A stretch of 40,538 bases of DNA from an uncultured Rhodospirillales bacterium (GTDB lineage: Bacteria > Pseudomonadota > Alphaproteobacteria > Azospirillales > Azospirillaceae), in assembly GCA_903920145.1 (NCBI GenBank), contig CAIXKV010000133.1, forward strand, positions 1 through 40,538, written 5' to 3'. The position numbers and the translations under genes are program-made. This document shows positions 1-40,538 of this stretch, piece after piece. The notes beneath the pieces were generated by a model. It had not been told where the DNA came from and did no database searches. It was given only the letters and a program-made list of their open reading frames with translations. The number at the start of each line of letters is the position of its first letter. Positions within the stretch are counted from its first letter, which is position 1.

Positions 1-216
1 ATGGAAGTCTTGCCGCTGTCGGTGCGAGAGTGGACTTGTCCGGCCTGTGGCCGCGCTCACGATCGGGACGTGAACGCGGCGAAGAACCTCGTGAAATTGG
101 CCGTGAGTTCCACGGTGTCAGCCTGTGGAGAGGAAGGCTCCGGCGGTCGGCGCAAGCCGGCCACGAAACCAGCCTCAGTGAAGCAGAAATCCAGCGTCAA
201 ACCTACCTATGCGTAG
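1..216 (+). CDS. C-terminal end of IS200/IS605-family OrfB/TnpB protein (partial, cut by window edge)
   Basis: The reading frame is open from the first base, so the start lies outside the window. Residues 12-32 hold the OrfB zinc-ribbon half-motif WTCPACGRAHDRDVNAAKNL. In TnpB proteins the CxxC pair is half of a zinc ribbon, and the Asp in DxNAA is the third acidic residue of the RuvC-like nuclease site. The tail after it is basic, as usual for this family. TnpB proteins are RNA-guided nucleases encoded by IS605-type elements. Whether the rest of the gene is intact cannot be seen. A hairpin overlapping the stop codon fits the right end of such an element. Confidence 0.85.
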   Translation: MEVLPLSVREWTCPACGRAHDRDVNAAKNLVKLAVSSTVSACGEEGSGGRRKPATKPASVKQKSSVKPTYA

Positions 217-220
217 GTTT
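199..220 (+). repeat. Hairpin at the 3' end of the tnpB/orfB gene, candidate IS605 right-end palindrome
   Basis: Positions 199-206 (AAACCTAC) and 213-220 (GTAGGTTT) form a perfect 8-bp stem with a 6-nt loop, overlapping the stop codon of the OrfB-like gene. IS200/IS605 elements have subterminal palindromes recognised by TnpA at their ends, and the guide RNA of TnpB usually covers this region. The exact element end is not determined. Confidence 0.45.
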
Positions 221-423
221 GAGCAAGTCTGGAAGAACGGTCCAACGGTAGCCCTTGAACCCCGACCTCCCAAGGCTTCCCCCGCATTTGGTTAAGAAAT
301 TTCGACTGATGAGTCAAGGGCATAGGCATTTTCCGGGGTTACTTCGCGTAAAAGTTGCCGATGAGAACAACTTGCCGGCGGGTGGTCTGACCGCGACGGG
401 GCTTGTTGTGCAGCGGATTGATG

Positions 424-461
424 TAATACCGGCGAGCCCTGATACTGACACATCGCCGGCA
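424..461 (+). repeat. Dispersed palindromic element, partial copy (first hairpin only)
   Basis: Matches the first module of the dispersed element: ATACCGGCGAGCCCTGATAC followed by the complementary ATCGCCGG arm. The remaining modules are missing and unrelated sequence follows. In the element's usual frame it reads VIPASPDTDTSP, the same peptide seen in full copies. Confidence 0.75.
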
Positions 462-604
462 AACTGCCAGCGCACCTCAAACGAATTTTCATTTCGGATT
501 ATTTTTATGCACAGATTGTAAAAGGAGGTGGCGTGTCCGGGACACGGTGTTTCGTGGTTGTTTGACGTTCCCGAGGAGCCGCCTTCGGTAGGAGGTTCCG
601 CCAC

Positions 605-664
605 GCGCTGGTGCTATCGATCGACAAAAAGAGCCAGATCCAGGCACTTGGCCAATCCCAGATA
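605..664 (+). pseudogene. Relic of an IS630-family transposase
   Basis: The frame starting at 605 reads ALVLSIDKKSQIQALGQSQ. This matches the conserved IS630 transposase block ALVL-x-VDEKSQIQALDRTQP, which contains a catalytic Asp. Only about 20 codons are recognisable; upstream and downstream sequence has no transposase-like reading frame. It is a decayed fragment of no expected function and marks this stretch as insertion debris. The identification rests on one motif. Confidence 0.55.
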
Positions 665-771
665 TCGGCATCGGCACAAACCGGAGGTGCGACCGGCAAA
701 ATGCGCCGATGAACCTGTGCGATCGGCCTTCAGGGAATTCGCCAACGGTATCGGTTGCTACCCGAACATCA

Positions 772-798
772 TGTCCGATAATAAAACATTATCGGACA
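772..798. other. Perfect inverted repeat resembling a serine-resolvase binding site
   Basis: TGTCCGATAAT (772-782) is followed by AAAAC and the exact complement ATTATCGGACA (788-798). The half-site agrees with the Tn3/gamma-delta resolvase consensus TGTCYRATAAT as I recall it, and the 27-bp total is close to a res subsite. No resolvase gene is in the window, so it may be left over from a transposon or plasmid res region. It could instead be an unrelated repressor operator. Confidence 0.4.
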
Positions 799-847
799 AA
801 AGAGAGACCGAAGAACTGCGGCGCTTAAGTGCGGCATAAGCCCAAAA

Positions 848-925
848 GGCGCCGGCTGGCCGGGGCGCTGGTGTGCGAAGCCAAGGACGCGGATGCGGTC
901 GCGCCGCATCTTGGGCGGCTTTTGC
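848..925 (+). repeat. Decayed copy of the dispersed palindromic element (middle modules)
   Basis: Contains GCGAAGCCAAGGACGCGGAT, one base different from the element's fourth module (GCGAAGCCAAGGGCGCGGAT), then GCGCCGC-rich sequence that no longer matches. The flanking hairpins are not recognisable. Together with 217-1128 it shows no convincing gene: this region holds an IS relic, a res-like palindrome and element fragments. Confidence 0.4.
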
Positions 926-1084
926 GCCAACATCAAAGCGCGCCGGTATGGTTAGGAGCCACCCCCTTATCGCCAACGGTCCGAAAATCCGGGTGTTTCA
1001 TGGCTTCTGGCCGTGTTATCATTGTAGATCGCGGTATGGCTTGTAGCAAAATATGGCTTGGATACTCTGTGTGCCTCGATGCGG

Positions 1085-1112
1085 TTGACAAGTAGAATAG
1101 AGTACGTAGACG
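1085..1112 (+). promoter_or_regulatory. Weak candidate promoter for the downstream membrane protein gene
   Basis: TTGACA at 1085-1090 is a perfect -35 hexamer. TAGACG at 1107-1112, 16 bp away, is a poor -10. It lies just upstream of the ribosome binding site AGGAAAGGGAG (1115-1125) of the gene at 1129, which would leave a very short leader. Confidence 0.3.
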
Positions 1113-1128
1113 CGAGGAAAGGGAGCAT

Positions 1129-3504
1129 ATGAGCGACAGCAGGACATCCAACCGCGACGTCGGACGCTCTGCGGCGGCGATTTATAGCGTTGGCCGGGGA
1201 ATGAGCCTGCGGCTCTATTGGCTAGCCATGCTTGGTGTCCTCAGTCTTTATATCGGTATTTGGTTATTTAATTTTGAAAATGTTTACGGGATGGTTGTTG
1301 ATGATGCCATGCATTTCAATATGGCCACCTGGGCTAGCAAAGACTGGCGAGTAATTTTCGGAGTTGAACACCTATCTTGTTACTATTTTCACTTTTTATT
1401 TTTAGAAGTACCAATATTAAGTTTACCATTCTCTTTACCGTCATATAATATTCCATTCGCCGATGGAGTAACTGATAAATTTCGGTTTTTTCTTTTAGCT
1501 GCAACCCTTCTTCATATTCCGGTGGCACTCGCCGTTGGGTGGTTTGCCGAGCGGCTGGTGATCCAACGCTGGATTGCGCTGGCCGGCATGATCCTTTTTG
1601 TGCTGTCTCCGACGTTCGTCTTTTGGACACCGCATCCCGATGGTCGATTGTTCGAGCTGCCTCCGTTTTTAGGTATGATTGGGCTGCTGATCTACCTTAA
1701 CGATCGATATCTGTCGGCCACACGGCGCTATCGATTACAGTTCATCGCTGGGTCTCTTTTGTTCATCACTCTTGCTCTCAATTATAATGCCTTATTTTAT
1801 GGCGCCTGTTTCCTGGTCATGTGGTGGGGGCTGGCGCTGGTGCGGTTCTGGCGGCGGCCTCGGTTCTGGATCGAAGGCTGTTGCTTTGGCGCTGGCTTTG
1901 TCTTGTGGTTTACCTTGGGCGAACTGGTCGGCCATTATGGTGCCCATACTGCGTGGAGTCAGGGCCATCTAGCCACCTTGCTGGGTCAGGTTTCGTCCTA
2001 TCAGACCAAAGTTGGGTTCATCGGGCAATTGTCCCAATGGCTGGACATTTTCAAGAGCACCATCGGCCTGCCGCTGGTTCTGCTGTCGGTGGTCGGCGCA
2101 GTGGTGTGGTTCCGGGAACGCCGAGTATCACTGCTGTCGCCTGCAAGCCGTCTCATCCTACTCGGCAGTCTCGGGCTGACGGTGCTGTACTTTCTGACCA
2201 AATCAACTTTCCCGACCTTTCGCCAAACCGTGGGCTTCCTGCCGATCCTGATGGTGCTGGCAGCTCTTGGGGCCGCCAGCCTTGGGGCTTGGGCCGGCGC
2301 CGGGATTGCCCGAGTGCTGCCGAGGGTTCGCGCTGGCGGGGCGATAACGGCAGGGATCCTCGTGCTGGCGGCGCTGCCGAGCCTTCAGGAATCGGCACGA
2401 GTCTTCGAGTCCGAGCTGGGGTTGGGCAAGATCTGGCGTTATGCTTGGCAACATGGTGATGGTCAGCAACCCTGGCGGTTGCATTTCGTTTGGGAGGACT
2501 CCCTTAACAAGTTCCGCCTGCTGTCCACTGTGGATGATGTGCTGGCTGGCGATCCCGAAACCCAGGTGGTCTCGTGGTTTCCCTCCGACTTCTTGCTGGG
2601 ACAGGAAGCGCCTTGGCTGCTGCCGCTGTTGGAACGGGTCAAGCCATTGATGGCGGCGCCCACTCCGTTTGGTACCGCCACCTGGAACGCCGAAACCCAC
2701 GGCGCGAATCCCCGGCTTGACCTCCCGAATCTGCCGGTTTTGACCGAGGCCCGGCTCTTTCGACTGGGCGATCTGCAACGGGAAATTCGCGGCGAGGCGC
2801 CACTGATGGTGGCGGCAGTGAGCGCGGACTCAGTAGACGGCGCCCATGAGCCTGGCAATGTCTTCGACCGGGACGCTTCGCCCGATGGTATCACCACCTG
2901 GAAGTCGGCCAACACCGACGGACCCCATTTTCTCAAGATTGACTTCGCCAAGCCTGTCGTCATCGGCACGCTGGCGGTGGTGCCGGCCATTGATGCTCCA
3001 GTGGTGGCGCTGGAGGTGCAGGCCGAGGCCGGTGACGGCCAGTGGCAAACCATCTGGTCGGGAGATCATCTCGAGAGCAAACTGTCTCTCGATGTCAGTT
3101 TCGCGCCGCGTCCGATCTCTCACCTCAAGCTGATCTTCAGCACTCCCCGACGCGCTGGACTCACCCCCCAGCCGCCACGATATGCCGAGATCGACGAGGT
3201 GGTATTCCCCGGCTTTTCGGTGGTCACGCCGCCGCCGCTCCGATCCTTCCCAAAGCCGGTTTTGGAGACGATCCGGTCACTTGGTTATGACCATTATCGG
3301 TTGGACGGTGAAGGCATCACCAGCAAAACCCAGGTGATGGTTGATGGCCACCGGGTTCCGACGAATTTCACGCCGCGCCAGAATCTGTTCGGCAGCTTGG
3401 AAATCTACTTGCCGGTCGCCGCCTGGACCGACGCCCGACCGCTCAATATCTGGCTGGAGGGCGGTGTCGAACGGTCGAAAACTTTGTATCTTGCGCCGCC
3501 TTGA
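1129..3504 (+). CDS. Polytopic membrane protein, GT-C glycosyltransferase-like, with C-terminal discoidin-like domain
   Basis: 791 residues, start supported by AGGAAAGGGAG upstream. The N-terminal half has about ten hydrophobic segments (residues 28-48 and from about 120 to 420). An acidic pair D58-D59 (VVDDAMHF) sits in the first loop, the position where GT-C enzymes carry their catalytic acidic motif. GT-C enzymes move sugars from polyprenyl-phosphate donors on the outer face of the inner membrane. Residues about 575-690 look like a galactose-binding, discoidin-type beta sandwich (VFDRDASPDGITTWKS, then FLKIDFAKPVVIGTLAV). The last 100 residues form a further beta-rich domain. No glycan cluster surrounds it, so the substrate is unknown. 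A segment near 1260-1500 is AT-rich compared with the rest. Glycosyltransferase is an inference from topology and the DD motif. Confidence 0.7.
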   Translation: MSDSRTSNRDVGRSAAAIYSVGRGMSLRLYWLAMLGVLSLYIGIWLFNFENVYGMVVDDAMHFNMATWASKDWRVIFGVEHLSCYYFHFLFLEVPILSLPFSLPSYNIPFADGVTDKFRFFLLAATLLHIPVALAVGWFAERLVIQRWIALAGMILFVLSPTFVFWTPHPDGRLFELPPFLGMIGLLIYLNDRYLSATRRYRLQFIAGSLLFITLALNYNALFYGACFLVMWWGLALVRFWRRPRFWIEGCCFGAGFVLWFTLGELVGHYGAHTAWSQGHLATLLGQVSSYQTKVGFIGQLSQWLDIFKSTIGLPLVLLSVVGAVVWFRERRVSLLSPASRLILLGSLGLTVLYFLTKSTFPTFRQTVGFLPILMVLAALGAASLGAWAGAGIARVLPRVRAGGAITAGILVLAALPSLQESARVFESELGLGKIWRYAWQHGDGQQPWRLHFVWEDSLNKFRLLSTVDDVLAGDPETQVVSWFPSDFLLGQEAPWLLPLLERVKPLMAAPTPFGTATWNAETHGANPRLDLPNLPVLTEARLFRLGDLQREIRGEAPLMVAAVSADSVDGAHEPGNVFDRDASPDGITTWKSANTDGPHFLKIDFAKPVVIGTLAVVPAIDAPVVALEVQAEAGDGQWQTIWSGDHLESKLSLDVSFAPRPISHLKLIFSTPRRAGLTPQPPRYAEIDEVVFPGFSVVTPPPLRSFPKPVLETIRSLGYDHYRLDGEGITSKTQVMVDGHRVPTNFTPRQNLFGSLEIYLPVAAWTDARPLNIWLEGGVERSKTLYLAPP

Positions 3505-3686
3505 GTTCGCGAAGCCGGTCACGAATTTATACGTCGCGAAAGATGTATCCATTTATACTGTTAGCTATGGAGTTAAGACTTAACTTATAGCCGCCTTGGC
3601 ACTATATGAAGATCGGTTCCGGCCATAGTCCCCGCTTCCTGCGCCGGATGGTCCAAGATGTGAGACTTTTGCGTTCGTGGATTCTC

Positions 3687-3730
3687 ATGCCATCGGGCCT
3701 TGATGGAGCCTCATCAAGGCCCAATGGCAT
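3687..3730. repeat. Solo copy of the terminal hairpin of the dispersed element
   Basis: A 19-bp stem with one mismatch (3687-3705 against 3712-3730) and a 6-nt loop. The core CCATCGGGCCTTGATG...CATCAAGGCCC matches the last module of the dispersed palindromic element. It lies 180 bp after the membrane protein gene and might act as a 3' RNA stabiliser, but no U-tract follows. The rest of 3505-3948 is AT-rich with no gene I can support. Confidence 0.7.
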
Positions 3731-3948
3731 CAATCAAGAAGCGCGCTGGTATCATCCGTTTAGAGTTTTCAGCCATCATTTCCGAAACTGTGCAGAAAGT
3801 TGTGAGCTTTCTATTCTAATTCCGGCTTTTTGCATTCTTAGCATCCTTGCAAGGATTTCGCTAGTTATGGCAATTTTAGTGCTATAAATTCTTATTTCAT
3901 ATGCTATAATGTGGTTATATAATAAGATATAATCTCGCAGGCTATCAT

Positions 3949-4839
3949 ATGCGTGAATGGATTCGTCGCACTCTTTTTCGTATGTTATCGCCGACGCTAT
4001 GGGCTGCCATCCGCGATTTTTATCGTCAATACGAAGGCGAAAAAGAACGAATTAAACGGCGTGAGCAATGGGCCCTGGCTCATTACCAGATTCAACTTAA
4101 AAATATTAAAGCTTGGTCTATTAAACATACTGAAGAAACAAATTTATATTATGATATCACGCCATTAAATAAATCATATCTTGCCGAATCGATATCACTT
4201 GTAACAGGCCATGGTACCGATAAAATTAATGAGTTATTTCACGAAATAGAATCAGATAGTGAAATTCGTTCTCATTTTTCTGAGAAATTATCAAATTTAC
4301 GATGGGGCAAAGATATTTATATTCATTATGGCCGCCGTTTAGGTTGGTATGCTTTTGTCAGGATTATTAAACCTAAAATTATTATTGAAACTGGGGTTGA
4401 TCTTGGTGTTGGGTCTTGTCTTTTATCCGCAGCTCTGCTCCGGAATGCTGCCGAAGGTGCCCCAGGGCGATATTACGGAACCGACATTCGTTCAGAAGCT
4501 GGTTATCTATTTGGTGGAAAATACGCAACAACAGGAGAGCTTATTATCGGAGATTCAATTCAAAGTTTAAAAAAATTTGACTTGCCGATTGATCTCTTTA
4601 TCAATGACAGCGACCACACCTCAAACTATGAATACAATGAATATCTTACTATTCAGGAAAAATTAAGCAAGACCGCTATTATCCTTGGAGATAACAGCGA
4701 ATCTTGCGATTCTTTGCTAAAGTTTTCGAAAAAAACTGGACGGAGTTTTTTATTTTTCCAAGAGCAGCCGTTAAATCATTGGTATCCAGGTGGCGGTATC
4801 GGCATTTCTTTTCATCCGCACCGCTCATCCAGACGATGA
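3949..4839 (+). CDS. Class I SAM-dependent methyltransferase-like protein
   Basis: 296 residues. Residues 1-60 are basic and amphipathic. Residues 143-160 (KIIIETGVDLGVGSCLL) form the glycine-rich SAM-binding motif I after a beta strand. D179 (YGTDIRSE) would fall at the end of the second strand, and INDSDHTSNYEYNEY (218-232) resembles the motif IV loop of sugar- or cephalosporin-hydroxylase-like methyltransferases. Target unknown. The gene is much more AT-rich than its neighbours, which suggests recent acquisition. It is convergent with the LodB-like gene and the two overlap by 15 bp at their 3' ends. The short basic tail HPHRSSRR lies in this overlap and may be an altered C-terminus. Confidence 0.7.
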   Translation: MREWIRRTLFRMLSPTLWAAIRDFYRQYEGEKERIKRREQWALAHYQIQLKNIKAWSIKHTEETNLYYDITPLNKSYLAESISLVTGHGTDKINELFHEIESDSEIRSHFSEKLSNLRWGKDIYIHYGRRLGWYAFVRIIKPKIIIETGVDLGVGSCLLSAALLRNAAEGAPGRYYGTDIRSEAGYLFGGKYATTGELIIGDSIQSLKKFDLPIDLFINDSDHTSNYEYNEYLTIQEKLSKTAIILGDNSESCDSLLKFSKKTGRSFLFFQEQPLNHWYPGGGIGISFHPHRSSRR

Positions 4840-5967
4840 AGACGATCCAGCACTTGGAACCACCCGACGTTGCCAGAATGGGCGATCAATCCAGCGTTGT
4901 TCGTTGCAATAATGGGATTGCCGCTCACTTAGATAGCGACGGAGGGTGGATTCAGCCCGTTGAACATAGGTACGAGCAGCCTGAACCGAAGCCGCACCAT
5001 CGGCACGGCCCCAGCACAGAATCATGTCAACGGCGGCCAAAGCATCGCTCAACGCTCCGGCGATCCCTGACGACGATAAAGGATCAAAACCAATCAAAGC
5101 ATCGCCAATCACCACCCAGCCTACACCAACTGCCTGATCAACATATTGTGAGGCGGCAGAGAATGGTTTAATAACCAACGAGGCGGCAGGAAGTTTAACC
5201 ATTTCTCGTAAAATAGTTGTTTCTTGCCACGCCTGCCGATAGCCACTCGCTTCATTGAGGTGATTCTCACGGATGAGGTCATCATCGCTCATAAGGGTGA
5301 CAATTGCTCGCCCCGAGGGCAATGCGGCGGCATACCACCAGCCACCGGGCACCGCTTCCACCAAAGACCGACCAACCAAACCGCTCTGGGGAACCGGATC
5401 TGCCATCACCGCTAAGGCAACCAGCCGGTCCAACCGGCGGCAATGAGCCCCCAAGCGAGTTGCCAGGGCTGCCTTTCGACCGCTGGCATCCATCAGAACC
5501 GAAGCTGTTACGGTGCTGACCCGCTGCCCTTGGCGAAGACTAACCCGCCAGCCCCGCCCCTCGACCGGCTCGACCCCGGCCAAAGAAGCCGGGGTGATCA
5601 GGTGGGCGCCAGCAGACACGGCGCATCGACGCAGCCACTCATCAAAAGCAGCCCGATCAAGATGCCATCCCGAACCGAAACCTCGCCGCAAAAAGTCATC
5701 CGCCACAGGTTCGGCCCCACCCCACACGCTCAGGGTGCCGTGATGGGGTTGGTGCCCCAAGGCCGCGAGATCCCCCGAAAGACCAAGACGCTCCAGCAAC
5801 CGCGAAACGTCCGGTGTTGCGGATTCACCGACCCGCAGAGTCCCGCCAGCAGGCCGACTGACCAGTGCGACCCGCTTCACGCCAGCCTGGCGGAGTGCCA
5901 GAGCGGCGGCGGCTCCCGCCGGCCCCGCTCCAACAATCAGGACATCGACCTGCGGCCCCTCAGCCAC
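4825..5967 (-). CDS. LodB-like FAD-dependent oxidoreductase, maturation partner of the LodA-type oxidase
   Basis: 380 residues, starting with GTG at 5967, 11 bp after the lodA-like stop. Residues 8-25 contain the Rossmann dinucleotide motif VGAGPAGAAAALAL, residues 44-54 the RVGESATPDV block typical of halogenase/geranylgeranyl-reductase-like flavoproteins, and near residue 285 the FAD-binding GDALIGFDPLSSSGIAGAL. In Marinomonas, LodB is a flavoprotein needed to form the cysteine tryptophylquinone cofactor of LodA. Gene order and spacing here support the same role. The C-terminus (SAGSSSSSG) is low-complexity and overlaps the convergent methyltransferase gene. An alternative role as a general flavin monooxygenase cannot be excluded. 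Confidence 0.85.
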   Translation of the reverse strand: MAEGPQVDVLIVGAGPAGAAAALALRQAGVKRVALVSRPAGGTLRVGESATPDVSRLLERLGLSGDLAALGHQPHHGTLSVWGGAEPVADDFLRRGFGSGWHLDRAAFDEWLRRCAVSAGAHLITPASLAGVEPVEGRGWRVSLRQGQRVSTVTASVLMDASGRKAALATRLGAHCRRLDRLVALAVMADPVPQSGLVGRSLVEAVPGGWWYAAALPSGRAIVTLMSDDDLIRENHLNEASGYRQAWQETTILREMVKLPAASLVIKPFSAASQYVDQAVGVGWVVIGDALIGFDPLSSSGIAGALSDALAAVDMILCWGRADGAASVQAARTYVQRAESTLRRYLSERQSHYCNEQRWIDRPFWQRRVVPSAGSSSSSG

Positions 5968-5978
5968 AGAATCGCTCG

Positions 5979-7826
5979 TTAGGTGTTTGAACTGGCCTTG
6001 GGGGTGATCGAAATCGGCTCATTTCGTGGCAATTTTCGTTCGACTTCGACAAAGTGGGGCTCCTGGTTGCTGCCGATATTGAAAACGAAACCCAATTTAT
6101 CCCACTTCTCGACCATTTCAACATTGCTGGCAAAGGAAATATAGTCCGCCGCGTTTTGGTCAAAACAGGTGCCGATCCATGGCACCTGAGGGCCGACATG
6201 GGGACCGGGCATGGCGTTGGCTGGCTCGGCTTTGGGCTCCAGGTAGACATATTCCGGTCGTTGGGCTGGCCACCACCAAATAAAACGGCCAAGAATTGTC
6301 TGAGCCGAGCATTGATTGAAATCCGCCTGCCACGGAACCGCCATATAACGCAGGATATCGCCGGGTTCCATGCCCAATTCAGGATCGAAACCAAGGCTCA
6401 ATGGGTCTGGAATGTTCTTCCTGACCTTAATTCTGAAGGGAGTCTCGGTATAGATAGCGGGATTACGGGAAATCCAAGTCATTTCGATCCCCGGAGAAAA
6501 AGCGCCGCCAACGCAATTTTCTAGCACAGCGCGGGTCAAACGCTCACCCTCAACAACCGGCTCGGCTCCTGGTCGGAAATAACCACCCGCCCATTGCAGA
6601 AGGAAAAAATACTGTGTATCGGTCAGGCGCTCGTATTTTGAGGTCGCTGCCGTTGTTACACCTGGGGTATTGGCTGCCAAAGAGTCATCACCAGCCAGAT
6701 ACGGCATCATGGTGGCGCCACTATTCGCGTTGATTAGAACATTTTCGGCGCCGGGAGGACGGATGAAGTCTAAGTAATACTGCCGAAAACCGTTAAAAGT
6801 TGGCTCAGGATTGCCCAACTTGTCAAAATCAAATTTATGCGGCTTGGGTGGAATCGCCGTCACCCAGGGATACCCGGCGGCACGTTCAAAGATTGGCTTA
6901 ATATCGGTCTCGAAATAAGGTTGGTATCCCTCAGCGCCCAATTTCCACAGACCATTGACGAAGATATCAGGTCGAATTTCCCGATATCGAACAAGAGCGT
7001 CAAAAATTGTATCATACAGCGTGACCATATTGGCAATTTGTGGCGCATAAGACGGTGGACCACACAGAACCCAGGCGGATTCAGCCTCAACCTCTAAATT
7101 TTGAGTGCCATCATTGATGACCAGTGTGGCCTTAACCGGCCCATCGGACGTATCATCCCACCAGTGATCGTTGTTGGCATAGGTTGGAAGTGACGGCGTC
7201 GTGTCCGTCGTGCCGGCATGTCCCAATCCACCCAGCACCAACAATCGGCCCTGAGCATCGGTGCGCAATTCGCCCAGTGTGTCGATGGTATCCGGAGACA
7301 GGGTTTCCGGCGGGAAACTGCCGCCAACATAGCCCGGCGGAATGGTATCACGCGAGAAATGAAACGCTTTTCCGTGCTGATTCTGCCCCTTGATGCTCCG
7401 GGGACCGGGATCGATGATCAGTTTGAGGCGCTCCTCCGTGGTCACCACCGACGCATTACGCAGACCTTGATTGGGTGGATAACCAGTTTCTCCACTCTTT
7501 GTTTGAAATTTATACCAACTTGCTTTCTTGTTGGCTAAATGAACATGCCATTGGATGGACTTGACCGCACCAACTCCTGCTGTTACTTCAGACCAGCTTT
7601 TACCGTCATCGGTGCTTTGCATCACACTGAAGCGGGCTGCTTGACGCCGAACCGCCCCTTTGGCGTCGCGAAAGTCCTTTTTCTCAAATGGCGTGCCATC
7701 GGGTAGAATCGGCAAGCCATTGCAGGTTTCTGGCCCGATATAGTATTCATCCAATGAATTGCCAACGCGGGCAATACCAATGGCCGGAAAAATAGAATAG
7801 ATTACTTTTTTCTCGGTATTAGACAT
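5979..7826 (-). CDS. LodA/GoxA-family CTQ-dependent amino-acid oxidase
   Basis: 615 residues, ATG preceded by AGGGGGA. The N-terminal IYSIFPAIGIARVGNSLDEYYIG block and the GQNQHGKAF and PPSYAP regions are characteristic of LodA-like proteins. These enzymes oxidatively deaminate lysine (LodA) or glycine (GoxA) and release H2O2. The quinone cofactor forms from a Cys and a Trp. C438 in CVGGAFSPGIE and W499 in VPWQADFNQC are the expected pair, 61 residues apart, close to the spacing in LodA. No signal peptide is visible, as in other family members that leave the cell by unusual routes. Substrate cannot be read from the sequence. It lies between a ferritin-like gene and a LodB-like gene on one strand with gaps of 21 and 11 bp. 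Confidence 0.9.
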   Translation of the reverse strand: MSNTEKKVIYSIFPAIGIARVGNSLDEYYIGPETCNGLPILPDGTPFEKKDFRDAKGAVRRQAARFSVMQSTDDGKSWSEVTAGVGAVKSIQWHVHLANKKASWYKFQTKSGETGYPPNQGLRNASVVTTEERLKLIIDPGPRSIKGQNQHGKAFHFSRDTIPPGYVGGSFPPETLSPDTIDTLGELRTDAQGRLLVLGGLGHAGTTDTTPSLPTYANNDHWWDDTSDGPVKATLVINDGTQNLEVEAESAWVLCGPPSYAPQIANMVTLYDTIFDALVRYREIRPDIFVNGLWKLGAEGYQPYFETDIKPIFERAAGYPWVTAIPPKPHKFDFDKLGNPEPTFNGFRQYYLDFIRPPGAENVLINANSGATMMPYLAGDDSLAANTPGVTTAATSKYERLTDTQYFFLLQWAGGYFRPGAEPVVEGERLTRAVLENCVGGAFSPGIEMTWISRNPAIYTETPFRIKVRKNIPDPLSLGFDPELGMEPGDILRYMAVPWQADFNQCSAQTILGRFIWWWPAQRPEYVYLEPKAEPANAMPGPHVGPQVPWIGTCFDQNAADYISFASNVEMVEKWDKLGFVFNIGSNQEPHFVEVERKLPRNEPISITPKASSNT

Positions 7827-7847
7827 GGAATCCCCCTACGGCATTGG

Positions 7848-9194
7848 TTATAGTCCAAGATGACTAACATCGATCAGAGCCTTGAGCCGGCGCAGTCCGA
7901 CGACCACGTCGTTGAGCCGCTCTTGAACCGTACTCGGTGCAGTTGGCGTTGCAGAGCCAACGACTACGGCAGGCGAAGCCGGAGCCGCAGATGGTGTCCG
8001 CGTGCCCCTCGGCAACGCAACCGTTAAACCCGCAGCGGCGGCAGAAGCGGCAGCCTTTTCAAGAGCGGTGATGGTCTGGTCAACAGAACTGTCGGGATCC
8101 CATAGCCACAATGGCGACGCGTTCGGTCCAACGTCACCTGATCCATCGGCTGTGACTGGCACCTGCATCAATACCCAAGCCAAATTCGGTAGGTATTCAT
8201 GCATCAAAGGTAATGTAAAACGAAAATACAATTGGCTTGAAAACCCCTCTTCTTTAAAAGATAGTTCTAATGTTCGCAGCATTAAACTATAGATTTTATT
8301 GAATGCGATCGCACAGTCAATTGCAACTTCATTAGTATAGTCTGATAGTTGAGCATTAGAAATAATTGGATAGGTACTTGGAAAGTCAGGAGTGTTAGCG
8401 ATTTTTTGAAATTTGATATAGTGAGACATTTCCAACGGCACGCCCATGATTGGGCCATAGGTTCCATCGGTACGATGACCATAATATTGATAGGCTCCAT
8501 AAGGTTGAACCGGAACTAACTGTCCAGATTCGGTCACGGCACCTTCGCCTTGTCGAACAATTTCATTGATCGCTTCTTTGGCTGTGACTTCCGATGTCAC
8601 TTGAATCGGCTTACCGCCGAATTTACCCAAATAGATATTGAGCAATTGATGCCGTCCCGGCTCTTGCCGAAACACCTTGTCATGGCCATAGGCTTTCACG
8701 CAGGCCTCGATGCCTAACCACAGGCCGGCGTAATATTGGCCGATGGTGTCAAAATTGGCTCCTTCAGGGGGAGCTTCAAAGGCGGCAGGCCGTTCAACGG
8801 CCATGAAGACATTACTAAAAACATCCTTCGATGCTTCAAAAAGGCCAATATAGGGTGTTGTATTGGGATTTGCACCGGGTAAGTAGGATGGATACTTTGG
8901 AACAACATCACCAGTGAACTGAGGAGTACCGCCAATTCCAACTAAAATATTTGCGGCTTGGTTGACATGGAACATCTCTTCCATGACTACACTACGCAAT
9001 ACTTGAAAGGCTTCGGAAGAACGATCGACAATTGAGTAAAGAGCGTTTAGATATAAAGGTATTGTTGTCATTTCGACATTAATTGCCCCTTGAGTAGCCG
9101 CTTGAAGCTCTTTAATACTGGTTAGTGATTTATATCGTTCGCTCAGGAGATATCGTTTATGGGACTCTCTGGTTGTCACCGATGTTGTGCTCAT
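7848..9194 (-). CDS. Ferritin-like domain protein of the VioB/RebD-associated type
   Basis: 448 residues, ATG preceded by AGGGGGC. The N-terminal half is a ferritin-like helical bundle: E41 in NVEMTTIPLYL, E73 and H76 in VVMEEMFHVNQAANIL, and a second pair of helices with GLWLGIEACV and PLEMSHYIKF. These are typical di-iron ligand patterns of the ferritin-like domain found in iminophenyl-pyruvate dimer synthases such as VioB and RebD. From about residue 390 the protein becomes Ala/Pro/Thr-rich (TPSAAPASP), then ends in a short helix. It is the first gene of the LodA/LodB operon. It may modify or condense the imine product of the oxidase, or handle H2O2, but this is inference. Confidence 0.8.
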   Translation of the reverse strand: MSTTSVTTRESHKRYLLSERYKSLTSIKELQAATQGAINVEMTTIPLYLNALYSIVDRSSEAFQVLRSVVMEEMFHVNQAANILVGIGGTPQFTGDVVPKYPSYLPGANPNTTPYIGLFEASKDVFSNVFMAVERPAAFEAPPEGANFDTIGQYYAGLWLGIEACVKAYGHDKVFRQEPGRHQLLNIYLGKFGGKPIQVTSEVTAKEAINEIVRQGEGAVTESGQLVPVQPYGAYQYYGHRTDGTYGPIMGVPLEMSHYIKFQKIANTPDFPSTYPIISNAQLSDYTNEVAIDCAIAFNKIYSLMLRTLELSFKEEGFSSQLYFRFTLPLMHEYLPNLAWVLMQVPVTADGSGDVGPNASPLWLWDPDSSVDQTITALEKAAASAAAAGLTVALPRGTRTPSAAPASPAVVVGSATPTAPSTVQERLNDVVVGLRRLKALIDVSHLGL

Positions 9195-9229
9195 AGTGCC
9201 CCCTGGGGTGAGAGTGTATCACGGCCCTT

Positions 9230-9262
9230 GCCTAACATACACACGTATTAAAGTTGTTAGGC
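9230..9262. promoter_or_regulatory. Inverted repeat upstream of the LodA operon
   Basis: GCCTAAC (9230-9236) and GTTAGGC (9256-9262) are exact complements separated by 19 bp, about 35 bp upstream of the first gene of the operon. The centre-to-centre spacing (26 bp) suits a dimeric or looped repressor, but no -35/-10 pair is clear. It may be an operator or a leader stem. Confidence 0.3.
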
Positions 9263-9427
9263 ATGTGATCTTATAGCTATGATAGATGTAATGGCAAGTG
9301 GCAAAATTAAGGCACGATTTTTTTCAAAATAAACTCTGAATACGTTTTTATTATTCGCTACTTCCGCTTTTGAGAGAAACCGACAGAGGACTTCATGCCT
9401 GATGTCGTTACCCCCTGCTCTCATTCC

Positions 9428-9540
9428 GGCGAGCGGCAACGATGACTGATCGCCGGTCCTTGGGCGGTGATTGTGCCCACGCGGCATCTGAGGACCGACT
9501 TGATCTCTCAGCATCAAGACCCCATGATCTGATGCCACAG
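9428..9540 (+). repeat. Decayed copy of the dispersed palindromic element
   Basis: Keeps the overall module order in degraded form: GGCGAGC...TCGCCGG, then GGCATCTGAGG, then CTTGAT...ATCAAGACCCCATG. The first and last hairpins remain but the middle has diverged. It lies between the recombinase and the Lod operon; no gene is supported in 9263-9589. Confidence 0.45.
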
Positions 9541-9589
9541 AATTATAAAATAATTTGCATTTATCATGGATAAAAAATTTATATTAATA

Positions 9590-10609
9590 CTATAATCCTG
9601 CCGCTTTTGTTAAATTAATTTTAAATCGTTCGCCACGCCGCTGATAACGGCGGGTCATTTCTGCTGTCGTATGTCCAAGATGACGCTGGACAAAGCGTTC
9701 TTCGACTTGTGCAGCGGTCGCTAATCCAGCCCGCAAACTATGGCCGGAAAACCGTTTTTCCCGTTCACCTTCCGATAAATCACCGCGAATTCCTGCGGCC
9801 ATTGCCATCTTTTTCACCAACCGCGCCACATGACGATCCGAAAGCCGTTCGCTTTGTATCCGCCTGCCGTCTCGAGTGATGCCCCGAAACACCGGCCCAT
9901 GAGCAATCCGACCCAGAGTCATCCAAGTTTTAAGGGCCTGAACCGGACAGCTCAGGTCTGACGATCCAGGGCCGATTTCAACCTCCCGCCACCCGGATTT
10001 ACCTTTGACGTGCAAGATCACACCACCTTCCAGGATTTCGATCCAACCTCGCCCGTCTTCGGTCTCGTTGGGCCCATGATCAAGCCCAACGATTTCAGAA
10101 CGACGCAAACCTCCAGCAAAACCAAGTAATAAAATGGCACGATCCCGCAATCCACGGAGATCACGCCCCAACATTTCGATCATAGATAGAATGTCACTAG
10201 CCAATAAAGCATCTTTTGTCACAGGAGGACGGCCATGGGCTTTTCGAATACCGGCCAAGACTTCTCGGATATGAGGATCTGTGCGATCCATTGGCATTTT
10301 TCCCTGTCGGAACATCCAAGCCAATCCCGACAACCGACGCTCGATGGAACGAACCGACGCGCCCCCTGCCGAAGCCAAATCGGCCAGATAGAGGCCAATC
10401 TGTTGGGGTTCCGGCGGGGTTTCTGACAATCCGCGACGCGCGCACCATCGGGTATAATGTTTCCAATCGGCGGCATAAGCCCGATGAGTATTTTCAGCAC
10501 GAGCTTTACGGGCATAATCCTGCGCCTTACCGGCCAAATTTTCTAGGTGAGACAACCCCGCCGGTAAGGGCAATAATTCAGACGAGGATAGAGGCGGAAA
10601 GATTTCCAT
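9590..10609 (-). CDS. Tyrosine recombinase / phage-type integrase
   Basis: 339 residues. An N-terminal SAM-like core-binding domain (residues 25-125) is followed by the catalytic domain. The active-site set is complete: R169 in GGLRRSEI, K204 in VKGKSGW, H290 and R293 in SGHSLRAG, H313 in RHLGHTT and Y322 in TRRYQRR. The protein should therefore be able to cleave and rejoin DNA. It stands alone with no excisionase, phage genes or visible attachment repeats nearby, so it may resolve plasmid dimers or be left from an integrated element. This family is common in alphaproteobacterial plasmids and genomic islands. Confidence 0.9.
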   Translation of the reverse strand: MEIFPPLSSSELLPLPAGLSHLENLAGKAQDYARKARAENTHRAYAADWKHYTRWCARRGLSETPPEPQQIGLYLADLASAGGASVRSIERRLSGLAWMFRQGKMPMDRTDPHIREVLAGIRKAHGRPPVTKDALLASDILSMIEMLGRDLRGLRDRAILLLGFAGGLRRSEIVGLDHGPNETEDGRGWIEILEGGVILHVKGKSGWREVEIGPGSSDLSCPVQALKTWMTLGRIAHGPVFRGITRDGRRIQSERLSDRHVARLVKKMAMAAGIRGDLSEGEREKRFSGHSLRAGLATAAQVEERFVQRHLGHTTAEMTRRYQRRGERFKINLTKAAGL

Positions 10610-10681
10610 GTTTCACAAGCCCGGCATCATGCGGAATCCAATGGGCTTACCTATAGCACACAGCCGTTTTTTTGGGGCTGT

Positions 10682-10762
10682 AATACCATCGGGCCTTGAT
10701 TTGGCTGCGCGTTCGTGCGCGCGCAGCCCTAGGGCACGGATCCGCCCGCCCGGTCTCCGAAG
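10682..10762 (+). repeat. Rearranged copy of the dispersed palindromic element
   Basis: Begins with ATACCATCGGGCCTTGAT, the reverse orientation of the last module. It then has a strong 9-bp hairpin (10703-10711 against 10720-10728), followed by forward-orientation GGCACGGATCCGCCCGCCCG, the fourth module. The modules are therefore shuffled, which suggests recombination between copies. The remainder of 10610-10924 shows AT-rich sequence that may hold the kdp promoter, but no clear hexamers. Confidence 0.55.
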
Positions 10763-10924
10763 CATGACACTTTAATGATAGCATTAACTCTTTTATATTT
10801 TTCTTATCTCTTGAGCTGATTCCTGATCTCGAACTTTAATGTCGAAATATGCTCCAATCGGTCCTGGGTGGTTGTCGTGACGTTACATAACACGAAGAAA
10901 CCATCAACATTTTTGGAGTTTTCC

Positions 10925-11008
10925 ATGTTCGATCTTGTCTTGATGGTGGGCAGTCTCGGGCTTTTTGTCCTAATGATTGGCTATGCTTCTGCGTGCGATC
11001 GGCTGTGA
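10925..11008 (+). CDS. 27-residue membrane microprotein upstream of kdpF
   Basis: MFDLVLMVGSLGLFVLMIGY then ASACDRL: one hydrophobic helix with a short C-terminal tail ending in CDRL. It is preceded by TTTGGAG (10913-10919) and stops 7 bp before kdpF. Small ORFs of this shape with an ACDRL ending occur, to my recollection, directly ahead of kdpF in many proteobacterial kdp operons. It probably associates with the KdpFABC complex, but no function is known to me. Confidence 0.65.
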   Translation: MFDLVLMVGSLGLFVLMIGYASACDRL

Positions 11009-11015
11009 GGATATC

Positions 11016-11105
11016 ATGAGCCTTGATCTTATTCTTGGTAGCTTGGTGGCGGCAGTGCTGTTCGGCTATCTCGTTTACGCGCTGATCAGGCCGGAGAAAT
11101 TCTAA
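11016..11105 (+). CDS. kdpF: KdpF, small subunit of the high-affinity K+ transporting ATPase
   Basis: 29 residues: one membrane helix followed by the diagnostic KdpF ending YALIRPEKF. KdpF is a lipid-like stabilising subunit of the inner-membrane KdpFABC complex. The start ATG at 11016 follows GTGAGGA. The stop codon overlaps the kdpA start in TAATG, indicating translational coupling. Confidence 0.9.
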
Positions 11106-12832
11106 TGACTCTCAACGGATGGTTTCAGATCGCGCTGTTTGGTGTGATCGTGGTGCTGTTGACCCGGCCCATTGGCGGCTATATGACCCGCTTGTTTGCT
11201 GGCGAGCGCACCTTTTTATCTCCGATTCTGCACCCCCTGGAAATCGGCCTTTACCGGCTGGCCGGGGTTGATGAACGCACCGAGCAGCATTGGTGGACCT
11301 ACACTGTTGCTATGCTTGCCTTTAATTTGGTTTGTTTTGCCAGCCTTTACGCGCTGTTGCGTTTGCAAGGGCTGTTGCCGCTGAATCCTCAGGGCATGAC
11401 GGCCGTCACGCCCGATCTGGCTCTAAATACCGCCATCAGCTTCATCACCAACACCAATTGGCAGAATTACGGCGGCGAAACCACGCTGTCTTATTTGGTC
11501 CAAATGGTTGGCCTGACTGTTCACAATTTCGTTTCGGCCGCCACCGGGATTGCCCTGGCTGTCGCACTGGTCCGTGGATTTTCCCGGCGCTCCAGTAAAA
11601 CCGTGGGTAATTTCTGGGTTGATCTGGTGCGATGCACTTTGTATGTGCTGTTACCAATCAGCTTAGTCTGCGTGTTGTTTTTTGTCTGGCAAGGCGTGCC
11701 CCAGAATCTTGGCGCCTATACCGAAGCGACAACCCTGGAAGGCGCCAAGCAACTCATTGCTCAGGGGCCAGTTGCTTCCCAACTGGTCATCAAGATGTTG
11801 GGCACCAACGGTGGCGGCTTCTTTAACGCCAATTCGGCCCACCCCTTCGAAAATCCAACCGCCCTCAGCAATCTGCTCCAGATGGTGCTGATTTTCCTGC
11901 TAGGAGCCGGCCTAACCAATCTGTTTGGCCGCATGGTGGGAGACGAGCGCCAAGGGTGGGCTCTGTTCAGTACCATGGGCATGCTGTTTGTGGCGGGCGT
12001 AGCGATTTGTTATTGGGCCGAAGCGACGGGTAACCCGGCCTTTGCTCCATTAGGGATCGACCAGACCCCCAGCATCGCCCAAGCCGGCGGGAACATGGAA
12101 GGCAAAGAGGTTCGCTTTGGCATCGCCAATTCGGCCCTATTCACCACTATCACCACCGATGCATCCTGTGGTGCGGTCAACACTATGCATGACAGTTTAA
12201 CACCTCTTGGTGGTTTAGTTCCACTGGCTAACATTATGCTAGGAGAAACCATTTTTGGCGGGGTTGGCTCCGGCCTATACGGCATGCTTTTGTATGTCAT
12301 CATCGCCATGTTCGTCGCTGGATTAATGGTCGGGCGAACCCCAGAATATGTCGGCAAGAAACTAGAAGCCAAAGAAGTCAAAATGACCATGCTGGCTTTA
12401 CTATGCGTGCCACTGGTCAATATCGGCTTGACATCGATTGCTTCAGCCATCCCTGCGGGTGTCGCCGGGGTTAGTAATGCCGGACCTCATGGCTTTACCG
12501 AAATTTTATACGCCTATGTCTCGTCAGCAGGTAACAATGGCAGTGCCTTTGCGGGGCTTTCAGGCAATACGCTCTGGTATAATCTGACGTTAGCCCTGGC
12601 CATGTTTATTGGTCGGTTTGCCCTGATTGTGCCGATGATGGCGGTTGCTGGTTCGCTGGCCTCCAAGAAACGGCTGCCGCCTTCGCTCGGAACCTTCCCC
12701 ACCAACGGTCCACTGTTCGTCATCTTGCTGATCGGTACCATGCTGATCGTGGTTGGCCTGACCTATTTCCCGGCGGTGTCGCTAGGCCCCGTGGTGGAAC
12801 AGCTTTTGATGCAAACCGGCGCCCTCTATTGA
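11105..12832 (+). CDS. kdpA: KdpA, potassium-binding channel-like subunit
   Basis: 575 residues, slightly longer than the E. coli protein. About ten membrane helices. Selectivity-filter signatures are visible: [10 protein letters not shown] (near residue 118), [19 protein letters not shown] (near 235), [20 protein letters not shown] (near 350) and [12 protein letters not shown] (near 475), the four repeats that form the K+ path. It takes K+ from the periplasm and passes it to KdpB. The gene overlaps kdpF by one base and is the second structural gene of a complete kdpFABCDE array. Confidence 0.97.
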
Positions 12833-12843
12833 TTGGTGATGCT

Positions 12844-14904
12844 ATGACCATCCATCATGCTCCGGCGTCGATGTTCGACCCGGCAATTCTCGGCCCGGCA
12901 ATCCCCGAGGCTTTTCGTAAACTCGACCCGCGCCACCTGATCCGCAACCCTGTGATGTTTGCGGTGGCCATGGTGGCGGTGCTGGTCAGCGCCCTGTTTG
13001 TCCGGGACGGACTCGACCATGCGCCAAACCTGCTCTTTACCGGCCAAATCATGGCTTGGTTATGGATCACGGTGCTGTTCGCGACCTTTGCCGAAGCGGT
13101 GGCCGAGGGCCGGGGCAAGGCACAGGCGGCGTTTTTGCGCCGTTCGCGAACCGAGACCATAGCCAAACGATTGACTGACCCCAAGGGCCGCCGTTTCGAG
13201 ACGGTCAATGCCGAAGAACTTCAGGTTGGTGACGTGGTTTTGGTCGAAGCCAACGACACCATCCCCGGCGATGGCGAGGTTATTGAAGGCATTGCTTCGG
13301 TCAATGAAAGCGCCATTACTGGGGAATCCGCTCCGGTTATTCGTGAAAGTGGCGGCGATCGGTCGGCAGTAACCGGAGGAACCTTGGTTTTGTCGGACTG
13401 GATCAAGGTCCGGGTGACGGCGGGTCGAGGCTCCAGTTTCCTGGACCGGATGATTGCGCTGATTGAAGGAGCTGAACGCCAGAAAACCCCCAATGAAATC
13501 GCCCTCAATATCCTGCTAGCCGGCATGACTCTAATCTTCATTCTGGCCACCGTAACCATTCCCGGTTTCACGGCCTATGTCGGCGGTGGCGTATCGGTGG
13601 TGGTGCTGGTGGCTCTATTCGTCACCCTGATTCCGACCACCATCGGGGCGTTGTTATCGGCTATCGGCATTGCGGGCATGGATCGGTTGGTTCGTTTTAA
13701 CGTCCTGGCCATGTCGGGCCGGGCAGTGGAGGCCGCTGGCGACGTTGACACTTTGCTGTTGGACAAAACCGGGACAATCACCTTGGGTAACCGGGTGGCC
13801 ACCGGCTTTATCCCGGTGGATGGCACCAGCGAGGCTGAACTGGCGGAGGCGGCTTATTTTGCCTCGCTGGCCGATGAAACTCCCGAAGGCCGCTCGATTG
13901 TCGCCCTGGGCCGTGAGAAATACGGCATGCGCGAGCTTCATCCGGCGTTTGAAACCGCTCATGCCGTGCCCTTTACCGCCCAAACCCGTATGAGTGGCGT
14001 CGATCTGCCCGATGGAGAAATTCGTAAGGGTGCGGTGGACAGTGTTATAGCCTATGTTGGGCAGAAAGCTGGCACGACGACTCCCGTTCGCTCGCGAGAA
14101 CTGGATCAGGCGGTCGAAGCCATAGCAACGGCGGGAGGAACACCTCTGGCTGTTGCTCGGAATGGTCGATTGCTGGGAATTATTCACCTAAAAGACGTTG
14201 TTAAGGGCGGGATTCGCGAGCGTTTTGCCGAACTTCGTCAAATGGGCATTCGAACGGTGATGATCACCGGAGACAATCCCCTAACCGCTGCGGCCATTGC
14301 GGCGGAAGCGGGGGTTGATGATTTCTTGGCTCAAGCCACCCCAGAAGACAAACTGAAATTGATCCGTCAGGAACAAAGCGGCGGAAAACTGGTCGCCATG
14401 TGTGGTGATGGCACCAACGATGCGCCGGCTTTGGCCCAAGCGGATGTTGGAGTGGCGATGAATACCGGCACCATGGCAGCCCGTGAGGCCGGAAACATGG
14501 TCGATTTGGACAGCAACCCGACCAAACTCATCGAGATTGTTGCCATCGGAAAGCAACTCCTGATGACCCGTGGCGCTTTGACGACCTTTTCAATCGCCAA
14601 TGATGTTGCAAAATACTTTGCAATTATTCCGGCAATGTTTGCTTCGGTCTATCCTGCTTTGGGCGTCCTGAACGTCATGGGATTATCCAGCCCACAAAGT
14701 GCGATCCTCTCGGCGATCATCTTCAACGCTCTGATCATCGTTGTTTTGATCCCGCTGGCCCTAAAAGGCGTCGCCTATCGGCCTCGTCCGGCGGCAACGC
14801 TGTTGACTCGAAATCTTCTGGTTTACGGACTGGGGGGTGTGGTGGTGCCATTCATCGGCATCAAAGCCATTGATTACCTTGTCACCGCGCTCGGCCTGGC
14901 CTGA
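12844..14904 (+). CDS. kdpB: KdpB, P-type ATPase subunit
   Basis: 686 residues from the ATG at 12844. An in-frame TTG at 12829 is possible, but the chosen start puts the phosphorylated Asp at D307 (LLLDKTGT) and the TGES serine at S162, the same numbers as in E. coli KdpB. In E. coli, phosphorylation of S162 inhibits the pump, so this control may be conserved. Other motifs: [20 protein letters not shown] in the P domain, and the short TM arrangement of P-IA ATPases. Hydrolyses ATP to drive K+ through KdpA. It follows kdpA after 11 bp. Confidence 0.97.
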
Positions 14905-14921
14905 ACCAAGGGAGTCTGTTC

Positions 14922-15524
14922 ATGCTTAACCATCTTCGTCCCGCCCTGGTCTTGACGCTGGCCTTCACGGCCTTGTGCGGGCTGGCGTATCCGCTGGCTA
15001 TGACCGGCTTGGCCCAAGCCTTGTTTCCGATTCAGGCCAATGGTAGCCTGATTCTTAAGGACAATCGGGTCATTGGTTCGGCCTTGATCGGTCAATCCTT
15101 CGTCAGTGATACCTACTTCCATGGCCGTCCGTCGGCAACCACCGATACCGACCCCACGGACTCAACCAAAACCGTGGCGGCCCCTTATAACGCCGCCAAT
15201 TCGTCCGGTTCCAACCTAGGACCAACCAGTCAAGCTCTGATCGACCGGATCAAAGCCGATGTTGCCACCGCACAGGCAGATCATCCGGGGCCCGTCCCGG
15301 TGGATTTGGTGACCAGTTCGGCCAGTGGTCTTGACCCCGATATAACCCCCGCCGCCGCTGCATTCCAGGTGGCGCGGGTGGCCAAGGCACGTCATACTTC
15401 CGAGGATCAGTTGCGGGCTTTGATTGCGGCCCACACCAAAGAACGACTGGCCGGGCTCATCGGCGAGCCCACCGTCAACGTGTTGGAATTGAATTTGGCA
15501 TTGGATGACCTTCCCGCACACTGA
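14922..15524 (+). CDS. kdpC: KdpC, periplasmic-facing subunit of the K+ ATPase
   Basis: 200 residues with a single N-terminal membrane anchor (residues 8-32) and a soluble domain. Conserved blocks are FHGRPSA (about residue 66), a Ser/Asn-rich NAANSSGSNLGPTSQAL, DLVTSSASGLDPDITPAAA and the terminal VNVLELNLALD. KdpC stabilises the complex and increases ATP and K+ affinity. The insertion TDTDPTDSTKTVAAP is a mild local variation. Its 3' end overlaps kdpD by 20 bp. Confidence 0.95.
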   Translation: MLNHLRPALVLTLAFTALCGLAYPLAMTGLAQALFPIQANGSLILKDNRVIGSALIGQSFVSDTYFHGRPSATTDTDPTDSTKTVAAPYNAANSSGSNLGPTSQALIDRIKADVATAQADHPGPVPVDLVTSSASGLDPDITPAAAAFQVARVAKARHTSEDQLRALIAAHTKERLAGLIGEPTVNVLELNLALDDLPAH

Positions 15525-17106
15525 AGACGAGCGCCGGTCCGCTGAACGGCCCGGCGCCTCGCCCCACCGCACCACTCGCGGGGCCTATGGATTCAGTACC
15601 GTCATGGTGGTGGTCGCCCTTGGCGTCTGCCTGGCCATCGATAAGCTCGTCGTGGTTCCCAACATCTCGCTGATTTTTTTGGTCGCAGTGTTGGGGACGG
15701 CGATGATTTATGGTCTATTACCATCGCTCTATGCCAGTTTCCTGGCCGTTGCAGCCTATAATTTTTTTTTCCTGCCGCCCATCTACACCTTTACGGTCGC
15801 GGACCCGGCAAATGTCGTTGCCTTGGTGATGTTTGGCCTAGTGGCGGTTCTGACTAGCCATCTGGCCGCCGTCAGTCGCCACCGCCTCGACGAGGCACGC
15901 CGCCATGCCCGCACCATGGCCGAGCTTCAAGTGTTTAGCGGGAAATTGGCCGGTATCGGCGATCTGGCCGGACTGCTGTCGGTAACGGCGGATCAGGTGG
16001 CTAGCATGCTCGACCGGCGGGTGGTGATCCTGATGCCAGCAGATGAGGGGTTAGTGATTCGCTGTTGCGTCCCAAAGGCCGCTTTGCCCTCTTATTCGGC
16101 TAGCCCCTCTCCTCTTGACGATGGGTTCAGCGATACCGATCGGGCGGCAGCTCAGTGGGCTTGGGATCACGATCAGCCGACCGGCCGTGGCGCGGACACG
16201 TTACCCGGTGCCCGCTGGTTGTTTCTGCCCATGCGCACCGAACGGGGACGGGTGGCTGTGCTGGGTGTTGCCGCCGACCGCTTGACGCTGGGACCAACCC
16301 TTGAAGACCGAAGGTTGATTGAAGCTCTGGCCGATCAAGCGGCGGTAGCCATCGAGCGGATCGTTCTGGCCGAGGATATCGATCGGGCGCGACTGTTGGC
16401 GGAGACCGAGCGTTTGCGTTCAGCCCTATTGAACAGCCTGTCCCATGATTTGCGCACACCGCTGTCGTCGATCCTAGCCGCCGCAACCAGCCTACAACGA
16501 CATGATGCCAGCTATGATGCGGACAACCGCGCCGCCCTGACCGCCACTATCCAAAGTGAAGCCGAGCGGATGAACCGTTTCGTCAATAATTTGCTTGATA
16601 TGACTCGGATTGAATCTGGCGCGTTAGCTCCAAAACAGGAAGTTGTCGATCTTCTTGATGTGGTTGGCACGGCCCTGGACGGAATGGCCCGACTTTTGGA
16701 TGGACATTTTGTTCTGGTGGATATTCCCGCCGATTTGCCGATGATCAATGGCGATTTTATGCTGTTGGAGCAGGTTTTGTTAAACCTCCTAGACAATGCC
16801 GCTAAATATAGTCCGAGTTCTGGAACCATCACTTTGATTGGTCGGCGGGCCTCAACCCGTATCGTTTTAACGATTACGGACGAAGGGCCGGGCATTCCAC
16901 CGGATCGCTTGGCTCGAGTGTTCGATAAGTTCTACCGCGTCCATGCCGGTGACCGGCAACGGGCTGGGACTGGCCTGGGTTTGGCCATTGCTCAAGCCTT
17001 TGTTGAGGCCATGGGCGGAACCATCACTGCGGCCAACCGGCAAGACCGCAGCGGCGCCGTGTTTATGGTCTCGTTGCCGGTGGGGCTGGAGATGCCCGCA
17101 TTATGA
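15505..17106 (+). CDS. kdpD: Short KdpD sensor histidine kinase lacking the N-terminal KdpD/Usp domains
   Basis: 533 residues against about 890 in classical KdpD. The protein begins almost directly with the four-helix DUF4118 membrane region (residues 27-120), followed by a GAF-like domain (about 140-285). The kinase core follows: H314 in SLSHDLRTPLSS, N-box NLLDNAAKYSP, G1 DEGPGIPPDRL and GTGLGLAIAQAF. The cytoplasmic N-terminal KdpD domain with its Walker motifs and the Usp domain, which respond to cell state, are absent. The start overlaps kdpC and no upstream sequence could encode them. It should phosphorylate KdpE, but with altered signal input. Confidence 0.88.
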   Translation: MTFPHTEDERRSAERPGASPHRTTRGAYGFSTVMVVVALGVCLAIDKLVVVPNISLIFLVAVLGTAMIYGLLPSLYASFLAVAAYNFFFLPPIYTFTVADPANVVALVMFGLVAVLTSHLAAVSRHRLDEARRHARTMAELQVFSGKLAGIGDLAGLLSVTADQVASMLDRRVVILMPADEGLVIRCCVPKAALPSYSASPSPLDDGFSDTDRAAAQWAWDHDQPTGRGADTLPGARWLFLPMRTERGRVAVLGVAADRLTLGPTLEDRRLIEALADQAAVAIERIVLAEDIDRARLLAETERLRSALLNSLSHDLRTPLSSILAAATSLQRHDASYDADNRAALTATIQSEAERMNRFVNNLLDMTRIESGALAPKQEVVDLLDVVGTALDGMARLLDGHFVLVDIPADLPMINGDFMLLEQVLLNLLDNAAKYSPSSGTITLIGRRASTRIVLTITDEGPGIPPDRLARVFDKFYRVHAGDRQRAGTGLGLAIAQAFVEAMGGTITAANRQDRSGAVFMVSLPVGLEMPAL

Positions 17107-17130
17107 ATAGACCAAGGGATCGAACTTTCC

Positions 17131-17196
17131 GTGGGCCGCGAGTGCGGCTCTACCCGCCCGGCATCTGAGGGCAGCCTTTGATGGATCAAAATCCCT
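17131..17196 (+). repeat. Truncated copy of the dispersed element between kdpD and kdpE
   Basis: GGGCCGCGAGTGCGGCTC, then CCCGCCCGGCATCTGAGGG and CAGCCTTTGATGGATCAAA match the second, fourth and fifth modules in forward order with deletions. It separates kdpD and kdpE by 154 bp, whereas these genes usually abut, so it probably inserted inside the operon. Confidence 0.65.
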
Positions 17197-17260
17197 TGAC
17201 GGTTTTTTGCCATAATGTCTTGAGGTTAAGGACGTTTCCCCGGCTTGTGGGAGTTTATCC

Positions 17261-17959
17261 ATGACCACCCTCCACCCTCCGAAAATTCTGGTGGTCGATG
17301 ACGAACCCCCTTTCCGTCATTTGCTGCAAACCAGCCTGACCGCCGAAGGTTACCGGGTCATTGAAGCGGCTTCAGGACGAGAAGCCTTAGCACGACTGCG
17401 TGATAGTGCCCCGGATTTATGCGTTCTGGATCTTGGGTTGCCAGATATCGACGGCATTGACCTGATTCAACGGTTTCGTCAAGCTTCAACCATTCCGATT
17501 ATCGTTTTGTCCTCGCGAACCTGGGAACAGTCTAAAATCGATGCTCTTGATCTTGGCGCCGACGATTACGTGACAAAACCATTTGCTATGGGCGAACTGG
17601 CCGCCCGGTTACGCACGGCCTTGCGCCATCGCGTCCAAGATCATGGAGCCCAGCCGGTTTTGGAAATCGGCGGTTTGGTCATTGATCTCATGCGCGGTCT
17701 CGTCACCGTTGGCGGTCAACCGATTCGACTCTCGGCCACCGAATATAAATTGCTGAAAGGACTGGCGCTTCATGCAGGCAAAGCCCTCACTCATCGTCAG
17801 ATTGTTGAGGCGGTTTGGGGAGCCGGGATCGATCACGATCCGCAATATTTACGGGTTTATGTTAGGGCTCTTCGGCAAAAAATTGAACCAGACCCGGCGC
17901 GTCCGATTTTTTTACTGACGGAACCAGGGGTTGGCTATCGGCTTCGGCCTGCCGATTGA
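17261..17959 (+). CDS. kdpE: KdpE response regulator
   Basis: 232 residues. Receiver domain (6-120): acidic pocket D13-D14, phospho-acceptor D57 in VLDLGLPD, S84-S85 and K106 in VTKPF. OmpR-type winged helix (about 130-230): LSATEYKLLKGL, and the recognition helix QYLRVYVRALRQKIE, ending GVGYRL. It activates transcription of the kdp operon when phosphorylated by KdpD. It follows kdpD after a repeat fragment and may have its own translation signals (GGGAG near 17249). Confidence 0.95.
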   Translation: MTTLHPPKILVVDDEPPFRHLLQTSLTAEGYRVIEAASGREALARLRDSAPDLCVLDLGLPDIDGIDLIQRFRQASTIPIIVLSSRTWEQSKIDALDLGADDYVTKPFAMGELAARLRTALRHRVQDHGAQPVLEIGGLVIDLMRGLVTVGGQPIRLSATEYKLLKGLALHAGKALTHRQIVEAVWGAGIDHDPQYLRVYVRALRQKIEPDPARPIFLLTEPGVGYRLRPAD

Positions 17960-18074
17960 TTCTATTGGCAAGGCTACGGTCACGTCCCGAGGACGCGACG
18001 ATATGTTATTGTTAGAACTCGCCGGCATCAAAGGGTCGAGTGGTCCTTTGCGGGGCAAACCAAGTTCTCATCCG

Positions 18075-18710
18075 TCACAAAGGCATCCGCCGTGCCGCAG
18101 CCACAGCTAAAATCCGTGCTTGCAATTCGATTGCTCGAGTTGCCATTGGCCCTCTCTTTTCCACGGAAGGAATCGAAGCGATGAGTTTGCTGAGACGTTC
18201 TGCCGTTGTTGCCAATTTAGCAACGCTTTCAAGACAAAGCATCCTGATATCGCCCGGAAGTGGCTTGAAGCGATAGCGTTTGCTGTCCCGTCGCCAGGAT
18301 CGACAGGCCTCAAGAATCGACCATTCTGGAAATTCAGCTAGATCATCCAGCCAATCTTCGGCAATCGCTTCTTCAATGGCCGGTGGTAGATCCGCTGATC
18401 GATACAGAGCCAATAACGATAGAATTCTTGCTAATAATCGTCCACTTTCCATTGGAATTAAGACTGACTTAATTAATTTAAGTTGCGTTTCCAAATCGTC
18501 TAAATCAGCGACTGTGGCTGCTCGATCATCCCAAATCTCGATTAGACCGTCAAATTGATGGTCTCGGTAACGGGGAACGGTTCGGCTGGGCTTCAACAAA
18601 GCTTCAACCCGCTGAGAAATCGGGACCAAGGCCAGCATTGGGTTTGGTTGGGTATTGGTCGTTCGAGAAACCGGAAACGAATAAAGAGGCATCGAAGAAT
18701 TGGTTTGCAT
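18075..18710 (-). CDS. Hypothetical protein downstream of the replication HTH gene, possible helicase-loader-like accessory
   Basis: 211 residues, helical and soluble. Residues 125-165 (ILEACRSWRRDSKRYRFKPL then PGDIRMLC) resemble the pattern of phage and plasmid replication accessory proteins in which a Trp-containing helix is followed by (K/R)FxPxPG-x-(I/L)R. I do not recognise the family firmly. It starts 15 bp after the stop of the preceding wHTH protein gene, so the two are probably cotranscribed. A replication role is inferred from position and this weak motif only. Confidence 0.6.
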   Translation of the reverse strand: MQTNSSMPLYSFPVSRTTNTQPNPMLALVPISQRVEALLKPSRTVPRYRDHQFDGLIEIWDDRAATVADLDDLETQLKLIKSVLIPMESGRLLARILSLLALYRSADLPPAIEEAIAEDWLDDLAEFPEWSILEACRSWRRDSKRYRFKPLPGDIRMLCLESVAKLATTAERLSKLIASIPSVEKRGPMATRAIELQARILAVAAARRMPL

Positions 18711-18725
18711 GATCGATACTCTTGA

Positions 18726-19679
18726 TTAACGAATGGTTGTAGCATGGCGAGCGGCAACAGAACCCCAGGCTTTAAATCGGTCTTGGGCTGCTGAGGAAGG
18801 TCTGTTGTGGCGAGATCGACCATCAAAATAAGGTTTTGAGAGTTTTTCTTTACCTGCATCATCAATTAACCAACTTCTCCAGGCCGCTCCGATATCAAGA
18901 TATCGGTAGCCTTTGGCCCGACACCGATTAAGAAAGCGTTCGGTGATTGTGGTAAGGTCGGTGTCAGGATAACGGTCCAAGGCCCAAATCAGATCGGCAT
19001 CGCTGGGTTGCCAATCGGCGTCAGGAACTTTTGCTAAAACCGAAGAATTTATTAAAATTGAGGACGATGCGGCTTGGTGTGCGTCTTGTTGATGTTCAGG
19101 TTTGTTTGTTATGGAGTCATCGTTCGGACTCCCGGTGTTCGAGACAGAACAGGGACTGTTAACAACGGAACAGGTTAACGGAGGCGAAAGCGCAGTAGGT
19201 TCAGAAGAAATCGGCGATGAGGCTTCCTTCTGGGAAACCTCGGGGCGGGAGATCTCGGGAGGGACAACCACGCCATTAAGTCTTGATGTTGACTCCTCAA
19301 GGCTGCCCTGAGATGCCGGGTGGGCGTACTCGCGCCCTTGGCTTCGCGCATGTGGGCGAGCGGAGCCGCCATCACGGCCCAATGGCGATGTGTCAGTGTC
19401 AGGGCTCGCCGGTATCAGATGGTACAGACAGGCTCGACTGCCGCCGTCATCCCGGCGACGATGCGTTCGTTTGAGAAGCCCTAAGTCAACCAGTCGAGTA
19501 ATGACCTTATTAACCCAAGGGCGGCTGCGATTCAGCAATCGGGCTAACAAGCCTTGAGAGGGCCAACACGCACCGTTTTTATCGGCATGCAGCGCCAACA
19601 CCGCCAGCACCGCGATTTCGTCCGAACCGACCTCTCCACAGGTGAGCCAAGACTCATGCAATATGGCTATTCTTGCCAT
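18726..19679 (-). CDS. Winged-helix replication-type protein carrying an in-frame copy of the dispersed element
   Basis: 317 residues, ATG preceded by GAAGGAG. Residues 1-88 form a winged helix-turn-helix of the HTH_36/replication type (DEIAVLAVLALHADKNGACW, then LLARLLNRSRPWVNKVITRL). Residues about 90-138 are a translated copy of the dispersed element (IPASPDTDTSPLGRDGG, then RSQGREYAHPASQGSLEES). A Ser/Pro-rich linker follows. Residues 225-317 hold a DnaT-like pattern, FLNRCRAKGYRYLDIGAAWR, similar to primosome or replisome-organiser C-termini. It lies between repA and a second accessory gene. The reading frame is uninterrupted across the insert, which falls just after the wHTH domain where a linker would be tolerated. 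Function as a replication accessory protein is inferred. Confidence 0.75.
   Translation of the reverse strand: MARIAILHESWLTCGEVGSDEIAVLAVLALHADKNGACWPSQGLLARLLNRSRPWVNKVITRLVDLGLLKRTHRRRDDGGSRACLYHLIPASPDTDTSPLGRDGGSARPHARSQGREYAHPASQGSLEESTSRLNGVVVPPEISRPEVSQKEASSPISSEPTALSPPLTCSVVNSPCSVSNTGSPNDDSITNKPEHQQDAHQAASSSILINSSVLAKVPDADWQPSDADLIWALDRYPDTDLTTITERFLNRCRAKGYRYLDIGAAWRSWLIDDAGKEKLSKPYFDGRSRHNRPSSAAQDRFKAWGSVAARHATTIR
19272..19418 (-). repeat. Dispersed palindromic element, near-complete copy inside a coding region
   Basis: Reverse relative to the + strand but forward relative to its host gene. All five modules are present from GATACCGGCGAGCCCTGACA to the last hairpin near 19272-19302. 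Compared with the copy at 27790 it has lost exactly one codon and keeps the host frame. It encodes about 49 residues. Confidence 0.9.
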
Positions 19680-19795
19680 TGTTGTGTTCTCCTTCCGTTC
19701 AAGAAGGATGGAGGGACACGAATCCTCAACTTGGGCTTATTTAAAGCTTGCCCAAGACATTTCGAGCCGATAATATCCAGAACGTCGAAGGTGAC

Positions 19796-19831
19796 TTACG
19801 GAAGTCGCCGCCAAGCAAGTCCCGTAAGTCG
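19796..19831. promoter_or_regulatory. Iteron-like inverted repeat between repA and the wHTH gene
   Basis: TTACGGAAGTCGCCG at 19796-19810 matches 13 of 15 bases of the iteron core TTACGTAACTCGCCG. GACTTACGG (19793-19801) pairs with CCGTAAGTC (19822-19830). It might be a weak RepA binding site controlling the downstream genes. Confidence 0.35.
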
Positions 19832-19865
19832 CTGTGCGTTTTGGATATCTCCATCCGTTGCTAGG

Positions 19866-19906
19866 ATCCCTTCGGATTGCCAGTCCGGAGGGATTCTTGT
19901 TTTTCG
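19866..19906 (+). terminator. Stem-loop followed by T-tract, oriented against the flanking genes
   Basis: ATCCCTTCGGA (19866-19876) and TCCGGAGGGAT (19884-19894) form an 11-bp stem with one mismatch and a 7-nt loop, followed by TCTTGTTTTTCG on the + strand. Both neighbouring genes are on the minus strand. It would terminate a + strand transcript, for example an RNA antisense to repA genes, but no such transcript is proven. Confidence 0.45.
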
Positions 19907-19926
19907 AGAGTGGGGATTCTATGTCT

Positions 19927-20949
19927 TCATGATGACTCATCCGAGTGCGGAACGGTGTGTGGAACCACGCGGTTGGTGCTGCGCAACCGCTGCAGTTGCC
20001 GCCCCCCCCCGTTTACAGCAATCAGTCGACGGGTTTCCATCGGTGGACTGTAGCGCAGGATCAGTCCCTCGTCGGTGATGTCCACATCGGCACCAACGTA
20101 GGCATCTTTAGCTTTTTCAATGCTACCGCGAAAAGTCTGGCGAAACTTAGACATAGGTTCTCGATTACCAAACCATGCCACCAGTTGCCGCCATGTAACC
20201 AGAACATCTTCGCCCTTTGGGATGCGTGGCAAGCGGTAGATCATGTATAATAAGGCATCGATGGCCATTGCGTTTGAACTGATCTTGCGTAAAGCTTCAT
20301 TAGGAACCGGGATGACATCGGCATCGGTAAAGCGTTTGAATGCCTTTTCCGACAGCTCAATTCCCAATGGGAATCGCACCTTGGCTAAATTCCCTTCGGC
20401 ATAATGAATCATATCGTCAGCGGCGAATACCACCGAATCAATTAAGGTATCTGACTTGAAGAACTCTAAATTTTCTTTCTTCAACATCATGCTGAATGTC
20501 GTGGTGGAAAGGCGTATCAACTGGCTTTTGGCCATGGCGACGTTGTCATGATGCGGGGGAATGCCAACGGAGGCCATCCAGTCGTCGATTCGTCCGATTT
20601 CCAGATGACGGGATCCTGTTTCCCGTGCTCGAGTGGTCATCCACAAGACCAAAAGCCGGGCTTTGGCTCCATAGGGCAATCCTGGGATGAATTCTCCATA
20701 GCCTGGAATGCGAATTAGGTTTGAGCTGATGGAAATCGAAAAATGAGAATCATCCCGACCAAAATCTCGAACCTCCAATTTTCGTAGAGGCAGGCCAGTC
20801 ATGGCAAAACTGCGGCTGATAAAACTGACGTCAAGCCGTTCTTCGCCTTCGGGGATTTCAGAAGGAATGACATCATCAAAGCGCAGCACGGCCTTGCGGG
20901 CTTCGTGACCCGAAATTGTCCGTATCGCCAGACTCGTCTCTTTCGACAT
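19927..20949 (-). CDS. repA: Plasmid replication initiator RepA
   Basis: 340 residues from the ATG at 20949. An open frame reaches a TTG at 21081, but that codon lies inside the first iteron, so the ATG is preferred. The protein resembles the RepA_C family of plasmid initiators: RIPGYGEFIPGLPYGAKARLLVLWM (residues about 103-128), a DWMASVGIP helix, EKAFKRF and ALLYMIYRLPRIPKGE. Such proteins bind iterons upstream of their gene and open the origin. Iterons are found immediately upstream. Residues about 265-315 (VTWRQLVAWFGNREPMSKFR) look like the second winged helix. The Ser/Arg-rich end is poorly conserved. Two accessory genes follow on the same strand. Confidence 0.82.
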   Translation of the reverse strand: MSKETSLAIRTISGHEARKAVLRFDDVIPSEIPEGEERLDVSFISRSFAMTGLPLRKLEVRDFGRDDSHFSISISSNLIRIPGYGEFIPGLPYGAKARLLVLWMTTRARETGSRHLEIGRIDDWMASVGIPPHHDNVAMAKSQLIRLSTTTFSMMLKKENLEFFKSDTLIDSVVFAADDMIHYAEGNLAKVRFPLGIELSEKAFKRFTDADVIPVPNEALRKISSNAMAIDALLYMIYRLPRIPKGEDVLVTWRQLVAWFGNREPMSKFRQTFRGSIEKAKDAYVGADVDITDEGLILRYSPPMETRRLIAVNGGGRQLQRLRSTNRVVPHTVPHSDESS

Positions 20950-20981
20950 GGCTGCGGGTATCCCTCTCTCTGGCCATCCCT

Positions 20982-21015
20982 CTTGATCGGGCCATCCCTC
21001 TTGATCGTGATCGAA
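20982..21015 (-). repeat. Tandem 18-bp duplication in the repA 5' region
   Basis: GGCCATCCCTCTTGATC occurs twice in direct repeat with a third degenerate unit next to it. If translated from the upstream TTG it gives DQEGWP repeated twice. Each unit contains GAGGGAT on the minus strand, a possible ribosome binding sequence, so the copy number could affect repA expression. Confidence 0.5.
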
Positions 21016-21073
21016 TGATAGCGTGATTGGCGTCGGACGGGGAAGGGCGTTACTTGGTGGTGGGACAGTTGGA

Positions 21074-21586
21074 TTACGCAACTCGCCGTCTAACTTACGT
21101 AACTCGCCGTTTAAGGCCGATCTTGGTCTTGGCGCCCTCAGTTTGGGCTGGAAGAAACCGGGTCTTTTTACGTAAGACGCCGTCTAACCGAGGCGAATCG
21201 GGGCAAAAAAGCATTTTTTACGAAGCAAGAGGGACTCGAGTCGAGATACAGCCTTTGGATGACTGTTGGTCGGGCGAAGGTTAAAGGGCGAATCCCATAA
21301 TGCAGAGGCGTGGTGTCGGCGTTAACCGGCGAGTCACGTAATATCGGCGAGTCCTGACACTGATACCGGCGAACCCTGATACTGACACATCGCCGGTATC
21401 GGGCCGCGACGGCGGCCCCGCGTCCTCGTGGACGCGAAGCCAAGGGCGCGGATGCGCCCGCCCGGCGTTGAGGGCGCCGCAGACGTGTCACCATCACGCT
21501 CGCCGATATTAAGGGGCCGCAATGGGGCCTTCCAGGGCATCACTGTTTTCGCAAGGGGGGATCACGATAAACGGCGAGTTACGTAA
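21074..21586. other. Candidate plasmid origin (oriV) with 20-bp iterons
   Basis: Five 20-bp repeats with consensus TTACGTAACTCGCCGTTTAA. Forward copies are at 21074-21093, 21095-21114 and 21168-21187; reverse copies at 21322-21341 and 21567-21586. A weaker reverse copy lies at 21281-21300. The first two are spaced 21 bp start to start, two helical turns, as is common for iterons. They lie directly upstream of repA. A full dispersed element separates the last two iterons. I saw no clear DnaA box. Confidence 0.75.
21346..21500 (+). repeat. Dispersed palindromic element, near-complete copy inside the iteron region
   Basis: Forward copy with modules one to four intact (GATACCGGCGA...ATCGCCGGTATC, GGGCCGCGACGGCGGCCC, GCGTCCTCGTGGACGC, GGGCGCGGATGCGCCC) and a degraded final hairpin. 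The first module is preceded by a second, partial 22-bp unit (CGGCGAGTCCTGACACTGAT), so this end varies by tandem units. It lies between two iterons of the putative origin. Confidence 0.9.
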
Positions 21587-21620
21587 TGCTGGCGTCCTTG
21601 GTTTTCACTGCGATCAAACG

Positions 21621-22388
21621 TTAAATACCAGCTCCGTTGGTCATGATCTCGGACAAAGCCGAGCGGACCTGGCCAACATGGTCAGAGAATCCCACCGAGC
21701 TACGATCACGAGGGCGCTCCAGTGGCACCAGGAAGTCGCGGATAATCCGGGCACCGGGTTGGCCGTTGCTGCCCAGCACAATCACCCGATCGGCCAGATA
21801 GACGGCTTCGTCTAAATCATGGGTGACAAACAGGATGGTGGTATGAGTAGCCTGCCACAGGCGCAACAGTTCACCTTGAAGCGTATGACGGGTGATGGCA
21901 TCCAGGGCTGAAAAGGGCTCGTCCAGCAACAGCAAAGCGGGCTGCACCGCCAGGGCGCGGGCCAGATTGACCCGTTGGCGTTGACCACCGGAGAGCTGAT
22001 ATGGCCAGCGATGAGCATAATCGGCGAGGCCGACCAACTCCAGAGCCTCCAGCGCGCGACGGCGGCGTTCCGAGGCCGACAAGGGCAGATGCTCCAACCC
22101 GAACAGCACATTACCCAGGATCGGACGCCATGGCAGCAGGCGAGCTTCTTGGAACACCAGAGCGAAGGGTCGGCGGGTTGGGTCTGCTTCAAACGGTGTG
22201 GAAACCGTGCCTTGACGCGGTGCCAACAGCCCGGCGATGACCCGCAGCAGGGTTGACTTGCCAACCCCAGATGGCCCGACGATGGCCGTAAAGGAGCGAG
22301 CTTCGAGGCTGGCGGTAAAGCTGGCCAGCACCGGGGGGCCATTGTCAAAGCCGATGGCCAAATCGGCGATATCCACTACCGTTGCCAT
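21621..22388 (-). CDS. ABC transporter ATPase, nitrate/sulfonate/taurine type
   Basis: 255 residues. Walker A GPSGVGKSTLL (near residue 38), Q-loop VFQEARLLPW, signature QLSGGQRQRVNLARAL, Walker B LLLLDEPFSALD and H-loop LFVTHDLDEAVYLADRVIVL are all present. The family includes SsuB, TauB and NrtD, which energise import of sulfonates, taurine, nitrate or related anions. It overlaps the upstream permease gene by 13 bp and is the last gene of a minus-strand operon. The substrate is set by the binding protein and cannot be fixed from the ATPase. Confidence 0.93.
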   Translation of the reverse strand: MATVVDIADLAIGFDNGPPVLASFTASLEARSFTAIVGPSGVGKSTLLRVIAGLLAPRQGTVSTPFEADPTRRPFALVFQEARLLPWRPILGNVLFGLEHLPLSASERRRRALEALELVGLADYAHRWPYQLSGGQRQRVNLARALAVQPALLLLDEPFSALDAITRHTLQGELLRLWQATHTTILFVTHDLDEAVYLADRVIVLGSNGQPGARIIRDFLVPLERPRDRSSVGFSDHVGQVRSALSEIMTNGAGI

Positions 22389-23122
22389 GACAATAACCGA
22401 TCACGCAGCCAAACAAAGAGAATGTCAGTTAAACCATACAAAACAGCGATGGTGATCATGTAAACCACCACAACGTCGGTTGCCAATAACGAAGAGGCCT
22501 GCATCATGCGTTGGCCCAAACCGGGAATCCCGAACAATTCGGCGGCGACCACGGCCATCCAAGCTTGCCCCAGACCCGTCCGCACCCCGGACAGAATGCC
22601 CGACGCCGAAGCCGGCAGCACGATTGGCAGCAATTGCCGCCACACGCCCTTGTGGCCAAAGGATTCGGCCAGTTCAATCAGATCCTTGTCAACCGCCTTG
22701 GCTGCACCGTAAGAGGCGTAGAAATTGATCCATAACACGCCGATCACAATGATGAAAGTGGCGGCGGCTTCGCTGATGCCAAACCACACGATGGCGAACG
22801 GCACCCAAGCGAGCCCCGGCACGGGCCGCAACAGCCGGACAATCCAGGATAGAAAACTATCCAGATCGCTCCATAAGGCTGCGGCAACTCCCAAGGCGAC
22901 CCCGATGCCGGTTCCCAGCACCAAGCCGACGCTGTAATGACCAAGACTATCGAGGGTTGCCGTCAGCCACCAACCGCCGCTGATTTCGCGCCAGAAGGCC
23001 GCCGGCAAGCTGCTGGGAGGTGGCAGTAGCAAGGACGACACCAATCCCAACCGTGGCACAGCCTCCCACCCCAGCAGGAAAACCAGCAGCCCCAGCGGTG
23101 CGAGCCACCTACGATTGCTCAT
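22376..23122 (-). CDS. ABC transporter permease, SsuC/TauC type
   Basis: 248 residues from the ATG at 23122, which sits 5 nt after GGAG; GTG and ATG codons just upstream are also in frame. Six hydrophobic segments, and the BPD_transp_1 EAA-loop signature ELAESFGHKGVWRQLLPIVL then PASASGILSGVRTGLGQAW near residues 160-200. This loop contacts the ATPase. The gene lies between the substrate-binding protein and the ATPase. Confidence 0.92.
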   Translation of the reverse strand: MSNRRWLAPLGLLVFLLGWEAVPRLGLVSSLLLPPPSSLPAAFWREISGGWWLTATLDSLGHYSVGLVLGTGIGVALGVAAALWSDLDSFLSWIVRLLRPVPGLAWVPFAIVWFGISEAAATFIIVIGVLWINFYASYGAAKAVDKDLIELAESFGHKGVWRQLLPIVLPASASGILSGVRTGLGQAWMAVVAAELFGIPGLGQRMMQASSLLATDVVVVYMITIAVLYGLTDILFVWLRDRLLSWQR

Positions 23123-23146
23123 CATCACTCCAGAACCTTGAGGCGA

Positions 23147-24175
23147 TTAAGGTTTTGCGACTACAGCACGATACAGGCTGTCGTCAAACGCGGTTCCCAC
23201 ATCCACCGGGGCTTCCAGAACCCCCAGCTTGACCTGGAAAGCCTGAAGAATTCCAGTCGTGGCAACAATCTGGTTTGGGTCGACCACAAAGTGGGTGGCC
23301 GGAGAGACCAAAGCATGCTGGAAGATATCCGCAGGCACAATGCCTTTGCCCAAGCCCTTTTGCAAATGCGGGACGGTTGCCGCTGGATTGCTGTGCAGCA
23401 GATCGGTGGCCCGCACCGTCAGGGCCACCAGTCGGGCGGCAGCTTCGTGATTGTGGCTCACGAAGGCGTCGGACAAGGCTAGCACCGATCCCGGTTGATT
23501 GGGTAACATCTGGTTGCCGAGTGCCAGCACTTTCGCTCCGGAATCCCGTTCCAGCACAACGGTGACCGCCGGTTCTCGAATGGTGGCGGCATCGACCGCT
23601 CCGGCCAGCAAAGCTTGCTGAGTTTGTTCAATTCCCATGGGCACAATCGTGACGTGCTTGGGATCGGCTTTCACCACGGTTTCCAGCCAATAGCGCAAGA
23701 CGGTATCGGGTACCGATCCGGGCGGTTGGGTGGCGATTCTGACCGGGCGTCCGGTTTGCTCGAAAAAGGCTTTAAAGCCCGCTGCGGTGGTGTTGCCGAT
23801 GGTGGTGGCAAAGGCGCCACGACCGACCACGGTCATTTCTTCGATGGCAGTTGCTGCAACCACTTTGACCCCGATACCCTTGGAGCGTGCCACCAAGATT
23901 GGCGCAATTCCGCCGAAATAAGCATCCAAAGTGCCCGAAACGAGGGCTGACAGCATGGCTGGACCGGAATCAAACTGAGTTAGTTTGAGGGTTAAGCCCG
24001 CGTCTTGAGCCCAACCCTCGCCTTGGATCACGAACAGTTGACCAACCCCTAGAACCGGAATGAAGCCGACCCGAATCTCGTTTGGGTCGGCCCAGGCATC
24101 TGTTGCCAAAAGTCCACAGCCGAACAGTCCCGCAAACAGGGCGCTGATCAATCGAAGATGAGACGTGCGACGCAT
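23147..24175 (-). CDS. ABC transporter periplasmic substrate-binding protein (NMT1/SsuA-like)
   Basis: 342 residues with a signal peptide (about 1-29, hydrophobic core LISALFAGLFGCGLLA, cleavage near AWA-DP). The mature domain has the NMT1/SsuA fold pattern: RVGFIPVLGVGQLFVIQGEG at the first lobe, LVSGTLDAYFGGIAPILVAR, then VDAATIREPAVTVVLER. It captures a small organic or inorganic anion for the two downstream genes. Sulfonate, taurine, nitrate and thiamine-precursor transporters share this fold and I cannot separate them here. First gene of the operon; about 700 bp of mostly non-coding DNA lies upstream. Confidence 0.88.
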   Translation of the reverse strand: MRRTSHLRLISALFAGLFGCGLLATDAWADPNEIRVGFIPVLGVGQLFVIQGEGWAQDAGLTLKLTQFDSGPAMLSALVSGTLDAYFGGIAPILVARSKGIGVKVVAATAIEEMTVVGRGAFATTIGNTTAAGFKAFFEQTGRPVRIATQPPGSVPDTVLRYWLETVVKADPKHVTIVPMGIEQTQQALLAGAVDAATIREPAVTVVLERDSGAKVLALGNQMLPNQPGSVLALSDAFVSHNHEAAARLVALTVRATDLLHSNPAATVPHLQKGLGKGIVPADIFQHALVSPATHFVVDPNQIVATTGILQAFQVKLGVLEAPVDVGTAFDDSLYRAVVAKP

Positions 24176-24279
24176 GGGCCTGCCGTTCTGTTCTGGTGTG
24201 AAGCCTTTTTGGCCTAGAGATAGGGTTGGATTCTTGTAGGGGCTTTCCGGGGGACTGGCAAGCTGAAAATGGAGGAATT

Positions 24280-24440
24280 TTAGTGTGATTTAAATCATTT
24301 TAACATTATTTTTATGTTGCTCTAATCATATTGAACTAAGTTGGATTCAGATTTTCTAATAGTTAAAATTATATATTTTCTCTCTATAAGAGTAATCTTA
24401 ATAATAATTTATTAAAAACCATATTAATAAAGCCTACGTT
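24280..24440. other. Strongly AT-rich intergenic stretch
   Basis: This stretch is far richer in A and T than its surroundings, with runs such as TTTAAATCATTTTAAC and AATAATTTATTAAAA. It lies between the divergent ABC importer and the metallocluster-type operon and may hold promoters for the importer, or be a silenced or bent DNA region. No gene is visible. Confidence 0.5.
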
Positions 24441-24490
24441 GCTAATTTTGAGGCGAAAATTGCGTGGGCGGTATGGTGGCCCCAAAATTT

Positions 24491-24612
24491 TTAATCGAGA
24501 TCGGTTTGTAGATGTGGCTTCCTCAGCCCATGATAAACGCCCTTGGCCCACGCTTTGAGGTTGAAGAAAGTGACGTGGATCCGGAGCAGGACGATGTGGG
24601 CAGCCACCGCTA
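24491..24612 (-). pseudogene. C-terminal relic of an IS1595/ISXO2-type transposase
   Basis: Minus-strand reading gives RIHVTFFNLKAWAKGVYHGL then RKPHLQTDLD and a stop. This fits the C-terminal pattern of IS1595-type DDE transposases: VH-xx-(I/V)-x-N-x-K-x-W-x-x-G-x-x-H-x-(V)S-x-KHLQ-xx-L. The usual terminal EF-x-FRFNRR is lost and the upstream part is replaced by a copy of the dispersed element that continues the same frame. It is not functional. Confidence 0.5.
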
Positions 24613-24761
24613 TCCCATTGAGCTTTGACGAGAACTCATCAAAGCTCCCCTCAGACGCCGGGCGGGCGCATTTGCGCCCTTGGCTTCGCGCGCATGGGCG
24701 CGCGGGGCCGCCGTCGCGGCCCGATACCGGCGATGTGTCAGGATCAGGGCTCGCCGGTATT
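24612..24761 (-). repeat. Dispersed palindromic element, full copy
   Basis: Minus-strand copy from ATACCGGCGAGCCCTGATCC to the final hairpin near 24612-24650. All modules are present. Read in the usual frame it gives IPASPDPDTSPVSGRDGGPA and RSQGRKCARPASEGSFDE, and it runs on in frame into the IS1595-type transposase relic. Confidence 0.9.
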
Positions 24762-24820
24762 ACATCAAACAATAACATCCCGAAGCCAGGAATGCGCACA
24801 ACGAGAGCAGAAAAGAAGCT

Positions 24821-24854
24821 TTGACAAAAGACTATAAAACTGGTAGATTTATAG
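24821..24854 (+). promoter_or_regulatory. Promoter with overlapping inverted repeat for the ATPase/GTPase/NifS/Fe-S operon
   Basis: TTGACA (24821-24826) and TAGATT (24844-24849) are separated by 17 bp, a good sigma-70 arrangement. CTATAAA (24832-24838) and TTTATAG (24848-24854) form an inverted repeat over the spacer and -10, a natural operator position. The first gene starts at 24874 after GAGGG. No matching regulator is identified; a metal or sulfur regulator is a guess. Confidence 0.65.
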
Positions 24855-24873
24855 TTGTTAAAGCGAGGGCTCC

Positions 24874-25659
24874 ATGATCCAAGAAATCTCTATCCTCGGA
24901 GGCTGCGGTCGCGACGGCACCCCTGACGCCATCGATCGATTGGACCTGCGGATGGGTGACGTTGTGAGTGTTGTCGGGCGCACCGGATCCGGTAAGACCA
25001 CTCTGATCAATGACATAGAACTGTTTGCGGATGCCGACACGCCAACCCGTCGACGCATTTTGATCAATGGCAACCGGGCGCCTGCGGAATACCGGGACGA
25101 CCCCTCGCGCAACCCGATTGCCCTGATCACCCAGCACACAAGCTTCCTCTCTGATCTGCCGGTCGACGAATTTTTGTACACGCATGCTGGTATTCGGCGC
25201 ACAGCGCCGGGGGCCGTCGATGCTGCGGTGGCAGAGACGTTGGCTTTTGCCAATCAGCTCACGGGTGAGCCTATTGCGCTTAGAAGTCGTATGACAGAGC
25301 TTTCAGGAGGCCAAACCCGTTCTTTGTTGATCGCAGACGCGACCATCATCTGTGATACACCGATTGTGCTGCTCGATGAAGTTGAAAACGCTGGCATCAA
25401 CCGTTCACGGGCGCTTGAACTGCTCCGAGGCTACCGAAAGATATTTATCTTCGTCACTCACGATCCGCGTATTGCGCTGCTCTCGGACTACCGGCTGGTG
25501 CTTCGGGATGGGCGGATCGAGCGGGTGCTCTATACCGACGAAAGGGAGCGCCAGCTCGCCCCTCTGGTTGGCCGGCTCGACGACGTTCTGGCAGATCTCC
25601 GCGATCGCATTCGCGAAGGTGCGCGCATCGATTCATTCGACACCAGAGGTTTGACATGA
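24874..25659 (+). CDS. ABC-type ATPase without a permease partner, first gene of a metallocofactor-like cluster
   Basis: 261 residues. Walker A GRTGSGKT (35-42), Q87 in ITQHTS, signature LSGGQ (143-147), Walker B VLLDE (D168, E169) and H196 in FVTHD. Unlike importer ATPases, the helical part is short and no membrane or binding protein is encoded nearby on this strand. The N-terminus carries GGCGRDG. It therefore resembles soluble ABC-type ATPases that work in cluster assembly (SufC-like in principle) rather than transport. Its stop overlaps the GTPase start (ATGA), showing tight coupling. Role inferred from context. Confidence 0.8.
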   Translation: MIQEISILGGCGRDGTPDAIDRLDLRMGDVVSVVGRTGSGKTTLINDIELFADADTPTRRRILINGNRAPAEYRDDPSRNPIALITQHTSFLSDLPVDEFLYTHAGIRRTAPGAVDAAVAETLAFANQLTGEPIALRSRMTELSGGQTRSLLIADATIICDTPIVLLDEVENAGINRSRALELLRGYRKIFIFVTHDPRIALLSDYRLVLRDGRIERVLYTDERERQLAPLVGRLDDVLADLRDRIREGARIDSFDTRGLT

Positions 25660-26357
25660 AACTCGCTATTTGCGCTGGAACCGCGACCACCGGAAAATCT
25701 GCGGTGCTGCGCCACGTTGTCCCCAGGCTTCAAAAACGAGGATGGTCGGTGGCTTTCCTCAAAATTGACGTGCAGTTCGCCGATGAGGACGAGGTCTTTG
25801 CTCGAGATTTCGGAATAGCAACCCGCAAAGTATACTCTGGAGAGTTGTGCCCTGACCACTGTAACGTCATGGTCTTGGGGGATGCCCTACAATGGGCTGG
25901 TCGTTCCGGAGCTGACCTATTGCTGGTGGAAACCGCAGGGTTGTGCCTGCGGTGTTCGCCTTACGTTGATGGCGGGCTGGGCATCGTGGTACTAGAAGCC
26001 ACAAGCGGCATGAACCTGCCGCGTAAAATTGGGCCGATGCTGTCTCTCGCCGATATCGCCGTGGTCACCAAGATCGATCGGGTGTCCCAAGCGGAACGCG
26101 AGGTCTTCCGCGCCCGCATCCTGAACGCCGCTCCGGGTGTGCGTATCCGCGAGGTCAACGCGCTACACGGCATCGGCATTGACCCCATCGTCGATGCCAT
26201 AGCCACAACCCCCGAAGTGGGGGCCGGCTTGGCGCTTCGCGGGAACCCGCCGGTCGGCACCTGTACCATCTGTGTCGGTAAGAAGGAGATCGGCTGGCAA
26301 TCTCACTTTGGGGTTGTCCGCGCCCTGGATAACCAGACTTTTTATCGGGGTGAGTAG
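25656..26357 (+). CDS. Cys-rich P-loop GTPase resembling HypB/UreG
   Basis: 233 residues. P-loop GTATTGKS (8-15), switch-like VETAG (91-95) and the G4 motif TKID (138-141) place it with the SIMIBI GTPases HypB, UreG and CobW, which deliver metals to enzymes. Three Cys pairs, C65/C69 (CPDHC), C97/C100 (CLRC) and C203/C206 (CTIC), could bind a metal or an Fe-S cluster. The second pair follows directly after VETAG, as in HypB where VENVGNLVCP binds nickel. Placed between an ABC-type ATPase and a cysteine desulfurase it is probably a metallochaperone or cluster-insertion GTPase. The target enzyme is not in the window. Confidence 0.82.
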   Translation: MKLAICAGTATTGKSAVLRHVVPRLQKRGWSVAFLKIDVQFADEDEVFARDFGIATRKVYSGELCPDHCNVMVLGDALQWAGRSGADLLLVETAGLCLRCSPYVDGGLGIVVLEATSGMNLPRKIGPMLSLADIAVVTKIDRVSQAEREVFRARILNAAPGVRIREVNALHGIGIDPIVDAIATTPEVGAGLALRGNPPVGTCTICVGKKEIGWQSHFGVVRALDNQTFYRGE

Positions 26358-26361
26358 TCGC

Positions 26362-27525
26362 ATGACGATTTACTTTGATAATTCCGCAACCACTCCGGTA
26401 GACCCCCGCGTCACCGAAAGAATGGTGCCCTGGTTTACTGAAAACTTCGGCAACCCGTCGAGTCTGCATGCGCTCGGACGACAGGCTCGAGAGGCGGTGG
26501 AACACGCCCGTGGCCAGATCGCGACGCTACTCGGTGCCCGACCTCGAGAGATCCTGTTTACCGCTAGCGGCAGCGAAGCCAACAATCTGGCACTCTTGGG
26601 CACCATCGCAGCGGGAGGGCCTGGACCGCATCATCTGGTGACCGACGCCATCGAGCATCCAGCCATCCTTGAAACCGTTCACGCCTTGGAAAAGCAGGGC
26701 GTCGAGGTCACCATTCTGCCGGTGGATCGCGTGGGGCGGGTCGCCCCCGAAGATGTCGCCCAAAGCCTGCGTCCCCATACCCGCCTCGTCTCGATCATGG
26801 CCGCCAACAACGTGATCGGTACCGTGCAGCCCATTGCAGAAATTGCCCGTATCGTCCATGCGGCCGGAGTGCGCTTTCACACCGACGCGGTTCAGGCGGT
26901 GGGTAAACTTCCGATTGATCTTGCCGCCGAACCCATTGATCTCCTGTCACTCTCGGCCCACAAGTTGCACGGACCCAAGGGCGTGGGGGCGCTCTATGTG
27001 CGCGAAGGCGTGGCGCTGGCCCCAATCATCCATGGTGGCGGACAGGAACGAGGGCTGCGCTCCGCGACCGAGAATGTTGCCGGTATCATCGGGTTCGGAC
27101 TGGCCGCAGAACTCGCTGATCGGGAGATGGCAGAAGACAACGCCCGGCTGGTCGGACTTCGCGACCACATGATCGCCGGTATCACAGCCATGTGCCCGTC
27201 CGCCTACCTGATCGGTGACCCGTTACGACGGCTGCCCGGTCATGTCTGCCTTGGTTTCGCTGGTATAGAGGGGGAGGCGATTCGCCTTTTGCTGGCGCTC
27301 GACGAGGCTGGGATTGCGGCCTCCGCCGGCAGCGCATGCAGTGCCTCCCACGGTGCCGAACCCTCTTACATCCTCCGGGCCCTCGGCTTCGATCCCTTTC
27401 GGGCCCGTGGCGCGCTCCGCCTCACTCTCGGTCGTTTCAACACCGCCGGCGAGGTTGAGCATGTACTGGAGGTTCTGCCTAAACTTGTCGTCGGCCTGCG
27501 CCGCATTGCCACGCCACGGCCTTGA
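26362..27525 (+). CDS. NifS/IscS-type cysteine desulfurase
   Basis: 387 residues from the ATG at 26362. PLP-binding K201 in SAHKLHGPKGVGALY, N-terminal YFDNSATTPVDPRV, and catalytic C326 in SAGSACSASHG, the class I loop with a longer insert typical of NifS/IscS. It takes sulfur from cysteine as a persulfide and supplies it for Fe-S clusters or other sulfur cofactors. It lies 4 bp after the GTPase stop and 39 bp before the Fe-S protein gene, so it looks dedicated to this cluster rather than to the housekeeping isc/suf pathway, whose scaffold genes are absent. Confidence 0.93.
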   Translation: MTIYFDNSATTPVDPRVTERMVPWFTENFGNPSSLHALGRQAREAVEHARGQIATLLGARPREILFTASGSEANNLALLGTIAAGGPGPHHLVTDAIEHPAILETVHALEKQGVEVTILPVDRVGRVAPEDVAQSLRPHTRLVSIMAANNVIGTVQPIAEIARIVHAAGVRFHTDAVQAVGKLPIDLAAEPIDLLSLSAHKLHGPKGVGALYVREGVALAPIIHGGGQERGLRSATENVAGIIGFGLAAELADREMAEDNARLVGLRDHMIAGITAMCPSAYLIGDPLRRLPGHVCLGFAGIEGEAIRLLLALDEAGIAASAGSACSASHGAEPSYILRALGFDPFRARGALRLTLGRFNTAGEVEHVLEVLPKLVVGLRRIATPRP

Positions 27526-27564
27526 AGGGTGACGCTTATCCATAACACGAACGGAGCAGAAGCT

Positions 27565-28410
27565 ATGTCCGCTACTCAAACTCTCGCTGCCCGCCAGCTC
27601 CCCGGCCAGAATTGCGGGGTGTGCGGCTATCGTACCTGCGATGCGCTGGCCGAACAGCTTGAGTCACGCCCTGATCTGATCAAGCGATGCATTAACCTCT
27701 CGGACAATCGTGTCGCGAACCCAACCACTCCCGTTAGCGAACCTCAAGCCTGGCGGCGGGAGGCCCCCAAGCCCGTATTCGGCGAGGCTCTGATACCGGC
27801 GAGCTCTGATACTGACACATTGCCGGTATCGGGCCGCGACGGCGGCCCGGCGTCCTCGTGGACGCGAAGCCAAGGGCGCGGATGCGCCCGCCCGGCGTCT
27901 GAGGGCACCCTTGATGAGTCACCATCAAGGCCCGATGGTATGAGCTGGCGGGACTCTCTTGGCCGCGAGTTCGACTTCTATCTTGAGCATTTCCCCGAAG
28001 ATCCCGGCCCGCGTGAGATCATTCTGCCTCACAATCCAATGTTAACCCGTGAGATGGAGATTAAGGTCGGAGACCTTATGATAGGTCGCCCGCTCGGCAT
28101 GTCGTGCGGATGCCCGATCACCCATTGCGGCGTCGCCGTTGAAGTCGATGCCCGCACAGGCGTTATTGTTTGGTGCGTCACGGGTCCACTCGCGCCTAGG
28201 GAGAAGGGATTCAAGGATATTGGCTACTATATTGCAGAGGGTTATGAGGGCTTGATCACCCAGACTCGAACCGAGATTAAAATCGGTATGCGGTATTTCT
28301 TCCAACCTCGACTCTGCATGCTTCAGTGGCGTCACAGTGGATTGGTTAATTATGTTAACCGAAGCGCCGATGGGCTTCAAGTTCGTCTCGAAGGATTGTG
28401 GATCGGCTGA
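27565..28410 (+). CDS. Fe-S protein with an in-frame copy of the dispersed element
   Basis: 281 residues from the ATG at 27565 (preceded by ACGGAG). Residues 13-45 form a PF04060-type Fe-S motif: C17, C20, C25 and C42 in QNCGVCGYRTCDALAEQL, as seen in RnfB and acetyl-CoA synthase small subunits. Residues 76-126 are the translated repeat element (LIPASSDTDTLPVSG, then ARPASEGTLDES). The C-terminal half has a second Cys set, C181, C183, C188 (MSCGCPITHCGV) and C204, in a domain I do not recognise. It closes the ABC-ATPase/GTPase/NifS operon and may be the scaffold or the client of that system. The insert lies between two likely domains and the frame is intact. Confidence 0.8.
   Translation: MSATQTLAARQLPGQNCGVCGYRTCDALAEQLESRPDLIKRCINLSDNRVANPTTPVSEPQAWRREAPKPVFGEALIPASSDTDTLPVSGRDGGPASSWTRSQGRGCARPASEGTLDESPSRPDGMSWRDSLGREFDFYLEHFPEDPGPREIILPHNPMLTREMEIKVGDLMIGRPLGMSCGCPITHCGVAVEVDARTGVIVWCVTGPLAPREKGFKDIGYYIAEGYEGLITQTRTEIKIGMRYFFQPRLCMLQWRHSGLVNYVNRSADGLQVRLEGLWIG
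27790..27942 (+). repeat. Dispersed palindromic element, complete reference copy inside a gene
   Basis: 153 bp, exactly 51 codons, in frame with the Fe-S protein. Five successive palindromes: GATACCGGCGA with TTGCCGGTATC; GGGCCGCGACGGCGGCCC; GCGTCCTCGTGGACGC; GGGCGCGGATGCGCCC; and CCTTGATGAGTCACCATCAA followed by GGCCCGATGGTAT. Most other copies can be aligned to this one. Confidence 0.95.
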
Positions 28411-28520
28411 TACTGGCGAGCCATCAATAATGATACCGGCGGGCCCTAACAATGATACCCCCGCCGGTATCGGGCTTCGACCGCACCCTCGGGCCGTGAC
28501 GGCGATCGGGTTGCGCCGTT
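28408..28520 (+). repeat. Variant copy of the dispersed element with expanded first module
   Basis: GATACTGGCGAGCC, GATACCGGCGGGCC and GATACCCCCGCCGGTATC follow one another, so the first unit is tandemly multiplied. Then GGGCTTCGACC...GGGCCGTGACGG. The later modules have decayed. It starts immediately at the stop codon of the Fe-S protein gene. Confidence 0.7.
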
Positions 28521-28590
28521 CAGCCGTGGTGGGAAGCGGTCCCTCCAAAATTGGCTGTCCAGCCATGCGAATAGCTTCGCATCAGCAATG

Positions 28591-28650
28591 TTGACACCCT
28601 CCTAGGTCGCGGCCTTATCTTGAACGCGTTCATTAAACACGTTCAAAATT
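28591..28650 (+). promoter_or_regulatory. Promoter and palindromic operator of the TetR gene
   Basis: TTGACA at 28591-28596 with TATCTT at 28616-28621, 19 bp apart, is a plausible promoter. It is followed by the perfect 12-bp palindrome TGAACGCGTTCA (28621-28632) and a second half-site ACGTTCA (28639-28645). This is a typical autoregulatory TetR operator arrangement and overlaps the first codons of the longest possible frame. Confidence 0.55.
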
Positions 28651-29309
28651 CTGATAAGGATGTGCGGCTGGTGCCCCGATTGCCCCTCAGCGAAATCGAA
28701 AAAAACCAAACCCGACGGCGGATTCTCGATGCCGCGCAAGCCCTGTTCGATAAAGCAGGCATCGACGCTGTATCGATGCGCGCGATCGGAAAAGATGTCG
28801 GACTCACAGCCCCCGCCTTATATGCCTATTATACAAGCAAAACACATCTTCTTTGCGCTCTATGGAAAGATACTTTGGCCGATTTATATCATAAACTTCG
28901 AAATATTTCTGAGAAACAACGGGATCCATTATTGGCAATTCAAGAAATTGGGCAGGCTTATTCGGAATTTTCGTTAGAAAATCAGGCTAGATTTCGACTT
29001 TTGTTTATGCTTGATCAGCAGAATCAGATGCAAGATTTAGAAGATGGGGGATATCGACAGGCTGCCTATCATGTCCTGCGGCAACGGGCGAGTGACGCGA
29101 TCGATCAAGGACTGTTTCGTATTGACGATCCGGATTTGATCGCACAGATCATTTGGACCGGACTTCATGGCGTTCTCAGCCGCACCATGTCCTCGTCAAG
29201 CTTTGAATTTCTTCCAACATCGCTCCTGATTCCTTCGATGATCGATACCCTGCTTGCCGGATTTCAAAAATTGCCTCCGAGCATAGAACCAACGAATCAA
29301 ACCCCGTAA
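28620..29309 (+). CDS. TetR-family transcriptional repressor, probable regulator of the downstream exporter
   Basis: 229 residues from the upstream-most TTG. In-frame GTG codons at 28662 and 28671 are alternatives and probably better, because the operator palindrome covers the TTG. TetR DNA-binding domain at about residues 28-75: TRRRILDAAQALFDKAGIDA, then MRAIGKDVGLTAPALYAYYTS with the recognition helix. The C-terminal domain (residues 85-215) is a helical ligand-binding and dimer region (QARFRLLFMLDQQNQM). It is followed after 17 bp by a HlyD-type gene and two ABC-2 permeases on the same strand, the usual layout of a locally regulated efflux system. Ligand unknown. Confidence 0.88.
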   Translation: MNAFIKHVQNSDKDVRLVPRLPLSEIEKNQTRRRILDAAQALFDKAGIDAVSMRAIGKDVGLTAPALYAYYTSKTHLLCALWKDTLADLYHKLRNISEKQRDPLLAIQEIGQAYSEFSLENQARFRLLFMLDQQNQMQDLEDGGYRQAAYHVLRQRASDAIDQGLFRIDDPDLIAQIIWTGLHGVLSRTMSSSSFEFLPTSLLIPSMIDTLLAGFQKLPPSIEPTNQTP

Positions 29310-29326
29310 TTTGGGAGACGATTAAA

Positions 29327-30325
29327 ATGATTCGACGCCTGATCCGAATAATCCTACTCATCATCGCTGTTGGTGGCGCCGGGGTTGCTTTTTTGTATGC
29401 GGATCGCCCACCTCCCTTAATCGTCCAGGGGGAGGTTGAGGCTACGCGGGTTGATCTTTCCCCCAGAGTCTCGGGACGGGTCAAGACGCTACGGGCCGAT
29501 ATCGGGGACCGGGTCCGTGCCGGTGATGTGGTCATCGAACTTGATAGCCCACAATTGGAAGCCTCACTCGCCGTCGCGGAAGCGTCTTTGGCGGTGGCAA
29601 TGGCGGATCGGGATCGGGTTTATAGCACGCGCCAAGAAGTCATCGACGCTCAGAAGGCCGGTCTCGGCAAGGCTGAGGCTGACGTGGAACTTGCCCGACG
29701 GGTCTACGAAAGGCAGCAGCAGCTTCTGCGCTCCGGCAATACCACGCAGCAAAGGATGGATGAAGCGACGAATGGCCTCGAAGCGGCCCAAAAGGCCCTG
29801 CAAACCGCCCAGGCCAACCTGACTCTGGCCCGCCAAGGCACGAGCGACCAGGAAAAATCATTAGCGATTGCCAAATCAAAACAAGCCCAAGCGACCGTCG
29901 ATCAGATCAAGACCGACCTTGCCGAACTGATGATTCATGCCCCGATCACGGGACAGGTCACCACGCGAACCGCAGAGCTTGGGGAGCTTTTTAATCCCGG
30001 AGAAACATTAATATCGATTGTAGAAATTGATGATGCTTGGTTAACCTTCAATCTCCGAGAAGATTTATTAACCGGGCTGAAGGTTGGGGATCAATTTGAA
30101 GTCCAAATTCCAGCCCTGGCTAACCGATTCATCCCGGTCAGGGTCACAATGATCAATGCGCGGGGCGACTATGCCAACTGGCGGGCGACCAAGGCCACCG
30201 GCGACTTCGACCTCAGAACCTTCGAGGTTCGCGCCAAGCCAGTCGTGCCGGTGGACGGGTTGCGACCGGGTATGAGCGGCATCGTCGTGTGGAATGCCCC
30301 TGCAACGATGGGACTACGGCGATGA
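29327..30325 (+). CDS. HlyD-family periplasmic adaptor (membrane fusion protein)
   Basis: 332 residues. N-terminal anchor (5-25), lipoyl half-motif VEATRVDLSPRVSGRVKTL (about 37-55), then a long alpha-helical hairpin (about 85-195, rich in Ala, Gln and Glu) with a turn near RSGNTTQQRMDEA. The second lipoyl half follows (LMIHAPITGQVTTRTAELGE), then beta-barrel sheets ending GLRPGMSGIVVW. Such adaptors link an inner-membrane pump to an outer-membrane TolC-type channel. The stop overlaps the next gene (ATGA). No TolC homologue is in the window. Confidence 0.93.
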   Translation: MIRRLIRIILLIIAVGGAGVAFLYADRPPPLIVQGEVEATRVDLSPRVSGRVKTLRADIGDRVRAGDVVIELDSPQLEASLAVAEASLAVAMADRDRVYSTRQEVIDAQKAGLGKAEADVELARRVYERQQQLLRSGNTTQQRMDEATNGLEAAQKALQTAQANLTLARQGTSDQEKSLAIAKSKQAQATVDQIKTDLAELMIHAPITGQVTTRTAELGELFNPGETLISIVEIDDAWLTFNLREDLLTGLKVGDQFEVQIPALANRFIPVRVTMINARGDYANWRATKATGDFDLRTFEVRAKPVVPVDGLRPGMSGIVVWNAPATMGLRR

Positions 30326-31536
30326 AAGTCTCACGGCAGGGCAGCGTCAGACCAGGCCTTTCATTGGTGCTGCGTCGCGAATTGCGATGGATGCGCCGCC
30401 GTTTGGCCATCCCGATCATGACTCTTGGATTTCCGCTGCTGGTTTTCGCCGTGCTCGCGGCGGTCTTCAACACCGGACTGCCCACCCATCTGCCGGTGGC
30501 GGTGCTGGACCAGGATCGGACGACGCTGTCCAGGCAGATCATTCAGATGATCGATGCCTCGTCGGATGTCGCGGTCGCGGAACGGGTTGACGACTTGGCC
30601 GGAGGACGGCGCCTGATGCTGGAGGGCCGGGTTTACGCCGTGGTGATGATTCCCGCCAATCTCGAACGGGACGTCACAACGGGCCGCCGCCCCACAACCG
30701 TTGTCTTTTACAACAACGAATTCCTGACCATCGGTAGCCTTGTATCGCGGGCGCTTGGCGATGCGCTCGGCACCGCCGAAGCTGGGATTGCCATGGCGGC
30801 ACGGCTCAAGCAAGGGGAGTCTCCGCCAATCGCCCTGCTCGAGATCACCCCCATCCCGGTCCAGATTAATCCACTCTTTAATCCCACAATGAACTACATT
30901 TATTTTCTTTTAGTGGCGTTAATTCCGACGGTGTTGCAGATTTTTATCTGCGTAACCTCTGCCTATTCGGTCAGTCTGGAACGCCGAAGTACCCTTGGAC
31001 TGGTTATCTTGAGCCATCTCGGCGGCGGTTTGGCGCCTGCGATCATAGGCAAGCTATTGCCCTATACCCTGGCTTTTCTCATAACGTTAGGGGTGAGTGA
31101 TGCGGTTTTATTTGGCGCCCTGGGAACGCCATTTCGGGGTGATTGGCGCCTGCTGTTACTCGCCGACGTTCTTTTCATTCTGGCCTATCAGATGATCGGA
31201 GCTTTATTTGCCCTGATTGGACGGGATACGGTTCAGGCGCTCGGCTTCGCCGGCATTCTGACGGCCCCCTCCTTTGGCTTCATCGGTGTGAGCTTTCCCA
31301 GCATGGCGATGGGGTCTTTTCCTCAGGTCTGGGGAGATCTCTTGCCGGCGGGTTGGTACATGCAAATCCGCATCGAGCAAACCCTCAAGGGGCTTGCGCC
31401 GGTCTATTCGTTGGGACATCTGGCCGCGCTGGCGACACTTTTGGCTGTGGTCACCCTACTGACGGTTCTGCGACTGTTAAGCCTGCGTCGCGCCCGTTTG
31501 GCGACCCCGGAACAGGCTCAGGAGGTCGTAACATGA
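30322..31536 (+). CDS. ABC-2 type permease of an export system (first)
   Basis: 404 residues from the ATG at 30322 overlapping the HlyD stop. One N-terminal membrane helix, then a large periplasmic domain (residues 50-180, LPVAVLDQDRTTLSRQIIQM, then VYAVVMIPANLERDVTTGR) and five to six helices from about 195, matching the ABC2_membrane_3 family (YhhJ/YbhR/YbhS). FNPTMNYIYFLLVALIPTVL is the characteristic junction. It should form half of the exporter with the next gene. Its own gene ends in an ATGA overlap with the second permease. No ATP-binding subunit gene is found in the operon. Confidence 0.9.
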   Translation: MKVSRQGSVRPGLSLVLRRELRWMRRRLAIPIMTLGFPLLVFAVLAAVFNTGLPTHLPVAVLDQDRTTLSRQIIQMIDASSDVAVAERVDDLAGGRRLMLEGRVYAVVMIPANLERDVTTGRRPTTVVFYNNEFLTIGSLVSRALGDALGTAEAGIAMAARLKQGESPPIALLEITPIPVQINPLFNPTMNYIYFLLVALIPTVLQIFICVTSAYSVSLERRSTLGLVILSHLGGGLAPAIIGKLLPYTLAFLITLGVSDAVLFGALGTPFRGDWRLLLLADVLFILAYQMIGALFALIGRDTVQALGFAGILTAPSFGFIGVSFPSMAMGSFPQVWGDLLPAGWYMQIRIEQTLKGLAPVYSLGHLAALATLLAVVTLLTVLRLLSLRRARLATPEQAQEVVT

Positions 31537-32675
31537 GGGCGCTTTTGGCCGGATTCTGCGGCGAATTCAAACGCATCTTGGGTGATGAGGGCGCCCGCAC
31601 CACCATGATCGCCGCAGTTTTGATCTACGCGGTCTTCTACCCACAACCCTATCTCAAGGAGGCGGTCCGCAAGGTTCCCGTGGTGGTGGTCGATCAGGAC
31701 CATAGCACGGCCAGCCGAGAGTTGATCCGACGCATCGATGCCAGCGACGGCGCCGCCGTGATTGCAGCGGCTCAGGATCTATCCACGGCCCGGAGTCACA
31801 TCCTTGCCGGTCGCGCCTTCGCGATCATCGTGATCCCGACCGATTTTGAACGAGACATCCTGGCCGGACGCCCGTCACCAATCGCAGCCTACGGAGACGC
31901 CGGATACTTCCTCGTCTACCGGGCTGCGGTGGGGGCGATCAGCACCGCCGCGCGATCGGCGGGAGCCGAGATCGCGATCCATCGCCTTAGCATCCAGCAG
32001 GGCGTGGACTCGGCAACGGCTCGGGCTATCGTCGATCCCATGCCGGTAACAATCGTCCCCCTGTTCAATCCCCAAGGCGGCTATGCCACCTATGTCGTCC
32101 CGACCGCATTTGTGCTCATTCTCCAGCAGACTCTTCTGATGGGCATCGGAATTTTGGGCCCCGCACGTCCCCAAACAGCAGGCCGACAAACGCTGGGCGG
32201 CTTGGCGACCGGGATGCTGGCGCGGGTTCTGGCGTTTGTTACCCTCTACATTCCCTTCGCCGTGCTTTATCTGGTGATCATGCCCCACCTCTATCACCTA
32301 CCGCGATTGGGTGCGGTCGGCGATCTCTTGATGGTCATGGCGCTTTTTCTCTTTGCCGTCAGTTGTCTTGGATTAACGCTTGCCGCCCTCATGCCCAGTG
32401 GCGAAAGCGTGATTCTGATGTTGGTTGTTCTGGGTTTGCCGCTTTTCTTCCTGTCCGGTGTCTCGTGGCCAAGCGAGAGCATGCCCAAGTTATTGTCGAT
32501 GCTCGCCCAGTGTATACCGGCCATTCCGGCCATGAATGCCACCGTTCGGATCGGACAAATGGGAGCCTCTTTGGCCGATGTCTCCCCAGAACTCCGCACA
32601 CTCGCCATCGACGCCGGGGCTTATGCCTTGGCCGCGCTCATTTGTCAAAGTGTGCGTGATACCATCGAGCCTTGA
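31533..32675 (+). CDS. ABC-2 type permease of an export system (second), C-terminus formed by a repeat element
   Basis: 380 residues from the ATG at 31533. Same architecture as the preceding permease: helix near residues 22-40, periplasmic domain (VPVVVVDQDHSTASRELIRR, then AFAIIVIPTDFERDILAG), then six helices including FLSGVSWPSESMPKLL. The last helix is cut short: the final residues DTIEP and the stop come from a reverse-orientation copy of the dispersed element starting at 32658. Family members usually have several more hydrophobic and basic residues here, so the tail was probably trimmed by the insertion. The loss is small and the protein may still work. Confidence 0.88.
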   Translation: MRALLAGFCGEFKRILGDEGARTTMIAAVLIYAVFYPQPYLKEAVRKVPVVVVDQDHSTASRELIRRIDASDGAAVIAAAQDLSTARSHILAGRAFAIIVIPTDFERDILAGRPSPIAAYGDAGYFLVYRAAVGAISTAARSAGAEIAIHRLSIQQGVDSATARAIVDPMPVTIVPLFNPQGGYATYVVPTAFVLILQQTLLMGIGILGPARPQTAGRQTLGGLATGMLARVLAFVTLYIPFAVLYLVIMPHLYHLPRLGAVGDLLMVMALFLFAVSCLGLTLAALMPSGESVILMLVVLGLPLFFLSGVSWPSESMPKLLSMLAQCIPAIPAMNATVRIGQMGASLADVSPELRTLAIDAGAYALAALICQSVRDTIEP

Positions 32676-32802
32676 TGGTGACTCATCAAGGCTGCCCTCA
32701 GACGCCGGGCGGGCGCATCCGCGCCCTTGGCTTCGCGTCCACGAGGCCGCCGTCGCGGCCCGAGGACCGGCGATGTGTCAGTATCAGGGCTCGCCGGTAT
32801 GA
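32658..32802 (-). repeat. Dispersed palindromic element, full reverse copy at a gene end
   Basis: Runs from GATACCATCGAGCCTTGATG to the first-module arm TCGCCGGTAT (32791-32800). All five modules can be recognised in reverse order. In this direction it brings an immediate stop codon for the preceding permease. Confidence 0.9.
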
Positions 32803-32819
32803 CAGACGGCAACTCGCTA

Positions 32820-32928
32820 CCTGATACCGGGCAGCCTTGATGGCGACGCATCAAGGCTGCTCAGACGCCAAGCGGGCGCATCCGCGCCCTTGGCTTCGCG
32901 CCATGGGGCGCGCGGCGGCGGTCGCCGT
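32820..32928 (-). repeat. Second adjacent reverse copy of the dispersed element, lacking the first module
   Basis: Starts with GATACCGGGCAGCCTTGATG, has the CCTTGATGGCGACGCATCAAGG hairpin modules, GGGCGCATCCGCGCCC and GGCTTCGCGCC, then ends in GCGGCGGTCGCC. It lies 18 bp from the previous copy in the same orientation, so the pair forms a tandem array. Confidence 0.8.
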
Positions 32929-32933
32929 TGGTC

Positions 32934-33143
32934 TCAGTCTTTCCGGTCGAATCTAAGCTCTTCACAAGCGTGATGGTTGCCTTCTTCGCATTCCCGATGA
33001 AGGCGCAATATCCGGCAAGCATTGTGGTCGCCGCGCTCACAGTTCCAATGCAGCTCTCTCCCGTCCTGGGCGTTGGCGGGGGTCGATGCGATGGCCAGCA
33101 GAAACAGTGCCGACCCCATCAGAATGGCTTGCATGATCTTCAT
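32934..33143 (-). CDS. Small exported Cys/His-rich protein
   Basis: 69 residues from the ATG at 33143, preceded by the very strong AAGGAGGAG. Signal peptide (1-25, MKIMQAILMGSALFLLAIAS, cleavage after ANA). The mature 44 residues contain two related units, NCERGDHNACRILRLHRECE and EGNHHACEELRF. Four Cys and three His in a regular arrangement suggest disulfides or metal binding. I do not recognise a family. The neighbouring gene on the same strand is another small exported Cys-containing protein. Confidence 0.8.
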   Translation of the reverse strand: MKIMQAILMGSALFLLAIASTPANAQDGRELHWNCERGDHNACRILRLHRECEEGNHHACEELRFDRKD

Positions 33144-33199
33144 AACCTTCTCCTCCTTGGCTTCGATTTCCGTAGTGGCGGCAAAAAAGAAAACTGGGC

Positions 33200-33490
33200 T
33201 TATTCGACTTTTTCCCAACAATCCTGGCGGAGAATAGCGTTGTGAATTCTGGCGCACCAGTTCGCCTCATAGCCGTAAACGGCACCACAGAACGTAGACT
33301 GGTCATGATTGCGGGGATTCGCACAAGAGATCTGACCATATCCTGCCAATTGTTCGATATTTTGTTGACAGGTATTGCTCTCATGCAAATCTCCATTTTG
33401 ACTGCATTCAGCTCGAGCGGTTGGATTAAAGCCGAGAACCAACGCGGTTGTCATGCCTGCTGCCACAAAGATCCTAGTCATGGTCATCAT
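33200..33490 (-). CDS. Small exported protein with conserved-looking cysteines
   Basis: 96 residues from the ATG at 33490 after AAGGAGA. Signal peptide (1-27, IFVAAGMTTALVLGFNPTARA). The mature part contains six Cys (AECSQNGDL, NTCQQNIEQL, ISCANPR, TFCGAVYG, NWCARI, QDCWEKVE), so three disulfides are possible. No family recognised. It is upstream of and on the same strand as the 69-residue protein, 56 bp away, and probably cotranscribed. Confidence 0.8.
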   Translation of the reverse strand: MMTMTRIFVAAGMTTALVLGFNPTARAECSQNGDLHESNTCQQNIEQLAGYGQISCANPRNHDQSTFCGAVYGYEANWCARIHNAILRQDCWEKVE

Positions 33491-33566
33491 CGTCTGTCTC
33501 CTTAGTCCTGTTCCCCGGTGATGCGTCCGATCCGGGGGTCGGTTCATCCGATTGATACCGGCGTAT

Positions 33567-34472
33567 TCATGCCAAGAGTGTCACAGGGTAACTATCGCCG
33601 AGATGGTTCTCTATGATCTTAAGCACACCCGCTTTCTGAAAACTGACAACACAAGCGTAATAAAGCGATAAAACAGAGTCTTCAAAATCCGGATCAGCTT
33701 CTAGGTCGGTGACGACCAAGCCAAGCGTGCGAGCGGTGCCGCGTTCAAGATGTCGACCATGCGCCTTGGTCGTGGCAAAACTGCCGAGCGCCGTCACCAC
33801 GGCCTGTGCGCGCGCTCCGGCATCGGGAACACCTGCAAACATGCCCGAGATCAGGCTGGCCAAAGCGATCTCATCGGCCATCTCGATTGCTCGTTCGGAA
33901 CGAATCACGAGGCCGGGGCCGTATTGGGCCATGATTGGCCGCCACAGTTCGGCCAACGCCGGGTTGGCGGCAATTTCGCGAGAAGCGCGTGCAAACTCCT
34001 CACGGATCGCTTGGGCCGGAATAATGCCGCCCATCTGCGGATCGAACGGCCCCAGGCTGGACTGCCGCCCCATCACAATTTCCCGTGCTGCACAGGCAAT
34101 CATCGTGCCGGCGCTCAAGGCCAATTGCGGCACGATGACCCGGATATCGGTTCCAAAGGTGTTGCGTAGGAAAACGATAAGACTTTCGGTCGCGGTGATA
34201 TCGCCGCCGGGGGTGTGTAAGACCAGATCAAGCCCCAACGACGGGTCAAGACCTCTCAGCACCAACATAAGGCCGGTCTTATCCGCATCGCAAACCGCAA
34301 ACAGACCACGCCTTCGCTCGTCCACAGGTGGAGCATGCAGCCAGCCCGAGGCGTAGACCACGACATTACGCTTGCTCGCATGATGAACAGCCAAAGCGTA
34401 ACGACGGCGCGCCGCAGTATGGGCGTCGCCACGCTCGGCAATGTCTCGGACGATGGCTTGCCAAGTGGGCAT
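33567..34472 (-). CDS. SDH-type Clp-fold serine protease (SppA-related)
   Basis: 301 residues, ATG preceded by AAGGAG. The Clp/crotonase fold of the SDH_protease family (PF01972): LDLVLHTPGGDITATESLIV with the oxyanion Gly pair (88-90), and the nucleophile S120 in PQLALSAGTMIACAA, followed by GRQSSLGPFDPQMGGI. The Lys or His that completes the site lies further on and is not assigned. No signal peptide is seen, so it is probably cytoplasmic or peripheral. Related proteins degrade membrane or misfolded proteins. It sits among genes for small exported proteins, which might be functionally linked. Confidence 0.85.
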   Translation of the reverse strand: MPTWQAIVRDIAERGDAHTAARRRYALAVHHASKRNVVVYASGWLHAPPVDERRRGLFAVCDADKTGLMLVLRGLDPSLGLDLVLHTPGGDITATESLIVFLRNTFGTDIRVIVPQLALSAGTMIACAAREIVMGRQSSLGPFDPQMGGIIPAQAIREEFARASREIAANPALAELWRPIMAQYGPGLVIRSERAIEMADEIALASLISGMFAGVPDAGARAQAVVTALGSFATTKAHGRHLERGTARTLGLVVTDLEADPDFEDSVLSLYYACVVSFQKAGVLKIIENHLGDSYPVTLLA

Positions 34473-34635
34473 GGCCGAATACTCCTTGATCCGCCGGATG
34501 ACACAATTTTTAAATGAATAATTTAAAATAATTATGATTTTTTAAAAATATAGTTGATATTACTGATAATTATATCTGCTCTCTATTCACCAATAAACTT
34601 TAATTCGGCAACGGGGCCAGGCACCGCGTTCCCAC

Positions 34636-34664
34636 GGAGAGACAGGCGCTTACATCGTCTCTCC
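34636..34664. repeat. Stem-loop between the protease gene and an exported protein gene
   Basis: GGAGAGAC (34636-34643) pairs with GTCTCTCC (34657-34664) around a 13-nt loop. No T-run follows, so it is not a standard terminator. The remaining 34473-34722 is AT-rich near 34500-34570, which may hold the protease promoter. Confidence 0.4.
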
Positions 34665-34722
34665 TGGATCGGACGGGCGTTTGATCAGCCCATCCGTTTT
34701 CATCGCACCAGGGACAAGATCC

Positions 34723-35013
34723 TTATCGAACGCGGATGCTCACTCCTGGCAGAGAGAGGCCAATGCCGGGGCCGTAAACCACAGGTGGCGGATAATAGTA
34801 GGGTGCGTCGTAGATAATAGGAGGCTCCTGATAATAACCGCGATTCCAGTCGCCATCATGGTTCCAACCATGGTGGTCCCGATGATTCCCCCAATCTTGC
34901 GCGTTTGCCGAGATGGCAAAAGTTCCCAATACGAGAACAATGGCGACGGCCAACCAAGCCGCAAGTCCAGCCGATAGGTAAGGTTTAGACGGAATGTCGA
35001 TGATGTATGTCAT
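34723..35013 (-). CDS. Exported His/Tyr/Pro-rich small protein
   Basis: 96 residues from the ATG at 35013; an upstream in-frame ATG at 35034 is less likely because AGGAGG lies between the two. Hydrophobic segment at residues 14-38 (AGLAAWLAVAIVLVLGTFA) followed by ISANAQ, a signal-peptide cleavage site. The mature part is low-complexity: HRDHHGWNHDGDW, then YYQEPPIIYDAPYYYPPPVV, ending in a short beta-like stretch. Similar His- and Tyr-rich periplasmic proteins are common and of unknown function in alphaproteobacteria. Confidence 0.75.
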   Translation of the reverse strand: MTYIIDIPSKPYLSAGLAAWLAVAIVLVLGTFAISANAQDWGNHRDHHGWNHDGDWNRGYYQEPPIIYDAPYYYPPPVVYGPGIGLSLPGVSIRVR

Positions 35014-35066
35014 AAGCAACCTCCTCAGATGCACGTATATTTCTTAGGAAGCGATCGCTTTAAGCG

Positions 35067-35600
35067 CTAACCATGCGTCGCATTGTTTCTATGACCAAAG
35101 CTCCTGAAGACCATATCGGCATTCTTTTTCTGGACATCGGGCATGGAATTGTAAAGAGTTTCAAACGATGCGATCAGATTCTTCAGGCCGTTGGCATGTT
35201 CCTGGGTAAACTTCTCATACGACTTCAAGTCGTCGATGGCCGTCATGGTTTGTGGGGCCTGAATGGTTCGTTCCGCGATCAGTTTTTCCATGGCTGAAGC
35301 ATTTTCACGCATCGCTTGAGCAACGTTGTTCCAGGCCTTTTCCTCGTCAGGGTTTATTTTCAGGGACATATGCAGATCGGTGATCCGCTGTTCAACGCTC
35401 TCCGGTTGGGAGTCGACGGCGGGCACCCCAGCTTGAGGAGCCGCAGTCTGCGGCTGCTGTGTCGGTGCGGGTGTCGTATCGGCGGCCCGCGCCACGACGA
35501 ATGGAGCGGCGACAACAGCCGCCCCGAACAGCGCCGCGATAGCAACGGAGCGTACCTGGGAGGCAGAAAGAACGGGCCGATAGGGAAAGGGTGACATCAT
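35067..35600 (-). CDS. Spy/CpxP-like periplasmic LTxxQ-type protein
   Basis: 177 residues. Signal peptide (residues 1-40, VAIAALFGAAVVAAPFVVA then RA-AD), a Pro/Gln/Ala linker, then a helical domain (about 68-170) with ITDLHMSLKINPDEEKAWNN, MRENASAMEKLI, EHANGLKNLIASFETLYNSM and PDVQKKNADMVF. This is the pattern of the LTxxQ motif family, to which the ATP-independent periplasmic chaperones Spy and CpxP belong, although the Gln of the first motif is replaced by Glu (NPDEEKAW). The gene follows a collagen-like lipoprotein gene on the same strand. Confidence 0.8.
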   Translation of the reverse strand: MMSPFPYRPVLSASQVRSVAIAALFGAAVVAAPFVVARAADTTPAPTQQPQTAAPQAGVPAVDSQPESVEQRITDLHMSLKINPDEEKAWNNVAQAMRENASAMEKLIAERTIQAPQTMTAIDDLKSYEKFTQEHANGLKNLIASFETLYNSMPDVQKKNADMVFRSFGHRNNATHG

Positions 35601-35632
35601 GATATCCTTTGTTGTGGCGAGTCTTTGATACT

Positions 35633-35875
35633 TTAGTTGTTGTGATCGTAATGATCTTCGTAATAGCTGTTCTCATGTGCGTCATGTCGTATGAATGGGG
35701 GATTTTCAGCGACATAACCAGAAGCGCCAGGTGCGCCCGTATAGCCGGTTGCCCCAGTGGCGCCGGTGGCACCGGGAGGGCCTGGGCGGCCGGGTGGGCC
35801 GTAGCACGCCCCAAGGCTGACAAGGAGGGGAACAACGACGGCGACGGTGAGAAGCGATCGGGTGTACCTCATCAA
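35633..35875 (-). CDS. Small lipoprotein with collagen-like Gly-X-Y repeats
   Basis: 80 residues, ATG preceded by AGGAGGATC. Signal peptide with lipobox LGAC (21-24), so C24 should be lipidated. From G26 nine collagen triplets follow: GPP GRP GPP GAT GAT GAT, then GYT GAP GAS. The last 25 residues are acidic and His/Tyr-rich (NSYYEDHYDHNN). Bacterial collagen-like repeats can form triple helices, but nine triplets is short. Function unknown. It leads a group of minus-strand exported proteins. Confidence 0.8.
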   Translation of the reverse strand: MMRYTRSLLTVAVVVPLLVSLGACYGPPGRPGPPGATGATGATGYTGAPGASGYVAENPPFIRHDAHENSYYEDHYDHNN

Positions 35876-36304
35876 TAGATCCTCCTGGTACGACCGTCTA
35901 TGCTCAACGAAGAGTCATAGTTCAAGGTCGGTGGGATAGTTTCAGGATGAAATATGGAGTGTATTACCGAAATAAAATAGGAGTGGAAAATACTCATATT
36001 TTAGTATGAAAAATATGCTTAAAGAAATAATGTGAATCAATTTGAGTGATACAGGACATGAATGAGCATCATGCTGCATTTTAAATTATGCCATTAATTA
36101 GAGAGCTTTACCATTGCTTTGATGAAATATCTGCTTTGTATCGGACGCAGCCCCGATGCTACAGCGCTGACTACGGCTGTATGACGGTGCTCGCGGCATC
36201 CCTGCGTAGTTTCCGAGACTACCGGTTCTGAAGAATGACGCAGTAACGTTGCCCTGTTCGTGTCCGCACGACGTCAGAAAATCCGGTTGGTATCTAGATC
36301 AACC
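35876..36304. other. Intergenic region upstream of the glucan synthase, no gene seen
   Basis: A 429-bp gap between divergent genes. 35940-36130 is AT-rich (GAAATATGGAGTGTATTACC, AAAAATATGCTTAAAGAAAT) and probably contains promoters for both directions, but no hexamer pair is convincing. 36140-36300 is GC-rich with no recognised feature. Confidence 0.5.
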
Positions 36305-39300
36305 ATGGTCATTGATTTCCTGATAACACAGAAATATGGTGGGGTGATTAGCTTGAAATCGCAGCTTTTCCGGGCTTCTGTGCCCACCGATTCGACGGGT
36401 AATAAGAATATTGCCCCAGATCAAAATTTCATTGGGATCAGATTGCATGCCAAAACCCACGATCGAGGTGATGGTGGGTTTATCTCGTGGTCGGCCCCGC
36501 AAATTCTCGAAGAACCGATCCGTGCGGAACTCTTCAGCATCGAACGGCTTGAGCAGCATGCCGATAGCCTTGCGGCGGCCCAACACGCCACGACGAAGCC
36601 GACCACGGATCGACGGCTGGAAGCACGGCTTCGGGACAATGAGCGGGCTTTGCGTTCAGCCTATCATGCAACTGTTCTGGCCGTGCGCGAAGAGCGGCCC
36701 ATTTCTCCCGCAGCGGATTGGCTGGTCGATAATTTTCATGTGATCGAAGAACAGGTTCGGGAAATCCGAGTCGATTTCCCTCCGGGGTTCCATCGACAAT
36801 TGCCAAAACTGATTGAAGGACCACTTCAGGGATATCCGCGCGTCTTCGGATTGGCGTGGGCCTTCGTCGCTCATACCGACAGTCGTTTCGATACCCAAAT
36901 GCTGCGCCGCTTTGTGGTGGCTTATCAGCGGGTTCAGCCTTTGACCATCGGCGAATTGTGGGCGGTCGCGATCGCGCTGCGCGTCGTTTTGGTGGAGAAT
37001 TTGCGACGTTTGGCAGAAGGAATCGTCACACGCCAAACCGCGCGCGAAGGGGCGAACCTCCTGGCCGACCGGCTGCTGGAAGCCAACAGCCCAGAGGCAA
37101 CCGATAGAGCTCTGCGGGCCTTCGAGGCTCCCTTGCCAACGGCCTTCATGGTTCAACTGATCCAGCGGCTGCGAGACCAGGATCCGAAAGTCATGCCGGC
37201 GCTACTGTGGCTGGACGAACGCTTGGCGGCCCAGGGAACCACAGCTGACGACATCGTTCACGACGAGCAGCAGCGCCAGGGCGCCGTCAACGTGACGATC
37301 CGCAATATTATCACGAGCATGCGTTTAATGTCCGCGATCGACTGGCGAGAGTGGTTTGAAAGCGTCAGCCTCGTCGATTCCGGATTGCGTGCCGGAAGCG
37401 ATTTTGCCGCGCTCGATTTTCCAACACGGGATCTGTATCGGCGCGCGATCGAAGACTTGGCCCGAAGTTCCAGCCACTCAGAAATGGACATTACGCAGCT
37501 TGTGCTCCTGGCGGCCCAAGATGTCCGAGAGAAGGCGCATGGCGAAGGCAATATGGCTTCGGCTGCTCGGCAGGATCCCGGCTACTATCTGATCGGGAAA
37601 GGACGTCCGGCCTTCGAGACGGCGCTTGGGGTTCGGACGACACTCACGGGATGGCTTGTCCGCGCCAACACAGCGATCGGGATTTCCGGCTATCTTGGCA
37701 TCGTCACGCTTATTACGATCCTCATCGCCGTCTTGATCTTGAATTGGCTGTCTGTGCCGGGCGGGAGTTGGGGTTTTGGGATTTTTGCGCTGCTGGCGCT
37801 GATTCCAGCCTCGGATATCGCGGTGACGCTGGTGAATTGCGGTGCGACCAATCGCTTCGACGCCACCTCTCTCCCAGGTCTGAAGCTTGCCGACGGCGTG
37901 CCGTCCAGCCTCCGCACAATGATCGTGATCCCCACGCTCTTGACCTCCCGGAGCGCGGTAGCGGAGCAGGTCGAGCGGCTGGAAGTCCATCACCTTTCGA
38001 ATTCCGACGGTGACCTCTGCTTCGCTCTGCTCTCGGACTGGACCGATTCCGCAACCGAAACCGCGCCAGACGACGACGCACTGCTCGGCGTCGCTGTGGA
38101 CGGGATCGCCCGATTGAATCGGCGCTATGGACCGGCGCCGGGGGGCGAGCGGTTTCTCTTGCTCCATCGTCGCAGACTGTGGAACGAAGGCCAGAACAAG
38201 TGGATCGGATGGGAACGTAAGCGGGGCAAGCTGCACGAGTTCAATCGATTGCTACGGGGCGCGATCGACACCACATTTACCGCGACTAGCGACGGCGGCC
38301 CGCCGATTGTCCCGGATGGCGTCCGCTACGTGATCGTCCTGGATGCCGATACGCGCCTTCCTAGGGGCGCCGCGAAACGCCTAGTCGGGAAGATGGCTCA
38401 CCCGCTGAATCGTCCGACCCTTGATCCTGACGCTTGCCGGGTTATCGATGGGTACGCGGTGCTTCAGCCCCGAGTGACGCCGGCCTTGCCGAGTGGGCGG
38501 GATGGCTCGCTCTTTCAGCGGGTGTTTTCGGACACCAACGGCATGGATCCCTACGCTTGTGCGGTCTCGGATGTCTACCAGGATCTCTTCGGGGAGGGAT
38601 CGTATTGCGGCAAAGGCATTTATGACGTGGATGTCTTCGAGGCGGCGCTTGCCGGGCGGATTCCCGAGAACACCCTCCTCAGTCACGATCTTTTGGAGGG
38701 AATCTTCGCACGTGCCGGCCTCGTTTCGGATATCGAGGTTCTTGACGAGTTTCCGGCACGCTACGACGTCGCCATGGCGCGTCATCATCGCTGGGTGCGC
38801 GGCGACTGGCAATTGCTGCCATGGATTCTCGGCTTGGCGACGGGCACCCCCCGCCATCGGGTTATTCCCCTGGTTGGCCGGTGGAAAATGCTCGACAATC
38901 TCCGCCGATCCGTGTCGGCGCCGGCCTGCTTCGTGGCCTTGGTCGCCGGCTGGACCTTACCAATTGCCTCTGCGGAGCTTTGGACCGCGTTCATCCTAAC
39001 GACGATCGCGATCCCCGCTTTGCTCCCATTATTAGCGGGGATCTTGCCGCGACGGGTCGGGCTGGCGAATGGGTTTCATCTGCGCATGATCGGCGTCGAC
39101 CTCAGGCTCGCGCTCTCACAAATCCTGCTCCTCGTGACCTTTCTGGTGCATCAGGCCTGGACGACCTCCGATGCGATCCTACGAACGCTGTTCCGTCTGA
39201 CGGTGTCGCGCCGGAATCTCCTGGAATGGATGACCGCCGCTCAGGTCAAAGTCAGTCCGCAACTCGACCTGATGGGCTTCTACCGACAGATGTCCGGCGG

Positions 39301-40538
39301 TGTTGTTCTCGCCGTCGGAGCCGCAGCCGTAGTCGTTTGGGTCGCGCCAGGATCCTGGCCGATAGCCGCGCCGTTCGTGGGGCTTTGGCTGCTGTCGCCG
39401 ATGATCGGACGATGGGTCAGTCTGCCCGCACCCGTCTCCATTTTGCCCTTGGTCTCGGTCGAAGACGCCCGATCCTTGCGCCTGATCGCGCGGCGCACAT
39501 GGCGTTTCTTCGAAACCTTCGTTACAGTGGCCGAGCATGGGCTGCCACCTGACAATTTCCAGGAACACCCGGCTCCTGTGGTCGCCCATCGGACGTCGCC
39601 CACGAACCTGGGTCTTTATTTGCTGTCGGTGGTTGCGGCTCGGGATTTCGGCTGGCTCGGGCTGTTCGAGGCCGTGGAGCGGTTAGAAGCGACCCTCCAC
39701 ACCATGGGCAGGCTTGAGCGATTCCGTGGCCATTTCTACAACTGGTACGACACGCAGGATCTTCGTCCGCTCGACCCCAAATACATTTCCTCGGTTGATA
39801 GCGGGAATCTTGCTGGACATCTTATCGTCCTTGGCAATGCCTGTCGAGATCTGAGCGTGGTTCCGATTATCGGATTGCCGGAATTGGCCGGAATCGGCGA
39901 TGTTCTGGACCTCACGCGCGAGGCGAAGGAGGCGATGGGCAATGGTCCCATGGCCGGGACGCGACAGCGACTAGGGTCCGTCCTCCACACGATCGGGGTC
40001 TCGCTCTCTTCGATGACCCCGACGACTCCGGTCTTGCTGGCTGAACGGTTGATGACCCTGGCGTGGCACGCTGACACCGTCATCGATCTGGCACGAACAC
40101 TGGCCGAAGAAAGCGGAGGCAACGCCTTCGCCGAAGCCGCCGCTGCCGAAGCCCTAGCTTGGGCGGGAAGCGTCGCCGCTACCCTTCGCAGTCATCAACG
40201 CGATTTGGCACACTTGATGCCGTGGGCAAGCCTCTTGGCTCGCAATGAAGATACGAGCCTCGAACCTGCGTTGGTCTCCCTATTGGGGACCATGCCGTCT
40301 CTGGCCGAGTTACCCGACTTTTGCGGGGCGGCTATTGCCATCTTGACGGGTCGGCGAACCGAGCGGGCCACGCAATCCGATTCCGGCGACAAGGCCCTCA
40401 TACCGGCGAGCTATAACGATGACACACTGCCGGTATCGGGCCGCGACGACGGCCCCGCGCGCCCATGCGCGCGAAGCCAAGGGCGCGGATGCGCCCGCCC
40501 GGCGTCTGAGGGCAGCCTTGATGAGTCAACATCAAGGC
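36305..40538 (+). CDS. ndvB: Cyclic beta-1,2-glucan synthase NdvB/ChvB-like, N-terminal half (partial, runs off the window)
   Basis: Open from an ATG at 36305 to the right edge with no stop: 1411 codons seen, about half the usual 2800. A GTG at 36344 is another possible start. The N-terminal region is clearly NdvB-like: RAELFSIERLEQHADSLAAA (from about residue 74), ISPAADWLVDNFHVIEEQVR, then GYPRVFGLAWAFVAHTDSRF. Membrane helices near 457-495. Glycosyltransferase family 84 domain with DxD D680/D682 (VIVLDADTRLP), GKGIYDVDVFE, LSHDLLEGIFARAG and RHHRWVRGDWQLLPWI. More helices at about 872-960 and 997-1045. It makes periplasmic cyclic glucan for osmotic adaptation. From residue 1366 an in-frame dispersed element begins (LIPASYNDDTLPVSGRDD). 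The downstream glycosidase domain lies outside the window. Confidence 0.92.
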   Translation, partial: MVIDFLITQKYGGVISLKSQLFRASVPTDSTGNKNIAPDQNFIGIRLHAKTHDRGDGGFISWSAPQILEEPIRAELFSIERLEQHADSLAAAQHATTKPTTDRRLEARLRDNERALRSAYHATVLAVREERPISPAADWLVDNFHVIEEQVREIRVDFPPGFHRQLPKLIEGPLQGYPRVFGLAWAFVAHTDSRFDTQMLRRFVVAYQRVQPLTIGELWAVAIALRVVLVENLRRLAEGIVTRQTAREGANLLADRLLEANSPEATDRALRAFEAPLPTAFMVQLIQRLRDQDPKVMPALLWLDERLAAQGTTADDIVHDEQQRQGAVNVTIRNIITSMRLMSAIDWREWFESVSLVDSGLRAGSDFAALDFPTRDLYRRAIEDLARSSSHSEMDITQLVLLAAQDVREKAHGEGNMASAARQDPGYYLIGKGRPAFETALGVRTTLTGWLVRANTAIGISGYLGIVTLITILIAVLILNWLSVPGGSWGFGIFALLALIPASDIAVTLVNCGATNRFDATSLPGLKLADGVPSSLRTMIVIPTLLTSRSAVAEQVERLEVHHLSNSDGDLCFALLSDWTDSATETAPDDDALLGVAVDGIARLNRRYGPAPGGERFLLLHRRRLWNEGQNKWIGWERKRGKLHEFNRLLRGAIDTTFTATSDGGPPIVPDGVRYVIVLDADTRLPRGAAKRLVGKMAHPLNRPTLDPDACRVIDGYAVLQPRVTPALPSGRDGSLFQRVFSDTNGMDPYACAVSDVYQDLFGEGSYCGKGIYDVDVFEAALAGRIPENTLLSHDLLEGIFARAGLVSDIEVLDEFPARYDVAMARHHRWVRGDWQLLPWILGLATGTPRHRVIPLVGRWKMLDNLRRSVSAPACFVALVAGWTLPIASAELWTAFILTTIAIPALLPLLAGILPRRVGLANGFHLRMIGVDLRLALSQILLLVTFLVHQAWTTSDAILRTLFRLTVSRRNLLEWMTAAQVKVSPQLDLMGFYRQMSGGVVLAVGAAAVVVWVAPGSWPIAAPFVGLWLLSPMIGRWVSLPAPVSILPLVSVEDARSLRLIARRTWRFFETFVTVAEHGLPPDNFQEHPAPVVAHRTSPTNLGLYLLSVVAARDFGWLGLFEAVERLEATLHTMGRLERFRGHFYNWYDTQDLRPLDPKYISSVDSGNLAGHLIVLGNACRDLSVVPIIGLPELAGIGDVLDLTREAKEAMGNGPMAGTRQRLGSVLHTIGVSLSSMTPTTPVLLAERLMTLAWHADTVIDLARTLAEESGGNAFAEAAAAEALAWAGSVAATLRSHQRDLAHLMPWASLLARNEDTSLEPALVSLLGTMPSLAELPDFCGAAIAILTGRRTERATQSDSGDKALIPASYNDDTLPVSGRDDGPARPCARSQGRGCARPASEGSLDESTSR
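40400..40538 (+). repeat. Dispersed palindromic element inside ndvB, cut by the window edge
   Basis: Forward copy from ATACCGGCGAGCTATAACG through GGGCCGCGACGACGGCCC, GCGCGCCCATGCGCGCG, GGGCGCGGATGCGCCC and the start of the last hairpin (CCTTGATGAGTCAACATCAA). Reads LIPASYNDDTLPVSGRDD, then CARPASEGSLDEST in the ndvB frame, the same frame used in the two other host genes. Confidence 0.92.

Follow-up and report, generated by a model that had tools for sequence, protein, structure and literature searches.

A probable non-autonomous, MITE-like palindromic element of Azospirillaceae, mainly intergenic and occasionally in frame within proteins

Rickettsia palindromic elements (RPEs) are palindromic repeats of ~100-150 bp, present in tens to hundreds of copies and found in frame in unrelated conserved genes, where an insertion adds a peptide of approximately 50 amino acids; nearly half of the RPE copies of R. 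conorii lie inside open reading frames (ORFs) (PMC10969869). Bacterial MITEs are short and transposase-free, are flanked by target-site duplications (TSDs) in the form of short direct repeats, and are mostly intergenic with occasional in-frame fusions (PMC5896051, PMC10969869). CGTC REPs, which predominate in Alphaproteobacteria and include RPE-4 and RPE-6, have no known transposase (PMC3733652). Here, we describe a palindromic repeat that is very probably non-autonomous, MITE-like mobile DNA of Azospirillaceae, and whose copies inside genes would be tolerated in-frame survivors. Literature and sequence-string searches found no published description of the element, and neither the element nor its core matched an Rfam covariance model; the initial suggestion that this mobile palindromic family is undescribed thus appears to be correct.

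The window, that is the whole stretch of DNA analysed (40,538 bp), is an entire contig (C133) of a 4.26-Mb genome in 269 contigs. The initial annotation had reported at least nine clear copies and several remnants of the repeat; a profile grown from the copy at 27790-27942 upheld the family, with seven good copies and ~8 remnants. The copies, and the gene that holds the copy used for the profile, are as follows:

27565-28410, plus strand: host gene, Fe-S protein (PF04060) with an in-frame insert in a linker (Pfam, homologue G009:C95)
27791-27941, plus strand: good copy inside the Fe-S gene (profile search)
19273-19417, minus strand: copy in the wHTH (HTH_36) gene at 18726-19679 (minus strand), element frame +2
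21361-21509, plus strand: full copy outside called genes, its right end rearranged (profile search)
24612-24762, minus strand: full copy outside called genes (profile search)
32659-32802, minus strand: full copy downstream of an ABC-2 permease gene (profile search)
32824-32961, minus strand: near-full copy in tandem with 32659-32802 (profile search, adjacency list)
40398-40538, plus strand: copy toward the C-terminus of ORF 36239-40537, cut by the contig end, frame +2
424-949, plus strand: remnant, with the left hairpin (424-461) and the core and right end (849-949) ~390 bp apart
3688-3720, minus strand: solo right-end hairpin (profile search)
9421-9528, plus strand: degraded copy (adjacency list)
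10688-10762, plus strand: degraded core (profile search)
17135-17196, plus strand: degraded core/right part (profile search)
17968-18030, minus strand: degraded left part (profile search)
28431-28494, plus strand: left part of a degraded copy just past the Fe-S gene (profile search)

Many other contigs of the assembly likewise end inside a copy, indicating that the assembly is broken by the repeat. The window contig also carries a LodA-type (CTQ-dependent oxidase) gene (5979-7826, minus strand) and a plasmid RepA_C-like gene (19927-21081, minus strand), and may therefore be plasmid-borne.

Genomic context was assessed in 1.29 Mb of contig stretches, 30% of the genome, where the profile search returned 403 matches in total, 133 of them full; extrapolation from randomly chosen contigs gives an estimate of ~400 full copies genome-wide. 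Across the whole genome, the exact core pattern was matched 378 times and a reversed-pattern control 0 times, confirming that the repeat exceeds chance. Nearest-neighbour identity between copies has a median of 97.6%, and a first look yielded 863 candidates in the source genome versus ~80 or fewer in congeners; these data indicate that the element has spread recently.

The mobile unit, TACC...GGTA, is usually 147 bp long (the modelled consensus is 151 bp) and is flanked by a 3-bp direct repeat, TNA, as a TSD. TNA was present on both sides of 67 of 74 intact copies, and its middle base was equal in 50 of these 67 (31% expected, p=3e-13); no flanking identity longer than 3 bp was found in the TSD analysis of the copies. 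The 147-bp unit and the 3-bp duplication together make a net insertion of 150 bp, or 50 codons, and these values, with TGA as the duplication, replace the 153 bp and 51 codons first assigned to the copy in the Fe-S gene. The five successive hairpins described at the outset were recovered as paired arms common to the copies, with an RNA fold that none of 200 shuffles matched in stability (z = -4.8) and a DNA fold of the opposite strand at z = -4.3. The parts of the copy in the Fe-S gene, all on the plus strand, are:

27791-27793, plus strand: left TSD, TGA (TSD analysis; TNA family statistic)
27794-27940, plus strand: mobile element, 147 bp, TACC...GGTA (profile and TSD analysis)
27792-27830, plus strand: hairpin 1, left terminal, arms 27792-27800 and 27822-27830 (sequence, RNA fold)
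27830-27849, plus strand: hairpin 2 (arm listing, covariation)
27850-27865, plus strand: hairpin 3 (read from sequence, covariation)
27867-27904, plus strand: core, AAGCCAAG-(hairpin 4, 27874-27889)-CGCCCGGCGTCTGAGG, common across Alphaproteobacteria
27909-27930, plus strand: hairpin 5, right terminal (arm listing, RNA fold)
27941-27943, plus strand: right TSD, TGA (TSD analysis; TNA family statistic)

At the two ends, TACC and GGTA are invariant, and the ~35-bp ends are loosely alike, each with its own hairpin; their inverted identity is only partial, and they do not appear to be simple TIRs. The stem of hairpin 1 is re-paired with different sequences in other copies and genera, some variants have left ends of quite different, yet still self-complementary, sequence, and a 164-165-bp variant has an additional small hairpin in the middle. 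The Niveispirillum elements are built alike but differ in their stems (TACCAAT...ATTGGTA, 157-159 bp), and TNA duplications were present at 6 of 8 of them. In its short length (147 bp), its lack of transposase coding, its many copies (~400) and its 3-bp TNA duplication, which the Niveispirillum elements have as well, the element is like a MITE. Some copies are nested in or adjacent to one another; adjacent copies show 3-bp overlaps in the adjacency list, and no nested insertion in the form of complementary half-copies passed a strict rule. We propose that insertion takes place at TNA with duplication of this 3-bp target, that the element's ends serve as imperfect, hairpin-bearing terminal repeats starting TACC, and that it has spread mainly into intergenic DNA and older copies of itself, whereas the structured inner core would be far older than the expansion in the source genome.

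The core pattern, AAGCCAAG-hairpin-CGCCCGGCGnYTGAGGG, was found in 15 of 385 Alphaproteobacteria sampled, a patchy distribution, and in no genome of other Pseudomonadota within a 398-genome draw. With a non-G first base, it occurs in Erythrobacter, Aurantiacibacter, Sphingomonas, Rhizorhabdus, Plastoroseomonas, Roseomonas and Rhodospirillales MAGs; the ORF context of these class-wide cores was uninformative because of long spurious ORFs in GC-rich DNA. In hairpins 2-4, 99.8% of cells are paired, with double changes at 11 of 24 pairs, and this covariation was matched by 0 of 500 shuffles. A 25-sequence multi-order alignment of the core gave 99.0% paired and a covariation score of 0.346 versus 0.080, and the unpaired blocks AAGCCAAG, GGAY, CGCCCGGCG and YTGAGGG are invariant across orders. 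In Sphingomonadales and Acetobacteraceae, a multi-hairpin motif that shares the core lies at the ends of genes (L216-L282, e.g. L228, L253, L224), with invariant AAGCCAAG, CGCCCGGCG and YTGAGGG blocks and without an Rfam entry; many copies have CCGAGC..GCGAGG as hairpin 3, and tandem G-A pairs would arise from this sequence in RNA. Outside the sampled Azospirillaceae, a Proteobacteria MAG contig (L258) also has a complete element, in which the arms on either side of the core are TACCAACGG-like.

The conserved hairpin core could be a functional structured RNA, either an sRNA or a 3'-end/terminator-like structure, whose copies were amplified and whose insertion into genes is incidental. Besides the covariation and the invariant unpaired blocks, the intergenic copies of Niveispirillum and Sphingomonadales that consist of the core alone speak for such a role, as does an excess of intergenic copies between convergent neighbours (24, versus 12 between divergent ones). 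We consider this reading possible but unlikely; the core has no Rfam match, its patchy distribution is unlike that of a housekeeping RNA, and the copies show no preferred orientation with respect to their neighbouring genes (19 versus 17). Moreover, arm-to-arm repair can preserve the complementarity of a palindrome and so mimic covariation, which means that stem covariation alone is no proof of RNA function; however, such repair accounts less readily for the invariant unpaired blocks. A related and decidedly speculative idea is that the five-hairpin core might be an undescribed structured RNA (or ssDNA) and itself the mobile principle; its fold would be recognised by the moving machinery, TNA-targeting ends would have captured the core in Azospirillaceae, and in the source genome it would have come to generate new protein linker segments.

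Under the preferred reading, that of a MITE-like element, a transposase supplied in trans would move the copies. A duplication of 3 bp is more in keeping with a transposase that makes staggered cuts (DDE-type) than with a Y1/RAYT enzyme, and a 3-bp TNA target duplication is typical of IS5-family insertion sequences of the IS1031/ISL2 type. The transposase families examined were DDE_Tnp_1 (PF01609), DUF4096 (PF13340) and Y1 (PF01797). Element termini were not found around the five DDE_Tnp_1 loci of the genome, DUF4096 (IS5-type) had no match in the genome, and no element flanked either of the two Y1 genes, one RAYT-like (L215, G000:C169) and one IS200-like (L214, G000:C266). An autonomous partner was also sought as paired ends 0.2-4 kb apart, and the few candidates, which included C48:19087-20411 and 424-949 of the window, held ordinary genes or none and were rejected. 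Most likely, an enzyme cutting at TNA moves the element in trans.

Movement by a REP-associated tyrosine transposase via single-stranded hairpins, as for a REP/RAYT-type element (BIME or REPIN), would suit the hairpin-based architecture and the presence of one RAYT-like and one IS200-like gene in the genome, and CGTC REPs likewise lack a known transposase (PMC3733652). Nevertheless, it appears highly unlikely in view of the 3-bp TNA duplication, the size of ~150 bp rather than units of 20-40 bp, the absence of a CGTC-hairpin-CCA unit from the element consensus, and the lack of copies around both genes, including the RAYT-like gene beside which a REP palindrome of 20-40 bp would be expected.

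The initial annotation had described the repeat as inserting in frame into unrelated proteins; that this is its typical behaviour was not supported. With home-made gene calls, ~9 of 96 classifiable full copies (~9%) lie inside genes, against a coding share of 79% in the sampled sequence (p~6e-48), and the element is therefore mainly intergenic; in-gene insertions have probably been purged for the most part by purifying selection. The copies that do lie in genes show a strong frame preference, as anticipated, because 7 of 8 full in-gene copies use element frame +2 (p=4e-4), the exception being one full copy in a TPR protein that uses +0; when remnants are included, the figure is 11 of 14. The stop-free forward frame first noted is indeed open (+2, 91 of the 133 full copies), but it is not unique, since +0 (85), -0 (81) and -1 (71) are open as well. 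With four of six frames about equally open, openness alone cannot explain the +2 bias; frame -0 is almost as open and requires an identical target phase, and the advantage of +2 over the -0 peptide is left unexplained by openness.

Among the peptides of the four open frames, that of +2 is the most polar and most disorder-prone (GRAVY -0.98, net charge -1, 59% P/G/S/T/N/D), which fits a tolerance of inserts. Its divergence by codon position is flat (0.104, 0.087, 0.088), indicating that selection does not maintain the peptide across the family; it is a disordered by-product without codon-position selection. Most of the 157-159-bp Niveispirillum elements would shift the reading frame. Taken together, the intergenic excess, the lack of codon-level selection and these sister elements argue that in-gene copies are tolerated survivors. 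A forward insertion at the codon boundary nTN|Ann would add a net 150 bp, or 50 stop-free codons, and a host protein with such a polar, disordered 50-residue insert could survive as a longer protein; the frame bias suggests that in-gene inserts are translated rather than removed.

Comparison with repeat-free homologues, which exist for the GT41/TPR, DUF4175 and Fe-S hosts, found the insert peptide in no homologue examined. In the GT41/TPR protein (C78), the insert occupies residues 609-658, and in a 68% identical homologue of the congener G001 the two halves are contiguous, as confirmed at the DNA level; eight further homologues also have no insert. The site lies just before the FGSxN motif, at a place tolerant of insertion, where eukaryotic O-GlcNAc transferases have an intervening domain of their own. 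The DUF4175 protein (C137) has exactly 50 extra residues, and these are missing at that point from its homologues in G001 and G003 and from three further ones. In the window, the Fe-S identity first proposed for the host was borne out by a PF04060 domain that precedes the insert, and the homologue in G009 (C95) is uninterrupted, although the empty-site junction is not base-exact because the site falls in a variable linker. Further hosts are an NRPS with two copies, the N-terminus of GlgB, a methyltransferase-like protein, the wHTH protein, whose use of the same frame was confirmed, and ORF 36239-40537 (1433 aa), for which frame +2 was likewise confirmed, whereas its designation as NdvB is a likeness by eye to which Pfam adds no match. 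The insert peptide is similar between different hosts, an example being IPASPDTDTSPVSGR. Since repeat-free homologues exist and the in-gene frame preference is strong, neither an ancestral peptide shared by distant homologues nor a lack of frame preference was observed.

A candidate insert in an asparaginase (C113:5444) was rejected, as the protein is only ~9 aa longer than its homologues and the match could have arisen by chance or be a copy in decay; only the looser figure of 11 of 14 includes it. Two genes, among them a DegT-type aminotransferase gene, may have their start codons within or right beside element ends (GGTATGA / ATGA; loci L063:10631-12010 and L060:13820-15565, both minus strand). 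Two adjacent genes, L054:3984-7430 and 7325-8920 (both minus strand), which by eye resemble T6SS TssM-like and OmpA/TssL-like genes, each hold a decayed element remnant in frame.

Intein- or intron-like behaviour, with inserts spliced from RNA or protein to leave the host proteins unchanged, might be suggested by the fact that conserved enzymes hold exact and structured insertions, for example within the catalytic domain of GT41; it is extremely improbable, however, because the inserts keep exactly 50 codons open and prefer one frame, neither of which removal would require, and because the insert is too short for an intein or known ribozyme intron and has no Rfam intron match. An origin of the segment as an old peptide module, or of its hairpins by chance in GC-rich coding sequence, can practically be dismissed despite the open frame and the similar peptides, given its absence from every homologue examined (which refutes a module in the GT41 and DUF4175 hosts), the TSDs, the mostly intergenic copies and the excess of exact cores over the control.

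With empty sites as support, the MITE-like element would thus show independently that selfish DNA can lengthen proteins, here in a free-living bacterial family rather than the intracellular, reduced-genome lineage of the RPEs. The question raised by RPEs, whether inserts are tolerated, translated or useful, becomes testable in a culturable family, and the covarying core, which recurs across Alphaproteobacteria and has no Rfam entry, offers RNA-seq and genetics a concrete target.

Compared with known systems, the element resembles MITEs such as QMITE1/QMITE2 of Coxiella, ERIC and Correia/NEMIS in its short length, lack of a transposase, short direct-repeat TSD, mostly intergenic location, occasional in-frame fusions and predicted stable stem-loop transcripts, and its loosely alike ends recall their terminal repeats; however, no parental IS was found among the families examined, its ends are hairpins, and its inner core is conserved across orders with compensatory changes. 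With REP/BIME sequences, CGTC- or GTAG-tagged, it shares palindromes, intergenic location, core-only copies at gene ends and, for the CGTC type, the lack of a dedicated transposase, but it differs as a five-hairpin composite of ~150 bp with a 3-bp TSD and no RAYT association. The likeness to IS1031/ISL2-type insertion sequences concerns the TNA target site only, as the source genome has no IS5-type transposase with element termini. Like RPEs, it is a palindromic repeat in the ~100-150-bp class found in frame in unrelated genes; in contrast to them, it lives in free-living bacteria, and its in-gene share is ~9% versus nearly half in R. conorii. We know of no TNA duplication and no five-hairpin covarying core in RPEs, both of which are present here, and the two were likened by description rather than by RPE consensus sequence. 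The analogy with RPEs drawn in the initial annotation therefore stands for mechanism and not for membership, and the Azospirillaceae element appears to work as RPEs do, with a far lower share of its copies in ORFs.
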